Shown one piece after another: positions 1-64,000 of a DNA stretch of 64,000 bases (its first letter is position 1; the number at the start of each line of letters is the position of its first letter). This stretch comes from Halpernia humi. GTDB taxonomy: Bacteria; Bacteroidota; Bacteroidia; Flavobacteriales; Weeksellaceae. Where the stretch lies: positions 1 to 64,000 of the forward strand of contig NZ_FNUS01000003.1 of the NCBI RefSeq assembly GCF_900108025.1, in the 5' to 3' direction. Under the pieces are notes generated by a model, which did no database searches, had not been told where the DNA came from, and saw only the letters and a list, made by a program, of their open reading frames with translations. Made by a program: the position numbers and the translations under genes.

Positions 1-86
1 AACTCACAATCTTTTTCTAAATAAATTTATTAAAAAATAAACCGCTATAACTCCTACGCTCCCTCTATTCTTTCGATTTGAGAGTG

Positions 87-117
87 CAAAAGTAGGGCAA
101 CTTCTAAAAATACACAA
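87..117 (-). promoter_or_regulatory. Strong outward promoter at left edge
   Basis: Read on the minus strand there is TTG (115-117), a 20-base spacer, then TACTTTTG (87-94). This matches the Bacteroidota housekeeping promoter pattern TTG-N17-23-TAnnTTTG very well. It points out of the window to the left, so the gene it serves is not visible. The roughly 80 bases downstream contain no credible start codon context, so the transcript has a long leader or is a stable RNA. The latter is inference only. Confidence 0.6.
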
Positions 118-187
118 CTATTTTCACACTATTTTTCCTAACCCTTACATAACAAACTATTAATCAAGAGGAAAAATTTGAAAAAGC

Positions 188-550
188 TTAACTAAACTGC
201 TTTAGTAAAAGTCTATAAAGAAGAAATCCTAATACCGCGCCAAGAATATCAGCAAGAATATCTAATAATTCAAAGGAACGACCCATATGCATTACTTCTT
301 GCAAAACCTCGGTTGCCAAACCATAAAGAAAGACAATTACCAAAAAATGATAAAACTTAATTTGTTTGTAGGACATTAAAATTGAAAAACCTAAAAAAGC
401 GAATATACTTAAATGCATCACTTTATCAATGCCGGCAAACATAAACCAGTACTCTTTATTTTCGATTCCAGGTTTCAAAAGCATATAAGTAAGAAATGCC
501 CAATAAATGGGCAAAACTATACTACGAAATGTTCGGCGCAAATTATCCAA
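188..550 (-). CDS. VanZ-like family membrane protein
   Basis: This is a 120-residue protein with about four membrane helices and the VanZ-like pattern: a short first helix (roughly 12-28), an acidic-basic loop containing DKVMH, a second and third helix, then a conserved TEVLQEVMHMGRSFE-type loop and a final helix. VanZ was named for teicoplanin resistance, but the small stand-alone flavobacterial versions have no demonstrated role, so resistance should not be assumed. Its start overlaps the last eight bases of gcvH, so the two are translated from one mRNA. A small VanZ gene next to gcvH is a familiar flavobacterial arrangement. Family assignment is good; function is unknown. Confidence 0.85.
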   Translation of the reverse strand: MDNLRRTFRSIVLPIYWAFLTYMLLKPGIENKEYWFMFAGIDKVMHLSIFAFLGFSILMSYKQIKFYHFLVIVFLYGLATEVLQEVMHMGRSFELLDILADILGAVLGFLLYRLLLKQFS

Positions 551-920
551 TTACGTTCTCATATTCCTCCGCAGACAAAAGTTCACTTTGTTCACCTGCA
601 TCAGCTAATTCAACTTTAATAATCCAACCTTTTCCATAAGGATCAGAATTTAAAAGTTCAGGTTCGTTTTCCAAGTCTGAATTAAATTCTATAATTTTTC
701 CTGTCATTGGTAAAAATAAGTCTGAAACAGTTTTAACTGCCTCAACACTTCCAAATACATCACCCGCACTTAAATCCTCGTCTACTGTATCGACATCTAC
801 AAAAACAATGTCGCCAAGTTCACTTTGTGCATAATCGGTAATACCTATTATTGCAGTATTTTTCTCAATTTTTACCCATTCGTGATCTTTAGTGTATTTT
901 AAATCTGCTGGAATATTCAT
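543..920 (-). CDS. gcvH: Glycine cleavage system H protein
   Basis: GcvH carries the lipoyl arm that shuttles the aminomethyl group between the P, T and L proteins of the glycine cleavage complex in the cytosol. The 125-residue length is normal. The lipoylation site is visible as Lys63 in the GSVEAVKTVSDLFLP segment, with the preceding ITDYAQSELGDIVFVD strand region typical of the family. The P and T genes are not in the window, which is common because gcvP, gcvT and gcvH are scattered in Flavobacteriia. The gene has its own consensus promoter at 948-978 and overlaps vanZ at its 3' end. No glycine riboswitch-like structure is apparent in the short leader. Confidence 0.97.
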   Translation of the reverse strand: MNIPADLKYTKDHEWVKIEKNTAIIGITDYAQSELGDIVFVDVDTVDEDLSAGDVFGSVEAVKTVSDLFLPMTGKIIEFNSDLENEPELLNSDPYGKGWIIKVELADAGEQSELLSAEEYENVIG

Positions 921-947
921 AATTTATTATTTTAAAATTTAGATAAG

Positions 948-978
948 CAAATTTAATTCAAAATTTACAATAGACAAA
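948..978 (-). promoter_or_regulatory. Consensus promoter of gcvH-vanZ
   Basis: On the minus strand TTTG (975-978) is followed after 19 bases by TAAATTTG (948-955), a near-perfect Bacteroidota -33/-7 pair. The expected start of transcription is about 20 bases upstream of the gcvH start codon. Confidence 0.65.
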
Positions 979-1143
979 CCTAATAATAATTAAATCCTAT
1001 TAATTTAATATTTTCTGCAAAAACTATTTACATTTAACATCGTAAACCCTATATTTACATGACCTTATAGTCATTAAATCGAACATAAGTATATTTTTTT
1101 AACATTTAAAAAGTAAAAAAATATATAATCTTAAAGAATTTTA

Positions 1144-1151
1144 TATATTTG
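1144..1151 (+). promoter_or_regulatory. -7 box of the acpP operon
   Basis: TATATTTG matches TAnnTTTG and lies 33 bases before the acpP start. No good TTG -33 element sits at the usual distance. The leader is A-rich with no Shine-Dalgarno, as is usual in this phylum. Confidence 0.55.
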
Positions 1152-1184
1152 CAGCATTAACAATTACTAATAAAAACAAAAATT

Positions 1185-1424
1185 ATGTCAGACATTGCAT
1201 CAAGAGTAAAAGCTATCATCGCGGATAAGCTTGACGTTGAAGAATCAGAAGTTACGCAAGAAGCTAGTTTCACAAATGATTTAGGCGCAGATTCTTTAGA
1301 TACTGTAGAATTAATCATGGAGTTTGAAAAAGAATTCAACATCCAAATCCCTGATGATCAAGCAGAGAAAATTACTACTGTTGGTCACGCTATCGCTTAT
1401 ATCGAAGAGGTAGTTAACAAATAA
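1185..1424 (+). CDS. acpP: Acyl carrier protein
   Basis: AcpP carries growing acyl chains on a phosphopantetheine arm during type II fatty acid synthesis. The 79-residue acidic protein has the attachment serine at Ser37 in the [12 protein letters not shown] helix-2 motif. Length and the four-helix pattern are standard. It leads an operon with fabF, 21 bases downstream, which is the classic acpP-fabF pairing. A -7 box lies just upstream. Confidence 0.98.
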
Positions 1425-1445
1425 TATTTCTAGAATTTAGAATTT

Positions 1446-2693
1446 ATGGAATTAAAAAGAGTAGTTGTAACTGGTTTTGGAGCAATAACGCCTATTGGCA
1501 ATAATGCAAAGGAATACTGGGAAAACCTTGTAAAGGGTGAGAGTGGTGCTGCTCCAATTACTCTTTTTGACGCCACTAATTTTAAAACCAAATTCGCGTG
1601 TGAAGTTAAAAATTTTGATCCACTGAATTATTTAGATAAGAAAGAATCTAAAAAAATGGATCGCAATACGCAATTTGGCATTGTTGCCGCTCGCGAAGCG
1701 GTGGAGCATTCTAGGATTATTGAAGATAATTGTGACAAAAATAGAATTGGAGTAATTTGGGGATCTGGAATTGGCGGTCTCGAAACCTTTGAAAAAGAGG
1801 TTTTAGGATGGGCTGCAAGTTCAGGAATCCCTAGGTTTAATCCATTTTTTATTCCAAAAATGATTGCAGATATTACCCCTGGACACATTTCTATAGAATA
1901 TGGTTTTCATGGCCCGAATTACACGACAGTTTCTGCATGTGCCTCTTCAGCAAACGCTTTAATAGATGGCAAAATGCTTATTCAACTTGGCAAAGCAGAC
2001 GTAATTGTTTGTGGTGGTTCTGAAGCCGCGGTTACCGCAAGTGGTGTTGGTGGTTTTAACGCTATGATGGCGCTTTCTACAAGAAATGAAGACCCTAAGA
2101 CAGCATCTAGACCTTTTGACAAAGACCGCGACGGTTTTGTATTAGGTGAAGGTGCAGGTTCTATCATTTTGGAGGAATATGAACATGCCAAAAAACGAGG
2201 CGCAACCATTTACGCAGAATTGAAAGGTGGTGGAATGAGTGCGGATGCGCATCACATGACGGCTCCACACCCCGAAGGATTAGGCGCTTACCTTGTAATG
2301 AAGAATTGTTTAGACGATGCCGGAATATCTACAGAAGAAGTTGATCATATTAATATGCACGGAACGTCAACTCCTTTAGGTGATATTGCAGAATCTAATG
2401 CAATTTCCAGATTATTGGGTGACCACGCTTTCGATATACAAATAAATTCAACTAAATCTATGACAGGCCATCTTCTCGGTGCAGCCGGAGTCGTAGAAGC
2501 AATTGCCGTTTTAGGAAGTATCACAAATTCTATCGTGCCGCCTACGATCAACCATTTTACTGATGATGAACGTATCGATTCTCGCTTAAACTTTACATTT
2601 CATAAAGCTGTAGAGAAAAATGTAAATATTGCTATGAGTAATACTTTTGGTTTTGGCGGACACAATGCTTGCGTACTATTCTCAAAAATCTAA
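1446..2693 (+). CDS. fabF: Beta-ketoacyl-ACP synthase II
   Basis: FabF condenses malonyl-ACP with acyl-ACP in fatty acid elongation. The 415-residue length is normal and the catalytic triad is complete: Cys165 in SACASSAN, His305 in NMHGTSTPLGD and His342 in MTGHLLGAAG. The C-terminal NTFGFGGHN glycine loop is present. It follows acpP by 21 bases and precedes rnc by 9 bases, so it is clearly co-transcribed. The Cys-His-His triad rules out the KAS III (FabH) type. Confidence 0.98.
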   Translation: MELKRVVVTGFGAITPIGNNAKEYWENLVKGESGAAPITLFDATNFKTKFACEVKNFDPLNYLDKKESKKMDRNTQFGIVAAREAVEHSRIIEDNCDKNRIGVIWGSGIGGLETFEKEVLGWAASSGIPRFNPFFIPKMIADITPGHISIEYGFHGPNYTTVSACASSANALIDGKMLIQLGKADVIVCGGSEAAVTASGVGGFNAMMALSTRNEDPKTASRPFDKDRDGFVLGEGAGSIILEEYEHAKKRGATIYAELKGGGMSADAHHMTAPHPEGLGAYLVMKNCLDDAGISTEEVDHINMHGTSTPLGDIAESNAISRLLGDHAFDIQINSTKSMTGHLLGAAGVVEAIAVLGSITNSIVPPTINHFTDDERIDSRLNFTFHKAVEKNVNIAMSNTFGFGGHNACVLFSKI

Positions 2694-2702
2694 TCCATCT
2701 TT

Positions 2703-3467
2703 ATGGAACTGCAGAAGTATTTTTCTAAACTCTTAATAAAGGATAGAAAGAAAAATTATTCTGAAGAAGATTTCAATTTTAAAAATAAAATTGAAAAAAT
2801 TACAGGTTTACAAATTGAAAATCTAGACATATACAAAGAGGCTTTTTCTCTTCGAACCTCCTCAAAAGTAAAACAAAAAAACTGTGAAAGATTAGAGTTT
2901 CTAGGTGATTCTGTACTGGGGACAATTATTGCCACATACCTATTTCAAAATTTTCCACAAGCAAAAGAAGGATTTCTAACGCAAATGAAATCTAAAATCG
3001 TAAGCCGTAAAAACCTCAATAGATTAGGTGAAGAACTTGGCTTGAAAAATTTAATAAGGAATAACAACGCACTCACTTTAAGTGAAAATATTTCCGGCAA
3101 TTTGCTAGAAGCATTAATTGGGTCTATTTTTCTAGACTATAATTACGATTTTTGCGAAAAAGTGGTCTTAGAAAAACTATTAAAACCTATCGATATTAAT
3201 AAATTAGAAAATAAAATTATTAGTTATAAAAGTTTACTTTTAGAATGGGGTCAAAAAAAGAAAATTGTAATCTGCTACGAAACTTGTGAAGAATTTCAAG
3301 CCAATAATTTACTCGTTTTTCGATCTTGGGTGATAATTAACGGTAATAAAATATCAAATGCAGCAGAAGCTTCAAAGAAAAAAGCAGAAGAAAAAGCAGC
3401 ACAGCGCGCCTTTTATATCTTAAATAAAAAAGAAAATATAATTGAAAGCCAAAAAATTATTTCTTGA
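2703..3467 (+). CDS. rnc: Ribonuclease III
   Basis: RNase III cuts double-stranded RNA in rRNA precursors and some mRNAs. The nuclease domain (about 30-160) has the ERLEFLGDSVLG signature with acidic residues Glu62, Glu65 and Asp69, and the second metal motif GNLLEALIG with Glu136. The residue equivalent to E. coli Asp114 is Asn133 here. The C-terminal part (about 180-245) looks like a double-stranded RNA-binding domain ending in a lysine- and alanine-rich helix. The protein is 254 residues, slightly longer than the E. coli enzyme. It sits between fabF and an IPExxxVDY-type gene, which overlaps its last 26 bases; the fabF-rnc order is usual in Flavobacteriia. Confidence 0.94.
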   Translation: MELQKYFSKLLIKDRKKNYSEEDFNFKNKIEKITGLQIENLDIYKEAFSLRTSSKVKQKNCERLEFLGDSVLGTIIATYLFQNFPQAKEGFLTQMKSKIVSRKNLNRLGEELGLKNLIRNNNALTLSENISGNLLEALIGSIFLDYNYDFCEKVVLEKLLKPIDINKLENKIISYKSLLLEWGQKKKIVICYETCEEFQANNLLVFRSWVIINGNKISNAAEASKKKAEEKAAQRAFYILNKKENIIESQKIIS

Positions 3468-3915
3468 TTTTGAAGAGGAAAACACACTTACAAATCTTGG
3501 CTTACTAAGATTAACTGAAGAATTAAAACCTCATGAATTATTCTTTAAAATTAATGCCTTAAACGCATTTTGTTTTAAACGAATAAAAGATATCGTAATT
3601 AGCAGAACGTATTTCAGTTACCACTTTTATAGGTTCCAAGCCTATCATCATTTAAGTAAAAATTGCATTCAGATCATTAGCAATAAATCTTCTGAAAGTC
3701 ATCAAATAAAAGTACAAAAAGAATTGTTTAACTTTGAAACACCAGAAGGCTTATTTTTTAATGATTTACCTGATGTAGATTATATAATTCGAACAACAGA
3801 TTTTATTGATGATTTTTCCTTAATTTTGTGGCCTGAAAATTCTGTATTTAAAATTCAGACTTTTCCCATTTGTTCACAGGACGAACACTATCAATTAATA
3901 CAATATTATGAATAA
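3442..3915 (+). CDS. IPExxxVDY family protein
   Basis: This 157-residue cytosolic protein belongs to a small family of unknown function found in Flavobacteriia between rnc and pyk. The diagnostic region is the DLPDVDYIIRTTD stretch, here a variant of the IPExxxVDY motif. No membrane segment or known catalytic motif is visible. The reading frame has no ATG in its first 50 codons; translation most likely begins at TTG 3442, inside the end of rnc, implying translational coupling. Its stop overlaps the pyk start by eight bases. Identification rests on position and the short motif, so function is open. Confidence 0.75.
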   Translation: MKAKKLFLDFEEENTLTNLGLLRLTEELKPHELFFKINALNAFCFKRIKDIVISRTYFSYHFYRFQAYHHLSKNCIQIISNKSSESHQIKVQKELFNFETPEGLFFNDLPDVDYIIRTTDFIDDFSLILWPENSVFKIQTFPICSQDEHYQLIQYYE

Positions 3916-5353
3916 ATATTTAAAGAAAACTAAAATCATCGCCACTTTAGGACCTGCATGCTCTACGAAAGAAGTAATGCTTGACATGGTAAAAGCCGGC
4001 GTAGATGTATTTAGAATAAATTTTTCTCACGCCGATTATGATTTAGTGCGTAAAAACGTCAACTTAATCCGAGAAATAAACGAAGAATTCGGCTATAATG
4101 TTTCTATTTTAGGAGATCTACAAGGTCCAAAATTAAGAGTTGGAGTAGTAAAAGAAGGCTCATATCTAAATCCAGGTGATATTTTAACCTTTACCAATGA
4201 AAAAATAGAAGGAGATTCTACAAAAGTTTTTATGACCTATCAAAAATTTCCACAAGATGTAAAAGTTGGTGAAAGAATCTTAATCGATGACGGAAAACTG
4301 GTTTTAGAAGTTATAGAAACTAACGAGAAAGATACCGTAAAAGCAAAAACAATTCAAGGTGGCCCATTGAGTTCTAAAAAAGGTGTAAATCTACCAAATA
4401 CGAACGTCTCCCTTCCTGCATTAACTGAAAAAGATATAGAAGATGCTAATTTTATTTTAGACCTAGAATTGGATTGGATCGCGCTTTCCTTCGTGCGCCA
4501 TGCCCAAGATATCATTGATCTAAAAGAAATTATTAAAAATCACCCGACTAACAAACAAAAAACGCCAATTATCGCCAAAATTGAAAAACCAGAAGGCGTG
4601 AAAAATATTGAGCAAATTTTAATAGAATGTGATGCTATTATGGTTGCTCGTGGTGATTTAGGAGTTGAAGTTCCAATGGAAGAAGTGCCTGCCATCCAAA
4701 AAACTTTAGTAGAAAAAGCAAGATTTTATTCAAAACCTGTTATTATTGCAACCCAAATGATGGAAACAATGATTAACAGTCTTACACCAACAAGAGCGGA
4801 AGTAAATGACGTTGCAAATTCTGTGCTTGATGGTGCAGATGCAGTAATGCTTTCAGGCGAAACATCAGTCGGAAGATATCCCGTAGAAGTGGTCGAAAAT
4901 ATGACAAAAATTGTTAAAAATATTGAAAGCACCAATTTCTACCAACATAAAAACGCACCTATTGAGAAAGACATCAACTGTATTGATGAGCGTTTTTTAA
5001 CCAACCGTATTTGCCTTGCAGCAGTTAGAATTGCAAAAACCACCAATGTTGAAGCAATTGTAACATTAACTTATTCTGGCTACACAGCCTTTCAAATTTC
5101 GGCACACAGGCCAAACTCTCACATCATTGTTTTCAGCGCAAACAAACGCGTTATAACAATGCTAAATCTTCTGTGGGGCGTACGTGCATATTTCTACGAT
5201 ATGAATAAATCCACAGATGAAACCATCGTTCAAGTCAATACATTAACGCACCATTACGGCTTTGTAGAAGAAGGCGATTACGTAATCAATCTCAATGCAA
5301 CACCAGCAAATGCAGATGGAAAAACCAATACTTTAAGATTGACAACTATCTAA
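3908..5353 (+). CDS. pyk: Pyruvate kinase
   Basis: Pyruvate kinase converts phosphoenolpyruvate and ADP to pyruvate and ATP, the last step of glycolysis. The 481-residue protein shows the N-terminal KTKIIATLGPA barrel strand, GDLQGPKLRVG, the active-site IAKIEKPEGV lysine/glutamate segment, the MVARGDLGVE motif and the KPVIIATQMMETM loop, followed by the C-terminal domain. The start codon overlaps the upstream gene by eight bases. It is the last gene of the acpP operon; a strong terminator lies about 80 bases downstream. Confidence 0.98.
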   Translation: MNKYLKKTKIIATLGPACSTKEVMLDMVKAGVDVFRINFSHADYDLVRKNVNLIREINEEFGYNVSILGDLQGPKLRVGVVKEGSYLNPGDILTFTNEKIEGDSTKVFMTYQKFPQDVKVGERILIDDGKLVLEVIETNEKDTVKAKTIQGGPLSSKKGVNLPNTNVSLPALTEKDIEDANFILDLELDWIALSFVRHAQDIIDLKEIIKNHPTNKQKTPIIAKIEKPEGVKNIEQILIECDAIMVARGDLGVEVPMEEVPAIQKTLVEKARFYSKPVIIATQMMETMINSLTPTRAEVNDVANSVLDGADAVMLSGETSVGRYPVEVVENMTKIVKNIESTNFYQHKNAPIEKDINCIDERFLTNRICLAAVRIAKTTNVEAIVTLTYSGYTAFQISAHRPNSHIIVFSANKRVITMLNLLWGVRAYFYDMNKSTDETIVQVNTLTHHYGFVEEGDYVINLNATPANADGKTNTLRLTTI

Positions 5354-5360
5354 AATTATT

Positions 5361-5500
5361 TGGGCGTATCCCTCGCAGCCGCATTTCCAGCCGCTCGGGT
5401 CGCGCTATCCATTACAAGTCCTCAGAAAAAAAATGAGCGCCGCTTTTCAAGCGGCGCTCATTTTTTTTCTTCCGGGCTTTCCATTTCTATCGCTTACGCA
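5361..5500. repeat. GC-rich flavobacterial intergenic repeat
   Basis: Directly after pyk is a GC-rich block beginning GGGCGTATCCCTCGC, running through CCGCTCGGGTCGCGCTATCC and ending with CGGGCTTTCC and ATCGCTTACGC. From memory, sequences of this style (GGGCGT-CCC... GGGCTTTCC... CTTACGC) occur many times in flavobacterial genomes between genes. Composition is sharply different from the surrounding AT-rich DNA. A perfect terminator hairpin occupies its centre. An open frame through it is judged non-coding. Confidence 0.6.
5433..5468 (+). terminator. Intrinsic terminator after pyk
   Basis: A perfect 13-bp stem (5433-5445 with 5449-5461), three-base loop and GC-rich core, followed by eight T residues. 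The run of A on the other side makes it potentially bidirectional. It ends the acpP-pyk operon and forms the core of the surrounding repeat. Confidence 0.9.
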
Positions 5501-5635
5501 AGATTCCGCTTCTTTCCACCAGTATTTTCTAAAATCAAATTATCTCATCTTTTGAAAATCCTAAAAAAAAATAGATTTTCATTCTCAACCTAAATCTTAT
5601 ACCATTTTATCTTTGAATTTTCGCAAAAATAAAAA

Positions 5636-5712
5636 TGCTCCGTAGGAGCAAAACCTTTGTAGAAAAAATGAACAAGATTGAAAAAGAACTCCGCAGGAGT
5701 TCAATCTTTTAA
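5636..5712. repeat. CTCCGTAGGAG / CTCCGCAGGAG paired palindromes
   Basis: Two short hairpins, GCTCCGTAGGAGC (5637-5649) and GAACTCCGCAGGAGTTC (5686-5702), are joined by a linker containing CCTTTGTAGAAAA. The second is enclosed by an outer AAGATTG/CAATCTT pairing. As I recall, this paired-hairpin unit with the TTTGTAGAAAA linker recurs in many Bacteroidota genomes. It lies about 70 bases before hutG and may serve as an extra terminator or simply be a parasitic repeat. Confidence 0.6.
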
Positions 5713-5777
5713 AGTAATTTTAATGACAAAATTATATTAACCTTTAAAATTCCTTACCTTTAATAAAAATAAAATTT

Positions 5778-6695
5778 ATGATTTGGCAAGGCAGATTTGA
5801 TGGCGAAGATCCACTATTCCACCGCATTTTCCAACGGGTAACTTTAGAAAAAAATTTCGAAATTTTATCTGAAAACGATTTTGCACTTCAAGGTTTTGCT
5901 GTTGATGAAGGGGTGAAAAGAAACAAAGGGAAGGTTGGTGCAGCAGAAGCGCCCGATTTTATTAGAAAAAATATGGCCAATTTTCCAGTTACAACAGCCC
6001 ATTTTTCTCTAAAAGATTTTGGAAACGTGAAATGTAAAAATCAAAATTTAGAAGAAGCCCAACAAAAACTGGCAGAAAATGTCCATACAATTTTAGCGAA
6101 AAGAGCAAAATCAATTGTTTTGGGCGGCGGACATGAAGTGATGTTTGCGCATTATTCTGGCATAAGAAAGGCATTTCCAAATTCAAAAATCGGAATTATA
6201 AACATTGATGCGCATTTTGATAATCGGGAAATTCAAGCCGAAATTGGCGCCACTTCAGGAACCGGATTTTACCAAATTACGGAAAAAGAAAAATTAAATT
6301 CTTTACATATCGGTATTCAGAAAAACTCAAATACATTAAAATTGTTCGATTTTGCACATCAAAATAATATGAAATACATTCTCGCAGACGAATTATTTTT
6401 TGAAAATTTACCGCAGATTTATGAGAAAATCAATGCTTTTTCTGATTCTGTTGATGTTCTTTATCTCACCATTTGCATGGATGTTTTTAATGTTGCAATC
6501 GCGCCAGGCGTAAGTGCACAAGCCTATAACGGCATTTTTGCAGACGCTGCATTTATGCATTTTTACCGCCATATTTTAAATAATAAAAAATTAATTGCTT
6601 TAGATGTTGCAGAAGTAAATCCTAGTTTAGATTTACAAGAAAGAACCTCGCGTTTGGCAGCAAGTTTGGTGAATGAATGGTTGATGGAAAATTAA
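5778..6695 (+). CDS. hutG: Formimidoylglutamase (arginase family)
   Basis: HutG hydrolyses N-formimidoyl-glutamate to glutamate and formamide, the end of one histidine degradation route. The 305-residue protein has the ureohydrolase metal motifs: GGGHE (His119), DAHFD (Asp144, His146, Asp148) and TICMDVF with Asp235, then APGVSA. The position normally holding the first aspartate of the last motif is Cys233, a variant I associate with one formimidoylglutamase branch. Other hut genes are not in the window. It stands alone between repeat-rich spacers, with an aldehyde dehydrogenase 100 bases downstream that need not be related. Agmatinase is the main alternative but the APGVSA segment favours HutG. 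Confidence 0.8.
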   Translation: MIWQGRFDGEDPLFHRIFQRVTLEKNFEILSENDFALQGFAVDEGVKRNKGKVGAAEAPDFIRKNMANFPVTTAHFSLKDFGNVKCKNQNLEEAQQKLAENVHTILAKRAKSIVLGGGHEVMFAHYSGIRKAFPNSKIGIINIDAHFDNREIQAEIGATSGTGFYQITEKEKLNSLHIGIQKNSNTLKLFDFAHQNNMKYILADELFFENLPQIYEKINAFSDSVDVLYLTICMDVFNVAIAPGVSAQAYNGIFADAAFMHFYRHILNNKKLIALDVAEVNPSLDLQERTSRLAASLVNEWLMEN

Positions 6696-6795
6696 AAGGA
6701 AACCATTTTCTATCTTTTCAAGAGTGAAAATCTATCCGTTTTAATTGCTTCAAGATCTATTATTTCCGACCTTCACACAATAAATTTTCTAAAAA

Positions 6796-8073
6796 ATGAA
6801 TCTCAATAATTCTCAAAATACATTCGAAAACTGGAAAAAAATTCCCTTTGCAGAACGCCAAAATTTAATGCAAAATCTCGCTGAAATTTTGTTAAAAAAT
6901 AAAGAGAAATTCGCTGAAATTATAACAAAAGAAATGAATAAACCCATTTCTCAGTCGATTTCAGAAATAGAAAAATGCGCAGGAATGGCGGAATATTATT
7001 CTAAAGTTGAAAATGTTTTAGATATAAATAAAATAAAATCAGAATTTGCTTATTCCGAAATTCACCACGAACCAATGGGAATAATTTTGGGCGTTATGCC
7101 ATGGAATTATCCATTTTGGCAAGTATTGAGATTTGCCGTTCCCGCAATTTTAGCCGGAAATGTAGTCATTATGAAACATGCCTCAATTTGTTTAAAATCT
7201 GGCGATGCGCTACAAGAATTATTCGAAGAAGCAGGATTTCCAAAACATACTTTCACGCATATCAAAGTTTCTCACGATGAAATTGAAAAAATTCTCGCAA
7301 ATCCACTGGTTCAGGGCGTAAGTTTGACTGGAAGTGAAAAAGCCGGAAGCGCCGTTGCTGCTGCTGCGGGAAAAAATATTAAAAAATCTTTGTTAGAATT
7401 GGGCGGCAATGATGCGTTCATAGTTCTCAATGATGCAGATTTGGATCAAGCGGCAAAAAGTGCAGCACTTGGAAGATTACAAAATTGCGGACAAACCTGT
7501 GTCGCCTCAAAACGATTTATTATTCAAAGTTCAATTTACGATGAATTTTTAGAAAAATTTGTGACAGAATACAAAACTTATATCGTCGCAGATCCGCTGG
7601 ATAAAGACACGAAAATTGCGGGAATGGCACGAGAAGATCTTGCCGATGATTTAGAAAAACAATATCAAAAAGCGGTTGAAAACAGCGCAGAAATAATTTT
7701 ACCGTTAGAAAGAATTGATAAAATTTCTTTTCAACCAGGTTTAATAAAAATGAATCTTGGAAATCCAGTTTTAGATGAGGAATTATTTGGACCTTTGGGA
7801 ATGGTTTTAGAAGCAAAAACAGATGAAGAATTATTGGAAATTGCCAATAACACGAAGTTTGGATTGGCAAATTCTGTTTGGTCTAAAGATAAAAAACGCC
7901 TGGAATTTTTCATTAATAATTTACAATCCGGGACAGTTTCTATCAATCAAATTACAAAATCTGATGCGCGTTTTCCTTTTGGTGGCACAAAAAATTCTGG
8001 CTACGGAATTGAACTTTCGCCAAATGCTTTGAAAGAATTTACAAATGTGAAAATTGTTTTGGGGAAGATTTGA
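6796..8073 (+). CDS. Aldehyde dehydrogenase, succinate-semialdehyde type
   Basis: An NAD(P)-dependent aldehyde dehydrogenase of 425 residues, shorter than the usual 450-490 because the N-terminal arm is abbreviated. The catalytic residues are present: Glu201 in LLELGGND and the nucleophile Cys235 in [11 protein letters not shown]. The MPWNYPFWQ and VSLTGS cofactor segments are also clear. It resembles the bacterial NAD-dependent succinate-semialdehyde dehydrogenases, but substrate cannot be fixed from sequence alone. It ends just before a perfect 22-bp inverted repeat and a palindromic terminator. Confidence 0.85.
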
Positions 8074-8091
8074 AGCATTAAAGAAACATTA

Positions 8092-8155
8092 TTTTGTCAT
8101 TCCGTAGGAATCTAAGTCGTTGATTTCTTGCTGAGATTCCTACGGAATGACAAAA
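8092..8155. repeat. Perfect 22-bp inverted repeat (TCATTCCGTAGGAATCT)
   Basis: The arms at 8092-8113 and 8134-8155 are exact reverse complements, with a 20-base loop. The core TCATTCCGTAGGAATCT is a type of sequence that, as I recall, is dispersed in Bacteroidota genomes. It lies 18 bases after the aldehyde dehydrogenase stop and would form a long hairpin in its mRNA tail. Confidence 0.75.
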
Positions 8156-8176
8156 CTAAAAGATTAACTAAAACAA

Positions 8177-8207
8177 AATCCGGTTTAAATTAAACCGGAT
8201 TCTTTTT
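8177..8207. terminator. Bidirectional palindromic terminator
   Basis: A 25-bp palindrome (8177-8201, 12-bp arms round one base) is followed by TCTTTTT in the plus direction and by TTTGTTTT in the minus direction. It serves the aldehyde dehydrogenase on the plus strand and contains the stop codon of the minus-strand membrane gene remnant at 8185. Confidence 0.75.
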
Positions 8208-8640
8208 GCTTTTTCTTAAAAAAATTAGGTTGAAAGATTATTGATCCTACAAATAAAAAAAAAGTATAAACAATTACAGATAAAACTTTTCCATCATAAA
8301 AAGAATTTATTTTATTTATGCTATTCAATAAAAGGTAATAAGGCAGTATTAATGTGATTAATGAAACTATTAAAACAGAAAAATAAACTGTATCATTAAT
8401 AATTTTTTTAGAACTTAATTTATAATAAAAAAAATGTGTTATTAACAAAGAAGGAATACTAAGCAGTAAAAAAATTATAATTACACCAATAAAAAATCCG
8501 GAAAACGTTCGTTCAAGACGAAAAGAACCTTCACTTTATAATAAATCTAAAACTATGACCGAAGTTATTGTTCCTCCAATTATTACAAATAGCCAGATTT
8601 TAAACAAATAATATAAGCCAAACCGATAATTTGTTTCCAA
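8185..8640 (-). pseudogene. Membrane protein gene interrupted by an in-frame stop
   Basis: Reading from TTG 8640, eight bases after the paaA stop, the frame encodes a 34-residue segment with a hydrophobic helix (FKIWLFVIIGGTITSVIVL), then TAA at 8536-8538, then continues in the same frame for about 116 residues with three further strongly hydrophobic helices and a lysine-rich tail. There is no frameshift and hydrophobic character resumes directly after the stop, so this looks like a four-helix membrane protein of about 150 residues broken by one nonsense change. The downstream half has no ATG start near its beginning. I do not recognise the family. A sequencing error at 8536-8538 would give the same picture. 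Confidence 0.55.
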
Positions 8641-8647
8641 CTTATTT

Positions 8648-9592
8648 CTACGCTGTTTTAGTCAATTTAATCTGCTTCTCAGCAAAAGCAATCGCCGCTT
8701 CTTTTACCCAAAGATTTTCGCGTTGTGCTTTTTTCTTGGTTTCCAAACGTTTTTTGTTGCATGGTCCGTTTCCTTTCAAAACTTCCATAAATTCATCCCA
8801 CGGCAGATCACCAAAATCGTAATGCTGTCTTTCTTCATTCCATTTCAAATTTTCATCGGGCACTTTTAAACCTAAAAATTCGGCTTGCGAAACGGTAACG
8901 TCAATAAATCTTTGTCTTAAATCATCATTACTTTCACGTTTCACTTTGTAATTCATAGATTTTTGTGAGTTTGGCGAGTCAGAATCGTTTGGACCGAACA
9001 TCATTAAAGCCGGCCACCAAAAGCGGTTTAAGGCTTCCTGCGCCATTTCTTTTTGCTCTTTTGTTCCTTTGCAAAGCGTCATTAAAATTTCATAACCCTG
9101 TCTCTGGTGGAAAGATTCTTCCTTACAAATCCGAACCATTGCACGGGAATAAGGTCCGTAAGAATTTCCCATCAGCATCACTTGATTCATAATTGCAGCG
9201 CCATCTACGAGCCAACCGATTGCACCAATATCGGCCCAACTCAAAGTTGGATAATTAAAAATACTGGAATATTTTGCACGTCCAGAAAGCATGTCGTTAT
9301 AAGTAGAATCGCGGTCTGCGCCGTTTTCACCGTTATTTAAAGTTTCGGAAGCGGCATAAAGATAAAGTCCGTGTCCTGCTTCATCCTGAATTTTTGCTAA
9401 AAGTGCCATTTTTCGCCGCAAACTTGGTGCCCGGGAAATCCAGTTGGCTTCCGGCAACATTCCAACGATTTCAGAATGGGCGTGCTGAGAGATTTGTCGT
9501 ACCAAAAGTTTTCTATAATCTTCAGGCATTACATCTTTCGGTTCTACTTTATTTTCGGCTTGTACGTAATCTAAAAATTTTTCTTGTTCCAT
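8648..9592 (-). CDS. paaA: 1,2-phenylacetyl-CoA epoxidase, catalytic subunit A
   Basis: PaaA is the di-iron catalytic subunit of the multicomponent oxygenase that epoxidises the ring of phenylacetyl-CoA. The 314-residue protein shows the carboxylate ligands of a ferritin-like di-iron site: Glu41, then DEAGH (Glu71, His74), and a second ESFH (Glu159, His162). The N-terminal half contains the family pattern [20 protein letters not shown]. PaaA needs PaaB, PaaC and the reductase PaaE to work. PaaE is encoded upstream on the same strand, but paaB, paaC and paaD, which normally follow paaA directly, are not here; a decayed membrane gene follows instead. The gene appears intact. Confidence 0.93.
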
Positions 9593-9746
9593 TTTTTTGA
9601 GATAATTGATGATAGATTAAAGATAATAGATTTAAATGTTGAAAATATTATACTTCGTTTAATAGTTATAGCAATTTACTTTACTACTTTCACAAATTTA
9701 AAATATTAAATTGGTACACTGTTAAATTCCTACATTGTTAAATTAA

Positions 9747-9830
9747 TTAAAGCAATTTTCTTTCCATTAATTCATCTTTGGTAAAATTTCCAACTTTTTG
9801 ACCTGAAATTATTAGGCTATAAAATGTATT
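9747..9830 (-). pseudogene. C-terminal remnant of a third copy of the small tandem gene
   Basis: A frame of 27 codons without a start encodes a tail ending KVGNFTKDELMERKLL and a stop. This closely matches the tail of the intact gene at 10120-10377 (KVGIFTKDDLYERSF). The neighbouring copy at 9843-10145 lacks this tail. It is therefore either a relic of a third copy or the displaced true end of the 9843-10145 gene after a small disruption around 9830-9843. Confidence 0.55.
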
Positions 9831-9842
9831 TTATTTATAGGA

Positions 9843-10145
9843 TTAATCTACTAACGATAAATCCTTTAAATAAAAACCCCAAATTAAATTTGAAAATTCA
9901 CCTGCCACAAAATTTATTTTTTTATTTTCTATTTTAATTTCGTATTCTTCGAAATAATATTTATTGTGATAATTCGGATCAATGACTTCAACGTTATTTC
10001 TAATAGGTTTCCATTCTAAATCCCAAATATTCAAGCCACAAATTCTAAATTCTTCGCCGTCAGAGATACATTTAGCAAAATACCAATGTTCATTTTTTGA
10101 TTTTTTCTTGTTAAAAACATTAAAAAGACCTTTCATACAAGTCAT
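9843..10145 (-). CDS. Small unknown protein, tandem paralogue 1
   Basis: A 100-residue cytosolic-looking protein with no family I recognise. It shares with its upstream neighbour (10120-10377) the pattern GLNIWxxxW, EVI-x-P, EYEI and NFVAGEFSN, so the two are tandem duplicates. The start may be ATG 10145 or ATG 10136; both overlap the end of the upstream gene, pointing to translational coupling. Compared with its paralogue the N-terminus has an extra lysine-rich stretch and the C-terminus ends differently, with a matching tail left out of frame just downstream. It is predicted to be a small beta-rich protein rich in Trp and Tyr. Function is unknown. Confidence 0.6.
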   Translation of the reverse strand: MTCMKGLFNVFNKKKSKNEHWYFAKCISDGEEFRICGLNIWDLEWKPIRNNVEVIDPNYHNKYYFEEYEIKIENKKINFVAGEFSNLIWGFYLKDLSLVD

Positions 10146-10377
10146 CTTTGGTAAAGATACCTACTTTTCCGTTAGAAAATTCACCTGCCACAAAATTTAC
10201 TTTTTTGTCACCATCGCTTATTTCATACTCATTAAAAAGATAAATATGACCTTCAATTGGGGAAATCACTTCAATTTTCCTGTCGGAACAATGCCAATAA
10301 AAATTCCAGATATTTAAACCTTTTACTTTATATTCTTTATCAACTTCTATAAACGCGGCAAATTTCCAGGGATTCAT
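10120..10377 (-). CDS. Small unknown protein, tandem paralogue 2
   Basis: An 85-residue protein with no recognised domain, signal or membrane segment. It is the most complete member of a local family: MNPWKFAAFIEV start, GLNIWNFYW, EVISPIEG, EYEI, NFVAGEFSNGKVG and a FTKDDLYER tail. The GEFSNGKVG segment and alternating hydrophobic pattern suggest a small beta-sheet fold. The paralogue at 9843-10145 overlaps its end by 26 bases. The pair lies inside what is normally an uninterrupted paaE-paaA region. Function is unknown. Confidence 0.65.
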   Translation of the reverse strand: MNPWKFAAFIEVDKEYKVKGLNIWNFYWHCSDRKIEVISPIEGHIYLFNEYEISDGDKKVNFVAGEFSNGKVGIFTKDDLYERSF

Positions 10378-10408
10378 AATTTTTACTTTTTTAATTATTA
10401 CTTAATAT

Positions 10409-10578
10409 TTAAGCGCAAAGGCGCAAATTAACTTGACTACCAAATCTTAAAGGCGCAAATTGGCTTCGCCAATTGGGATTTGGAAAATTTACCTCAATTT
10501 TAAAAAATGTGCCCATCGGCAAAGCCGACTTGCGTCTTAATTCTACAATTAATAAAAAAATAGCGCCTTTGCGTTAAA
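10409..10578. repeat. CGCAAAGGCGC inverted-repeat element
   Basis: A 170-bp non-coding element is bounded by TTTAAGCGCAAAGGCGC (from 10409) and its near reverse complement GCGCCTTTGCGTTAAA (to 10578). Inside are two smaller hairpins, AATTGGCTTCGCCAATT (10458-10474) and TCGGCAAAGCCGA (10516-10528), and another copy of AAGGCGCAAAT. The CGCAAAGGCGC motif is a type I recall as common in flavobacterial intergenic DNA. It separates paaE from the small tandem genes. Confidence 0.6.
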
Positions 10579-10628
10579 CTTTTTAAGGCTAAAATCAATT
10601 AAGGCTATTTTCCAATTTTCAAATTACT

Positions 10629-11717
10629 TTAAACATCATAAGTTAACATCACAATATTCGTTGTTGGATGGCATTGGCAAGTCAAAACAAAACCTCTTTC
10701 AACTTCATCGTCAGTCAATGCGAAATTCTTTTCCATAAAAACTTCGCCTTCCATCACCTGTGCCTTGCAAGTGCAGCAAACGCCGCCTTTGCAAGCAAAT
10801 GGAACCGGAAGTTTGTCATTTAAAGCCTGATCTAAAATACTTCTTTTCTTAGAATTGAGGTGAAAAGAATACTCATCGTCATCAATTATTAAAGTCACCA
10901 TGCTTTCCAAATTCGGGATGGCTTTAAATTCATCGCTCATTTCCGCATTTTCTTCATCATCTGGCGCAGCATAATATTCAAACATCACCTGTAAAGACGG
11001 TACTTTCTTCTCATTTTTTAAATAAGTAGAAACATCTTTTATCATTTCTGATGGACCGCAAATAAAGAAAACACTTTCTTTTGGATCAATTTCAGGAAAT
11101 CTTTCAAATAATTGTTCTAATTTTTCTGATGAAATTCTGCCTTCAAAAAGTTCATCTTCAAAATGTTTTTCTCGCGACAATAAATAAACAACTTTTAAAC
11201 GGCCTTGAAATTTTTCGACTAAAGCATCAATTCTATCTTTAAAAATAATATCATTTAAACTTTTATTACTAAAAAAAAGATAAGCCGTGCTTTCTGGTTC
11301 TTGGTACAAAGCCTCAATTAAATTTGATAAAACCGGCGAAATCCCACTTCCAGCGGCCAAACCGATGTAATTTTTTCTATTGCTTTTATGATAATTCGTG
11401 TAAAAATATCCCGCAGGTGGCGAAACTTCGATCACATCACCTAACGTTAAATTTTGATTTAAAAAAGTAGAAACTTTTCCATCTTCTAAATGTTTGACCA
11501 AAATTTCAAGGTCAGAATTGCCGTCAGTTGGCGCATTTACAATTGAATAGGAACGCCGCAAATCTTCGCCGTTCAAAATCATTTTAAGGTTTAAATATTG
11601 ACCTTGTTTAAATTGAAAAAGATGCTTCAAATCTTGTGGAATTTCAAAAGAAATATGCACAGAGTCATTGGTTTCTTTTGCGACTTTAGAAGTTTTGAGC
11701 GTATGAAAATGGTTCAT
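10629..11717 (-). CDS. paaE: 1,2-phenylacetyl-CoA epoxidase reductase subunit
   Basis: PaaE passes electrons from NADPH through FAD and a plant-type [2Fe-2S] centre to the PaaA di-iron site. The order is FAD-binding domain (RRSYSIVNAP near residue 60), NAD-binding domain (GSGISPVLS, FFICGPSEMI), then ferredoxin domain with ACKGGVCCTC and a final Cys in LTCQC. I chose ATG 11717, giving 362 residues; a longer frame from TTG 11744 would begin inside the -7 box. It is separated from paaA by a repeat element and two small unknown genes. Divergently transcribed from clpB. Other ring-oxygenase reductases share this architecture, but paaA nearby makes PaaE the best call. Confidence 0.9.
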   Translation of the reverse strand: MNHFHTLKTSKVAKETNDSVHISFEIPQDLKHLFQFKQGQYLNLKMILNGEDLRRSYSIVNAPTDGNSDLEILVKHLEDGKVSTFLNQNLTLGDVIEVSPPAGYFYTNYHKSNRKNYIGLAAGSGISPVLSNLIEALYQEPESTAYLFFSNKSLNDIIFKDRIDALVEKFQGRLKVVYLLSREKHFEDELFEGRISSEKLEQLFERFPEIDPKESVFFICGPSEMIKDVSTYLKNEKKVPSLQVMFEYYAAPDDEENAEMSDEFKAIPNLESMVTLIIDDDEYSFHLNSKKRSILDQALNDKLPVPFACKGGVCCTCKAQVMEGEVFMEKNFALTDDEVERGFVLTCQCHPTTNIVMLTYDV

Positions 11718-11741
11718 TATTTTACTTAAAGTGATTGTTAA

Positions 11742-11749
11742 CAAATATA
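11742..11749 (-). promoter_or_regulatory. -7 box of paaE
   Basis: TATATTTG on the minus strand, 25 bases upstream of ATG 11717. It supports the shorter start for paaE. No TTG -33 element is seen at the usual spacing. Confidence 0.45.
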
Positions 11750-11922
11750 AGAAATGAAAATTAGATTTTAAAATAAACTTAAATTACCGCTTTTCGGAAA
11801 TTATGTCTTAAATCATTAGATAATATTTGAATTATTCGGAAAAATTGTCGTACTTTATTGTGAAAATTAAAATAGAATAGATTTTGACATAAACAGAAAA
11901 ATCACAAATAACAAACTTAACA

Positions 11923-14514
11923 ATGAATCTAAATCAATATACCACAAAATCCCAAGAAGCCATACAAAAAGCGCAGCAAGTCGCTATGGAATTTGGGAAC
12001 CAAAGCATAGAACCCCAACATTTACTTGAAGGTATTTTGCAAAGCGATGAAAACATTTCTGTTTTTTTGATGAAAAAATCTGAAGCAGAATTAAATTTAA
12101 TTCGTGAACGAAACCGAGAAAACATTGAAAAACTCTCAAAAGTAGAAGGCGGAAATATTTATTTGTCCCAATCTGCAAACAAAGTTTTGCTAGACGCCCC
12201 AAATATTGCCAAAAAAATGGGCGATGAATATGTAACGATTGAACACCTTTGGCTGGCATTATTTGAAACCAATTCTGATGTTTCAAAAATGCTAAAAGAT
12301 ATGGGCGTTACCAAGAAATCTTTGGAAATGGCGATTGCAGAATTGCGAAAAGGCAGCAAAGCCACTTCTGCAAGTTCGGAAGAAACATATCAGGCATTAA
12401 ATAAATATGCGAAAAATTTCAATGAATTAGCCGCAGAAGGAAAACTGGACCCGGTAATTGGTCGTGATGAAGAAATAAGAAGAGTTTTACAAATTTTATC
12501 AAGAAGAACGAAGAATAATCCGATTTTAATTGGCGAACCTGGTGTTGGTAAAACTGCAATTGCAGAAGGAATTGCACACCGAATTATTTCCGGTGATATT
12601 CCGGAAAATTTGATGGACAAAACCATTTATTCTTTGGATATGGGTTCGCTGATTGCGGGCGCAAAATTTAAAGGTGAATTTGAAGAACGTTTAAAATCTG
12701 TCGTAAATGAAGTCATAAAATCTGACGGACAAATTATTTTATTCATCGATGAAATTCACACTTTAGTTGGTGCAGGCGGCGGCGAAGGTGCAATGGACGC
12801 GGCAAATATTTTGAAACCCGCTTTGGCGAGAGGTGAATTAAGAGCGGTGGGCGCAACCACGTTAAATGAATATCAAAAATATTTTGAAAAAGATAAAGCC
12901 TTAGAAAGACGTTTCCAGAAAGTGATGGTGGAAGAACCAGACACGGAATCTGCGATTTCCATTCTTCGTGGCATTAAAGAAAAATATGAAGCGCACCACA
13001 AAGTCAGAATAAAAGATGAATCGATAATTGCGGCGGTTGAACAATCTCAACGCTACATTTCCGACCGATTTTTACCCGATAAAGCGATTGATTTAATTGA
13101 TGAAGCCTCGGCAAAATTGAGAATGGAAATCAATTCAAAACCCGAAGAATTGGATGTTTTAGATAGAAAACTTATCCAAATGGAAATAGAATTGGCCGCA
13201 ATTTCCAATGAAGGAAATGATGTTCGCGTGAATCATTTAAAAGAAGATATTGCAAAATTTCAAGAAGATAGAAACGAAATTAATGCAAAATGGTTAAAAG
13301 AGAAACAAAAATCTGAAGATTTAACGACCATTAAAAAAGATATTGAAGCCTTAAAACTCGAAGCAGAACGCGCCTCCAGAGCCGGTGATTACGCGAAAGT
13401 AGCGGAAATTCAATATGGAAAAATTAAAGAAAAAGAAGATGCACTGCAAACTTTAGAGTTAGAAATGCAAAACCATCAAAATGAATTAATTAAAGAAGAA
13501 GTAACGGCAGAAAACATTTCGGAAGTCATTTCAAAATGGACTGGAATTCCGGTGACAAAATTAATTCAATCCGAACGAGAAAAATTATTGCATCTGGAAG
13601 ACGAACTTCACAAAAGAGTTGTGGGACAAGAAGAAGCGATAGAATCTGTTTCCGATGCCATCCGAAGAAATCGCGCAGGATTAAATGACGAAAAAAAACC
13701 AATCGGTTCCTTTTTATTTCTCGGAACAACGGGTGTCGGTAAAACGGAATTGGCAAAAGCGCTCGCAGAATATTTATTTGATGACGAAAATAATATGACC
13801 AGAATTGACATGAGCGAGTACCAAGAACAACATTCGGTTTCTCGATTGGTCGGTTCGCCTCCGGGTTATGTTGGTTATGACGAAGGCGGACAATTAACCG
13901 AAGCCGTGCGAAGAAGACCTTATTCTGTGGTGCTTTTTGATGAAATTGAAAAAGCGCATCCAGATGTTTTTAACACGCTTTTGCAGGTTTTGGATGATGG
14001 AAGATTGACCGACAATAAGGGAAGAATGGTGAATTTTAAAAATACAATCATCATTATGACTTCCAATTTGGGTTCGCATATTATTCAGGAAAACTTTGAA
14101 AACTTAACTGATGATAATCAATTTGAAATTTTAGAAAAAACCAAAACTGAAGTTTTTGCCTTATTAAAACAAAGTTTACGTCCAGAATTTCTCAATAGAA
14201 TTGATGAAACCGTGCTTTTCCAACCTTTAAGCAGAAAAGAAATTGGCAAAATTGTTCATTTCCAATTGCATGGATTTAATAAAATGTTGGAAAGTAGAGG
14301 TATATTTTTAACGGCGACAGAAGATGCCATAAAATATCTTACCAATAAAGGTTACGATCCAAGTTTTGGCGCAAGACCTTTAAAAAGAGTGCTTCAGCAG
14401 GAAGTTTTAAATAAATTGTCTAAAGAAATACTTGCCGGAAAAGTAAATGAAGGCGACAGAATTACGCTGGATTATTTTGAAGAAAGTGGTTTGGTTTTCA
14501 GACCAGTAGAATAA
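11923..14514 (+). CDS. clpB: ATP-dependent disaggregase chaperone ClpB
   Basis: ClpB is a hexameric AAA+ machine that pulls proteins out of aggregates together with DnaK. The 863-residue protein has the N-terminal double Clp repeat (about 1-145), the first AAA+ domain with Walker A GEPGVGKT (204-211), a coiled-coil middle domain of charged residues (about 400-525), the second AAA+ domain with GTTGVGKT (601-608), and the C-terminal small domain. The middle coiled coil and absence of an IGF loop distinguish it from ClpA and ClpC. It stands alone, divergent from paaE, and ends before a repeat array and a strong terminator. Confidence 0.98.
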
Positions 14515-14537
14515 ACTTTAACGGCTTTACAAAATTA

Positions 14538-14745
14538 AACTTTGTCAAAATACAAACACACCGTCGAAAATTTTGACAAAGCGCTGCGAGTATTCACTTT
14601 GTCAAAGTTTTGTGTGCAAAGATGTTTACTTTGACAAAGTTTTTTGTGCACAGATGTTTACTTTGACAAAGTTTTCTAAACCTGCGAGTCTTCACTTTGT
14701 CAAAGTTTTGTGTGCAAAGATGTTTACTTTGACAAAGTTTTGTAA
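14538..14745. repeat. Array of CTTTGTCAAAG palindromes
   Basis: The tail after clpB holds seven sites of CTTTG-T/A-CAAAG or a close variant in alternating orientation. The core is a unit of about 61 bases, running from CTGCGAGT through ACTTTGTCAAAG, TGTGCAAAGATG and ACTTTGACAAAG, present twice at 14584-14644 and 14682-14742, offset by 98 bases. A further degenerate pair lies at 14538-14578. Two more sites of the same type occur at 23582-23626. An open frame across the array is made of repeat and judged non-coding. Confidence 0.8.
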
Positions 14746-14752
14746 AATAATC

Positions 14753-14797
14753 AAAAATCCGTTTCCAAATTATTGGAAACGGATTTTTATTTTTTTA
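14753..14797 (+). terminator. Terminator after clpB
   Basis: A perfect 16-bp stem (14753-14768 with 14773-14788), four-base loop ATTA, followed by ATTTTTTTAT. It ends transcription from clpB and the repeat array, 34 bases before the next gene. Confidence 0.9.
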
Positions 14798-14821
14798 TAA
14801 CTTAGTTTAAAATAAAATCTC

Positions 14822-15400
14822 GTGAACCCAAAAGTGAACTTCTGTTTTGAAAAGCCTTCCAAATTTCAAAAAGAAATGCAAGAATTGCGAAAAATTGCGC
14901 TCAAAACGAAACTTGATGAAGATTTAAAATGGGGACAACCCACCTACATTTTACAAGAAAAAAATGTTTTTCTTATTCATCAATTTAAAGAATATTGCGC
15001 TTTACTATTTTTTAAAGGTGCATTAATGAAAGATCCTGAAAATATTTTGATTCAGCAATCTGCCAATGTACAATCTGCGATGCAAATGAGATTTACATCA
15101 TTAAAGGAAATAAAAAATTTAGAAAAAACCATTGCAAAATATCTACAAGAAGCCATCAAAGTAGAAAAGTCTGGCAAAAAAATAGTATTGAAAACAACGA
15201 AAGAATTTGAAATTCCAAAAGAGTTTTCAAAAATTCTAGAAGATGATAAAGCCTTAAAACTTGCTTTTGCAAAACTGACACCTGGAAGACAAAGAGCATA
15301 TTTGCTTTTCTTCTCAAATGCAAAACAAGAAAAAACGAGAATACAAAGAATTGAAAAAAATAAAGATAGAATTCTAGACGGGAAAGGCTTGACTGATTGA
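14822..15400 (+). CDS. YdeI/DUF1801 family protein
   Basis: A 192-residue cytosolic protein with an N-terminal DUF1801-like domain (about 15-115; note DEDLKWGQPTYIL and LLFFKGALMKDP) and a C-terminal YdeI/OmpD-associated tail with the family signature RQRAYLLFFSNAKQ and KDRILDGKGLTD. Members are annotated as bacteriocin-protection or OmpD-associated but no biochemical role is established. The best start is GTG 14822, right after the clpB terminator, since no ATG occurs near the conserved N-terminus. It appears monocistronic, with a terminator at 15514-15557. Confidence 0.82.
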   Translation: MNPKVNFCFEKPSKFQKEMQELRKIALKTKLDEDLKWGQPTYILQEKNVFLIHQFKEYCALLFFKGALMKDPENILIQQSANVQSAMQMRFTSLKEIKNLEKTIAKYLQEAIKVEKSGKKIVLKTTKEFEIPKEFSKILEDDKALKLAFAKLTPGRQRAYLLFFSNAKQEKTRIQRIEKNKDRILDGKGLTD

Positions 15401-15513
15401 TTTATATGTACTTTGTTGATTATCAATAATTAATCATAAAAAAGTTGAATCAAAAATCTCTTTTTTGGTATAGTAATTGCGACATTAACTTTGATTTTCA
15501 TCATTTGTGTTTT

Positions 15514-15557
15514 GAAATCCTTGTAAAAATCTAATTTTTACGGGGATTTCTTTTTTT
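15514..15557 (+). terminator. Terminator in the 15401-15589 spacer
   Basis: A 17-position stem (15514-15530 with 15534-15550, two positions G-U) with a three-base loop is followed by seven T. It reads in the plus direction, 114 bases after the YdeI-type gene, and protects the convergent T9SS gene. Confidence 0.8.
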
Positions 15558-15589
15558 AACTAAAATTATTTTTAAGTCCAAGAAATATT

Positions 15590-18500
15590 TTAGTTTCTAT
15601 TTTTTAGCAAAATCCAACCTGTTTTTTTATAGTCATTTCCAAGATCCAAGATATAATAGAAAGTGCCCGATGGTAAAATTCTACCTAAAAATCTTCCGTC
15701 CCAAGTAAAATTTTTGATGTCGCTTGATTGAAAAATCAACTTTCCAAACCTATCGAAAATTATGATTTTTGCATTTGGAAAATATTCAATGTTCTTAATT
15801 TTAAAAACATCATTAAAAGAATCATTATTCGGTGTAATTACGTTTGGAATAAAAATAACCGCTGTCTCCACCGAAATGCTACAAGAATTTAGTTGAGATT
15901 TTACAAAAACGGTATAAATCCCTGCTTTTAAATTGGTGAAAACATTACTATTTTGCCAAGTTTTTTGGTTATCTATCGAATAAGAATAAGGTGGATTTCC
16001 ACCCGAAGCGATTATTTCAATAGCGTTTTCTGTTGAAATAATATTCACAATTGTTGGCGTTTCTCCAGCGCTTACGTTTACGCTTTGTGTTGCGGAGCAA
16101 CCATTATTTCCCGTTAAAATTACAGAATAAGTCCCCACTTTTGAAACCTGCAATGTTTGTGAAAAAGTGGGCGGCGTGGTATTCCATTCATAACTTTTAA
16201 AACCACTTCCAGCATCAAGAACTATGGTTTGTCCGTTACAAATTGTTGCATCAACTAAGGTTGAAGAATGTGGTTCTGGAGAAATTTCTACTTTAATTTC
16301 TGCACGTGGACTTTCGCAACCATTCACAACTTGGGAAACCCAAAAAGAAAATGTGCCGGCAACGGAAGTATTTGGAGTTGGCGCTGTCCTACTTCCCGTT
16401 CCGCCAGTTGCTGAAGTGTACCAAAGTAAATTTGTTCCAGTTGCCGTTAATGCTGAAGCCGCAGAATTTTGACAATAATTTATTGGCGAACTTACAATTG
16501 GTTCATTAGGATTTGCATTAATATTAACTTTAATTTCTGAACGCGGACTTTCGCAACCATTCACAACTTGAGAAACCCAAAAAGAAAATGTGCCGGCGAC
16601 GGAAGTATTTGGAGTTGGTGCCGTTGCACTTCCTGTTCCGCCAGTTGCAGAAGTGTACCAAAGCAAATTTGTGCCAGTTGCTGTTAATGCTGAAGCAGCA
16701 GAATTTTGACAATAATTTATTGCCGAACTTACAATTGGTGCATTAGGATTTGCATTAATATTAACTTTAATTTCTGAACGCGGACTTTCACAACCATTCA
16801 CAACTTGCGAAACCCAGAATGAAAATGTGCCGGCGACGGAAGTATTTGGAGTTGGAGTTGTTGAACTTCCCGTTCCGCCGGTTGCAGAAGTGTACCAAAG
16901 TAGATTTGTGCCAGTTGCCGTTAATGCTGAAGCAGCAGAATTTTGACAATAATTTATCGGTGAACTTACAATTGGGGCGCTAGGCGTTGCTTTAATTAAA
17001 ACTTTTATTTCTGAACGCGGACTTTCGCAACCATTGACAACTTGGGAAACCCAGAAAGAAAATGTTCCAGCGACGGAAGTATTTGGAGTTGGCGCCGTTG
17101 CACTTCCCGTTCCGCCAGATGCAGAAGTGTACCAAAGCAAATTTGTTCCAGTTGCCGTTAATGCTGAAGCAGCAGAATTTTGACAATAATTTATCGGTGA
17201 ACTTACAGTTGGTGCGCTAGGCGTTGCTTTAATTAAAACTTTTATTTCAGTTCGCGGACTTTCGCAACCATTAACAACTTGCGAAACCCAGAATGAAAAT
17301 GTGCCGGCGATGGAAGTATTTGGAGTTGGCGCTGTCGTACTTCCCGTTCCGCCGGTTGCAGAAGTGTACCAAAGTAAATTTGTTCCAGTTGCTGTTAATG
17401 AAGTGGCGACAGAATTTTGACAATAATTTAATGGTGAACTTACAGTTGGTGCGCTAGGCGTTGCTTTAATTAAAACTTTTATTTCAGTTCGTGGACTTTC
17501 GCAGCCATTGACAACTTGAGAAACCCAAAAAGAAAATGTGCCGGCGACGGAAGTATTTGGAGTTGGCGCTGTTGCACTTCCCGTTCCGCCGGTTGCTGAA
17601 GTGTACCAAAGCAAATTTGTGCCAGTTGCCATTAATGCTGAAGCAGCAGAATTTTGGCAATAATTTATTGGTGAACTTACAATTGGTGCATTTGGATTTG
17701 CATTAATATTAACTTTAATTTCTGAACGTGGACTTTCGCAACCGTTTACTACTTGTGAAACCCAAAAAGAAAATGTGCCTGTAACGGAAGTATTTGGAGT
17801 TGGCGCTGTCGTACTTCCCGTTCCGCCAGTTGCAGAAGCGTACCAAAGTAGATTTGTGCCAGTTGCCGTTAATGAAGTGGCGACAGAATTTTGGCAATAA
17901 TTTATTGGTGAACTTACAATTGGTGCATTTGGATTTGCATTAATATTAACTTTAATTTCTGAACGTGGACTTTCGCAACCGTTTACTACTTGTGAAACCC
18001 AAAAAGAAAATGTGCCTGTAACGGAAGTATTTGGAGTTGGCGCTGTCGTACTTCCCGTTCCGCCAGTTGCAGAAGCGTACCAAAGTAGATTTGTGCCAGT
18101 TGCCGTTAATGAAGTGGCGACAGAATTTTGGCAATAATTTAAAGGAGAACTTACAGTTGGTGCAGCAGGATAACCATTTATTTTAATGGTAATTGGTGTA
18201 GAAATAACTTGGCAATTGGCTGATAAAATATTTGCAGATTCACCCACAATAAATCTAAATTGATCACCATTTTGATAACTTCCGGCTGCGATATTCACAA
18301 CAGGATTTGAAGTAGGAATGGTTAAATCTACCCAAGAAAAGCCATTATCTGAACTTTTTTGCCAAATATAATTGACGTTTAAAAAAGTATTCGTACTTAA
18401 ATTAGCTGTGAGCTGAAAAGCTTGAGAATTATCACAAATCCCAGAAGTAAAAACATTTGGTATATCTGCGGAAATACTTGTGGAAGGACCACACGGACTA

Positions 18501-19162
18501 AACGTAATATCGTCAATTGCTAAATCATTCCCATTGCCGCCTGGCGAATTATTAATGAGAACTACATCTACAGCATTAGAATTAATATCAGATTTAAAAT
18601 CAATAGAAAAATTTTTCCATGTGCTGTCTTCTGCAATATCTCCCGAACTTACTGACCCAATTATTGCTCCCGAGGTTGTTCTAATTTGAAAGGTAACATT
18701 TGGTTTTATGATATTTGTTCCAGCGCCATGCAAATTAAGAATCCACGCAGAAAATCTATAAAATTGATTAGAGCAAAGATTAGAAACCCGTCTTCTATAG
18801 AATTCACCTGGACTGTAACTGGCATTTACAACCAACATATTTCCATACGTTCCTGATGCATCATTGGTGTGATCTAGAGAATTTATAAACCCCCACGGCG
18901 CATATCCCGATTGGTTTGTGATTGTATACTGCCCATCATTCGGGGGATAAATAGATACATATTGGTAGTTTGTAGAAGCGGGCGCAACTAGAGGCGGAGA
19001 AATTATTTGATTTGGCGAAAGTACCGTTCCAAAGGTTTCGTTAAAAATAGGATTTCCAAAAGTTCCACCGCAGGTTTGAGCCCTGAAATTTGAAAAGATA
19101 AATAATAATAAAATGATTAATTTTAAGTGATTTTTAATTCCAAAAAGTCTAATATTTTTCAA
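15590..19162 (-). CDS. T9SS cargo adhesin with eight Ig-like repeats
   Basis: This 1190-residue secreted protein has a signal peptide (about 1-28), an N-terminal module of about 230 residues with a lectin- or carbohydrate-binding-like look (LAIDDITFSPC), eight tandem Ig-like modules of 79 residues each centred on NYCQNS and GTNLLWY (about 335-965), two further Ig-like or SprB-like modules (with YSYSIDNQKTWQNS), and a C-terminal type B sorting domain (VITPNNDSFNDVF, IFDRFGKLIF, GWILLKNRN). The sorting tail marks it for export through the SprA-containing type IX system and surface attachment. It overlaps the upstream lipocalin-like gene by four bases. A role in adhesion is inferred from the repeats. 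Confidence 0.9.
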   Translation of the reverse strand: MKNIRLFGIKNHLKLIILLLFIFSNFRAQTCGGTFGNPIFNETFGTVLSPNQIISPPLVAPASTNYQYVSIYPPNDGQYTITNQSGYAPWGFINSLDHTNDASGTYGNMLVVNASYSPGEFYRRRVSNLCSNQFYRFSAWILNLHGAGTNIIKPNVTFQIRTTSGAIIGSVSSGDIAEDSTWKNFSIDFKSDINSNAVDVVLINNSPGGNGNDLAIDDITFSPCGPSTSISADIPNVFTSGICDNSQAFQLTANLSTNTFLNVNYIWQKSSDNGFSWVDLTIPTSNPVVNIAAGSYQNGDQFRFIVGESANILSANCQVISTPITIKINGYPAAPTVSSPLNYCQNSVATSLTATGTNLLWYASATGGTGSTTAPTPNTSVTGTFSFWVSQVVNGCESPRSEIKVNINANPNAPIVSSPINYCQNSVATSLTATGTNLLWYASATGGTGSTTAPTPNTSVTGTFSFWVSQVVNGCESPRSEIKVNINANPNAPIVSSPINYCQNSAASALMATGTNLLWYTSATGGTGSATAPTPNTSVAGTFSFWVSQVVNGCESPRTEIKVLIKATPSAPTVSSPLNYCQNSVATSLTATGTNLLWYTSATGGTGSTTAPTPNTSIAGTFSFWVSQVVNGCESPRTEIKVLIKATPSAPTVSSPINYCQNSAASALTATGTNLLWYTSASGGTGSATAPTPNTSVAGTFSFWVSQVVNGCESPRSEIKVLIKATPSAPIVSSPINYCQNSAASALTATGTNLLWYTSATGGTGSSTTPTPNTSVAGTFSFWVSQVVNGCESPRSEIKVNINANPNAPIVSSAINYCQNSAASALTATGTNLLWYTSATGGTGSATAPTPNTSVAGTFSFWVSQVVNGCESPRSEIKVNINANPNEPIVSSPINYCQNSAASALTATGTNLLWYTSATGGTGSRTAPTPNTSVAGTFSFWVSQVVNGCESPRAEIKVEISPEPHSSTLVDATICNGQTIVLDAGSGFKSYEWNTTPPTFSQTLQVSKVGTYSVILTGNNGCSATQSVNVSAGETPTIVNIISTENAIEIIASGGNPPYSYSIDNQKTWQNSNVFTNLKAGIYTVFVKSQLNSCSISVETAVIFIPNVITPNNDSFNDVFKIKNIEYFPNAKIIIFDRFGKLIFQSSDIKNFTWDGRFLGRILPSGTFYYILDLGNDYKKTGWILLKNRN
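16270..18165. repeat. 237-bp tandem coding repeat, eight units
   Basis: Eight head-to-tail units of 237 bp encode the Ig-like modules of the T9SS adhesin. Units at about 17677-17913 and 17914-18150 are almost identical at the DNA level over about 200 bp, including synonymous positions, while others differ by scattered substitutions. That pattern points to recent unequal recombination or gene conversion. Boundaries are approximate because the repeats are continuous. Confidence 0.88.
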
Positions 19163-19563
19163 TTTTTTTCAATTTTTTCTACTTCCAAATTTATATTACT
19201 CTCGGTTAAATGAAAAATTGTTTTCTCATTTTTCCGTTCAACTTCAATAAACATTGTTGTATAATTATCATTTTTATTACCGATTTTTACTCTATTTTTT
19301 TGCGGATCAATTTTCCATTTTGAGTTTTTCGTCATACTTTCAATTTGTGAAAACAATGGATTTTTGTCGCTCGATTTTAAAGCAAAATTAAAATTTTTAT
19401 CAAATTTAAATATTGAAGAATTAAAACCTTTTGTTAAATCTTTATTTCCTAATTCATTTAAAACTTTCACTACTTTCCAATTCCCCATTATTTCTTTAGA
19501 AGTAATTTGCCCAAAATAAAATATTGAAATTAAACAAAAAAAAGTGAAGTATAATTTTTTCAT
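19159..19563 (-). CDS. Secreted lipocalin-like protein
   Basis: A 134-residue protein with a signal peptide (about 1-20, cleavage after FGQ) and a pattern resembling small lipocalin-like domains: IMGNWKVVKVLNE near the start and alternating beta strands to the end. There is no lipobox cysteine. Its stop codon overlaps the start of the T9SS adhesin by four bases, so the two are probably co-expressed. Such domains bind small ligands or act as folding accessories, but nothing here identifies a ligand. Confidence 0.65.
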   Translation of the reverse strand: MKKLYFTFFCLISIFYFGQITSKEIMGNWKVVKVLNELGNKDLTKGFNSSIFKFDKNFNFALKSSDKNPLFSQIESMTKNSKWKIDPQKNRVKIGNKNDNYTTMFIEVERKNEKTIFHLTESNINLEVEKIEKN

Positions 19564-19627
19564 GATTTTAAAAACACCAATACATTCAAAATAATTTTAA
19601 AGATAAGTAATTTGCATTAAAATTAAA

Positions 19628-19655
19628 AAAACTTCTCCATTGCTGAAGAAGTTTT
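19628..19655 (-). terminator. Terminator after the M1 peptidase gene
   Basis: A 9-bp stem (19628-19636 with 19647-19655) around a ten-base loop, followed on the minus strand by TTTAATT after a run of U pairing. It lies 23 bases past the M1 peptidase stop. Confidence 0.6.
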
Positions 19656-19677
19656 AATTAAAAGATTGTGAAAAAAA

Positions 19678-21903
19678 TTATTCTTTCGTAAATTTAAATT
19701 CTTTACCGCCTTGCATTAATGTAAAGCCTTTTTTATCGGCATCAAACTGAATATCAAGGCCAGCTTGCGTAAAAGTAAATTTATTTTTACCTACATATTC
19801 TAGCGGAACGGATGGCTGCCCTGTTGCTTGTATTAGCAATTGATCATTTTCCGTTGTAGTTGTTATTTTGATGGGAAGTTCTTTACTGGAGAAAACGCCT
19901 AAATAATCTGATAAGTTGATGGGATCTTGTTTAACCAATTTATCGGAAGTCCACACATTATTTTTTCTGTTAATATCTGGAATATTTCCTTTAGGATCTA
20001 TAGTAACACTGGCTATTTCTTTTGTAGAATTTACTTTAAAAGACCAATCTATATTTCTTTTCCAGATTTCAACTGGCAAATTAATTTCTTGGGTTGTTCC
20101 ATCTTTAAATTTCACTTCAACATCAACAGGCATCGGCATTTTTTCTAAATTAGAGATAGAAATTATAGCGCCTTTTTTGGCATCACCGTTTACATATTTT
20201 ACACCATCTACGGCTTGATCTATTTTCCAGTTGTTTACAAACCAGCCTCTCCAAAACCAATCTAATTCTTCACCAGAAACGTTTTCTATAGTTCTGAAGA
20301 AATCTTCTGGTTGTGGATGTTTAAATGCCCATCTTTGGATGTATGTTCGGAAGGCTTTATCAAATCTAGCCTCACCTAAAACAGTTTCTCGCAACATATT
20401 TAGCCCAGAAGCGGGTTTGTAATAACCTAATATTCCAAGATTCGCTTCTTTTAAATTATCCGGCGCATTTAATACTGGTTCTAATTTGTCATTTTCTAAA
20501 AAGAAGGCAGATTTTCCTAAATTATTTGGAGATGCATATTCGCCATTGTTGAAATCTTTATCAGAAATACCATTTAAGAAAGTATTGAAACCTTCATCCA
20601 TCCATGCATATCTTCTTTCGTTTGAACCCACAATCATTGGGAACCAGTTGTGCCCAAACTCGTGATCTGTAACGCCCCAAAGACTTTTGCCTTTGTCTTT
20701 ATAGTTGCAAAAAACAATTCCTGGATATTCCATTCCGCCTTCCATACCAGCGACATTTGTAGCGTTTGGATAAGTAAACTCATACCATCTTTTAGACATA
20801 TTTTCTATAGAGTGTTTCACATATTCTGTAGATCTTCCCCATGCATCGTTCCCCATACTTTCCACTGGATATGCAGAAATAGCCAAAGCTTTTTTACCGC
20901 TTGGTAAATTCATTCTTGCAGCATCTAAAATAAATGCAGGTGAAGATGCCCATGCAAAATCCCGCGTATTTTCTATTTTAAATTTCCAGGTTTTTGTGCC
21001 ATTTGCTATTTTTGGCGCATTGTTCACTTCATCTGCAGATCTGATGGTAACTGTTTTATCGCTATTTCTTGCCTCGTCCCATTTTTTAATTTGCGCGCTT
21101 GTATAAACATCTTTTGGATTCATAAGTTCGCCAGAAGCAACTACATAATGATTTGACGGCACTGTAATATCTGCTGTAATATCGCCATATTCTAAATAGA
21201 ATTCCCCTGCACCAAGATATGGGAGCGTGTTCCAGCCCATCACATCATCGTACACACACATTCTAGGGAACCATTGTGCAACCGTAAACACTCTACCGTT
21301 TTTGGTTTCGTTTACACCCATTCTGTCGGATCCATAATCTGGAGAAGTGAAAGAATAATTAATTTTAAATTTAATTTCGCCGCCTTTTGCTTTTAATTCT
21401 TGAGGCAAATCTATCTGCATCCTAGTATCTACAACCGTATATGTAGGCGTTACTTTTAAACTTTTCCCATTTTCCGATAATATTTCTATACTAGAAATGG
21501 TGTAACCGCCATCAAAAGTTTCGCCGTGCGCGCCATTTCTACTTCCAGAAACTGGAATTACCGCGTTTCCACGAGAATCTTTTTTAAATAAATTTTGATC
21601 CATTTGTAACCAAAGAAAGCCCAAATTATCAAAACTATTATTAGTATAAGAAATTTCTGCCGATGCTGTTATTTTTTTATTGTCAGCATCTAGATTAGCC
21701 TTTAATTGATAATCTGCCCTATTTTGCCAATAATTATGACCTGGTTGTCCGCTCGCAGAACGGGTTTCTGTAGCATTATTTTGATAAAAATCTTGTTTAA
21801 ATGCTTCTGTATAACTATACTTTGAGGCATTTTCTTGCGCAAAAGCGAGTGCCGAAAAAGCAACTGCAAAAGCCAAGATTGGTTTGGATAAGTTAAAATT
21901 CAT
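19678..21903 (-). CDS. M1 family zinc aminopeptidase
   Basis: A secreted or periplasmic 741-residue metallopeptidase with a signal peptide (about 1-22, ending AFAQ). The zinc site is complete: His414, Glu415 and His418 in HEFGHNWF with Glu437 in MDEGFN, at the standard 18-residue spacing. The substrate-binding motif is GGMEYPG at about 389-395 in place of classical GAMEN, as in the Bacteroidota branch. The N-terminal beta domain and C-terminal region complete the architecture. It removes N-terminal residues from peptides, probably for nutrient use. Single gene between spacers, with its own terminator. Confidence 0.93.
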
Positions 21904-22043
21904 TGTTTATAGGTTTTAAAAAATATAAGTATGGTAAATCTTGCATTTTGTTACATTTAAAATATTTTTTGTAGAAAATAATTATTTTATTTTTTATAAT
22001 AAATTATTAATTTTATTGTATTTTTATTTAATAATACATATAA

Positions 22044-22460
22044 ATGATGAGAAAATTATTGTTTTTATTTGCAGTTATTCTTATACCTGCATTTTCTTTT
22101 AGCCAAACAATCTTAGATAAAATAGCGAATCACGCAAAAGAATTAGGTTTGAAACGTATTTATGATGCAAAATTTGAATTGCAAAGCAAAAGTATGGCCT
22201 CAGTATTTACAACCCTTTCACCAGGCGATTACAAAGTGTTTGGTTTGGGCGGATATTCTGAAGTGAAAGACATAGACTTATTTATATATAATAAAGATAC
22301 AAACGCATTAATCGCAAAAGAAAATACCAAACTAGATGGCATTTCAATTGTAAATTTCACAATAGAAAAAACCACAAAAGTTTGGATAAAAATCTATAAT
22401 CGGAAAAGCGCGCCAGAATTAGAATATTATGATTGTTATCTGCTGATTACCAAATATTAA
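22044..22460 (+). CDS. Small secreted protein of unknown function
   Basis: A 138-residue protein with a clear signal peptide (cleavage near FSFSQ, residue 20). The mature part begins with a helix and then looks like a beta sandwich, with TLSPGDYKVFGLGGYSEV and a DIDLFIYNKD strand that resemble the pre-peptidase or bacterial C-terminal-domain style of beta proteins. No sorting signal or lipobox is seen, so it is likely periplasmic. It converges on the SDR gene with only seven bases between stops. I do not recognise a named family. Confidence 0.65.
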   Translation: MMRKLLFLFAVILIPAFSFSQTILDKIANHAKELGLKRIYDAKFELQSKSMASVFTTLSPGDYKVFGLGGYSEVKDIDLFIYNKDTNALIAKENTKLDGISIVNFTIEKTTKVWIKIYNRKSAPELEYYDCYLLITKY

Positions 22461-22467
22461 AAATAAA

Positions 22468-23349
22468 TTACGAATTCTTTTTCGCCCGAATCATCGCTTC
22501 CATCATATCCCACATTTCTTGCGGTATGGCTTCGAGCATATTAAATTCTCCTGCGCCTTGCAACCATTCGCCACCATCTATGGTTACGACTTCTCCATTT
22601 ACATACGCAGAAAAATCTGAAACTAAATAAGCCGCCAAATTTGCCAATTCTTGGTGTTCTCCCACTCTCCTCAACGGTACTTTTTTTCGCATATCAAATT
22701 TTTCTGCCAAATCTCCTGGCAAAAGTCTTTCCCAAGCTCCTTTTGTAGGAAACGGACCTGGCGCAATTGCATTAAATCTAATGTTATATTTCGCCCATTC
22801 TACGGCCAAACTTCTCGTCATCGCTAGAACGCCCGCTTTTGCACATGCAGAAGGCACGACATAAGCAGAACCCGTCCAAGCATAGGTAGTAACAATATTG
22901 AGAACTGTTCCGGGGATTTTATTATCAATCCAATATTTTCCCACAGAAAGTGTACAGTTTTTGGTGCCTTTTAAAACTATATCCAAAATAGAATCAAATG
23001 CGGAATGCGTTAATCTCTCAGTAGGTGAAATAAAATTTCCTGCAGCGTTATTTAATAAGATATCAATTTGCCCGAATTCTTTCACTGCCGCATTTTTCAT
23101 GGCTTCTACTTCGTCCCAATTTCTAACGTCGCATGCTACACAAAGCACTTTTCCACCGGTTTGTTCCTCCAACTCTTTTGCTGTATTTTGTAGTTTTTCT
23201 AAATTTCTAGAAGTAATCACGACTTTTGCACCGAGTTGCAGAAAATATTTGGTCATTGCTTTTCCAAGACCACTTCCGCCGCCAGTTACGATGGCTACTT
23301 TTCCTTTTAAAGCATCTTCGCGAAGCATAGGTTGGGTGTATAAATTCAT
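22468..23349 (-). CDS. SDR oxidoreductase, 2,4-dienoyl-CoA reductase-like
   Basis: A 293-residue NAD(P)H-dependent short-chain dehydrogenase. The cofactor motif TGGGSGLG (22-29) and NNAAG (100-104) are present. Instead of the classical YxxxK, it has Tyr156, Ser167 and Lys171 in TTYAWTGSAYVVPSACAK, the same spacing as Tyr199, Ser210 and Lys214 of mitochondrial DECR1. This places it with the 2,4-dienoyl-CoA reductases that help beta-oxidation of unsaturated fatty acids. A dispersed element sits about 20 bases upstream of its start and carries a TAAGTTTG box, so this element probably holds the promoter. Confidence 0.86.
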   Translation of the reverse strand: MNLYTQPMLREDALKGKVAIVTGGGSGLGKAMTKYFLQLGAKVVITSRNLEKLQNTAKELEEQTGGKVLCVACDVRNWDEVEAMKNAAVKEFGQIDILLNNAAGNFISPTERLTHSAFDSILDIVLKGTKNCTLSVGKYWIDNKIPGTVLNIVTTYAWTGSAYVVPSACAKAGVLAMTRSLAVEWAKYNIRFNAIAPGPFPTKGAWERLLPGDLAEKFDMRKKVPLRRVGEHQELANLAAYLVSDFSAYVNGEVVTIDGGEWLQGAGEFNMLEAIPQEMWDMMEAMIRAKKNS

Positions 23350-23370
23350 ATTTAATTAATTATTTACTGT

Positions 23371-23440
23371 GTTTAAAGTTCATCTGTAATCGCCCAAGTT
23401 TATATGTGTTTATTTGCAAACTTACTAACAGCGATTTCAA
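23371..23440 (-). repeat. Upstream element, copy 1 (AATCGC ... GCGATT)
   Basis: Minus-strand element of about 65 bases running from AAATCGCTGTTAG through GTTTGCAAA, AAACACATATAAAC and GGGCGATTACAGATGA. It is closely matched by the element at 46375-46440. It contains a TAAGTTTG -7-like box at 23417-23424, and its ends AATCGC/GCGATT are inverted. It lies directly upstream of the SDR gene. Confidence 0.6.
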
Positions 23441-23580
23441 ATTTTTTAATTTAATGTTTTAAATTTAAGACTTATTTTTTTAACCACAAACCTACAAGAA
23501 AGCAGGAAATACAAAAGTTTGATATTTTATAGAGTTTAAGGAAACTTCATTCCAATAAACCTTAGAGTTTAAAATAAAAA

Positions 23581-23626
23581 AACTTTGTCAAAGTATTTGC
23601 TGGGCGCTTTAAAACTTTGACAAAGT
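23581..23626. repeat. CTTTGTCAAAG palindrome pair
   Basis: Two sites, CTTTGTCAAAG (23582-23592) and CTTTGACAAAG (23616-23626), flank TTTGCTGGGCGC. They are the same motif as the array after clpB. They sit just beyond the sprA 3' end and may act as its terminator. The rest of the 306-base spacer shows nothing gene-like. Confidence 0.65.
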
Positions 23627-23655
23627 GAAATTTAGTTGAAATTTTATTTAATTAA

Positions 23656-26600
23656 TTAAAATCCTGCGCCACTAAAAGTGAAAGTAGCCGTTAAACCTGC
23701 TCTGATTGTGGAAAGAGGAAACGCTGTGGAGATTTTATATTTCGTCATTAATTGATCATAGAAGAATTTCAAATTGAAATTTTTCGACATGTTATAATCT
23801 GCTGAAAGCCGAATTGACATTAATTTTTGCCCGCCTGTAACTTGCGAATCGTTTTGCAAAATATTAGTAATTCTCGTCTTGCTGTCGCGTAGAGAGAAAT
23901 CCCCACGAATATTAAGGTCACTTTTAATATTTTTGGTTTTTCCCTTCATATTTAATTTTAATTGCAAATCTTTCAAAATGTAACCAAAACCTATAATATA
24001 TTCATTGCCAGAATCTTCCGTCAAAGTATGATTTACCAATCCCAATAAAAACGCGCGGTCTCGGTTATAGGAAGCCCGAAACTGGAAATTATTTCGCATG
24101 GTGAAATCTGCACCGATTAGCGGTGCAAAAGCCTCTACATAGCCCACTTGTGAAAAGGAATAGGGATTATAGTTATTACCAAAAGCATCAACTGGAATAG
24201 GTTTTTGTGAATTTTCTGGTAATCCTTGATTACTTTGTCTAATAATATCCGCATTATAAAAATCAATACTACTCTGGATTCCCGTTGCAGTGTATGTGGA
24301 AGTATATGCGTGCAAAATATCAAATTTAGAAAATTGGCTATTGATGAACGGAATATTTTTTAAACCAGAATAAGTGATTCTCCAATTTGGAAGTGGAAAA
24401 CCAGATTTTTTTGGATCTGAAAGTTTTCCGTTTATGGATTTTCCTTCTACAGCTGCTTGAAACGCAGGAATCAAAACATAAGCATCTCCTAAACCTTTAC
24501 CTTGCGCGAATTCATCAGCATTAAATACGCCACCAGATTGTATGTAAATATTTTTCGCATTTTCATACAATTTATTATAAATTTCTTTTCCATCTACAAA
24601 GGCTGTTTTAAATGTCCAAGCAGTTCTTGAATAGGAAATAAACTCATTTCCATAGGAGAAATCAAAAGCAGCCGTATTTGGATTTGCATCTACGTTGAAA
24701 CCACCTTGCGTAAAATTTCTATTGTAATTTTTTAAAATATTAAAATCTATTCTAAAATCATTTACCGGCATTATTTGCAGATTTGCCGTGAGGTTTTTAC
24801 TGTTTAATTCGGTGTATGGATCATTTAAAAAACTAGAATTAGAAAGCCAACCACGTTCTATTGCAATTCTACGTATATCGGCTTGCGAACCGAGTAAAAA
24901 GCCTGCAGTTGGGCCACCTAAAGTTTGCCCGTATCCGTACCAATTTGGAGCAGAAAGCAAACCTGGAAGCACTATTCCGTTGTTTTCATTATAAGAAATA
25001 TCCAACTGTTTTACGGAAGTTAAAGCAAAAGCGATGGCTTGCAAAGGCGTGAGTTTATTTTTAAATTTATAATATTTAAAACTTGGTTTTTTCTTCTTTT
25101 TACTCCACGCTTGGGTGTAAACATTGTTTAAAGAATCTATTTCTTGTCGGCGTTTTTGAAGTGTTATATTTAATTTTTTAAAATAATTAAACTTCCCAAA
25201 GAGTTTCGGAATATCTACTGTGGAAGTCGCCACAATATTATTGGTATTTTGCCCGATGCTTCCCAAACTTCCTTCTGGGCTGTTTAATAAAACCGTCGAT
25301 CTCGCATTCCAATTATATTGAAAACCATAGCCAACTTCAGCATTCATAAAGTCTAAATAGGGGAAATATTCAAACGGTAATCTGTAATTTAATTGCACTT
25401 TGTGATTGTACAAAACGGGTCTTCCTGCGCGAAGTGGATCTTTGAAGATAGAGCCTGAATTCATATCATAAACGCTCACATTGTCATTTAATGTTCTTGT
25501 AGCAGAAGTAATTTCTAATTTCAAAGATTTTGTAAAATTAAATCCTAAACTGTATTGCCAGCCAAAATAGAAATTTCTGTTTTTAATAACATCAAAATCA
25601 TTGCCTTGTATGCCAGAAATTAAAGCGTCTACGTTTCTAAATTGCAGTTCGTTATAATTACGATCTATTTCTGCGCGAAAAGATAATCTGGTAGGAACTG
25701 GGTTAAAATTAATTTGTTTAATCCATTGCAAATATTTCGAAGATTTTGCTGTATCGCTAATTAATTTATTAAAAGGACGAATGACATAAGGTTTAAAATT
25801 ATAATTGTAATCTGCATATCCTCTTAAGTATTGGCGATAATTTCGTTTGGTATAAATATCCCGATAGAAATCGTCGTTATAAATTGTGGTTAGCGAAATA
25901 TTTTCTACATCATAAAATTTTTGCTTTTTCTTTGTATCTACACGCTCTTTATGCATATTTACTACGCCGATGCTTCTTTGCTGCGTGTAAGTTCTGGCCA
26001 CTTTTTTCAGTTCCGCATTATTTTTGGCTTTGCTAAATTCTATATCATTATCTAAAGGATTGTACTTTGGATCTTCTATGGTTTGGCTGTAGGAATAATT
26101 CACGGGGATTTTTAATCCTAATTTTTCTGGTAAAAATTTGTCAACATTTACAGTTGTATTAATGCCGAATGCAGAATTATTGTTTTGCGAGCGTTCTGCA
26201 GGTTTAGACACAATACTTCCGAAACCAATTGTAGAAAATGAGGCGTTTGCATTCACAGTGGCAAAATCTCCCAGGTTGAAATTTAAAGATGCATTTCCGG
26301 CGTAACCTCCTTTGTTATCAATCCCAGAAAGTCGCAATTCATCTACCCAAAGTACCAAATCTTTTGGCCCAGGAGGCGCTACTTCTTTTGAACCAATGTT
26401 TTTATAATTATTTCTTACACCAATCATGATGGTGGTAATATTTCCTAAACTTGGGCGGCCTTTTACGTAGATTTTTTTATCACCGTCACCAAATTCAGGA
26501 TCTGTAAAGCGATCCGTAATTAAAGCACCAGAAGTGCCATCTCGCTTTTGTTTAGCATCAACAAAACTTTGGAGTTCAAAATCCACATTATTTTCTGATG

Positions 26601-29600
26601 GCCAAATTTCTAAAGGAGATTTTGCATTTTGCGCCGTATATTTTAATGAGGCTTCATATTCGTAGTAATTGTCTGTAGCATCACTACCAAAACGGATAAA
26701 GAATTTTGCGTTGGGATCTAGATCGCTAGACATTAGGTTTTTTAAATCTTCTGCATGCACAAACATTTCCATTTTTTTGAAACGGCGCATATCCAGTTGG
26801 GTGTTTTTAAAAACGCCACGTGCTTGGTCTCGCAAATCTGTTACTTTTAAATAAAGCGAGGCTTCATTTTGTCTTTGCGCGCCCGCATTTCCACTAAGAA
26901 CTTGACGCTCAATGCCAGGTGGCAAAACATAAGGAGGAGAACCGCCAGAATTTTCTTCTAAATTCACACTTCCAACATCAAAATTATCATTTTGAGTTGG
27001 TGATGCGGCTGTTCCTTCATCGGTAGCAGGTACGGAAGAACTTGCGATATTATTAGTGTAAGCGCGCCAATCGGTTCTAACCAAATCAAAAGTACCAAAA
27101 CGCAATGTTGATTTTTGGTCAAAACCCTCCAATAACATTCTGGCAAAACGCACATTGTTTAAAATAGACGGATCGTGTGCACCTGAAGTTTGATCATATT
27201 TTGCCACAGGAATTCTAAATAAATACCATTTGTTGGTTCCTGTTTGTCCGTTTTGAAATTTTACTTGAACTTGTTTTTCATCTACAATATTATTTTGGCC
27301 AACCACTAAATCGGTTTTGGCTAAATCTACTGTATATTGGTTGTAATTTTCACTTTGATCTAAATTATAATCGCCGTTTGCGTCTTCAGAATCTGGTGTT
27401 TGGGAAGATACTTCTAAAGAATTACTTTGAGAATTTCCTTGCGGATTACGGAAATATCGGTATCTATCCGTTAATGAAGCAGCTAATGCGCCTTGAAATT
27501 TATCTGATAAATAATATAGAAAATCATCGGAAGCGGGATCATTTACTTGCGTAACGGGATTTATAGAGGTAAAATTATATTTTTCACTTTCTTGTGCGTC
27601 GTCTAAACCATCGAGTCCTAAATCTTGTGCCGTTCTTTCTGCTCCCTCGGTAGAAAATGCATACAAAATAGGAAATTGGTTTGGCTGCACGCCCCAATTT
27701 GTAGTACTTGTATTGGCAGGCACATTTGGCGTTGGTAAACCATTTTCGTATTCTAATTTTCCATCTTTCAAAACATCTTCAGACACGTTCCCAAGTTGTA
27801 ATAAAAGTTTTGGTGCGGCACCCAAAGGATTACCATCTGCATAGGGATCCATCAACCAAAATTCCACATATTGGATGTTAGAATTTACAAAATTCGACAC
27901 AGAAATTGGCCGCATTAATCCACCCCATCTTTGCTGCGTGCTTTCATTAGCAGGATTGAAATTATAAGGCCCACGCTCTGTCGGATAATAAGTAACGTCG
28001 AAAGTATTGGTATAAGTTTGCTCTCCTGCTACAAAATCGCGGCTATTAAATAATTCTGATAGTTGTACTCTCCTAGAAGCGTGATTAGAAAGCGCTTGCG
28101 CATTTATGCCGTTTGGTGCCTTTCCACCGACGCCATAAAATCTTGGGTCTATATTATACCAAGAAATTAAGCCTCTTCCGAAACCATTTTGGATATTATC
28201 ATTTAAACCAGCACCCGCAAAGACGGGATCAGTTTGGTTGAGTTCTGGTTTTGATGCTAAACTCCACGAAGAAGGATCTTTTAAAGAAATTTTTGAAGTC
28301 GTTTGTTCAAAATCATCAATGTAAGATTGGTCATTTGTCCCTTTATTTTGCCCTGGAATTAAGTAAGCACCTTCTGCTAAAAAATTCAAATTTGAGGGTG
28401 CTTCTGTTTTCACAAACGGAATTTTATTTGTCAGTCGGGTTAAAAAAGGCAGTTGATTGTTATACAATAAATTAAAACCCGCCATTGTATTGTTCACCGC
28501 TTCATCACCAAAATTTACTTTTTGTGTTAAAGGTCTTTCGCCATAATTAACGACGGTGGCGCCAACTGTGAGATGATCATTAAATTTTCGTTCTAAATTT
28601 AAGCCATAAAAACTTTTTCTTTGTGTGTTAAAAGTCAATTGGTTTTCTAATGAAATATTAATGGCTTGCCCAGAATTTTTTACTGCTTCATTAATAATAT
28701 TAACTGAACCTAACAGATAATCGACGGTGTAATCTTGCCCTTCAACTAAAGCAACACCATTTGCCGTCACTTTTACCGAGCCTTGCGGCACATTTATCGC
28801 ACCCAGAGAAATGCCTGAACCTTGCGAGCCTTTGTAGCGGCCTTCTAGAGTATATCGTTGTGACAGACTGTTTTGTGAGGCTACGGATTTTTGCTGATCA
28901 TACAAATCATTATACACATATTTCGGATCATTCACACCAATAACGCCTTGCAGATATTTACCAAAAGGTTTGGCTTTGGTGAAAATTAATTTACCATTTT
29001 CGGCATCAATCGTAATGCCAGGGACAAAATCAAAAATACCATCCCCACTTTGTGCGCCGTTGGTTTGTAAGTCATTATTCAAATTTAATCTATCCCAATT
29101 GAATAATTTTAACAAGTTCAAATCCTGAACTGGAGTGTTTGGCAAATAGTTCACTTTTCCACCACTTGTAGGATCGCGGTAGAAAACATTCATTATAAAT
29201 CCATCTTGATTGACCTGGCTTGCATTAAGCGGATAAATATTTTTCATCATCAAATCCCACATCGGCGATGTAGGTTGAGTAATGGTGTTCGATTTTAAAA
29301 GTTTGGCAATCACCACAGGGCTTTCTTCTGAAAACTCTCCTACTTTGTAAACTTGATTAGAACCATTTATTGTATAAGAATAAGAAACGGCTAAATATTG
29401 ATTGTCATTTAATCTTTGGTTTAAAGAAAGATAACCTAGTTGTGGATTATAAGTAAATTCTCCGCTAGATAATCTTCTGCTTTTGCTACTATAGATATAT
29501 TGCTCGCCATTGGTGTAAGTTTCTGATACGCCTTGTGCATTAGGAAAAGTTTTTCCTGCTAAAATATTGGTATAATTTGTATTTTGATCTCGCGGCGTAC

Positions 29601-30765
29601 CAATGCTTGTAATAATACTTTGATAAAGATTGTTTTGAGAATTATCTGGGAAACCAGAAGGACCTTCGCCCAAATCCCGAATACCAATCATGCTTTTTTG
29701 CTCTTGCAAATTTCCTGATCCTTGATCGATAACCCAGGCTTCAATACGGGTAATATTTACTTTAGAATTAATTTGAGGATAATTTAAAAGCGCCTGATCG
29801 TAATTATCAAGAAAATAATGACCTAAATAATAATGCTGATTGTCTTCATAATCTATCGCATTTATTTTAAAAGTGTTAAAAACGCCGCCACCTTGCACCA
29901 CAATATTTCGGGCTTCGCCTTGCTGTTGAGAAAGCACCAAAGTCCCTTTAGTTTTCCCCAATTGAAATTCGGTTTTTAAACCAAATAAACTTTCTGAACC
30001 ACGAATTAAACTTGTAGAAAGTGGCATATTCACATTTCCAAATTCTAATCTTTTGATGATTTTATCTTCGCCGCCGGTGGTTTTATCGGTCAAGCCTTTG
30101 CTTTGCAAGTCTTGCCAAGAGCCTTTTGCTTGGTAAACAAGATTCATTCTATTCTCAAAAGCAAAACCACTTTGGGTGTCATAATTGGCTTTTAACTGTA
30201 AATTTTCGCCTACTTTTCCCAATAATCCTAACTGAATTCTTTGCTGAATATTGACAGCGAAACTTGTTCTATTTTGAGGCAGAATTAAAGGATTATCAAT
30301 TTTTTGGTATAATATTCCCAAATCAAAAGAAGCAAAACCTTGCGGAATTATTTCAATTTTATTGCCTCCAAAAATGGTTTCAAAAATTTTATTTTTTATG
30401 GTAACACTTGGGATAAAGCCTTTTTTGAGCGCGTCTGTTTGGTCTTTTCTATCGACTAAATTATTATCATTAGATTTTTCTCGGTAGTAAGAACTGAGTT
30501 GGTTATTCTTTACATACTCCATGTATTGCGCCGTTGTCATCGCAACCGGATTTCCGGTTACCATATTGCCAACCTTTGGATAGAGGTAATACATATTGCT
30601 CGCCACATCATAATAGGCTTCATAGCGAACAGGATTTGGCAAGTTGTATTGTTTCCGAACGATAGTGCTGTCCGAAGGTGTATTTTGTGCAAAAACACTG
30701 GCAAAACTAAAGCACAGAAAGAAAAGTGCCGAAAGTTTCGTCAGTAATAAATTTTTTTTCTTCAA
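23656..30765 (-). CDS. sprA: T9SS outer membrane translocon SprA
   Basis: SprA is the giant outer membrane pore of the type IX secretion system, needed for export of adhesins and for gliding where that occurs. The protein is 2369 residues, close to the known Flavobacterium SprA, with a signal peptide (about 1-26, ending VFAQ), many beta-barrel strands, and a C-terminal strand ending FTFSGAGF. Segments such as DRKDQTDALKKGFIP and QSYIDDFEQTTSKISL are typical of the family. It follows ruvA by three bases. Known SprA proteins form a 36-strand barrel; this is taken from family knowledge, not read from the sequence. The window also encodes three probable cargo proteins. Confidence 0.97.
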   Translation of the reverse strand: MKKKNLLLTKLSALFFLCFSFASVFAQNTPSDSTIVRKQYNLPNPVRYEAYYDVASNMYYLYPKVGNMVTGNPVAMTTAQYMEYVKNNQLSSYYREKSNDNNLVDRKDQTDALKKGFIPSVTIKNKIFETIFGGNKIEIIPQGFASFDLGILYQKIDNPLILPQNRTSFAVNIQQRIQLGLLGKVGENLQLKANYDTQSGFAFENRMNLVYQAKGSWQDLQSKGLTDKTTGGEDKIIKRLEFGNVNMPLSTSLIRGSESLFGLKTEFQLGKTKGTLVLSQQQGEARNIVVQGGGVFNTFKINAIDYEDNQHYYLGHYFLDNYDQALLNYPQINSKVNITRIEAWVIDQGSGNLQEQKSMIGIRDLGEGPSGFPDNSQNNLYQSIITSIGTPRDQNTNYTNILAGKTFPNAQGVSETYTNGEQYIYSSKSRRLSSGEFTYNPQLGYLSLNQRLNDNQYLAVSYSYTINGSNQVYKVGEFSEESPVVIAKLLKSNTITQPTSPMWDLMMKNIYPLNASQVNQDGFIMNVFYRDPTSGGKVNYLPNTPVQDLNLLKLFNWDRLNLNNDLQTNGAQSGDGIFDFVPGITIDAENGKLIFTKAKPFGKYLQGVIGVNDPKYVYNDLYDQQKSVASQNSLSQRYTLEGRYKGSQGSGISLGAINVPQGSVKVTANGVALVEGQDYTVDYLLGSVNIINEAVKNSGQAINISLENQLTFNTQRKSFYGLNLERKFNDHLTVGATVVNYGERPLTQKVNFGDEAVNNTMAGFNLLYNNQLPFLTRLTNKIPFVKTEAPSNLNFLAEGAYLIPGQNKGTNDQSYIDDFEQTTSKISLKDPSSWSLASKPELNQTDPVFAGAGLNDNIQNGFGRGLISWYNIDPRFYGVGGKAPNGINAQALSNHASRRVQLSELFNSRDFVAGEQTYTNTFDVTYYPTERGPYNFNPANESTQQRWGGLMRPISVSNFVNSNIQYVEFWLMDPYADGNPLGAAPKLLLQLGNVSEDVLKDGKLEYENGLPTPNVPANTSTTNWGVQPNQFPILYAFSTEGAERTAQDLGLDGLDDAQESEKYNFTSINPVTQVNDPASDDFLYYLSDKFQGALAASLTDRYRYFRNPQGNSQSNSLEVSSQTPDSEDANGDYNLDQSENYNQYTVDLAKTDLVVGQNNIVDEKQVQVKFQNGQTGTNKWYLFRIPVAKYDQTSGAHDPSILNNVRFARMLLEGFDQKSTLRFGTFDLVRTDWRAYTNNIASSSVPATDEGTAASPTQNDNFDVGSVNLEENSGGSPPYVLPPGIERQVLSGNAGAQRQNEASLYLKVTDLRDQARGVFKNTQLDMRRFKKMEMFVHAEDLKNLMSSDLDPNAKFFIRFGSDATDNYYEYEASLKYTAQNAKSPLEIWPSENNVDFELQSFVDAKQKRDGTSGALITDRFTDPEFGDGDKKIYVKGRPSLGNITTIMIGVRNNYKNIGSKEVAPPGPKDLVLWVDELRLSGIDNKGGYAGNASLNFNLGDFATVNANASFSTIGFGSIVSKPAERSQNNNSAFGINTTVNVDKFLPEKLGLKIPVNYSYSQTIEDPKYNPLDNDIEFSKAKNNAELKKVARTYTQQRSIGVVNMHKERVDTKKKQKFYDVENISLTTIYNDDFYRDIYTKRNYRQYLRGYADYNYNFKPYVIRPFNKLISDTAKSSKYLQWIKQINFNPVPTRLSFRAEIDRNYNELQFRNVDALISGIQGNDFDVIKNRNFYFGWQYSLGFNFTKSLKLEITSATRTLNDNVSVYDMNSGSIFKDPLRAGRPVLYNHKVQLNYRLPFEYFPYLDFMNAEVGYGFQYNWNARSTVLLNSPEGSLGSIGQNTNNIVATSTVDIPKLFGKFNYFKKLNITLQKRRQEIDSLNNVYTQAWSKKKKKPSFKYYKFKNKLTPLQAIAFALTSVKQLDISYNENNGIVLPGLLSAPNWYGYGQTLGGPTAGFLLGSQADIRRIAIERGWLSNSSFLNDPYTELNSKNLTANLQIMPVNDFRIDFNILKNYNRNFTQGGFNVDANPNTAAFDFSYGNEFISYSRTAWTFKTAFVDGKEIYNKLYENAKNIYIQSGGVFNADEFAQGKGLGDAYVLIPAFQAAVEGKSINGKLSDPKKSGFPLPNWRITYSGLKNIPFINSQFSKFDILHAYTSTYTATGIQSSIDFYNADIIRQSNQGLPENSQKPIPVDAFGNNYNPYSFSQVGYVEAFAPLIGADFTMRNNFQFRASYNRDRAFLLGLVNHTLTEDSGNEYIIGFGYILKDLQLKLNMKGKTKNIKSDLNIRGDFSLRDSKTRITNILQNDSQVTGGQKLMSIRLSADYNMSKNFNLKFFYDQLMTKYKISTAFPLSTIRAGLTATFTFSGAGF

Positions 30766-30768
30766 ATG

Positions 30769-31353
30769 TTAAATCTTTTTTAAAATCTGCTTCACCAAAT
30801 CTTCGGTCGTAAGTAGCGGATTTTCTTTTAAAATACGGTCTGCAATTTTCTCACTCATTTTCTTAGGAATACCTAAAACTTCTAAAGCAGATAACGATTC
30901 TTCTTTAATTTTATTATCTGCAAAAGTAGAAATATTTTCTTCAGAAAGCCCAAATTTTTGCACCTTATCTCGCAAATCTACAATAATCCTTTCGGCTGTT
31001 TTGGTCCCAATTCCTTTCGCCTTTTGTATCAAACCACTGTTGCCAGATTGTATGCCAGAAGCGATTTCTTGAAGGCTAAAAGTAGAGAGCAAAATGAGTG
31101 TGGAAACTGCACCAACGCCATTAACACTAATTAACAAATTAAACATTTCTTTTTCCAAAAGAGTGTTAAAACCAAATAATAAATTGGCGTCTTCGCGAAT
31201 AATTTGTTGAATGTAGATAAAAATATTTTCGTTTAATTTAATTTTATTTGAAGTTTGCAAACTAATGCCGACTAAGTAACCCACGCCGTTGCACTCAATC
31301 ACACAAGAAGTAGGCTGAATTTCTAATACTTTGCCTCGTAAAGAATAAATCAT
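30769..31353 (-). CDS. ruvA: Holliday junction branch migration protein RuvA
   Basis: RuvA binds four-way DNA junctions and loads the RuvB helicase for branch migration in recombination repair. The 194-residue protein has the N-terminal OB-fold (MIYSLRGKVLEIQP, CNGVGYLVGIS), the helix-hairpin-helix region (LISVNGVGAVSTLILL and KAKGIGTKTAERIIVDL) and the C-terminal RuvB-interacting domain. Its stop lies three bases before the sprA start, so the two are co-transcribed, an arrangement usual in Flavobacteriia. A TACATTTG box lies just upstream. Confidence 0.97.
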   Translation of the reverse strand: MIYSLRGKVLEIQPTSCVIECNGVGYLVGISLQTSNKIKLNENIFIYIQQIIREDANLLFGFNTLLEKEMFNLLISVNGVGAVSTLILLSTFSLQEIASGIQSGNSGLIQKAKGIGTKTAERIIVDLRDKVQKFGLSEENISTFADNKIKEESLSALEVLGIPKKMSEKIADRILKENPLLTTEDLVKQILKKI

Positions 31354-31367
31354 AAAACTAATTTTCG

Positions 31368-31375
31368 CAAATGTA
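31368..31375 (-). promoter_or_regulatory. -7 box of ruvA-sprA
   Basis: TACATTTG on the minus strand, 14 bases upstream of the ruvA ATG. No good -33 element is seen. The expected leader is under ten bases. Confidence 0.45.
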
Positions 31376-31548
31376 AATAAATATTATAAGATGGGAGAAT
31401 AGGTTTTATTGTTGGTTTTTGTCGCAGATTATAAATTTTTGACAATGCTGCATTTATTTATAACTAAAAATAAGAAAAAAACGAAACGTTTTTGCCAAAA
31501 TAGCATGATAATGTGATAGAAATAGTAAGTCAGAAGTATAATAATAAA

Positions 31549-31577
31549 AAAAGGAAGGTTAACAATTCCTTCCTTTT
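31549..31577 (-). terminator. Terminator in the ruvA-cydB spacer
   Basis: A 10-bp stem (31549-31558 with 31568-31577) with flanking A and T runs. It lies about 200 bases past the cydB stop and most likely ends the cydAB transcript. Nothing else gene-like is visible in the 424-base spacer 31354-31777. Confidence 0.65.
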
Positions 31578-31777
31578 ATTCATAATATTCTGAGGTTTTA
31601 GAGTCCTCAATATTTACTCCATTTTTGTATTTTCATTTGCTTATGTTATAGAAAATCGGGAGATTGTGTTTGCTATTTTCGATATATATTTCTTTTAATT
31701 AAATTAAAGTTTATGATCCTAAATCATTTTGTAAACTAATATTAGAGCCATAAATGTTTTTATTAAATTTTTACTAA

Positions 31778-32815
31778 TTAATAACTGGTATCGTCTAATT
31801 TTACTTTTCCATAGAAAGTTCTATAGAGAAATACAAAATATCCGGCTAAAAGTGGTGTCCCAATAAGCACGATTGTAAGCATAATTCCCAATGATTTTTC
31901 AGAAGAAGCAGCATTATAAATTGTTACGCTATGTTCTGGATGAATAGTTGAAGGTAATAACACTGGATATAACTGCAATGAAACCAACATTAACAAAAAT
32001 GCCATCGTTAAAGAAGAGAAAACCAAAGCGATAGCATATTTCTTTTTTGCGACCAAACGCGGGATATTAGCAACTGCTAAAAACGCTAAAAGTGGTAAAA
32101 TAAAAAATACAGGATTGCTTTTAAATTTATCTGTTACGCCAGGAATGAAAATTAATGTATATAATGATGTTATTGAGAAACTTATGATAAAAAATATCAT
32201 TCCTTTTTTCAGCAAGAAAGTTAATCTGGCGTGTAATCTTCCCTCGGTTTTTAATAATAAAAAGATGGCGCCTTGTGTCATAAATATGGACAAAGTGGTA
32301 AAACCAGCCATTAAAGCGTAAGGACTTAAAAATGCGAAGAAGATCCCGCCTTGATAAGTAAAGTTTGGCCCAATTTCAAAACCTTGCAATACATTCCCAA
32401 GAACAACGCCTAATAAAAATGCTATCAAAACATTAGTTACAAAATAAATAATATCCCAAGTTTTTCGCCACCAAGGCATTTCTTCTGCACTTCTAAATTT
32501 TATGGCGGATGAGCGTAATACCAATAAGATTAAGAATAACATAAAAGGGATGTACATTGCAGACAACATTGTGGCATACATCACTGGGAAACCAGCGAAT
32601 AAAGCGCCACCGCCAATAATTAGCCAAACTTGATTGGCATCCCAAATCGGTCCGATTGCATTAATTGCAATTCTTCTGCTTAAATCTTTTTTAAAGAATA
32701 AATGCCAAGCGCCCGCTCCATAATCAAAGCCTTCCAAAATAGCATATCCTGAAAATAATAAACCTACTACTAAATACCAAAGTGTTGGATAATCTATACC
32801 TAAGAATGTTTCCAT
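31778..32815 (-). CDS. cydB: Cytochrome bd quinol oxidase subunit II
   Basis: CydB is the structural partner of CydA in the inner membrane bd-type quinol oxidase, a high-affinity terminal oxidase. The 345-residue protein has about nine hydrophobic helices and the family N-terminus with LFSGYAILEGFDYGAG and the IGPIWDANQVWLIIGGGA loop. Length is normal. It follows cydA by 11 bases. No CydX-like small subunit or cydCD genes are seen nearby. Confidence 0.96.
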   Translation of the reverse strand: METFLGIDYPTLWYLVVGLLFSGYAILEGFDYGAGAWHLFFKKDLSRRIAINAIGPIWDANQVWLIIGGGALFAGFPVMYATMLSAMYIPFMLFLILLVLRSSAIKFRSAEEMPWWRKTWDIIYFVTNVLIAFLLGVVLGNVLQGFEIGPNFTYQGGIFFAFLSPYALMAGFTTLSIFMTQGAIFLLLKTEGRLHARLTFLLKKGMIFFIISFSITSLYTLIFIPGVTDKFKSNPVFFILPLLAFLAVANIPRLVAKKKYAIALVFSSLTMAFLLMLVSLQLYPVLLPSTIHPEHSVTIYNAASSEKSLGIMLTIVLIGTPLLAGYFVFLYRTFYGKVKLDDTSY

Positions 32816-32826
32816 GTTTTTTTAAT

Positions 32827-34173
32827 TTAAATAATTTCTAATGCATTTTGAGCTTCTTCATAAGGACCATGTTTTATTTTCTTGTTTAAAGAATATAAAA
32901 ACAGAATCAATAACAATGTATAAACAACTGTAAATAGAACTAATGAAAATACAATCTGATTTGCTGAAACTTCTTGAGAAAAACCTTGGCTGGTTCTTAA
33001 AAGTCCATAAACAATCCACGGTTGTCTTCCCATTTCCGCTGCAAACCATCCTACTTGATTGGCTATTTGCGGTAAAAGCACGGAAAAAGAAAAAATCCAC
33101 ATCAACCATTTGGTTTCAAATAATTTGCCTCTCCACCATAAAAAACTTGCGTAAAAAGTTAATGCTATCAAAAACATCCCAATAGAAATCATGATATGAT
33201 AAAATTGAAATACAGCATTTACTTGGCCTGGTCTATCTTCGGGCTTGAAGGCATTTAAACCTGTAATTGGTGCTTTAAAATCTTGGTGTACTAAAAATGA
33301 TAAACCTCCAGGAATACCTATACCCGTCACTTTTTGAGTTTTATTATCTACCCATCCTACTAGATATAATTTTGCAGGTGCAGATTTTTCATAGTGACCT
33401 TCCATGGCCGCTAATTTTGCAGGTTGGTTTTTTGCAACGCCATCCGCAGAACTGTGACCAGAAATTAATTGTGAAAACGAAACAACAGTTGCCACTATTA
33501 AAGCAATTTTAAACGCTTTTTTAGATAATTCTATATATCTTCCTTTTCTGATGTAATACGCATGAACACTCAAAACCAAGAAAGAACCCGCTAGAAAGGC
33601 ACCTTGCCATGTATGAATAATTCTATCTACACTTGATGGGTTAAAAACCATAGCCCAGAAATCGGTAACTTCTGCACGAGCGGCTAAACCTTGCCCCACT
33701 ATGTGATATCCTGCAGGTGTTTGTTGCCAACTATTTGCAACAACTATCCAAACGGCAGAAAACATTGAGCCTAAAAAAACACCTACCGTTGATACGAAAT
33801 GAACTTTCGGGGAAACTCTATTCCAACCAAAAATTAAAATTCCTAAAAACGTGCTTTCTAAACCAAATGCAAATAAACCTTCAGCAGCGAGTGCGCTTCC
33901 AAAAATATCTCCTACGTATTTTGAATAAACAGCCCAATTGGTGCCAAATTCAAATTCCATTATAATTCCCGTTGCTACACCAATACCAAAGGTGATGGCG
34001 AAAATCTTCAACCAAAAACGTGTTAAAACTTCATATTCTTTTTTCCCGGTTTTTAAGTATAAACCTTCCATAATCACCATAATTAATCCTATACCAATAC
34101 TTAATGGTGGATAGATATAATGAAACGCAATTGTGAAAACAAACTGAATTCTTGCTAAAACTTCTACATCCAT
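32827..34173 (-). CDS. cydA: Cytochrome bd quinol oxidase subunit I
   Basis: CydA binds the haems b558, b595 and d and oxidises quinol, passing electrons to oxygen. The 448-residue protein is shorter than the E. coli one (522) because the periplasmic Q-loop is short. Expected ligands align: His18 (haem d or b595 side), His187 in IIHTWQ and Met381 in AAEMGRQPW for b558, with Glu98 and Glu106 in LAAEGLFAFGLES. The GRQPW motif is intact. With menD also in the window, the likely electron donor is menaquinol, though that is inference. Confidence 0.96.
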   Translation of the reverse strand: MDVEVLARIQFVFTIAFHYIYPPLSIGIGLIMVIMEGLYLKTGKKEYEVLTRFWLKIFAITFGIGVATGIIMEFEFGTNWAVYSKYVGDIFGSALAAEGLFAFGLESTFLGILIFGWNRVSPKVHFVSTVGVFLGSMFSAVWIVVANSWQQTPAGYHIVGQGLAARAEVTDFWAMVFNPSSVDRIIHTWQGAFLAGSFLVLSVHAYYIRKGRYIELSKKAFKIALIVATVVSFSQLISGHSSADGVAKNQPAKLAAMEGHYEKSAPAKLYLVGWVDNKTQKVTGIGIPGGLSFLVHQDFKAPITGLNAFKPEDRPGQVNAVFQFYHIMISIGMFLIALTFYASFLWWRGKLFETKWLMWIFSFSVLLPQIANQVGWFAAEMGRQPWIVYGLLRTSQGFSQEVSANQIVFSLVLFTVVYTLLLILFLYSLNKKIKHGPYEEAQNALEII

Positions 34174-34192
34174 AATTTATTTTTTTGTAATA

Positions 34193-34200
34193 CAAATTTA
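34193..34200 (-). promoter_or_regulatory. -7 box of cydAB
   Basis: TAAATTTG on the minus strand, 19 bases upstream of the cydA ATG. The nearest TTG is 26 bases further upstream, longer than usual, so an activator may be needed; that last point is inference. Confidence 0.45.
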
Positions 34201-34610
34201 GGTCTTATTAATAGTCCCTTAAGTAACAAATATCACATTTCAAAAAGTTTATCTATTTTGAAATAGAGAAAATCTATCTTTTAAAAAAAAGAAACTTAAT
34301 AGAACTACTAATCAGGTATAAAAACAAAACTTAAAATGATTAATATTTACACTTAAAATTTTGAAAATCAATTAATTAATTCACGCTATTAAGATAAGTA
34401 AACCTTTTAAAATTACGAAATATTTATCACAAAATTCCAAATAGCAAAAGAAAAATGATGTCAAAAATCATATTAAAAAACAGCAAAAAAGACTGAATTG
34501 GTAAGATTTGTGAGCAAAAATTGCAAATCATCGGCACCGCTAAGAGATATTGGCGGTTGAATTTATTGCGAAAAGTCGGGAAACTTTGCGTAGGAAATTG
34601 GCTTTTATTA
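34201..34610. other. Spacer upstream of cydA, nothing firm
   Basis: About 410 bases of AT-rich DNA between the cydA promoter and the small gene at 34611. I find no convincing reading frame, RNA gene or repeat. A slightly less AT-rich patch near 34525-34605 has no recognisable structure. Confidence 0.4.
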
Positions 34611-34748
34611 TTATATTTCTTTAAGTATAATTACAATTCCACATACTATTAACCCAATTATCGTTATCCAAACTCTAACTTTAAAACTGCGTTCGTATTT
34701 TTTTGAATTAAAACTTGGACTTAAAATACTTTTTGGAGAAAGTTTCAT
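34611..34748 (-). CDS. Small 45-residue membrane protein
   Basis: A short frame from ATG 34748 encodes 45 residues: a basic, serine-rich N-terminus (MKLSPKSILSP, KKYERSFKVRV) followed by one hydrophobic helix WITIIGLIVCGIVIIL and a KEI end. The positive-inside pattern and single helix suggest an inner membrane miniprotein with its N-terminus in the cytosol. It lies between cydA and maeB on the same strand. Bacterial respiratory complexes sometimes have such partners, but no similarity to CydX is visible, so no role is assigned. Confidence 0.5.
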   Translation of the reverse strand: MKLSPKSILSPSFNSKKYERSFKVRVWITIIGLIVCGIVIILKEI

Positions 34749-34865
34749 TAAAAAACATTTATCAATACAATTGCAGTAATTCCGGAAAGCAAAAATTATT
34801 TAATTAGAAAGAGTTTTATTTAGATGCTTGCGCAAACATCACATTAGTGCCAATTAATTTCTTTT

Positions 34866-37157
34866 TTATTTCTTCAAACTCTCCTTCAACTGCGCATCCA
34901 ATACCGCAATCGTTGCCAGATTTACAATTTCTTCTACGCTTGAACGCATTTGCAAAACGTGAACTGGTTGGTTTAAACCCATTAAAATTGGCCCAATTGT
35001 TTGCGCCACTTTCATTCCGCGGATGATTTTGTAGGAAAGATTGGCGCTTTCAAGATTGGGGAAAATAAAAGTATTTGCCGGTGTAGTTCCTAATTTTGAA
35101 AAAGGATAATCTGAAAGGTGATCACTATTCATCGCAAAATCTGGCTGTATTTCTCCGTCCACAATCATTTTCGGAAATTTTTCGTGTAAAATCTTCACTG
35201 CTTTTGCTACTTTTTGAGATGTTTCCGCCTTTGCGGTGAAATTTTCATAAGCCAACATTGCAATTCTTGGCTCTATGGCGAAAGATTTTACTGTAATTTC
35301 AGACATTTTTGCAATGGAAACCAAATCTTCTGCCGAAGGATTTTTATTGATGGAAGTATCTGCGAAGAAATAAGGTTTCTTTTCAGATAAAATCATCATC
35401 ATCGAAGCCACTTTTTCAACACCTTTTTCTTTTCCAATAATTTCTAAAATTGGTTTTAAAACGGAAGAATAATTTTTAGAAAAACCAACAATCAAAGCAT
35501 CAGTATCACCGTTTTTCAACATTAAAGGGCCAAAATAATCACGCTGGCGAACGTATCGTTTGGCTTTATATTCATTCACGCCTTTTCTTTTGCGCAAATC
35601 TAAAAGTGTTTCCCGATAAATTTTACGATTTTCTTCCTGATCATCATCGGCTGGATCTACAATTGGAACATCAATGTCAATTCCAAATTTTTTCATTTGC
35701 TCTTTGATGTATTTTTTATCTCCTAATAAAATTGGTTGTGCAATGCCTTCTTCATAGAGAATTTGCGCCGCTTTCAGCACATTATATTCTTCAGCATTTG
35801 CAAGTGTTACTCTTTTTGGGTTAGAGCGCGCGCGGTTTTGCATCATTCGGATGAGTTTCTCATCGCGTCCCATTCTATCTAATAATTGATTTTCGTATTG
35901 CTCAAAATCTTCAATATTTTTTCTGGCGATTCCGCTTTCCATTGCCGCTTTTGCCACAGCCATAGAAACTTTTGTAATTAAACGATTATCAAAAGGTTTT
36001 GGAATAAAATAGTCTGGCCCGAAATTCAAATTTTTAAGATTATAGGTCAAAATCACCGCTTCTGGCACTGGTTCTTTGGCTAAATCTGCAATGGCATAAA
36101 CCGCTGCCAACTTCATGGCTTCGTTTATTCCTTTTGCCTGAACGTCTAACGCGCCCCGAAAAATGTAAGGGAAACCGAGAACATTATTCACTTGGTTCGG
36201 AAAATCGCTTCTTCCGGTTGCCATTAAAACATCTTTCCGGGTTTCCATCGCCAAAGTATAATCAATCTCAGGATCCGGATTTGCCAATGCGAAAACGATT
36301 GGGTTTTCCGCCATTTTTTTCAACATTTCTGGCGTTACAACATTTCCTTTAGACAAACCAACAAAAACATCTGCATTTTCTAAGGCTTCTTCCAGCGTGG
36401 TTTTGTCGGTATTCGCGACGTAATCTAATTTTTCTGCAGTAAGATTTTCACGTTTATGATTGATGACGCCTTTGCTGTCACACATCAAAATATTTTCTTT
36501 TTTAAGACCTAATGCCATGTAGAGATTGGTGCAAGCAATGGCTGCCGCTCCTGCTCCATTTACGACCATTTTTATTTCGTCAATTTTTTTATTGGCAATT
36601 TCCAACGCATTGATTAAAGCTGCTGCAGAAATAATCGCCGTTCCGTGTTGATCATCGTGCATCAACGGAATATCGAGTTCTTCTTTTAATTTTTGCTCAA
36701 TGTAAAATGCTTCTGGCGCTTTGATGTCTTCTAAATTAATGCCGCCAAAAGTAGGCGAAATTGCTTTTACGGTTTGGATAAATTTATCTGGATCCTTTTC
36801 GTTTATTTCAATATCAAAAACGTTAATATCGGCGAAAATTTTAAATAGTAAACCCTTGCCTTCCATCACAGGTTTCGAAGCTTCGGGCCCAATATCGCCC
36901 AAACCTAAAACCGCTGTTCCATTAGAAATTACGGCAACTAAATTTCCTTTTCCGGTGTAATCATACACTTTTTCTGGATGGTCAAAAATTTCCATACAAG
37001 GAATCGCAACGCCAGGCGAATAAGCCAAGGATAAATCGCGCTGCGAAGAATGCGGTTTAGAAGGAATGACTTCTACTTTTCCTTTTGGTTCAGATTGGTG
37101 GTAGTCTAAAGCCGCCTGTCTGAAATTTTTTTCGTCTCTATTTCTTTTATTGCTCAT
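34866..37157 (-). CDS. maeB: NADP-dependent malic enzyme with PTA-like domain
   Basis: This enzyme decarboxylates malate to pyruvate with NADP reduction, supplying NADPH and linking the TCA cycle to pyruvate. The N-terminal malic domain (about 1-420) shows [19 protein letters not shown] and the Rossmann segment [16 protein letters not shown]. The C-terminal half (about 430-760) is a phosphotransacetylase-like domain that is usually regulatory and binds acetyl-CoA in E. coli MaeB. I use ATG 37157, giving 763 residues; a frame extended to GTG 37175 is less likely. It is a single gene with a repeat relic upstream. Confidence 0.94.
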
Positions 37158-37171
37158 AATTATATTTTTTA

Positions 37172-37222
37172 CCACAACGTCACAAAGAAAATTTTAAAAT
37201 TATTTGGACACTAAGACGTGGT
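37172..37222. repeat. Decayed ACCACAACGTCAC element
   Basis: Upstream of maeB, ACCACAACGTCACAAAG and GACACTAAGACGTGGT form a loose inverted pair around an AT-rich loop. The wording resembles the ACCACAGAGACAC element at 48126-48236 and may be a diverged relative. Low certainty. Confidence 0.3.
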
Positions 37223-37305
37223 TTTTAGTTTTTATTTAATTTTCAAAGAAGTAAAATTTAAGCAGTTTTGCTTAAACTCAAAATCTAAAAAACAAAGTGA
37301 TTTGT

Positions 37306-38172
37306 TTAATTTTTTAATTTAGGCAAAATATATTTTAAATGGTATTCTGCTAAACTTTCTATAGGTTTTTGCACTACTTTTCCGACTGTTAAATGCATTT
37401 CGGCAGCGGCGGCTCGTAAAATATCTTCGTAATAATGTGCAATTGAGCCGATAAAATTGATGTCGCAATTTTTACTTTCTTCATAAGGCAAAACTTGATA
37501 GTCAAGGAAATTTTTTATTTCTTCAAAAACCAAATGTTGCAAATATGGATGTGATTTTCTTTCTAAAATAAAACGGCTAAAATCTGCTAAATAGGCATTT
37601 GCACGCGGATTGTGATACATATTGCTGATCACGTCTTCAATTTTTAAATTATAGGTTTTAGAAAAATCTTCATGCAAATCTGCGGGAAATTTCTTCATGA
37701 AATAGTTTTTAAGTAAAATTTTACCTAAAGCATTTCCGCTGCCTTCATCGCCAATTAGAAAACCAAGAGAAGGCAAATCTCGACGGATATTTTCGCCATC
37801 AAAAAAGCAAGAATTAGAGCCGGTGCCAAGAATACAAATCACGGCAGGTTTCCCATCATAAGCCGCATAAGCCGCCGCCGTCATATCTTCTTTCACTACA
37901 ATTTGCGCGTTTTGAAATACTTTTTGCAATTCGTTTTCCACCAAAAGGCAATTTTCTGGCACGCCGCAACCCGAACCGTAAAAAAATAGGTATTCTATTT
38001 TTAAAGCTTCTGTAGCCAACTGCAAATTTTTGTAAATCTCTGCGGGAATAAGATGTGCGTCTATAATATTTGGATTAAAACCAATGGTTTCGGTTTTAAG
38101 TAAGATTTTCCCAGCATCGTTCAGGATAATCCAGTCGCATTTAGAAGAGCCGCCATCTACAATCGCAAACAT
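37306..38172 (-). CDS. BadF/BcrA-type ATPase, probable N-acetylglucosamine kinase
   Basis: A 288-residue protein of the ASKHA (actin-like ATPase) fold. The N-terminal phosphate loop IVDGGSSKCDWIILND, the second phosphate motif ICILGTGSNSCF and the adenosine segment GFLIGDEGSGNALG are visible. In Bacteroidota this branch is annotated as N-acetylglucosamine kinase-like, which would feed cell-wall or chitin amino sugars into metabolism. The alternative BadF activator function is unlikely without a dehydratase nearby. A 12-bp hairpin overlaps its start codon. Confidence 0.8.
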   Translation of the reverse strand: MFAIVDGGSSKCDWIILNDAGKILLKTETIGFNPNIIDAHLIPAEIYKNLQLATEALKIEYLFFYGSGCGVPENCLLVENELQKVFQNAQIVVKEDMTAAAYAAYDGKPAVICILGTGSNSCFFDGENIRRDLPSLGFLIGDEGSGNALGKILLKNYFMKKFPADLHEDFSKTYNLKIEDVISNMYHNPRANAYLADFSRFILERKSHPYLQHLVFEEIKNFLDYQVLPYEESKNCDINFIGSIAHYYEDILRAAAAEMHLTVGKVVQKPIESLAEYHLKYILPKLKN

Positions 38173-38203
38173 ATTTTAGCATTTTTTTAAGAATGCTAAA
38201 ATA
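38172..38203 (-). promoter_or_regulatory. Hairpin at the start of the sugar kinase gene
   Basis: A perfect 12-bp inverted repeat (38172-38183 with 38192-38203) directly abuts the ATG at 38172-38170. In the mRNA it would cover the ribosome landing site. It is followed by no U-run in the minus direction, so it is a poor terminator for the upstream small gene. It could be a translational control hairpin or a protein operator. Confidence 0.45.
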
Positions 38204-38229
38204 GGAATTTATCTTTAAAACAAAATTCC

Positions 38230-38493
38230 TTAAATTGGATTGTTTTCAATTTGTGGATGCAACCAATTTTGTATTTCTTCTTCTAAAATATTCGTTTGCA
38301 TGGATACCGCGTTTAGAAAATCGTCAGAGACAGAAATTTCTGAAGAAGTTTCTAAATTCCATAATTGTTCAGACATCATTTCATACTCACGAAAAACTCT
38401 TTTGAAACGGTAGTTGTTTCTTTTAAGTTCAGAGATTTGATTCTTTTGTGGCAAGAATCTTTGGAGTGTTCGTTGGTTTTTTAAGCTTGACAT
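38230..38493 (-). CDS. Small coiled-coil protein, unknown
   Basis: An 87-residue, charged, helical protein with no signal or membrane segment. The middle part (SELKRNNYRFKRVFREYEMMSEQLW is heptad-like across about residues 20-45) suggests a short coiled coil, and the C-terminal part is acidic. I do not recognise the family; a distant resemblance to the short YdcH/DUF465 coiled-coil proteins is only superficial. It is divergent from gtrA and upstream of the kinase gene. Confidence 0.6.
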   Translation of the reverse strand: MSSLKNQRTLQRFLPQKNQISELKRNNYRFKRVFREYEMMSEQLWNLETSSEISVSDDFLNAVSMQTNILEEEIQNWLHPQIENNPI

Positions 38494-38664
38494 TTTTTAG
38501 CAATTTTAAAGATACATTAAATTTTAAATTGCCAGAAACCCTTTATTAACAGCGCATTACAAAATACTTTCGGCAATCTCTCTTATTTGAAGTATAAAAG
38601 TAGATAATATATATCTACTAAAAAATAAATTAACAACAATTTATTATTGTTTAACATTTAATTT

Positions 38665-38672
38665 TAAATTTG
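38665..38672 (+). promoter_or_regulatory. -7 box of the gtrA operon
   Basis: TAAATTTG with a TTG 15 bases upstream (38647-38649). It ends only 11 bases before the gtrA start codon, so the leader would be just a few bases long. Confidence 0.5.
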
Positions 38673-38683
38673 CAGCAGAATTC

Positions 38684-39142
38684 ATGAAGAAATTAATTTT
38701 AAAACAAAAGCAACTGATATTTTTCGTTATCGCGGGAGGTTTAAGTGCTGTGGTAGAAATTGGACTTTTTAAACTATTCAGTTTGTACATCCCGAAAATT
38801 TTTCCTCCGGAGTTGAATTTTTATGGTATAAAATATCCTTTTAGCAATGTCTTCTCTACATCTTGTGCAATTTTGTTTAATTATATTTTGAGCATCAAAT
38901 TTGTTTTCGAGCGTGGCAAACATTCCAAGAAAAGGGAGTTTCTTTATTTTATGATTGTTTCCGCATTTTCTACAGTTTTAAGTTTATCTATTTTTCAAAT
39001 TTTTTTTCATTACGTGTTTTTTAAAAATATTAATGTAATGATTTTCGTTTTTAGCCCAGAAGTGTTGAGTAAAATTTTCGCTATTATTGTGGTTTCGGTT
39101 TTAAATTATTCTGTAAAGAAAAAAATTATTTTTAATGGCTAA
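38684..39142 (+). CDS. GtrA family membrane protein
   Basis: A 152-residue protein with four membrane helices (about 8-30, 52-72, 88-108, 122-142). The pattern IFFVIAGGLSAVVEIGLFKL and the paired second/third helix match the GtrA family, which flips or handles polyprenol-linked sugars in cell-envelope glycosylation. It is the first of four genes and precedes a PlsC-like acyltransferase by 12 bases. The link between polyprenol and lipid acylation is suggestive but not proven. Confidence 0.82.
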   Translation: MKKLILKQKQLIFFVIAGGLSAVVEIGLFKLFSLYIPKIFPPELNFYGIKYPFSNVFSTSCAILFNYILSIKFVFERGKHSKKREFLYFMIVSAFSTVLSLSIFQIFFHYVFFKNINVMIFVFSPEVLSKIFAIIVVSVLNYSVKKKIIFNG

Positions 39143-39154
39143 TCTCCTTTTACA

Positions 39155-39892
39155 ATGACCGTTTTTTTCAATTATTTGTGGCGGCTTTGGTTTGTGATTT
39201 TGGCCGTAATTGCGACTTTATTTTTTGGTTTATTCGTTTATTTTTTAACATTTAACCCAAAACATTATAAATATTGCTATTTTTTTATCCGTCTTTGGTG
39301 TTTCACGCTTTTTTTTGGAATGGGTTTCCGCTATAAATTAATAAAAGAAACACAGAAAAATATTGAAAAAAACCAACAATATATTTTTATCTCCAACCAC
39401 ACTTCTATTATGGATATTATGCTACCGTGCATTTTGATGCCCAATCATCCATTGGTGTATGTGGGCAAAAAAGAGTTGGTTAAAATCCCCATTTTTGGGC
39501 AAATTTATAAAAGAATTTGTGTGATGGTGGATAGAGAAAGCGCCAGAAGCCGCGCCGATGTTTACCGACGATGCGCCGAAAGAATGCAAGAAGGGCAAAG
39601 TATTGTGATTTTTCCTGAAGGTGGCGTTCCAGATGATACGTCGGTTTTATTGGCGGATTTTAAAGATGGTGCTTTTACTTTGGCTACAAAACATCAATTT
39701 CCGCTGGCGGTTTTTACCTTCGTGGGTTTAAAAGAAATGTTTCCGTTTGATAATAAAATTGGGCATCCTGGGAAAGTGAAAGTTTATTTTAATGCAATTT
39801 TAGATTCTTCAGAAAAAGCATCCGTTTTAAAATTGAAGGCGCGAGAAGAGATTAAAAAAACATTAGAAAAAAACATTAAGCCAAATATTTAA
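39155..39892 (+). CDS. Lysophospholipid acyltransferase, PlsC-like
   Basis: A 245-residue membrane enzyme with the acyltransferase motif NHTSIMD (His82, Asp87) and the phosphate-binding FPEGG (153-157), plus two N-terminal helices. It probably acylates lysophosphatidic acid or a related lysolipid with an acyl chain from ACP or CoA. The FPEGG form is typical of 1-acyl-glycerol-3-phosphate acyltransferases. Bacteroidota often have several paralogues, so this may not be the main PlsC. It lies between GtrA and the MFS gene in the same operon. Confidence 0.88.
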   Translation: MTVFFNYLWRLWFVILAVIATLFFGLFVYFLTFNPKHYKYCYFFIRLWCFTLFFGMGFRYKLIKETQKNIEKNQQYIFISNHTSIMDIMLPCILMPNHPLVYVGKKELVKIPIFGQIYKRICVMVDRESARSRADVYRRCAERMQEGQSIVIFPEGGVPDDTSVLLADFKDGAFTLATKHQFPLAVFTFVGLKEMFPFDNKIGHPGKVKVYFNAILDSSEKASVLKLKAREEIKKTLEKNIKPNI

Positions 39893-39921
39893 TTATATTT
39901 GTCTAAACAAACTTTTAACAA

Positions 39922-41676
39922 ATGGAAAATCATCAAGTTCAAACCAAATGGTCGCAATTTATTTCACTGATCATTGTATTCTTTTTCTGGGGTTTCGTTG
40001 CCGCGAGCAATGATATTCTAATCCCAGTATTCAAAAAATATTTCGTTTTAACGCAAGTGCAATCACAATTGGTAGCATGGGCATTTTATGCAGCATACTT
40101 TATTGGTTCTGTCATTTTCTTTTTGGTCTCGCTAAAAAGTGATGTTTTGCAAAAATTTGGCTATAAAAAAACACTTTCTTTTGGGCTTGTAATTTCGGCA
40201 ATTGGCGCATTTTTATTCGTTCCTGCGGCAACAATGGCAAGTTTCCCATTCTTTCTGACGGCTTTATTTATTGTAGGTCTAGGTTTTTCAGTACAACAAA
40301 TTGTAGCAAACCCATTGGCGATAAAAATGGGAAGCGCGAGCACTGGTGCACACCGATTAACGTTAGCAGGCGGCGTGAATTCTTTGGGGACTACGATTGG
40401 GCCGATTATCGTCGGTATTGCGCTCTTCGGAATGGGAAACAAAACAGATTCTGCACCAAGAGATAAAAACCTAACTAAAACCGAAATTGTTCAAAATAAT
40501 TTCACAGATTTAAAAAAAGAACTTGATAAAAATAAAATTGAACTTGCAACACTTTCAACTTCTGAAACAGCGGTTTTAAATAAATCCGAAGCAGATATTG
40601 ATGCTAATTTAGCGCAGATCAATACTGCACTTTCTGAACTTCAAAATAAAAGTGATGCCGAACTTGTTCCATACATTTCTAAATTTGATACGGTAAAAAA
40701 AGCGGCAACTTCCATTGTTTACCCAAGAGAATTTGTAAAAACACATCTGTCTTTGGTGAAAAAACCATTCATCGTTTTAGGAATTGCTTTTCTTTTAGTA
40801 GCCGTGTTTATGCTTTTTGCAAAAATAGATGATCCCGCAAAAGAGGAAGAAGCATTGTTAACAGAAGAAAGCGAGAAATTTAGCATTTTAAAATATCCGC
40901 AATTAGCGCTTGGTATGCTCGCAATTTTTATTTACGTTGGTGTTGAAGTTTCTATTGTGAGCAACTTGCCCGCGCTTCTTCACACGCACGAATTTGGAAA
41001 TATTTTAGAAAATAATATTGCGCCTTTTATTTCACTCTATTGGGGAAGTTTAATGATCGGGCGTTGGAATGGCGGCGTGAATGTTTTTAACACCTCGAAA
41101 AGCACCAATATGCTGTTGAAATTTATTGTGCCATTTGTAGCGTTTGCTATAATCTTGGGCGCAAATTATTTAAGTGGAAAAGATGTTTCAGCCTTTTATA
41201 TTTACCCAATCTGGATTGTTATTTTTATACTTATGAGTTTCTGGGGCGGCAAAAATGCAGGGAAAACTTTAATGCTTTTTGGTTTCGCAGGCATCGTGAT
41301 GATGGTTTTAGGACTGGTTTGGCCAGATAAAGATATTGCGAAATATTTCTTTATTTCTGGTGGTTTATTTTGTTCTATCATGTGGCCTTCTATTTTTGAT
41401 TTAGCAATTGCAGGTTTAGGTAAAAACACAGGGAAAGCCTCTTCTTTCTTGGTTATGATGATTTTGGGTGGTGGCATTATTCCATTAATTCAAGGTTACA
41501 TTTGCGATTTTGATCTTACAAATCCAAACGGAATTTTAGGCATTACCTACACGCATTTTAGTTATGTGATTCCTATTATTTGTTTTCTTTATCTCGCCTT
41601 TTATGGTTTTATAACACCTAAAATATTAAAAAAACAAGGTGTAGTTTTGGTAGAAAGTGAAAGCAGTGCACACTAA
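39922..41676 (+). CDS. Sugar MFS transporter with large soluble insert
   Basis: A 584-residue transporter of the FucP/GlcP-like major facilitator branch, with helices beginning at about residues 12, 50, 84 and 108 and the VQQIVANPLA segment. Compared with typical 430-450-residue relatives it carries an insert of about 100 hydrophilic, helix-forming residues at about 175-275 (coiled-coil-like LNKSEADIDANLAQINTAL), in the loop after helix 5, which should face the periplasm. It then resumes with six helices. Substrate is unknown; fucose, glucose or galactose are the family options. The end overlaps the DUF3810 gene by 20 bases. Confidence 0.85.
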   Translation: MENHQVQTKWSQFISLIIVFFFWGFVAASNDILIPVFKKYFVLTQVQSQLVAWAFYAAYFIGSVIFFLVSLKSDVLQKFGYKKTLSFGLVISAIGAFLFVPAATMASFPFFLTALFIVGLGFSVQQIVANPLAIKMGSASTGAHRLTLAGGVNSLGTTIGPIIVGIALFGMGNKTDSAPRDKNLTKTEIVQNNFTDLKKELDKNKIELATLSTSETAVLNKSEADIDANLAQINTALSELQNKSDAELVPYISKFDTVKKAATSIVYPREFVKTHLSLVKKPFIVLGIAFLLVAVFMLFAKIDDPAKEEEALLTEESEKFSILKYPQLALGMLAIFIYVGVEVSIVSNLPALLHTHEFGNILENNIAPFISLYWGSLMIGRWNGGVNVFNTSKSTNMLLKFIVPFVAFAIILGANYLSGKDVSAFYIYPIWIVIFILMSFWGGKNAGKTLMLFGFAGIVMMVLGLVWPDKDIAKYFFISGGLFCSIMWPSIFDLAIAGLGKNTGKASSFLVMMILGGGIIPLIQGYICDFDLTNPNGILGITYTHFSYVIPIICFLYLAFYGFITPKILKKQGVVLVESESSAH

Positions 41677-42730
41677 CAGAATATTAAATATTAGAAAAAA
41701 AAGATTTTGGGCAAGTGTTTTACTTGTCCAATTTTTTTTGTTTTACTTTTTATCTAAAAGTGAAACCGCAATCGCGTTTTTTAAGCAGTTATTTGAAGCA
41801 AAAAAATATTTTCACCAATTGATTTTTAGTGAAATTCCCTTTTCTGCAGGCGATGTTTTTTATGTTTTAATAGTCATCTCATTAATTTACTTAATCTTAA
41901 ATTTATTTAAAAAACAAAAACGCCAAAAAAGCGCTGTTTTTATATTGATTTTCTTAAATATTTTCTATTTCATTTACCAAATTTTTTGGGGAATGCTCTA
42001 TTTTCAAGCACCAATTTTAGACAAACTTCCACAAGAAGACGTCACCGTTTTAGAAGCGAAAAGTTTGAGTTTAAAATATTTAAAATTATGCATTGATGAC
42101 AGAAACCAAGTCTCTGAAGACAAAAACGGCATTTTTGAAATTAAAGATTTAAAACAAATTCAAGCGGCTATTTTAGGGCAACAATCGAAATTGCCAAAAA
42201 CTTTTTCAAATAAAAAAAACACTTTGATTAATGATTTTAAACCAAGCTTGTTTAAAAATGTGATGAGTTACACGGGAATTTTAGGTTATTATAATCCTTT
42301 CACGGCAGAAGCGCAGTTTAATTCTCAACTACCCGCGACTTATTTACCTTTTACTTTAGCGCATGAAAGTGCCCATCAGTTGGGATTTGCGCGAGAACAG
42401 GAAGCCAATTTTATAGGTTTTTTGATTGGCAAAAACTCAAAAAATAAATCGCTGAAATATTCTACAGATCTTTTTGCGTTAAAAAGTCTTTTAACTTTCG
42501 TAAGTGTAAGCGACACTACTTTTGTAAACAAAATAATTTCAAATTATTCCACAAAAATGGCGAGAGACCGAAAAAATGAAAGACTTTTTGTGAAAAACCA
42601 CCAAGGTCTTTTAGATGATTTTTTTCTAATTAGTAATAATTTATTTCTAAAATCTAACCAGCAAGAAGGCAATATTACGTACTCTTATTTTACGCAAATG
42701 CTGATTAAATATGAGCGCACGAAGCCATAA
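41657..42730 (+). CDS. DUF3810 membrane-anchored putative metallopeptidase
   Basis: A 357-residue protein with three N-terminal helices (about 18-36, 66-84, 95-115) and a soluble domain holding a zinc-peptidase-like HESAH (His236, Glu237, His240) followed by FAREQEANFIGFLIG. The second glutamate at about 247 could be the third ligand. This matches DUF3810 of Bacteroidota, presumed but not proven to be a membrane protease. The best start is GTG 41657, inside the end of the MFS gene, or GTG 41666. It is the last gene of the operon. Confidence 0.82.
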   Translation: MKAVHTNRILNIRKKRFWASVLLVQFFLFYFLSKSETAIAFFKQLFEAKKYFHQLIFSEIPFSAGDVFYVLIVISLIYLILNLFKKQKRQKSAVFILIFLNIFYFIYQIFWGMLYFQAPILDKLPQEDVTVLEAKSLSLKYLKLCIDDRNQVSEDKNGIFEIKDLKQIQAAILGQQSKLPKTFSNKKNTLINDFKPSLFKNVMSYTGILGYYNPFTAEAQFNSQLPATYLPFTLAHESAHQLGFAREQEANFIGFLIGKNSKNKSLKYSTDLFALKSLLTFVSVSDTTFVNKIISNYSTKMARDRKNERLFVKNHQGLLDDFFLISNNLFLKSNQQEGNITYSYFTQMLIKYERTKP

Positions 42731-42760
42731 AAAAAGAATCGTACCTTACGATACGATTCT
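42728..42760 (-). terminator. Hairpin terminator, leftward
   Basis: A 9-bp stem (42735-42743 with 42752-42760) with an eight-base loop. The run of seven T lies on the minus strand, so it works best for leftward transcription coming from 43524; in the plus direction it follows the DUF3810 stop by only five bases but lacks a U-run. Confidence 0.55.
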
Positions 42761-43523
42761 AAAAACACAAATGATGAAAAAAAATTTAACCTTTAAAAGA
42801 GTGAATAAATTCATCTCTCAAAGGTTTGGTAAAGATACATGTTTTTTATATCACACAAAAGAAATATTTTCTATGAATATAATATTTTTTAGATAATACT
42901 TCTTTTCCTTATTTCAGAAAGCGACTTTAATAAAGTAAAATTAAATAGCATATCTTTTTTATAAAAAATAAGATTTAAAATTAAGCATTTAACAAATTTA
43001 ATAGAAGAAATCTTTCGAGGCTATAGAATAAATGAATTTTAAAATCGTGTTTTAAAATTCAAATTCGCCAATTAAAACCCCTTCTTTATTTTTTGTAGAA
43101 CCTTCTTTTCTGTCTCGCTGAAAAACCATAGTTTTCCTTTCTTGTTTAGCTTTTGAATATAAGAGATGTGTAAAATTTTATACAAATAATTTAACGCGGT
43201 TTGAAAATTACCGGAATATACTGTTCTAAAACGACATGGTGCAAACTAATTGAAAAAAACGGGCAAAACATTAAATATTCTATGTGAAAATTCATGCCTT
43301 TTTCATAGGCGAAAGATTTATTAAACTAGTATTCAGAATGTACTTCTATAGTTGTGATTTTTACCTTTGGAATAATAATTTAAAGTTATTCTCGTCGAAA
43401 AAAGCAAAAAACCTCAACATAGCCCCGATTGTAGTGGCATCCCCGCCGCGGCGGGATAGAACGAAAAGCGGGTGAAATAGTGAAAAAATGCCGAATTTTG
43501 TTGCTCTAAATTTTTTTTGAAAT
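42731..43523. other. 793-base spacer with terminator, repeat and unexplained open frame
   Basis: After the DUF3810 gene there is no credible protein gene. Contents I can support: a hairpin terminator at 42728-42760, the GC-rich element at 43421-43480, and on the minus strand an open frame with no start, 43072-43245, whose 57 codons end LWFFSETEKKVLQKIKKGF and look like the C-terminal end of some small basic protein. I cannot tie that last part to a family. The rest is AT-rich and featureless. Confidence 0.45.
43421..43480. repeat. AGCCCCGAT ... GGCATCC flavobacterial element
   Basis: The block AGCCCCGATTGTAGTGGCATCC, a 14-bp perfect palindrome CCCGCCGCGGCGGG (43442-43455) and ATAGAACGAAAAGCGGG form a GC-rich island. 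From memory, the AGCCCCGAT-GGCATCC-hairpin-AAAGCGGG layout is dispersed in Flavobacteriia with variable hairpins. It lies near the convergent-side end of the DUF3820 operon and may act as a terminator. Confidence 0.65.
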
Positions 43524-43733
43524 TTATTTTCGTAAAGGTTTCAAAAGTTCTTCTAACCCGTTTAATTTTATTTCGTAAACTGTAGAAAGTTGCATGCCGA
43601 GTTTACCCGGTGGCATTCCTTGGCGCTGAAACCATTCTAAATAATACATCGGAAGATCGGCCAAAACGCGACCTTTGTATTTCCCAAAAGGCATTTTTTG
43701 CACGCAGATTTCTTGTAAAATTTCTGGATTCAT
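43524..43733 (-). CDS. DUF3820 family protein
   Basis: A 69-residue cytosolic protein with the DUF3820 core MPFGKYKGRVLADLPMYYLEWF followed by a short helical tail. The family is described as a putative quorum-sensing-regulated virulence factor in some bacteria, without known mechanism. It follows the AI-2E gene by ten bases and is the last gene of a four-gene minus-strand group. Length is typical for this branch. Confidence 0.85.
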   Translation of the reverse strand: MNPEILQEICVQKMPFGKYKGRVLADLPMYYLEWFQRQGMPPGKLGMQLSTVYEIKLNGLEELLKPLRK

Positions 43734-43743
43734 TGAAATTAAA

Positions 43744-44829
43744 TTAAGCAGAATGATCGATTTCTTCTTCAGTTTCTTCTGCGGGTTCTGGAAGAATGAA
43801 ATCTTGCTCGCTATTGGTAAATTCGTCTCTATACACTTGGATGAGCAAAATTGTAATTGAAATTAATATTGGCCCAAAAATCAAACCCATAAAGCCGAAC
43901 AAATTGATGCCCATGATTATACCAAAAACGGTATTCAAAGGATGAATGTCTTCTAATTTTCGTAATAACGTGAAACGCATTAAATTATCTGTTAAACCCA
44001 CCAAAATGACGCAATAAGCGAACAAACCCAGTCCGCCAACCCAATTATTTTCGGCTATCATAAAAATACAAACCGGTATAAAAATAATGGCGCTTCCAAC
44101 AATCGGAATCATCGCGGTAATACAAGTTAAAGCGAACAAAACTAATGGATTAGGCGCTCCAAAAATATAATATCCAACCAACGCCACGAGACCTTGGCCA
44201 ATCGCAACCACGGGAATCCCAATGGCATTTGCAGTTACCATCGCACGAATTTTTTCACCAATAAGGTTTACATTTGATTTTTTTAATGGTGCAGAACTTT
44301 TCAAGAGATTCTCAAATCGCCGCGGTTTTACCATCATAAAATATAAAATAAAATAAGTGGAAGAAATGACTGTGATGGTATTAAAAGTAGTGCTTAAAGC
44401 AGAAGAAGAAAATCGGCCGACCGCATCTTTCAGTTTGCTCATATTATCTTTATTGAGGATGTCCATACTTGTTTTTTGATAAACAAAATCGTGTATTTTA
44501 TCTATAAAAACATTGAATTTCCCCATATATTCCTTTGTATTCCCAAGGCGTTGAATTACCATATCAGCAGTAAAATAAACAGGTAAAACAACAATAATAA
44601 TGGTGATAAAAAGTATCACCGAAACCGCCAACCAAGGTTTCCAATTTTTCTGCTCTTGGAGATACAAATTATATTTCCTTGTGATAATGTAGAGTGTAAT
44701 CGCCCCTAAAACCGACGGGATAAAAAGCGACAAGTTAAAACCAATTAAAAGCGCCATCACTATAATCACCAACAGCAAAAAAACTTGTTTTATTTTTTCT
44801 TCGCTAATGGGTAAATTATTATGTGGCAT
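43744..44829 (-). CDS. AI-2E family transporter (PerM-like)
   Basis: A 361-residue inner membrane protein with the eight-helix pattern of the AI-2E/PerM family: two early pairs of helices, a long soluble stretch (about 95-150), then helices in the conserved NPLVLFALTCITAMIPIVGS and GINLFGFMGLIFGPIL segments. Members export varied compounds; a role in autoinducer-2 transport should not be assumed. The C-terminal tail is acidic. It lies 21 bases after the membrane protein at 44851. Confidence 0.88.
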   Translation of the reverse strand: MPHNNLPISEEKIKQVFLLLVIIVMALLIGFNLSLFIPSVLGAITLYIITRKYNLYLQEQKNWKPWLAVSVILFITIIIVVLPVYFTADMVIQRLGNTKEYMGKFNVFIDKIHDFVYQKTSMDILNKDNMSKLKDAVGRFSSSALSTTFNTITVISSTYFILYFMMVKPRRFENLLKSSAPLKKSNVNLIGEKIRAMVTANAIGIPVVAIGQGLVALVGYYIFGAPNPLVLFALTCITAMIPIVGSAIIFIPVCIFMIAENNWVGGLGLFAYCVILVGLTDNLMRFTLLRKLEDIHPLNTVFGIIMGINLFGFMGLIFGPILISITILLIQVYRDEFTNSEQDFILPEPAEETEEEIDHSA

Positions 44830-44850
44830 TATTAATTAAATTTAAAAAAA

Positions 44851-45585
44851 TTACGCTTTTACAAGTGGTTTTGGTGCACCAAGAAAGGCGCAATAAGCGG
44901 AATATTTTGCGGCAAAAGTAAACATTGTTGTAAAAATAATGCCTATACAACACAATATAAGGCCACTTATTGAGATAAAAAAAGTTAAGATTGAAAGACC
45001 CAAAAATGTACCATAATTATTCTTTGCTATTTCATAAGATTTTTTTAGCGCATCTGTTGCTGAAGCATTTTCAAAGAAAACTATTGGCAAACCAATAAAA
45101 AAAAGTGGTGCCACAAAAATCGCTGGAATTAAACAAAATAATGCAGAAATGCCAATTATTAAACTAGAAATTACATAAAACAAAATCAGTTGCAAAGTAT
45201 TTTGTTTGTATCCAATAAAAAGATCAGAAAATGTAAATTGCTCGCCAAAATTAGCTTTGTTTAATATATACAGAAACCCAGCATATAAAGGGAAAGCAGC
45301 TAAACTCAGAAAGATGGAAACACCCGAATTAGATTGTAAACCATGAATATTGTGGATCAATTCATAATTTTTTGTACGCACTGCCTCACGAATTACTTCT
45401 AATGCCGCAGATTGATCAAAACCCACAATGCTAGTAATTATTGAAGAAATGATGTAAACGCCAACAACCATTAAAACGCCATACCAAATGACTTTTTTAT
45501 AAGTTTCAAACGCGTGCGAAATAATTGAACTACTGTCTTTTTGTGGCGTTGTTAACAGATTATCAAATTCACTAAAATTTTCCAT
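44851..45585 (-). CDS. Six-helix membrane protein, paralogue A
   Basis: A 244-residue membrane protein with about six helices, an acidic N-terminal tail, and a central FSDLFIGYKQNTLQL segment. The upstream neighbour (45628-46356) has the same layout with VSDLYAGYRGFNFFKF, so the two are tandem paralogues. In Flavobacteriia such proteins are often labelled as beta-carotene monooxygenase-like or glycerophosphodiesterase membrane-domain-like, neither of which is supported here. Function is unknown. Confidence 0.75.
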   Translation of the reverse strand: MENFSEFDNLLTTPQKDSSSIISHAFETYKKVIWYGVLMVVGVYIISSIITSIVGFDQSAALEVIREAVRTKNYELIHNIHGLQSNSGVSIFLSLAAFPLYAGFLYILNKANFGEQFTFSDLFIGYKQNTLQLILFYVISSLIIGISALFCLIPAIFVAPLFFIGLPIVFFENASATDALKKSYEIAKNNYGTFLGLSILTFFISISGLILCCIGIIFTTMFTFAAKYSAYCAFLGAPKPLVKA

Positions 45586-45627
45586 AGTTTTTTTTGCTAA
45601 ATTTAAAAAAAATATTATAAAACAGTT

Positions 45628-46356
45628 TTATTTTTTGATTTCATTAAAATATTTTTGATACATGCTATAAATAACGGCATTCCAAAACGGAAAAGTAATT
45701 AAAATTCCTACAAAAAAGAAAACAATACCAAAATAACTGAAAATACCAGCCAAAATACAACAGATTAAAATAGTGAAAAAATCAATTTTAATGGCTTTTA
45801 TCGTAAGACGAATGCTTTCAAAAATAGTGACATTCATAAAAAACATCAAAGGCGCAGAAAAAATGGTGATGAAAGCCCAAACCAAAACCAGGGGTAAAAA
45901 AGCCATATTTGCATAAAGATAGATAAATCCCCAAAAAACTGCAAAGCCAAAAAATTTAAAAAAATTAAAACCTCTGTAGCCTGCATACAAATCTGAAACA
46001 CTGTACGGCAATTTTTCATCTATTTTTCTATAAATGGCAAAAAAACCAATATTTAAAGGAAACATTAGGGCTTTTATAATAACCGAAACAATCAAAAAAC
46101 TTGCAAAATTTTGCGTTTTTTGCAATTCTAAAATTCCTTTTTGCATCGCTGCGAAATCAGTTTCACCCACTTTTACCGCTTTTAAAAATTCAGGCATCAA
46201 GCCGTAATATTTAAAAAAATAAAAACTCAAAAGATAAACTGTGGAGAAATACAACAAACTAAAAATAATTTGTATATTTAAAGTGAGCGCCCAATAATTG
46301 ACGGCGTTCCGTAAGATTTCTTCAATATTGCTCTTATTCGATGTTTGGTTTTTCAT
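45628..46356 (-). CDS. Six-helix membrane protein, paralogue B
   Basis: A 242-residue membrane protein paralogous to 44851-45585, with helices near residues 22-45, 80-105, 130-150, 155-175, 190-215 and 215-235. I use ATG 46356 (MKNQTSNKSN). An in-frame extension to 46452 runs through a dispersed element that is also found upstream of a different gene, so those 32 codons are not believable protein. It begins the minus-strand group that continues through the AI-2E gene. Function is unknown. Confidence 0.7.
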   Translation of the reverse strand: MKNQTSNKSNIEEILRNAVNYWALTLNIQIIFSLLYFSTVYLLSFYFFKYYGLMPEFLKAVKVGETDFAAMQKGILELQKTQNFASFLIVSVIIKALMFPLNIGFFAIYRKIDEKLPYSVSDLYAGYRGFNFFKFFGFAVFWGFIYLYANMAFLPLVLVWAFITIFSAPLMFFMNVTIFESIRLTIKAIKIDFFTILICCILAGIFSYFGIVFFFVGILITFPFWNAVIYSMYQKYFNEIKK

Positions 46357-46374
46357 ATGTAGATTTTTATTATC

Positions 46375-46440
46375 TTTTAAGGTCATTTGCAATCGCTCAA
46401 TCTTTATAGGTGTTTGCGTTTGCAAATCATAGCGATATCG
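46375..46440 (-). repeat. Upstream element, copy 2 (ATATCGC ... GCGATT)
   Basis: Reads on the minus strand ATATCGCTATGATTTGCAAA, then AAACACCTATAAAGATTG and AGCGATTGCAAATGACC, matching 23371-23440 over about 65 bases. A partial extra arm GAAATCGCTCGAAACTGGTTTGC lies a little further upstream (about 46455-46485). It ends about 20 bases before ATG 46356. Confidence 0.6.
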
Positions 46441-46491
46441 ATGATTTTTCAATTGTTAGCAAACCAGTTTCGAGCGATTTCATAAAATACT

Positions 46492-46524
46492 TTGTGCAAA
46501 AATACACTTCTATCCTTACTTTTG
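46492..46524 (+). promoter_or_regulatory. Promoter of pabB-pabC, leaderless
   Basis: TTTG/TTG (46492-46494), 22-base spacer and TACTTTTG (46517-46524) match the Bacteroidota promoter pattern closely. The pabB ATG is at 46529, only five bases after the -7 box, so transcription should begin at or within a base or two of the start codon. Confidence 0.65.
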
Positions 46525-46528
46525 CAGA

Positions 46529-47503
46529 ATGTTTCCGAAACTAAAAAATAATTTTCTAGAAATGGATTTGCTGTCGCAAAATGGCGACGCTTTCTTTTTT
46601 ATGGTTGATTTTAAAAAAGAAAATATTGAGATTTATACGGAAGAAGACCTAAAAAAGAGTGAACTTCTAATACAATTTCCAAATTTTAAAAATGTTGAAA
46701 ATGTAGTTATTGATAAACATTTAAGTTTAAAATCGTTCCCACAAACTAAAAGTGAGTATAGAATTGGCTTTGAAAAAGTGCAAGAAAACATAAAACTCGG
46801 CAATTCCTATTTAGTTAATTACACTTGTGAAACGGCTATTGAAAGTAATTTCAGCCTAAAAGATTTCTTTTTTTTAGCCAAAGAAAAATACAAAGTCTGC
46901 AAAAGTGACGATTTCGTGTTTTTTTCTCCAGAAACTTTCATAGAGATTAAAAATCAAAAAATTTTCACGCATCCGATGAAAGGAACAATCGACGCTTCCA
47001 AAGAAAACGCGATAGAAACGCTGAAAAATGACATTAAAGAAAAAGCGGAACATTACACGGTTGTAGATTTGTTGCGAAACGATCTGTCGATGGTTGCAAA
47101 CGAAGTGAAAGTGGATGAATTTCAGCGGATAGACTTAATAAAAACCAAACAAAAAAATCTCTACGCGATGAGTTCTGAAATTTCAGGACGGTTAAAACCT
47201 GAATTTCAAAATAAAATCGGAAGTATTTTAGACGCACTTCTTCCCGCTGGAAGCATTCTGGGCGCGCCAAAACAAAAAACTTTAGAAATAATACTAGAAG
47301 CAGAAACTCACCAAAGAGGCTTCTACACGGGCATTTGTGGCTATTTCGATGGCGCAGATTTAGATTCCTGCGTGATGATTAGATTTATAGAAAAAAAAGG
47401 TGAAAATCTTCTTTTTAAAAGTGGTGGTGGTATTACACATTTGAGTAAATTAGCAGACGAATACACAGAAATGAAAAATAAAATTTATGTCCCAGTTCAT
47501 TGA
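46529..47503 (+). CDS. pabB: Aminodeoxychorismate synthase component I
   Basis: PabB joins chorismate and ammonia to make 4-amino-4-deoxychorismate, the first step to p-aminobenzoate for folate. The 324-residue protein lacks the N-terminal domain of long forms but has the chorismate-binding core: HPMKGTIDAS, the VVDLLRNDLSMVANEV segment, and C-terminal AGSILGAPKQKTLEII and GFYTGICGYFDG. The glutaminase partner PabA is not in this window. The gene overlaps pabC by 17 bases. A promoter with no room for a leader lies just upstream. Anthranilate synthase is a less likely reading because of the size and the pabC pairing. Confidence 0.88.
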   Translation: MFPKLKNNFLEMDLLSQNGDAFFFMVDFKKENIEIYTEEDLKKSELLIQFPNFKNVENVVIDKHLSLKSFPQTKSEYRIGFEKVQENIKLGNSYLVNYTCETAIESNFSLKDFFFLAKEKYKVCKSDDFVFFSPETFIEIKNQKIFTHPMKGTIDASKENAIETLKNDIKEKAEHYTVVDLLRNDLSMVANEVKVDEFQRIDLIKTKQKNLYAMSSEISGRLKPEFQNKIGSILDALLPAGSILGAPKQKTLEIILEAETHQRGFYTGICGYFDGADLDSCVMIRFIEKKGENLLFKSGGGITHLSKLADEYTEMKNKIYVPVH

Positions 47504-48107
47504 AAGCATTAAGATAGAAGACCAAGAAATTTTTAATTTAGACTTGCACCAAAAACGAGTGAATGAGACTTTCAAGAATTTTGGAAAGGAAAATCCGATT
47601 GATTTAGATAAGATTTTCAAGGATTTAGAGCATGATGAAGACGGACTTTATAAACTGAGAATTGTTTATGATTTGAATTCAAAATATACGACCCACGTTA
47701 TTCCATATGCCTTTTCAGAATTAAATGAATTTTCTCTAGTGGAAAATAATACGGTGGATTATTCCTTCAAATTTGAAGACCGAAAGATTTTTGATTTGAT
47801 GAAAAACCAAGCCAAATCTGATGAAATAATTATCATAAAAAACAACCACATTACAGATTCTTCTTACTCCAATTTACTTTTTTTAAAGGGAAAACAATGG
47901 TTTACGCCAACTACTTTTTTGTTAAATGGCGTGCAGAGACAATCGCTTTTAGCATCAAAAAAAGTAAAAGAAACTGAAATTAATCTTCAAAATTTAAAAG
48001 AATTTTCTCATTTCCAAATGATCAACGCGATGATTGGTTTTGATGAGATTATTTATCCGTTGGAAATCATAAATAATTTACCGAAAAATTCTAACGAAAT
48101 AGATTAG
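47487..48107 (+). CDS. pabC: Class IV aminotransferase, probable aminodeoxychorismate lyase
   Basis: A 206-residue PLP enzyme of fold type IV, completing p-aminobenzoate synthesis by removing pyruvate from aminodeoxychorismate. The overlap with pabB and the short length fit PabC. The probable PLP lysine is Lys95 in DYSFKFEDRKIF, aligned with the YHKxxxR region of the family, and the later IKNNHITDSSYSNLLF segment matches the usual G-x-V-x-E-x-x-x-S-N region, though Asp replaces the expected Glu. The N-terminal domain is compact. Exact reaction is inferred from context. Confidence 0.78.
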   Translation: MSQFIESIKIEDQEIFNLDLHQKRVNETFKNFGKENPIDLDKIFKDLEHDEDGLYKLRIVYDLNSKYTTHVIPYAFSELNEFSLVENNTVDYSFKFEDRKIFDLMKNQAKSDEIIIIKNNHITDSSYSNLLFLKGKQWFTPTTFLLNGVQRQSLLASKKVKETEINLQNLKEFSHFQMINAMIGFDEIIYPLEIINNLPKNSNEID

Positions 48108-48125
48108 ATTTAAAAACACATTTTC

Positions 48126-48236
48126 TAACCACAGAGACACAAGGACTTACACGAAAAACACTGAGATTGATATTTTTTAGAATTATTGTAAAAATTCTTT
48201 GTGCACTCTGTGAAAAACTCTGTGTCTCTGTGGTTA
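48126..48236. repeat. ACCACAGAGACAC inverted-repeat element
   Basis: TAACCACAGAGACACA (48126-48141) is the exact reverse complement of TGTGTCTCTGTGGTTA (48221-48236), with further partial pairing inside. The wording is a widely seen dispersed repeat type in Bacteroidota. It fills the spacer between the convergent pabC and menD genes and could terminate both. Confidence 0.75.
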
Positions 48237-48242
48237 ATAGAA

Positions 48243-49907
48243 CTACTTCATTTCCGCGAAATAATCTTTCAAAATCTGCGCATTTTCCACATCTTTTGTA
48301 AGCACTTCTAAAATTTTTGGTTTCAAACTGTGTTGAAAAAAATTCTCTAAAACTCGTTCCATAGTCAGTTCATCTTCCACTTTAAAATATTCAAACTTAA
48401 AATCTTCCGCCAAACGTTCCGCAGTTCGGTTGTGTTTTGTCAAAATAAATTCGTCCAAAGCATTCGTAGAATCCGGTCCTGGAATAATTTTAAAAATATC
48501 GCCGCCGCCGTTGTTAAAAATTATGATTCTCACATAAGGCGGAATATATTGGTTCCATAATCCATTAATATCGTAGAAAAAACTGATGTCGCCCGTCACC
48601 AAAAGTGTAGGGTTTTCGCTTTTCATGGCAAAACCCATCGCGGTAGATGTTGAACCGTCAATGCCGCTCGTGCCGCGGTTGCAGTAAATGTTTTTTTGTG
48701 TAAAATGAAATAATTGTGCGTATCGAATCGCAGAAGAATTACTAAAATGAATATTGTAATTTTCAGGAATTGTTTTGGCTAAATTTTCAAATAGTTTAAA
48801 ATCTGAAAATCCGATTTTTTTGCAATATTCTATATGCTTTGCATCTTTTTTATCGCGCAAATTATCCCATAAATTGTAGTATGCTTGAGGTTCAAGATTT
48901 ATTTTATTTAAAAATAGTCTGAAAAAAGTTTCAGGTTTTGTCTCAATTTTTTCAGTTAAAGCAAAATAGGTGTCGGGTTGCCAAAAAGGATCAATGTGCC
49001 AATGACTTTTGGGCTTCGCTTTTCTTAGAAAAAATTTTACTTTTTTAGAAACCACGTTTTGGCCAATTGTGATTAATAAATCTGGCGAATAAGTTCGCAT
49101 ATCTTCATCCGTGAAATTAAAAATATAGCGATCGATATGCGAGAAAAATTTGTCGTGTTTAAGGTTAGAATTGACTTCACTTAAAACCACAACGCTGTGA
49201 TTTTTCACCAATTGATTGAGTTGCATTTCGAGTTCTTCACTGAAATCACGTGTTCCGACTAAAATCAAAATTCTTTTAGAAAGATGCCATTCTGCAATTA
49301 AATTTGAAGGTAATTCGTAAGGTTTTTTTTGAATGGTTTTTTCAACTTCTGGAAAAATCGGCATTTCTGAAACCAAATTATAAAGCGGCTCTTCTAAAGG
49401 AATATTAATGTGAACTGGCCCTTGATTGTCGATACAAAGTTCAACCGCTTTTTTAATAATATCAAAATTCTCGCTTTCTGAATTTTCTTTAGAATCTTCC
49501 AAAAGTTGAAAATCGCCATAAGAATGGTGTTTGTAAATGTCTTTTTGGCGAATGGTTTGCCCGTCAAAAATATCAACATAATCTGAAGGTCTGTCTGCCG
49601 TTAAAATCAAAAGTGGAATATTTGAATAAAATGCTTCTGTAAGTGCGGGATAATAATTTGCAGACGCAGAACCGCTTGTGCAAGTAATCGCCACAGGTTT
49701 TTTTGTTTTTTTTGACATTCCCAAAGCCACGAAAGCAGCACTTCTTTCATCCACAATGCTGTAAGAATTAAAATCATCTAACTCAGAAAAGTGGATTGCC
49801 AAAGGTGCATTTCTAGAACCAGGCGAAATCACAATATCGTTTATTCCGTAAGAATTTAAAATATGACCTAATAATTGGATGCTTCTTTTGCCGGAAAACT
49901 GCTTCAT
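48243..49907 (-). CDS. menD: Menaquinone synthase MenD (SEPHCHC synthase)
   Basis: MenD is the thiamin-diphosphate enzyme that joins isochorismate and 2-oxoglutarate to form SEPHCHC in menaquinone synthesis. The 554-residue length is normal. The cofactor motif is seen as GDISFFYDINGL followed by IIIFNNGGGDIFKIIPG, and the activating glutamate lies in VDERSAAF near residue 56. The N-terminal GSRNAPLAIHF segment is characteristic. Other men genes are not in the window. It supplies the quinone used by the bd oxidase. A TATTTTTG box lies upstream. Confidence 0.96.
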   Translation of the reverse strand: MKQFSGKRSIQLLGHILNSYGINDIVISPGSRNAPLAIHFSELDDFNSYSIVDERSAAFVALGMSKKTKKPVAITCTSGSASANYYPALTEAFYSNIPLLILTADRPSDYVDIFDGQTIRQKDIYKHHSYGDFQLLEDSKENSESENFDIIKKAVELCIDNQGPVHINIPLEEPLYNLVSEMPIFPEVEKTIQKKPYELPSNLIAEWHLSKRILILVGTRDFSEELEMQLNQLVKNHSVVVLSEVNSNLKHDKFFSHIDRYIFNFTDEDMRTYSPDLLITIGQNVVSKKVKFFLRKAKPKSHWHIDPFWQPDTYFALTEKIETKPETFFRLFLNKINLEPQAYYNLWDNLRDKKDAKHIEYCKKIGFSDFKLFENLAKTIPENYNIHFSNSSAIRYAQLFHFTQKNIYCNRGTSGIDGSTSTAMGFAMKSENPTLLVTGDISFFYDINGLWNQYIPPYVRIIIFNNGGGDIFKIIPGPDSTNALDEFILTKHNRTAERLAEDFKFEYFKVEDELTMERVLENFFQHSLKPKILEVLTKDVENAQILKDYFAEMK

Positions 49908-49929
49908 TTTGTGTCTTAAAATTATACTG

Positions 49930-49937
49930 CAAAAATA
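49930..49937 (-). promoter_or_regulatory. -7 box of menD
   Basis: TATTTTTG on the minus strand, 22 bases upstream of the menD ATG, with no clear -33 partner. Confidence 0.45.
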
Positions 49938-50094
49938 GGAATAAGAATTGGTTTAAAGCGAAGTCGAAAATTTTTCTGCAACTTGCCATTTATAAAACTT
50001 GAGGTATTTATAGATTTATGTTTTTACTAAAATAATTTTCGGTGTGTTTTATATACACGTTGCCTTTCGACGTGTAACTATTTATTCTTGAACT

Positions 50095-50123
50095 AAAAAA
50101 AATCTGGCTTTTAGGAAACCAGA
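50095..50123 (-). terminator. Terminator of the small gene at 50148
   Basis: The stem TCTGG/CCAGA (50103-50107 with 50119-50123), extended by further A-U and one G-U pair, is followed on the minus strand by eight T. It lies 25 bases past the stop of the small membrane protein gene. Confidence 0.65.
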
Positions 50124-50147
50124 ATAGACATCATATCGAAAAACAAT

Positions 50148-50339
50148 TTATCTAAAGGCAAAATATTCTATACCGTCATCTGCAGTTTGTTTTTCTTGCA
50201 ATGCATCAAAATGACAATGGTAATCGTCATAATACAATTTGTACCGTTTATTTTTGATAAACTTCCTAATCGCAAAAAATCCCAAAGCGGCGAAGATGCC
50301 AAAACTTCCTGCAAGCAAAATGGTGGTTTCTTTATTCAT
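50148..50339 (-). CDS. Small single-helix membrane protein
   Basis: A 63-residue protein with one N-terminal membrane helix (TTILLAGSFGIFAALGFFAI, about 5-24) followed by a basic patch RKFIKNKRYK and an acidic, His/Tyr-rich tail (YYDDYHCHFDAL). I use ATG 50339, not the TTG at 50372. The helix with basic residues on its C-terminal side suggests a tail in the cytosol. It stands alone between menD and the peptidase gene, with a clear terminator. No family is recognised. Confidence 0.6.
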   Translation of the reverse strand: MNKETTILLAGSFGIFAALGFFAIRKFIKNKRYKLYYDDYHCHFDALQEKQTADDGIEYFAFR

Positions 50340-50445
50340 TAAAATTTTATTTATTTTTTCTGAACAATGCAAATAATGTTCCTTTTTAACCTAGGAATAT
50401 TTAAAGTATGTTAAATTTAAGTTACAAATGTTATATTAATTTTCT

Positions 50446-50453
50446 TATTTTTG
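50446..50453 (+). promoter_or_regulatory. -7 box of the prolyl oligopeptidase gene
   Basis: TATTTTTG ends 16 bases before the ATG at 50470. No TTG is present at the usual -33 distance. Confidence 0.45.
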
Positions 50454-50469
50454 ATAAAATGATTTTTCT

Positions 50470-52581
50470 ATGAAAATACCCCTAATTTTTAGTGCAATAG
50501 CCATCTTAATCGGTACTTCTTGCTCCGCCCAAACCATGAATAAAAAATTAAAGTATCCTGAAACTAAAAAAATTGCTCATTCCGACACGTACTTTGGAAC
50601 TGTGGTTCAAGATCCTTATCGCTGGTTAGAAGACGACCAAGCCAAAGACACCAAAGATTGGGTGCAACGAGAAGCGGCATTTACAAAAAATTATTTTTCA
50701 AGAATACCTTATCGTGAAGAAATAAAAGCGCAACTAAAAGACATTTGGAATTATGAAAAAATCGGCGCGCCATTTAAAGAAGGGGATTTTACCTATTTTT
50801 ATAAAAATGATGGACTGCAAGCACAAGCGGTCTTATACAGAACCGATAAAAATGGAAATACAGAAGTTTTTTTAGATCCTAATAAATTTTCTGCTGATGG
50901 CACGACCTCTTTGGCTGGCGTTTCATTTAATAAAAAAGGAAACTTGGTTGCTTATTCATTCTCTGAAGGTGGCTCTGATTGGCATAAAATAATAATTTTA
51001 GATGCAAATACTAAAGAGAAAATCGACGAAACCATACAAGATGTGAAATTTTCTGGTGCTTCTTGGTTAGGCGAAGAAGGTTTCTTTTATGGTAGTTATG
51101 ACAAGCCTAAAGGCAGCGAACTGACGGCAAAAACAGATTCGCAAAAAGTATATTTTCATAAATTGGGCACAAAGCAAAGTGAAGACCAACTTATTATAGG
51201 TGGTGAAAATTTCAAAAGACGTTACATGGGGATTTATCTTTCTGAAGATGAACGTTATGAATTTTTGAACGCCGCAAATGCAACCAATGGGAATGAACTT
51301 TATGTAAAAGATTTAAAAAACAATACGGATTTTATCGCAATTCAAAAAGGATATGATTTTAACACCAATGTTGTAGATACTAAAGGTGATTTTATTTATG
51401 CAATGACAGACAAAGACGCACCCAATATGCGCTTGGTAAAATTTAACATCAACTCACCAACAGTTTGGACGGACGTTATACCAGAAACAGAAAACGTTCT
51501 ATCAGTTTCCACCGGCGGCGGATATATTTTTGCAAAATATATGAAAGATGCTTTAACAAGCGTAGATCAATTCGACTATGATGGGAAACTCATCCGCACT
51601 ATTACACTTCCCGGAAAAGGCACTGCAAGCGGTTTTAGTGGTAAAGAAAATGATAAAGATTTGTACTATTCTTTCACCAATTACATCACGCCCGGAACCA
51701 CTTTTAAATTTAATGCAGAAAGCGGCAGATCTGAAGTTTTCCAAAAGCCAAAAGTAAAATTTAATCCTGAAAATTTTGTCTCCGAACAAGTGTTTTATAC
51801 TTCGAAAGATGGCACAAGAATCCCAATGATGATTAATTATAAGAAAGGATTAAAAATGGATGGTAAAAACCCAACTATTTTATACGGTTATGGCGGTTTT
51901 AATATTAGTATCACGCCCTCTTTTTCTGTGGTGAACGCCATTTGGATGGAAAATGGTGGTATTTACGCCGTTCCAAACATCCGTGGTGGTGGCGAATACG
52001 GTAAAAAATGGCACGATGCTGGAACAAAAATGCAAAAGAAAAATGTATTTGAAGATTTTATTGCCGCGGGAGAATATTTGCAGAAAAAAGGCTATACTTC
52101 TAAAAACTTCATGGCACTTTCTGGCCGTTCAAATGGTGGCTTGTTGGTGGGTGCAACGATGACGATGCGACCAGATTTAGCAAAAGTGGCTTTCCCAGGC
52201 GTAGGCGTTTTGGATATGTTGCGTTACAACAAATTTACCGCCGGCGCAGGCTGGAGTTACGATTACGGAACTGCCGAAGATTCAAAAGAAATGTTTGAAT
52301 ATTTAAAATCTTATTCTCCAGTTCAAAATGTTCGAAAAGGCGTTTGTTATCCCGCAACGATGGTTATTACAAGTGATCACGACGATAGAGTTGTTCCTGC
52401 GCATTCTTTTAAATTTGCAGCGAATCTACAAGAAAAGCAATCCTGCAATAATCCGGTTTTGATTAGAATTGAAACCAATGCCGGCCATGGCGCAGGTAAA
52501 TCTACAGACCAAATAATTGGCGAAAATGGTGATTTGCTAAGTTTTGCGCTTTATGAAATGGGCATTAAAAAATTAAAATAA
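50470..52581 (+). CDS. Prolyl oligopeptidase family serine peptidase (S9A)
   Basis: A 703-residue exported enzyme that cleaves after proline in short peptides. It has an N-terminal export signal with a loose lipobox (IGTSCS, Cys18), so it may be a periplasmic or outer-membrane lipoprotein. The seven-bladed propeller occupies about 80-430, starting with YPETKKIAHSD and DPYRWLEDD. The catalytic triad is complete: Ser554 in SGRSNGG, Asp639 in DDRVVPAHS and His673 in NAGHGAG. The GRSNGG form replaces the animal GGSNGG. The gene appears monocistronic. Confidence 0.94.
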   Translation: MKIPLIFSAIAILIGTSCSAQTMNKKLKYPETKKIAHSDTYFGTVVQDPYRWLEDDQAKDTKDWVQREAAFTKNYFSRIPYREEIKAQLKDIWNYEKIGAPFKEGDFTYFYKNDGLQAQAVLYRTDKNGNTEVFLDPNKFSADGTTSLAGVSFNKKGNLVAYSFSEGGSDWHKIIILDANTKEKIDETIQDVKFSGASWLGEEGFFYGSYDKPKGSELTAKTDSQKVYFHKLGTKQSEDQLIIGGENFKRRYMGIYLSEDERYEFLNAANATNGNELYVKDLKNNTDFIAIQKGYDFNTNVVDTKGDFIYAMTDKDAPNMRLVKFNINSPTVWTDVIPETENVLSVSTGGGYIFAKYMKDALTSVDQFDYDGKLIRTITLPGKGTASGFSGKENDKDLYYSFTNYITPGTTFKFNAESGRSEVFQKPKVKFNPENFVSEQVFYTSKDGTRIPMMINYKKGLKMDGKNPTILYGYGGFNISITPSFSVVNAIWMENGGIYAVPNIRGGGEYGKKWHDAGTKMQKKNVFEDFIAAGEYLQKKGYTSKNFMALSGRSNGGLLVGATMTMRPDLAKVAFPGVGVLDMLRYNKFTAGAGWSYDYGTAEDSKEMFEYLKSYSPVQNVRKGVCYPATMVITSDHDDRVVPAHSFKFAANLQEKQSCNNPVLIRIETNAGHGAGKSTDQIIGENGDLLSFALYEMGIKKLK

Positions 52582-52911
52582 AATTCTAAAACGCCTAATT
52601 TTTGATTTTTTAATCAATGTTTTTTAAAATTTGCTGTTTGCTTAATTTGCTGTTTGTAGAAAAGAACTTTTAAAAAAATCAAGTATTGTTCTTAATTCGT
52701 TAGAAATAGAGATTTTTCATAATAGGACGAACAAAAACAAATAATTCAATCTGTTTTAGTTTGAAAATAATAGATTAACTTTTTTTATGCATACGAACAA
52801 ATTAAATTATGGTCTATTAAAAGCACTTCACATTAAACTTCTGTTAATTCCTTTCAAATTTGGTTATTATAGAAACTGTTTTAATTAAATTAGCCGTGAA
52901 AATTATGTTTT
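52582..52911. other. 330-base spacer, no gene seen
   Basis: AT-rich DNA between the oligopeptidase and YncE-type genes. A small direct repeat (TTTGCTGTTTG twice, around 52631-52659) is present. No TAnnTTTG box with a good -33 partner, terminator of quality or reading frame is apparent, though a promoter for the next gene must lie here. Confidence 0.4.
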
Positions 52912-55341
52912 ATGAAATCTAAACTTTTTCTTTCTTTTTTAGCAAGTTTGTTAATGCTTCACGTTTTTGCACAAACGCCAACAAATAATCCAAAAGCTGC
53001 AAAAATTTTGCTATCCAACGGATGGTCTTTAACGCCAGCCGGAAGGTCTTTGCCTTTGGGAGATTTACCTTTAAATATGGCTTTATCTCACTCTAATAAA
53101 TTATTGGCAGTGACGAATAATGGACAAAGCACGCAAAAAATTCAATTGATTGATCCAAAATCAGAGACAATTTTAGATGAAAAACCAATTTCAGAATCTT
53201 GGTATGGCCTAACTTTTAGTAGAAACGGAAAAAAATTATATGTTTCGGGTGGTAATGATAATATGATTTTAATTTACCCAATTATCAAGCAAAAATTAGG
53301 AACCGCCGACACAATAAAACTCGGAAAAAAATGGCCAAATAAAATTAGCCCAACAGGAATTGCAGTGAATGACAAAGCAAAAATTCTTTATACCGTAACT
53401 AAAGAAAATAATAGTTTGTATGTGGTAGATTTAAAATCAAAAAAAGTTTTAAACCAAATAGAATTGGGTGCGGAAGCCTACGATTGCCTTCTTTCTCCGG
53501 ATAAAAAAAACTTATATATTTCTTTGTGGGGCGCAGATGAAGTGGCCGTTTTTGATACACAAAGCAAAAAAATTACGTCTAAAATTAAAGTTGAAAATAA
53601 TCCCAATGAACTTTGTTTAAACAAAAAAGGGACGGTTTTATTTGTAGCCAATTCTGGTGATAATTCTGTTTCTGTTATTAATACTGCAAAGAAAAAAGTA
53701 ATCGAAGTGATTTCCGCAAGCATTACTCCAACCAAATTAACAGGCTCTACAACTAATGGACTTGCGCTTTCGTCAGATGAAAAAACATTATTTATTGCCA
53801 ATGCAGATAACAATTGTTTGGCTGTTTTTGATGTAGAAAATCCAGGGAAAAGTTTTAGCAAAGGTTTTATTCCAACCGGATGGTATCCCACAAATGTAAA
53901 AAGTTTCGGAAATAAAATTTTTGTATCCAACGGCAAGGGATTTACAAGTTTACCAAATCCTAATGGTCCGAAACCAATCAGCAAAAGTGACGACAGCGGT
54001 TACCAAAAAAGTCCTTCTGTTAAAAAAAATGAGCAATATATTGGTAGTTTATTCAAAGGAACTTTATCTATAATTGATATTCCAAAAGAAGCGCAACTCG
54101 AAAAATACAGCAAACAAGTTTTTGCAAATGTTCCTAATAGAAAGCCTTTACAAACTATTAATTCTATAAAAGACAATCCGATTCCCTATAAATTAGGAGA
54201 CAAAAGCCCGATTAAACACGTCTTTTATATTATCAAAGAAAATAGAACTTACGACCAGATTTTAGGCGATGTAAAAAAAGGAAACGGCCAAGATTCTCTA
54301 TGCCTTTTTCCTGAAAAAGTAACGCCAAATATTCATGCGTTGGCAAATGAGTTTGTCTTGCTAGATAATTTTTATGTGGATGCAGAAGTTAGCGCAGATG
54401 GCCACAACTGGAGCACTGCAGCGTATGCCAATGATTATGTAGAAAAAAGTTGGCCTATAAGTTACGGTGGTCGCGGCGGAACTTATGACTTTGAAGGTTC
54501 TAGAAAAATCGCTTATCCAAGAGATGGTTTTATTTGGGATTATTGCAAAAGAGCAGGCTTAACTTACCGTACTTATGGCGAATTTACGGATGGAAAAACA
54601 GCAAACATTCCTTCATTAGAAAATAATTTTTGCCCCGGTTATGCAGGTTTTGATATGAAAGTTAAAGACATAACGCGCTACCAAGTTTGGGAAAAAGATT
54701 TTGATGAATTGCTTGCGAAAAATGAAGTGCCACAATTTAGCACTTTAAGATTTTCCAGCGATCACACAAGCGGGCAACGATTGGGAAGTCGCACACCGAC
54801 TGCGGATGTTGCGGATAATGATTTGGCCGTGGGTTTATTGGTTGATCATATTTCTCACAGTTCCATTTGGAAAGAATCTTTGATTATTGTTTTAGAAGAT
54901 GACGCGCAAAACGGTTCAGATCATGTTGATGCACATCGCTCGCCAATTTTGGTCATCAGTCCTTATACAAAAAGAAATCAAGTAATTTCTACAATGTATT
55001 CTACAAGTGGGGCTTTAAGAACAATGGAATTGGTTTTAGGTTTGCCGCCAATGAGTCAATATGATGAAGTGGCTTTGCCTTTTTACGAATGTTTTACGCC
55101 AGAAATTAATTTAAAACCTTACAATCACATCGAAGCAAATGTAGATTTGGATGCCGTGAATGTTGCTGTGAATAGCAGTTCTAAAAAATCGGCTTCGTTT
55201 AATTTGGCTAAAGAAGATTCAGTTCCGGATTTGGAATTAAATGAAGTAATCTGGAAATCGGTGAAAGGCGAAAATTCTGTAATGCCTGCACCAAGACGAA
55301 GCGCCTTTGTAAAAATGGAAAAGAAGAAAGATGATGATTAG
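52912..55341 (+). CDS. YncE-type beta-propeller / alkaline phosphatase-superfamily protein
   Basis: An 809-residue secreted protein with a signal peptide (about 1-20, VFAQ). The N-terminal half (about 40-350) is a YVTN-type beta propeller with repeating SPDKKNLYISLWGADEVAV-style blades. The C-terminal half (about 430-750) is a phosphoesterase domain of the alkaline phosphatase superfamily, with IIKENRTYDQILGD near its start, DAEVSADGHNWSTAAYA and EDDAQNGSDHVDAHRSP bearing probable metal ligands. The same fusion is seen in other Bacteroidota. It may cleave a phosphodiester or phospholipid outside the cytoplasm; substrate is unknown. Confidence 0.88.
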   Translation: MKSKLFLSFLASLLMLHVFAQTPTNNPKAAKILLSNGWSLTPAGRSLPLGDLPLNMALSHSNKLLAVTNNGQSTQKIQLIDPKSETILDEKPISESWYGLTFSRNGKKLYVSGGNDNMILIYPIIKQKLGTADTIKLGKKWPNKISPTGIAVNDKAKILYTVTKENNSLYVVDLKSKKVLNQIELGAEAYDCLLSPDKKNLYISLWGADEVAVFDTQSKKITSKIKVENNPNELCLNKKGTVLFVANSGDNSVSVINTAKKKVIEVISASITPTKLTGSTTNGLALSSDEKTLFIANADNNCLAVFDVENPGKSFSKGFIPTGWYPTNVKSFGNKIFVSNGKGFTSLPNPNGPKPISKSDDSGYQKSPSVKKNEQYIGSLFKGTLSIIDIPKEAQLEKYSKQVFANVPNRKPLQTINSIKDNPIPYKLGDKSPIKHVFYIIKENRTYDQILGDVKKGNGQDSLCLFPEKVTPNIHALANEFVLLDNFYVDAEVSADGHNWSTAAYANDYVEKSWPISYGGRGGTYDFEGSRKIAYPRDGFIWDYCKRAGLTYRTYGEFTDGKTANIPSLENNFCPGYAGFDMKVKDITRYQVWEKDFDELLAKNEVPQFSTLRFSSDHTSGQRLGSRTPTADVADNDLAVGLLVDHISHSSIWKESLIIVLEDDAQNGSDHVDAHRSPILVISPYTKRNQVISTMYSTSGALRTMELVLGLPPMSQYDEVALPFYECFTPEINLKPYNHIEANVDLDAVNVAVNSSSKKSASFNLAKEDSVPDLELNEVIWKSVKGENSVMPAPRRSAFVKMEKKKDDD

Positions 55342-55430
55342 TTTTTTTTAATGATTTAATAGTCAAAAATAGTTGGTGAAATTCTTTGTAATGCCGATTA
55401 GTATTGATGATACATAAAGTTTATTGAACT

Positions 55431-55460
55431 TTGTTTCAATAATTTTTTTTATGACTAAAA
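55431..55460 (+). terminator. Terminator after the YncE-type gene
   Basis: TTATTGAA (55431-55438) pairs with TTCAATAA (55445-55452), followed by eight T. It lies 90 bases past the stop of the propeller-phosphoesterase gene and before the convergent T9SS gene. Confidence 0.75.
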
Positions 55461-55510
55461 ATTCAAAATAAATACGCCTTTATAATTTAAACAGAAATTT
55501 TGCAAGAAAT

Positions 55511-58039
55511 TTAATCTCTGTTTTTTAAAAGCAACCACATGCTTTTTGAAATTATTTCTGATGAATTTTTAACAGTGTAAGAATATGTAACCCAATATGT
55601 TGAAGTAGGAAGCACTCGCCTTTCAGTATTTTTACCATCCCAAAAATAATTTTCAGAATCGTTAGTTCTTTCGTAAACCTTTTTACCAAAACGGTCAAAT
55701 ATTGCTAATTTTAAATCGGAATAATCTTTTAGTAGTGAATAATTCCAAACATCATTTATTCCATCACCGTTGGGCGTGAAAACATTGGGCAACGTTACCT
55801 CAACTGGTGGCTCTAATGGTTTTTTTAATAATTTAATTTTCTTAATTATAAAACAGCCATTTGTGGTTGAAATTCGCACAAAAACTTCAGTCGGATTATC
55901 TGTTGTAAAAGCAAGTAAATTAAAGATTTCATTCACTTGGTTTTCGGCATCAGATTGCGATAGATAAAAATGAAAAGTTTCGCCATTAGTATTATTAATT
56001 ACGGAACTCAAATTATAAATGTAATTTGGATCATCAAAACTGTCATTTAAAATTTCTGATTTTACGTCTCCAATTGCTGCTGCGAAAACGGAGAAATTCA
56101 CTTTAACAACTTCATAAAATCCGTTTGCTGCGGTCATTTTATAAACCAAGCGATCATTTGCATTAAATCCCGCATTATTTGTAACTTTTATTATACCATT
56201 TTCAATCACCGCAGAACCATTATTTGGTGGTGTTAAAATCTCAAGTTTTATGAAATTCAGATTATCATTTGGTTTAGAAAACTTGGGAACAATAGTAAAA
56301 TTTGGGCAAATTTCTCCTAAATCTAAAGTAGAGATTACATAAGGGCAATCATCAACTTGAACGGGTTTTGTAGTGTAAGTAAATGTGGAATAAGACAAAA
56401 CGCAAGTGTAGGAACCTGGAACAATTGGGACATAAGTTGGCGAATTTGCACCCGGAATATCTACGCCGTTTAATTGCCATTGAAAGCCTTCAAAATCAAT
56501 ATTATTTAATGATAATAAAACTTCTTCCTGAATACAATTTCCTTTTTTTATAATATAAGGATCATTAGAAAAACCGGTGTAATGACTTGCAAAACCACGC
56601 GTATCTTCAAAATCATTTGGCGCAAGTCTTTCATGCCCGTTTAAAATATTTAAAACTAAGCCAGAATTAGCTGAAACTTTCAAATTTTCTAATGTGTTTT
56701 TTGGAATTTTTACTTGAAAATATTTGTAAGAATCTGTCCCTTTTATGTTAAACGGTCCAGTTGAAGTATTTACCGGAACATCATTAATAAAAGGAATTTG
56801 ACCTGTTGGAAGATAGATATTAAGCCTTGAATCTAAACTTACTTTTGCACCAACTTTAGAAAACTGCGGTACAAAATCTACCGTTCCGGGAAGACTAGAA
56901 TCTAAAGGCAAAACCAAATCCATGCTTTGGCAAAAAGTTCCAAAATAATTACCTTTATACTGATTTGGAGTTCCTGCTGTGAATTGGTAGCAATAAATTT
57001 TAGCTGAAGACTTCACATATAATCCAAAATTTCTTTGCACGTCACTGTTTGTGGCATCATGTTCAATAAATTTATTGGGATTACTTATAATCGTTGAATA
57101 ATACTGTCCTTTATTTAAAGTAATTGGAGTAGTTTCATCATTAAAATAAACTTTAGTATTATCTTCTGTAGCAATGATAAGCGCTCCTTCTGAACTTCCT
57201 TGCTGAGTAGAAAAACCCATCCTCAAGAAATATTCTTGCCCAAGATTTTTCACCGGGAGCGATTGGTCATAAAGCAAATTCCAAGATTGATCAAAGGCAA
57301 CTTCGCCAATATAATTTCCGTTTACAACGGAAACTGGCTGATCAGCAACAATCTCCGCTCCTATAAAATCATTAAATACATCATTGCTAAAAGCATAAGG
57401 AATATCTGCAGGATTGTAACTGTAATTATCTTTTGCACTTATTTTTATATTATAAGATTCGCCTTTGTTTAAAATAATATTAAACTGAGAATGTTTTTGT
57501 CCATCAGCAAAAACAATACGGTTTTGTTTGTTGTTCACCGTAACTTTCGTATTGTCTTTTGTAGCATAGATACTTGTAAAAAAAACACCATAGTTTTCTA
57601 CATAAGACGGTGCTGCAGCAATAAAAAAATGCTTTCCAATAGCAGTTTTTCCTTTAGAAGTAATAACTTCTTCACCCGAACTACTGCTAATTCTATAACT
57701 GGCGTAAAAACTATTAGCACCCGCAATATGCAAACCACGCGTTACAGGTTTAAATAAAAATTTGTCGCCCGTGAAATACACACTTGAACTTAGGTCATAA
57801 ACAATTGGCGAAGATTTACTGAGCATAAAACTTGCGATAACTGTATCTCCACTAAATAATTTTACTAAAAATGGCGTTTCGTGTGGTGTAGAAAGATATA
57901 TTTTTCCCTCATAAAATTCAGGCGAGCCTTCTTTTGCAAACCAGTGAATTGGCGCAAACCAATGCTCCAAATCTAGTTGTGCTTTTGCAGAAAAACTACA
58001 AAATAATATAAAAAATAGTATGACCTTTCTATGAAACAT
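55511..58039 (-). CDS. T9SS type B cargo protein, paralogue A
   Basis: An 842-residue surface protein with a signal peptide ending SAKAQ, then LDLEHWFAP, an N-terminal region resembling the IgGFc-binding-type domain (about 25-450: ATKDNTKVTV, LNKGESYNI, ADQPVSVVNGN), an Ig-like module around LNNIDFEGFQWQLNGVDIPG (about 505-560), a cadherin-like linker and a type B sorting tail (LPNVFTPNGDGINDVW, AIFDRFGKKVY, KSMWLLLKNRD). The protein at 58069-60576 is its close paralogue. The tail marks it for SprA-dependent export. A role in adhesion or colony structure is inferred. Confidence 0.9.
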   Translation of the reverse strand: MFHRKVILFFILFCSFSAKAQLDLEHWFAPIHWFAKEGSPEFYEGKIYLSTPHETPFLVKLFSGDTVIASFMLSKSSPIVYDLSSSVYFTGDKFLFKPVTRGLHIAGANSFYASYRISSSSGEEVITSKGKTAIGKHFFIAAAPSYVENYGVFFTSIYATKDNTKVTVNNKQNRIVFADGQKHSQFNIILNKGESYNIKISAKDNYSYNPADIPYAFSNDVFNDFIGAEIVADQPVSVVNGNYIGEVAFDQSWNLLYDQSLPVKNLGQEYFLRMGFSTQQGSSEGALIIATEDNTKVYFNDETTPITLNKGQYYSTIISNPNKFIEHDATNSDVQRNFGLYVKSSAKIYCYQFTAGTPNQYKGNYFGTFCQSMDLVLPLDSSLPGTVDFVPQFSKVGAKVSLDSRLNIYLPTGQIPFINDVPVNTSTGPFNIKGTDSYKYFQVKIPKNTLENLKVSANSGLVLNILNGHERLAPNDFEDTRGFASHYTGFSNDPYIIKKGNCIQEEVLLSLNNIDFEGFQWQLNGVDIPGANSPTYVPIVPGSYTCVLSYSTFTYTTKPVQVDDCPYVISTLDLGEICPNFTIVPKFSKPNDNLNFIKLEILTPPNNGSAVIENGIIKVTNNAGFNANDRLVYKMTAANGFYEVVKVNFSVFAAAIGDVKSEILNDSFDDPNYIYNLSSVINNTNGETFHFYLSQSDAENQVNEIFNLLAFTTDNPTEVFVRISTTNGCFIIKKIKLLKKPLEPPVEVTLPNVFTPNGDGINDVWNYSLLKDYSDLKLAIFDRFGKKVYERTNDSENYFWDGKNTERRVLPTSTYWVTYSYTVKNSSEIISKSMWLLLKNRD

Positions 58040-58068
58040 TTGCGTAAAGATATTTCATTTATTTAAAA

Positions 58069-60576
58069 TCATCTATTTTTTAACAAAAGCCATTGCGAGC
58101 CTTGGTAAGTTTGCTGCACAATAGGATCAAAATAAGAATAAACCACCCATAAAGTTTGCGTTTTTAATTTTTTTTGCTGTGCGCCAAGACCATTCCACTT
58201 AAAAGATGAATTTGCCGAAGTATGCTTGAATACTAATTTCCCATAACGATCAAACACTTGAAGTTGCACGTTTTCCATCGTTTTTAAAACCGAATAATCC
58301 CAAACATCATTAAAACCATCATTATTTGGCGTGAATACATTCGGGAATAAATTGCCGTTATCTGGCGACGGATAGGGCAAAAGCAAATCTATTTTTTTAA
58401 TTATAAAACAGCCGTCATTATTTTTAACCCTTACATAAACGGCGCTTGGATCTGCTGTTCCATAATTTTCGGGTGAGGAGATGGGATTGGTTTCTGCATC
58501 TGCATCGGCCAAATTTTCGTAAAAAACAAAGCTTTCATTATTTAGATTTAAAATAGCAGAAAATAAATCATAGTAATAAACCCGGTTTGCAACATTTATT
58601 GGGCGAATTTCTGATAAAACATCAGCAATTGGGCCGTGTAAAGTATTAAAAACAATTTTCACTATTTCATAAAAACCATTCGCAGCGGTAATTTTATAAA
58701 CAAATCTGTCTTTTCCTGTAAATGCGGGATTCATCGTAATTTTAAAATTTCCATTTTCTAAAACTACATTTCCGTGTTGAGGTTGGGTTAAAATTTCTAA
58801 GTTAACAATATCTAGATTTTCATTGGGCGGACTGAACTCTGGTTTTACAAAAAACACTGGACAAACATCACCAATGTCTTTTGTTGAAATAGTGTAAGGA
58901 CAATCTTTTACCGTTATTGCATCTGTTATAAAAGTAAAATCAGCATAACTTAAAGCGCATGTGTAAACTCCTGGAAGTTGCGGTTCGTAAGTTGGCAAAT
59001 TTGCTCCAGGAATATCTACGCCGTTTAATCGCCATTGGATTTTATCAAATTGTATATTGCTAACCCTTAAAAAAACCCCTTCTTGAAGGCAATTTCCATT
59101 AACAATGATGAATGGATCATTAGAAAAAGCGGTATAACTGCTGCCAAAACCCGAATATCTTTTTCCGCCGACGGCATCTACGTTGATTCCTTTATTAGAG
59201 GTAATATTTAATGTTCCACCTGCGAGCGAGGTCGTAAAATAAGACCAACCATCTTTACCGACCATTGGTGAAAAAGGTGGTTTGTATCCATTAATTTGTA
59301 CATCTGCATCAGTTGGCGCTTTTATAGAAATTTTAGTTTCAAAAAGGTTGTTTCCAATTAAATTTACAGAAGGAATTTGAACCAAATTTTCCAAATTTTG
59401 CCGCGGATCTTGCTCATAATTTTTATCTAGAGGAAAAGATAAAAGCATTCCTTCTGGGCCGAACGTTTTATCCAAAGCTCTTGGTGGTGGATGATCGTAA
59501 ATACCACCAGAAATTTGATAGACATAAACAGGTTCTGTGGTTTTAATATACATCCCTCCTGTTTCTATAACGCGTCCTAAAATATTAGAAAAATCTGGAA
59601 TATTTCCTTTAATGAATTTTATTGGGAGATAAGGTGCCGTAAAAAAAAATTCTCCAGCGTTTAAAGTTTTTGTGGGTTGGGAATCGTCATTAAAATAAAC
59701 TTTAGTATTGTCTTTGGTGGCTATAATTAAGGCGCGTTCTGTGGGGAATTTATATGGTGTCATACCGCTTACCAAAAAATATTCTTTACCAATTTTAGAA
59801 GTCGGAATGCTTTGTTCTAAAGTAATATCCGCCGGACTTTCCCCGAAATATTGACTTTCAAAATTACCATTATCCATCACAATTGGTTTATCTGAAGTTA
59901 CTTTTGCACCTATAAACGTGGCTTCATAATCATCAATACCAAGGAGAGGATCTGCATCTTTTTTTAGTGCAACTGCCATGTAAGATTCTCCTTTATTTAA
60001 AGTAAAATCCAATTCATCTGCTGTAGAACCATCAGCGAAGACTAATCTATCATCATAATTTGAAATTTTCACGTGGGTGTTATCTTGCGTCGCCATCACG
60101 GAAATTTGATAGTTTAATATCGACCGATCTTTGTCGTACACGATATTTTGTTCCATCCCGGCAAAAAATTCTTCGCCAAGTGCGGTTTTTCCTTTAGAAG
60201 AAATAACTGTAGAGGGTGAACTAGACATCCTTAAACTGGCATAGAAACTTTTTTCGCCGGCTAGGTGAAGGCCTAATTTTGAGGTTTTCATTGCCAAGCG
60301 ATTTGCCGTGGCATAAATAAGCGCATTATAATTTTTAATTTCATATCTCACCGGCTGGCTTTTGCTTACCATCACAGAATCTACAACTTGGTTATTATTG
60401 TAAATTTTTACCTGAAACGGCGTCACTTTATCGGTTGATAAATAAAGATAAAATTGCGTCATGCTTCCACCAGAACGAAAAACAGGCGGAAACCAATGTT
60501 CCAAATCCAATTGTGCTTTCGCGGAAAAACCACAAAATATTAAGAAAACGAAAAAAAGCTTTATCAGATGCTGCAC
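58069..60576 (-). CDS. T9SS type B cargo protein, paralogue B
   Basis: An 835-residue paralogue of 55511-58039, with identical layout: signal peptide to SAKAQ, LDLEHWFPP, IgGFc-binding-like repeats (ATQDNTHVKI, LNKGESYMAV), an Ig-like module with IQWRLNGVDIPGANLPTY, and a type B tail (FPNVFTPNNDGFNDVW, VFDRYGKLVF, GSQWLLLKNR). Its stop is 29 bases before paralogue A on the same strand, so the pair is probably one transcript. Local divergence is largest in the N-terminal propeller-like part. Substrate or partner is unknown. Confidence 0.9.
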   Translation of the reverse strand: MQHLIKLFFVFLIFCGFSAKAQLDLEHWFPPVFRSGGSMTQFYLYLSTDKVTPFQVKIYNNNQVVDSVMVSKSQPVRYEIKNYNALIYATANRLAMKTSKLGLHLAGEKSFYASLRMSSSPSTVISSKGKTALGEEFFAGMEQNIVYDKDRSILNYQISVMATQDNTHVKISNYDDRLVFADGSTADELDFTLNKGESYMAVALKKDADPLLGIDDYEATFIGAKVTSDKPIVMDNGNFESQYFGESPADITLEQSIPTSKIGKEYFLVSGMTPYKFPTERALIIATKDNTKVYFNDDSQPTKTLNAGEFFFTAPYLPIKFIKGNIPDFSNILGRVIETGGMYIKTTEPVYVYQISGGIYDHPPPRALDKTFGPEGMLLSFPLDKNYEQDPRQNLENLVQIPSVNLIGNNLFETKISIKAPTDADVQINGYKPPFSPMVGKDGWSYFTTSLAGGTLNITSNKGINVDAVGGKRYSGFGSSYTAFSNDPFIIVNGNCLQEGVFLRVSNIQFDKIQWRLNGVDIPGANLPTYEPQLPGVYTCALSYADFTFITDAITVKDCPYTISTKDIGDVCPVFFVKPEFSPPNENLDIVNLEILTQPQHGNVVLENGNFKITMNPAFTGKDRFVYKITAANGFYEIVKIVFNTLHGPIADVLSEIRPINVANRVYYYDLFSAILNLNNESFVFYENLADADAETNPISSPENYGTADPSAVYVRVKNNDGCFIIKKIDLLLPYPSPDNGNLFPNVFTPNNDGFNDVWDYSVLKTMENVQLQVFDRYGKLVFKHTSANSSFKWNGLGAQQKKLKTQTLWVVYSYFDPIVQQTYQGSQWLLLKNR

Positions 60577-60601
60577 CTTGTAAAAATAGCAATTAAAAAT
60601 A

Positions 60602-60626
60602 TAAAAAAAACCATCCGATTGGATGG
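60602..60626 (-). terminator. Terminator of the sigma/GIN operon
   Basis: CCATCC (60611-60616), GATT, GGATGG (60621-60626), followed on the minus strand by eight T. It lies 22 bases past the stop of the DUF4252 lipoprotein gene and closes the operon. Confidence 0.8.
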
Positions 60627-60648
60627 CGAAATAATTTTAACGAAAAAT

Positions 60649-61158
60649 TTATTTATTTGCTGTATTTATCAAGTTTGTGATGTCTTCTGGCGAAAATTTT
60701 CCACGAATGTCTATGAATACCAAATCATTCCCAGAATTGACGGTCAACATTAATTTCTTAATAAAATTACCGCTTTGCTGCGCTTTTATATTGACGTTTT
60801 CGCCGTTATGTTTGATGGACATCCAATCTTCGTAATTGTTATCTAGAAGGTTTTTTGCAAAGTTTTTGACCATTTCTGTGTTGCCATTTTCCACGGTTAG
60901 TATTTTCACTTTAGTAACTTTTCTAATTAAATTCATAACTTCTTTAGAATCTACATCATTATCATCCCGCAACGCTTTTCTAATCATCGGTTTTGCTAAA
61001 AAAAGCGGCACATTCACACTCACATAGTTGGCGTCAGAATTAGATAAATCTTCTCCGTTAAAATAGGCAATATTTGGTTTTGATGAGACCACACAAGATT
61101 GAAGCATCATAAAAAATAAGGCTAAAAAGGCGGTTTTTATAAGAATTTTTCGATTCAT
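60649..61158 (-). CDS. DUF4252 lipoprotein
   Basis: A 169-residue lipoprotein with a lipobox LQSC at about residues 19-22. The mature part is a single DUF4252 domain with the patterns PMIRKALRDDND, KVTKVKILTVENG and FIDIRGKFSPEDITNLINT. The family is of unknown function and is often encoded beside GIN-domain proteins and ECF sigma factors in Bacteroidota, as here. It lies four bases past the end of the larger DUF4252-GIN gene and is the last gene of the operon. Confidence 0.85.
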   Translation of the reverse strand: MNRKILIKTAFLALFFMMLQSCVVSSKPNIAYFNGEDLSNSDANYVSVNVPLFLAKPMIRKALRDDNDVDSKEVMNLIRKVTKVKILTVENGNTEMVKNFAKNLLDNNYEDWMSIKHNGENVNIKAQQSGNFIKKLMLTVNSGNDLVFIDIRGKFSPEDITNLINTANK

Positions 61159-61162
61159 AATT

Positions 61163-62449
61163 TTAGAATTTTACAAGTTTACCACCAGAAATTTTACTGA
61201 TATTTCCGGTTATATTTTTGGGGGTTCCTTTGTATCGAATTTTTCCACCGCTTGATGCGTCTGCTTTTAAATCCCCTGAAACATTGATGGTTAAATTTGC
61301 TGCAGAAGTGGCGTTACTTTGGGAGTTTTCAACCTCTAAATTTTGTGCATTGCAGTTTGCCGCGCTCGTTACTTCGAAATTGGCTTTATAAACTTTGCCG
61401 TTAATTGTGGCGTTGCTTCCGCTCGTGCCTTCAAAATTTAACTGGTTCGCTTTGAGGTTTGCATTTAGATTTGCGCCAGAAGTAACTTCAAAATTGGCGA
61501 GGTTCTTTACCTCAAAATCGCCATTAACCAGTGATCCAGAAGTGGTTTCAATTTTTATGTCGTTTCCTTTTAAAGTATTTAAAACCACAAAACTTGAACC
61601 TGAAGAGGTAGAAATCCTAGAAAGTTCTGGCGCCACAACATTCACAAATATTTTTTTAAAGTTCAAATTTTTGTTCGAAGGGTTTTTAATTGAAATTTTC
61701 AAAGTATTTCCTTGTACAACGGTAGAAATATACTGCAATTTATCTTCATCGGTTTCCACACGAACTTCCTGATTCTCACCCTGTGTGAAATTTACTTTTA
61801 TGCCCGAAGTTACTTCAATACCCGTAAAACTGCCGAGTTTACGCTCTTCAGAATCGCGGTTTGTAACTTTTGAATTAGAAGAATTGGTGTTTGAGTTTGT
61901 AAAAGAATTGGTGCTTGTAAAAGTTTGGGTTTCGTTCACCAATTTATTTACGTCGTCCATAGAGATTTTTCCATCGAGCATCATCAAAACAGTGTTGTCT
62001 TCTGAAGAAATATTGAGCAATAAATCATCTAAAATACCATCTTTTGCGCCAGCAGAAAGAAATTTTATCTTGTTGTCTTTGCTGTTTACAGACATTAATT
62101 CTTCATAATTCAGGCTTTTCAAAATCGAAGAAATATCGGTTTGTATTCCGGTATAATTGAGGTTGGATTTTAAACCTTTTCCATCTGCTAAATTTCCGTT
62201 TGGTTTTTCGATAATCAATATTTTTAGGCCATTTATTTTGCTTAACAATGGTTTTATTTGGTCTAATTCGCCATCGCCCAAATTCAATTTATTGAGCATG
62301 CTAAACATTGGTTTCGAAATTTTGATGGAAGTTACCCCTTCAGAATCTTGATAGCGATCAAACAATTGGTCTAATTTTTCTTTTTGGGCCGAAACAGTGG
62401 TAATTGCGGCGCAAAAAAATGCGATTATTAATGCTATTTTTTTATACAT
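61163..62449 (-). CDS. DUF4252-GIN domain protein (adhesin head-like)
   Basis: A 428-residue secreted protein with a signal peptide (ending VSAQ) and two modules. Residues about 25-185 are a DUF4252 domain (FSMLNKLNLGDGEL, GLKILIIEKPNG, VLMMLDGKISMDDVNKL). A Ser/Asn-rich linker follows, then a GIN/DUF2807 domain (about 205-428) with repeated EVTSG, ETTSGSL and EGTSGSNA parallel-beta-helix turns, resembling a putative autotransporter adhesin head. No lipobox or T9SS tail is seen. It shares the DUF4252 fold with the next gene. Confidence 0.86.
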   Translation of the reverse strand: MYKKIALIIAFFCAAITTVSAQKEKLDQLFDRYQDSEGVTSIKISKPMFSMLNKLNLGDGELDQIKPLLSKINGLKILIIEKPNGNLADGKGLKSNLNYTGIQTDISSILKSLNYEELMSVNSKDNKIKFLSAGAKDGILDDLLLNISSEDNTVLMMLDGKISMDDVNKLVNETQTFTSTNSFTNSNTNSSNSKVTNRDSEERKLGSFTGIEVTSGIKVNFTQGENQEVRVETDEDKLQYISTVVQGNTLKISIKNPSNKNLNFKKIFVNVVAPELSRISTSSGSSFVVLNTLKGNDIKIETTSGSLVNGDFEVKNLANFEVTSGANLNANLKANQLNFEGTSGSNATINGKVYKANFEVTSAANCNAQNLEVENSQSNATSAANLTINVSGDLKADASSGGKIRYKGTPKNITGNISKISGGKLVKF

Positions 62450-62476
62450 GATTTCTTTTTTTTAATTTAATTAATT

Positions 62477-63181
62477 TTAATTATCTGGGTTCAAAGTACT
62501 TAAAACCTCCGCTTGATCAACACTTCGGTTTACGTTATTTGCTAAAATCTGGAACGAATATTTCGTGACATCAATCGCGTCTTTTTCACTGGTAATTTTG
62601 TGTCCGTTGATGATGACGTATCCGCTTTCGTATTCAGGCTTTTCTTTGGATTTTTTAGAAGGTTTGTTTTCCACGTATCTCGCTACAACTTTTCTTTTCA
62701 TTCGTGCTTTTTTAGGTAAAATTTCATCTAAAACACTTTTGTTATCGGCCATTTTTTTCGGTTCTGAAACTGTTTTTACTTCTTGTGGCTCGTAAGTATT
62801 TTCTTGCAAAACCTCTACTTTTGCTTTTTTGTAAATATCGGCTGTTGCCAATTGGCTATTCACTTTTTCTTGTGCGTTTTCTTTATTATTAAACCAAAAA
62901 GCAGCGATAGAAAACATTAAAACCAAACTTGCGGCCAACCAAAGCCAGTTGAAATTTGATGATTTTGTAGCAATAGGAATTACTTTTTCATTACCCGTCA
63001 AAGCCATAAAATCGTTAAAATTTAATCGTGATTTTTCTTGCTTTTCTTGTTTTAAAGATTCAAAATAAAGCGATTCTTCCGCCGATAAATGTTCAGCGTT
63101 TTTTAATAATTGTTCTTCTGAAACGCTTGTTTCTCCGTCGTAAAATTTCTGGAGTAATTTATGATAGTGTTCTGTGTTCAT
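62477..63181 (-). CDS. One-TM protein, probable anti-sigma partner
   Basis: A 234-residue protein with a cytosolic N-terminal part (about 1-75) containing two short helices and an acidic stretch, a single membrane helix at about 77-97 (WLWLAASLVLMFSIAAFWF), and a charged periplasmic C-terminal part with KKARMKRKVV. The gene overlaps the sigma factor gene by 23 bases, the usual position for an anti-sigma factor. No zinc HxxxCxxC motif is seen, so the call is by context. It is not clearly a FecR-type protein because the C-terminal half is short. Confidence 0.6.
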   Translation of the reverse strand: MNTEHYHKLLQKFYDGETSVSEEQLLKNAEHLSAEESLYFESLKQEKQEKSRLNFNDFMALTGNEKVIPIATKSSNFNWLWLAASLVLMFSIAAFWFNNKENAQEKVNSQLATADIYKKAKVEVLQENTYEPQEVKTVSEPKKMADNKSVLDEILPKKARMKRKVVARYVENKPSKKSKEKPEYESGYVIINGHKITSEKDAIDVTKYSFQILANNVNRSVDQAEVLSTLNPDN

Positions 63182-63665
63182 AACTCATTAATTGGGTAAT
63201 TTGTGCTTTTACTTTCTGCCTTGCGCGCATAAGGTTAACTCTAACTGCGTTTTCTTCCATTTCCAAAATTTCAGAAATCTCAGAAATTTCGTGCTCTTCT
63301 ACGTCTTTTAAGTGAATCACGAGACGTTGTTTTTCTGGTAATTCATTAATATATTTTAAAATAAAATCTTTTAAATTATTGGTTTCCATCTGAAATTGTT
63401 CTGAAGTGTGAAGTTTTACTTCTGCGAAATTCATTTTTACTTGATGGTGTTTTAAACGGTTTAAGCAATCATTTTTCACACATTTTAATATGTAAGATTT
63501 AAGATTTGCATATTGTAAAAGTTCTTCTTTTTTCTGCCAAAATTTCAATAATAAATCTTGCACCAAATCTTCTGCTTCATCTGAACTTTGCAAATATTTT
63601 TTCGCAAAACGGTACATTTCATCTTTCAGGGAAAAGACCGTAGTTTCAAATGTTTGTAAAGTCAT
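63159..63665 (-). CDS. ECF RNA polymerase sigma factor
   Basis: A 168-residue group IV sigma-70 factor. The sigma-2 domain is seen as DEAEDLVQDLLLKFW (about 29-43), and sigma-4 as LPEKQRLVIHLKDVEEHEISEISEILEM with the helix-turn-helix NAVRVNLMRARQKVK. It directs core polymerase to a small regulon, presumably including its own operon. It overlaps the one-TM gene by 23 bases and heads the four-gene cluster of sigma, partner, DUF4252-GIN and DUF4252. No carbohydrate SusC/D genes are nearby, so it is not of the usual transport-linked FecI type. Confidence 0.9.
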   Translation of the reverse strand: MTLQTFETTVFSLKDEMYRFAKKYLQSSDEAEDLVQDLLLKFWQKKEELLQYANLKSYILKCVKNDCLNRLKHHQVKMNFAEVKLHTSEQFQMETNNLKDFILKYINELPEKQRLVIHLKDVEEHEISEISEILEMEENAVRVNLMRARQKVKAQITQLMSYEHRTLS

Positions 63666-63865
63666 AGTTTAGTTTCTAATATTAAGACATTTAAAGGTAA
63701 AGTTTTATTACATCTTAAAATTAAATAAAAGTGAAATTTAATTTTAATGCTAAAGTTTCCTAATTTTTAAAGGAAAAAATATCTGAAATTTTAAAATTGC
63801 ATAATTCTTGTTAAAGTATCGTTAAAACTGAAACAAGGGTACTTTTTATGCTACCAATTTATTAG

Positions 63866-63873
63866 TAAATTTG
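63866..63873 (+). promoter_or_regulatory. -7 box of the HtrA-type protease gene
   Basis: TAAATTTG ends 32 bases before ATG 63906; no TTG -33 element is clear. Confidence 0.45.
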
Positions 63874-63905
63874 AATATTAATTTTAAAAAAAAGTATATA
63901 AAGCA

Positions 63906-64000
63906 ATGAAGAACAGTTTAAAAAAATTATTACCACTTGCCATAGTAGGGGTAATTTCTGCAGGTACTACTTTTGGAGCCATTAATTATTTTGGTACTAC
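63906..64000 (+). CDS. degQ: Do/HtrA-type serine protease, N-terminal fragment
   Basis: Only the first 31 codons are inside the window: MKNSLKKLLPLAIVGVISAG, then TTFGAINYFGTT. This signal or anchor sequence closely resembles the start of flavobacterial Do-family periplasmic serine proteases. The frame runs off the right edge open. The protease is divergent from the ECF sigma operon. The assignment rests on the signal sequence alone. Confidence 0.5.
   Translation, partial: MKNSLKKLLPLAIVGVISAGTTFGAINYFGT

Follow-up and report, generated by a model that had tools for sequence, protein, structure and literature searches.

A probable autoregulated ECF sigma switch with DUF4252 and GIN proteins in Halpernia humi

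Toward the end of the window, by which we mean the whole 64,000-nucleotide stretch analyzed here (Halpernia humi, contig NZ_FNUS01000003.1, positions 1 to 64,000), lies a four-gene operon that probably encodes an autoregulated envelope-stress switch made of an ECF sigma factor and a membrane anti-sigma factor; we put the probability of this reading at roughly 0.7. The operon and its conservation, the promoter motif before it, the recurrence of that motif before envelope genes, and its co-occurrence with the sigma factor are observations. The type of switch is already catalogued; what seems new is the promoter code and the set of likely targets.

The operon, its conservation, and its neighbors

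All four genes are on the minus strand, as are the features given below unless stated otherwise. They encode, in order, the ECF sigma factor (168 aa, 63159..63665), a partner with one transmembrane segment (234 aa, 62477..63181), a DUF4252-GIN fusion protein (428 aa, 61163..62449), and a DUF4252 lipoprotein (169 aa, 60649..61158). As the earlier note had it, these genes overlap or nearly touch: partner and sigma genes share 23 bp, and 4 bp separate the fusion gene from the lipoprotein gene. The terminator that it placed at the end of the operon is also found, as a hairpin followed by a T run at 60610..60627, but because the region holds 4 terminator-like sites against 2.2 expected from shuffles, this call rests mainly on position. 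A sigma-70 promoter scan of the region gave no excess (8 sites vs. 12.2 in shuffles) and was not used.

The sigma factor is a member of NCBIfam family NF058625 (sigma_PG0214, the GFO_1088 family), with 165.1 bits over residues 1-163 against a curated cut-off of 130 bits, and it carries Pfam Sigma70_r2 and Sigma70_r4_2 above their cut-offs. Both in the window and in 27 of the 33 above-cut-off NF058625 loci from whole genomes, a partner and a DUF4252 gene come after it, a context criterion of this analysis that lies outside the NF058625 model. Among 80 named loci, a partner of this type starts <700 nt from the sigma start every time (80/80), and partner plus DUF4252 follow the sigma gene in 77. 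Random gene grouping, the outcome that the earlier note held against its own proposal, is thus not what the locus survey found: the gene set is conserved. Of the four-gene order that was to be surveyed, the sigma/partner/DUF4252 part is widespread, whereas the fusion to GIN is a Weeksellaceae variant, present in 19 of 20 Weeksellaceae loci and in none of the 60 others. Two loci (L087 and L088) have DUF4097 "Toastrack"-type proteins where DUF4252 would be.

The genes on either side are an HtrA-type protease gene upstream and two T9SS proteins downstream, so the sigma factor indeed lacks the SusC/D or TonB neighbors whose absence had been remarked on. A Pfam search of the operon also found no FecR domain, and on both counts we reject a FecR- or SusCD-linked ECF system. 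The protease (HtrA/DegP-like, Trypsin_2 plus PDZ) starts on the plus strand at 63906, reads past the window end, and is truly divergent from the operon. Its membership in the circuit, which the note's mention might suggest, is unsupported and was rejected: the arrangement is local to one genus (in the first set of 9 family loci, H. humi and one same-genus relative have it and 0/7 of the rest do), no HtrA label occurs in the 80 named loci, and no promoter-motif match faces HtrA in the H. humi genome. In 56 of the 60 non-Weeksellaceae loci, a divergent S41 protease stands in its place.

The partner and the exported proteins

The partner is probably an anti-sigma factor, to judge from its conserved position and its predicted structure. 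An AF2 model of low-to-middling confidence (pLDDT 69) has a helical N-terminus, a transmembrane helix, and a C-terminal helix; the transmembrane segment was placed by sequence reading at residues ~78-98 (62888..62950), within a modeled helix spanning 78-125. Alignment of full-length Weeksellaceae partners reveals a conserved, presumably periplasmic C-terminal element at residues ~184-217 (62531..62632), of the form YVIINGxxI ... TKYSFxIL, with some variation (e.g., L112, L118). The partner matches no Pfam family above cut-off and no NCBIfam family, a PDB sequence search gave no meaningful relative, and Foldseek returned only two chance matches to the model. Zinc anti-sigma (ZAS) proteins are defined by an HxxxCxxC motif; because the 234 residues include 0 Cys, the partner lacks this motif, as the earlier note had read it, and is not a ZAS member.

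We also compared it with Dma of the Dma/Das (ECF21) system of Bacteroides thetaiotaomicron, which, in the excerpted description, likewise joins a Bacteroidota ECF sigma factor and a one-transmembrane anti-sigma factor with an envelope output (vesicles). The H. humi partner differs in being 234 aa long and in having no C-terminal beta-barrel, with only two short strands in the same AF2 model; by the Dma features given in that description, membership in this dual membrane-spanning family was rejected.

The fusion protein begins with a signal peptide (by sequence reading) and scores above the Pfam cut-offs for DUF4252 (74 bits, 61940..62353) and DUF2807, or GIN (126.9 bits, 61220..61828); its AF2 model has a pLDDT of 78. 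The GIN domain is a Toastrack-type beta-helix that aligns with 3lyc (VIA-align) at Z 30.7 and rmsd 1.9 over 229 residues, which places it in the GIN/Toastrack group. The DUF4252 domain, not folded alone, resembles 6e8a (Mog1/PsbP/DcrB-like fold) at a level below what the tool treats as safe (E 6e-3; Z 4.6, rmsd 5.1, 91 aligned). The lipoprotein carries a lipobox, LQSC (by sequence reading), and a Pfam DUF4252 match of 68.5 bits; against PDB sequences it found only chance-level matches.

Another close named gene set is GFO_1088-GFO_1091, the locus tags from which the NCBIfam names derive, which belong to Gramella/Christiangramia forsetii. The H. humi sigma factor is above its family's cut-off, and each of the two DUF4252 proteins is similar to the GFO_1090 model (NF058626), the fusion also to that of GFO_1091 (NF058619); in contrast, the DUF4252 proteins score below the cut-offs of these models (74.7 and 42.4 vs. 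150 bits for NF058626; 26.2 vs. 115 bits for the fusion with NF058619), and in H. humi GIN is fused. They are therefore DUF4252 members outside those equivalogs. Because the fusion and the lipoprotein are exported and share the operon, their site of action would be the periplasm or the outer membrane.

An adhesion or surface circuit, in which the sigma factor controls display of a GIN-type adhesin and the envelope genes are secondary, would fit the Pfam annotation of GIN as an autotransporter adhesin head, the T9SS type B surface proteins directly downstream, and the partial published account that deletion of the GIN protein PGN_1547 in Porphyromonas gingivalis lowers biofilm and attachment. 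We think this reading unlikely. Pfam and NCBIfam find neither an autotransporter translocator barrel nor a T9SS sorting domain on the fusion, which by domain criteria is thus not an autotransporter adhesin; the fusion is confined to Weeksellaceae, although the same kind of sigma operon with a like promoter occurs elsewhere; and the T9SS genes lie beyond the terminator, and the same-genus genome lacks them there. With another gene there in L061, we do not count them as part of the operon. Of the "envelope stress or adhesion circuit" first proposed, the sigma/partner circuit with exported DUF4252/GIN proteins stands, and its predicted targets make envelope stress the probable function; adhesion stays a rival for GIN.

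The promoter motif and predicted targets

A predicted autoregulatory ECF promoter, TGTAAT-N17-TGTCTTA, lies at 63683..63712, with 17 nt between it and the start codon of the sigma gene. The motif has a single fixed spacing in each family, as TGTAAY-N17-TGTC before 29 of 29 Weeksellaceae sigma genes and as TGTAAC-N16-CGTC at 64 of 69 Flavobacteriaceae loci. A first, looser variable-gap pattern did little better than its control in 9 Weeksellaceae genomes (70 vs. 65 sites) or 11 Flavobacteriaceae genomes (34 vs. 20). The strict fixed-gap patterns were picked after these results and then run on larger sets sharing some genomes, where they gave 81 sites in 60 Flavobacteriaceae genomes (5 for the reversed pattern) and 76 in Weeksellaceae (20 for the control). 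Such sites are mostly outside genes, with 11/80 and 7/65 of those examined falling within long ORFs.

The motif tracks the sigma factor. All 8 sigma-positive Weeksellaceae genomes have sites, against 3 of the 17 that lack the sigma (Fisher p 1.5e-4). In Flavobacteriaceae, 79 sites are in 51 sigma-positive genomes (42 of which have at least one exact site) and 2 in 9 sigma-negative genomes; with the sigma's own sites removed (25 of the 81 sit 21-72 nt before a family sigma), the comparison is a weak 54 vs. 2 (P 0.046), and the sigma-less genomes are smaller on average. From these patterns, we infer that the sigma factor itself reads this promoter. That the partner is instead an activator or scaffold, with a different ECF sigma reading the promoter and controlling the operon too, would sit well with its lack of a known anti-sigma family, but it is very unlikely given the partner's fixed downstream position, the tracking just described, and the make-up of the 63 proteins found behind the Flavobacteriaceae motif: the ECF sigmas among them, 24 in all, each have a partner-like ORF after them, and since they form one cluster, no other sigma family is seen sharing the promoter.

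In the H. humi genome, exact matches occur only before this operon and before a DUF5916 gene, and the pair is repeated in the same-genus genome. Allowing one mismatch gave 9 sites against 18 in the control, so only exact sites were used. Because the motif recurs elsewhere, before other operons, the description of the operon as self-contained is not supported. The DUF5916 outer-membrane protein is the one named in-trans target predicted in H. humi; a literature-library search for DUF5916 found no paper.

Across the families, the motif precedes DUF5916 and PMT_2 glycosyltransferase genes in Weeksellaceae, and ABC-2 and MacB exporters, TolC, and DUF456/4870/4386 membrane proteins in Flavobacteriaceae. 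The two families mostly differ in target type; in both, despite its differing form, the motif stands before serine hydrolases and outer-membrane barrels. The types recur across genera, and the examples are envelope genes by Pfam. The predicted targets suggest a role in envelope maintenance and export. The SM6 promoters of F. psychrophilum (with a CGT box and, among the genes listed, an ABC ATPase, ECF, and anti-sigma genes) may overlap with this regulon.

Related systems and what the switch may mean

P. gingivalis belongs to another class of Bacteroidota than H. humi. Its SigCH operon (PG0214-PG0218; PGN_0319 in ATCC 33277) is the namesake of NF058625, and the excerpted reports give it a sigma factor, a putative anti-sigma factor, and DUF4252 in order, raised together, and, unlike H. 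humi, name no GIN protein there. With this locus and the similar PG0985 locus mutated or profiled in those reports, the suggestion of a circuit not yet described is not supported. The same excerpts suggest a different function, that of a heme/iron or oxidative-stress regulator with envelope genes as a by-product: SigCH is reported to act on the cdhR/hmuYR heme genes, PG0214-0218 and PG0985-0987 are up in a PG_0686 mutant and more so with H2O2, and a PG0985 mutant is H2O2-sensitive. For Flavobacteriia we hold this to be quite improbable, as known heme or peroxide genes are absent among the recurring predicted target types.

In the envelope-stress switch that we favor, the partner's N-terminal cytoplasmic helices would at rest hold the sigma factor at the inner membrane while its periplasmic tail would receive the signal. 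Envelope disturbance would release the sigma factor, which with RNA polymerase would read TGTAAY-N17-TGTC or TGTAAC-N16-CGTC according to family and in this way raise expression of its own operon as well as, acting in trans, of genes for the outer membrane and export. The DUF4252-GIN fusion and the DUF4252 lipoprotein may be effectors, or they may feed back on the partner. The nature of the signal and the part played by DUF4252/GIN are inferred. A tentative and rather doubtful extension makes the two exported DUF4252 proteins the periplasmic sensor, binding the partner's YVIINGxxI tail and gating sigma release, with the Weeksellaceae GIN/Toastrack fusion (and DUF4097 Toastracks replacing DUF4252 in another lineage) as a sensing platform, as in PSP/Lia. 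GIN/DUF2807 is among the unified Toastrack models (DUF2154/DUF4097/DUF2807; PMC11237479); in contrast to the intracellular domain predicted in that paper, the H. humi GIN protein has a signal peptide and is tied to an ECF sigma factor.

DUF4252, GIN/DUF2807, and DUF5916 are little studied (5, 7, and 0 papers in the library searched), and the switch would connect the GIN/Toastrack fold with an ECF circuit, and that circuit with export pumps. The promoter code names predicted targets, and the switch is therefore testable at once. If the sensor reading is true, Bacteroidota would have in this system an ECF-based equivalent of Lia, with an invariant promoter code and a regulon for envelope repair.

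A four-gene sigma operon of known kind

Four minus-strand genes (60649-63665) encode an ECF sigma factor with Sigma70 regions 2 and 4, a 234-aa partner protein, a DUF4252-DUF2807 (GIN) fusion, and a second DUF4252 protein (domains by Pfam). The earlier note had described this gene set, a terminator at its end, and a divergent HtrA-type protease, and all of these were confirmed, the terminator as a hairpin and T run and the protease by its Trypsin_2 and PDZ domains; its proposal of a circuit not yet described was not supported, so the note holds in part. The operon is real, conserved, and found with a fused variant, and its kind is already known because the sigma factor belongs to NCBIfam NF058625, the sigma_PG0214 / GFO_1088 family (165 bits, cut-off 130), and relatives in Porphyromonas gingivalis and Prevotella bivia have been published. 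The window's DUF4252 proteins resemble the GFO_1090 and GFO_1091 models, with scores below both cut-offs.

According to excerpts of the respective papers, the P. gingivalis sigma factor PG0214 (PGN_0319, SigCH) is reported to control cdhR and hmuYR (PMC5607195), and in a PG_0686 mutant, PG_0214-PG_0218 and PG_0985-PG_0987 (the latter a sigma factor, a hypothetical protein, and a DUF4252 protein) are jointly up, and further up with H2O2 (PMC10101095). Excerpts of two others state that the anti-sigma role of genes downstream of the sigma gene had not been elucidated (PMC7712824), and that one sigma gene and three DUF4252 genes of Prevotella bivia drop together (PMC11410844). In the open-licence PMC literature, covered mostly at listing level and excluding supplements, we found no description of a function or regulon for this kind of operon in Flavobacteriia.

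The partner contains no cysteine and so lacks the zinc anti-sigma motif, as had been noted, and it matched no family in NCBIfam and none above cut-off in Pfam. Its sequence shows a single hydrophobic stretch at about residues 78-98; also read from sequence are an N-terminal signal peptide on the third protein and an N-terminal lipobox on the fourth. The AF2 model of the partner, at a low-to-middling pLDDT of 69, comprises short N-terminal helices, a long membrane-crossing helix, and a C-terminal helix adjoining a conserved YVIING element. Immediately past the terminator lie two tandem T9SS type B paralogs of ~840 aa (CHU_C, IgGFc_binding; 55511-60576, minus strand), in place of which a same-genus genome carries another gene.

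Conserved core and lineage additions

We take the window's family to be Weeksellaceae and the second family compared (f2) to be Flavobacteriaceae. The sigma factor passes the cut-off in 23 of the 118 genomes taken from the phylum, in 12 of 40 relatives (8 of the 25 that belong to the window's own family), and in 51 of the 60 genera of Flavobacteriaceae. A first locus set held all 33 above-cut-off loci from the phylum genomes and relatives, together with seven lower-scoring ones. Sigma, partner, and DUF4252 occur together in 27 of the 33, the exceptions being L067, L076, L087, L088, L092, and L093; among the lower-scoring loci only L083 has DUF4252. A second set of 80 named loci comprised 20 from Weeksellaceae (by name or similarity) and 60 others, mostly Flavobacteriaceae. 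The partner is present in all 80, and DUF4252 follows on the same strand in 77, with two or more copies in 74; of the remainder, L128 and L150 stop right past the partner, and the sequence of L167 stops about 0.8 kb past it, with other ORFs present.

The core is therefore sigma, partner, and DUF4252, and GIN and HtrA are lineage additions, since among these loci the GIN fusion is confined to Weeksellaceae (19 of 20 named loci, the exception being Cloacibacterium L117, and none of the 60 others) and the divergent HtrA gene to the window's genome and its same-genus relative. Among the 60 non-Weeksellaceae loci (L120-L179), 56 have a divergent S41 protease gene as the closest minus-strand gene upstream; none of the 20 Weeksellaceae loci does. 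The protease also takes this position in 10 first-set loci (L069-L075, L077-L079; Pfam S41 for one). This secreted protease, for which no counterpart was seen next to Weeksellaceae sigma genes, is a candidate functional partner.

Some loci vary further. In L161 (Pfam) and L135 (by sequence) the gene after the DUF4252 genes encodes an MscS-type mechanosensitive channel, and in L084 it encodes an ABC ATPase (by sequence). The Weeksellaceae locus L067 (genome G121) has sigma and partner without DUF4252; downstream are a large protein, part of which looks S41-like by eye (no match to the S41 profile), and a separate GIN protein.

Predicted promoter and regulon

When word pairs at defined spacings were enumerated across the 160 bp upstream of the sigma gene, a single signal dominated in each family. 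With three spacings allowed in the regular expressions, TGTAAY-N17-TGTC occurs in 29/29 Weeksellaceae loci and TGTAAC-N16-CGTC in 64/69 Flavobacteriaceae loci (L148 and L152 excluded), counts that are not all independent because the loci came from two sources with some same or close genomes. The Weeksellaceae motif lies 18-23 nt upstream of the called start in 26 loci and 74-77 nt in 3; in the window the predicted promoter motif is at 63683-63712, 17 nt upstream of the sigma start. The sigma promoter motif differs from the flavobacterial sigma-A box TAnnTTTG.

The regulon scan (WEEKSELLACEAE) used TGTAAY-N17-TGTCTTA, which gave 76 sites in 25 of 60 Weeksellaceae genomes vs 20 for the control. 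The sigma test covers 25 of these genomes, excluding sigma-positive G095 (7 sites) and 34 not sigma-scored: sites occur in 8/8 sigma-positives (23 sites) vs 3/17 negatives (4 sites; Fisher p 1.5e-4), and with sigma's own sites removed the counts are 15 vs 4 (p 5e-4, expectation scaled to genome sizes). Seven of 65 distinct sites examined fall within long ORFs. The start codon is mostly 14-25 nt downstream, and the 53 downstream proteins called include 14 sigmas, 11 DUF5916 outer-membrane proteins, 10 outer-membrane barrel proteins, 5 serine hydrolases, 3 PMT_2 glycosyltransferases, and 5 members of an exported family (types by Pfam on one example each). That family (L353, L356, L374, L379, L387; five genomes) is of 540 aa or more, and L379, the member tested, had no Pfam match.

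The window's genome has two exact sites, one before the operon and one, at C10:152520, before a DUF5916 gene whose ATG follows after about 16 nt; both recur in the same-genus genome G118. Because allowing one mismatch gave 9 sites vs 18 in the control, with no excess, we do not claim a wider regulon for this organism.

In 60 Flavobacteriaceae genomes, one per genus, TTGTAACA-N14-TCGTC gave 81 sites in 44 genomes vs 5 for the backwards pattern, and 25 of the 81 lie 21-72 nt upstream of the genome's own sigma-family member. Of all the sites, 79 fall in the 51 sigma-positive genomes (42 of which have at least one) and 2 in the 9 negatives, both within long ORFs; sites other than sigma's own track sigma at a level that is suggestive only (54 vs 2, expected 6.4, P 0.046). 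Eleven of 80 distinct sites (one listed pair is identical) are internal to long ORFs, one of which, L319, is a sigma promoter under an over-long ORF call.

Recurring types among the 63 downstream proteins called, beside many single targets, are 24 sigmas, 11 ABC ATPases (by sequence 9 ABC-2 exporter-like and 2 MacB-like), 4 large exported proteins, 3 serine hydrolases, and two proteins each of the DUF4386, rhodanese-like (sequence only), DUF456, and DUF4870 types. Eight ABC-2 ATPases have an apparent TTG start 22-32 nt past the motif, and TolC appears once here and three times in an earlier scan. Pfam identified single examples as ABC_tran, ABC2_membrane_4, MacB_PCD, OEP (TolC), DUF456, DUF4870, DUF4386, and Beta-lactamase. 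BLAST matched barrel proteins and serine hydrolases downstream of the Weeksellaceae motif to some downstream of the Flavobacteriaceae motif, so two target types are common to both families despite the different motif form.

Toastrack-type proteins and a proposed mechanism

In the DUF4252-GIN fusion (AF2 model, pLDDT 78), the GIN part matches the solved GIN fold 3lyc (Z 30.7, rmsd 1.9, 229 residues), and the DUF4252 part shows at most a weak resemblance to the Mog1/PsbP/DcrB-type 6e8a (Foldseek E 6e-3; Z 4.6, rmsd 5.1, 91 residues). According to excerpts of PMC11237479, GIN belongs to the Pfam models brought together under the name Toastrack, which is tied to PSP/Lia envelope stress. At L087 and L088 a different pair of proteins occupies the DUF4252 place downstream of the partner gene, and in L087 both match DUF4097 'Toastrack' (Pfam, L087 proteins only). 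Since Toastrack replaces DUF4252 in one lineage and is fused to it in another, the arrangement suggests a job common to both, a bold reading that we ourselves consider rather unlikely.

The promoter and regulon are newly proposed here, as predictions from sequence. In the mechanism we envisage, the partner would hold the sigma factor, an envelope signal would free it, and the freed sigma would transcribe its own operon and envelope genes. The DUF4252 and GIN proteins, because they are exported and encoded in the same operon, may be effectors or feed back on the partner.
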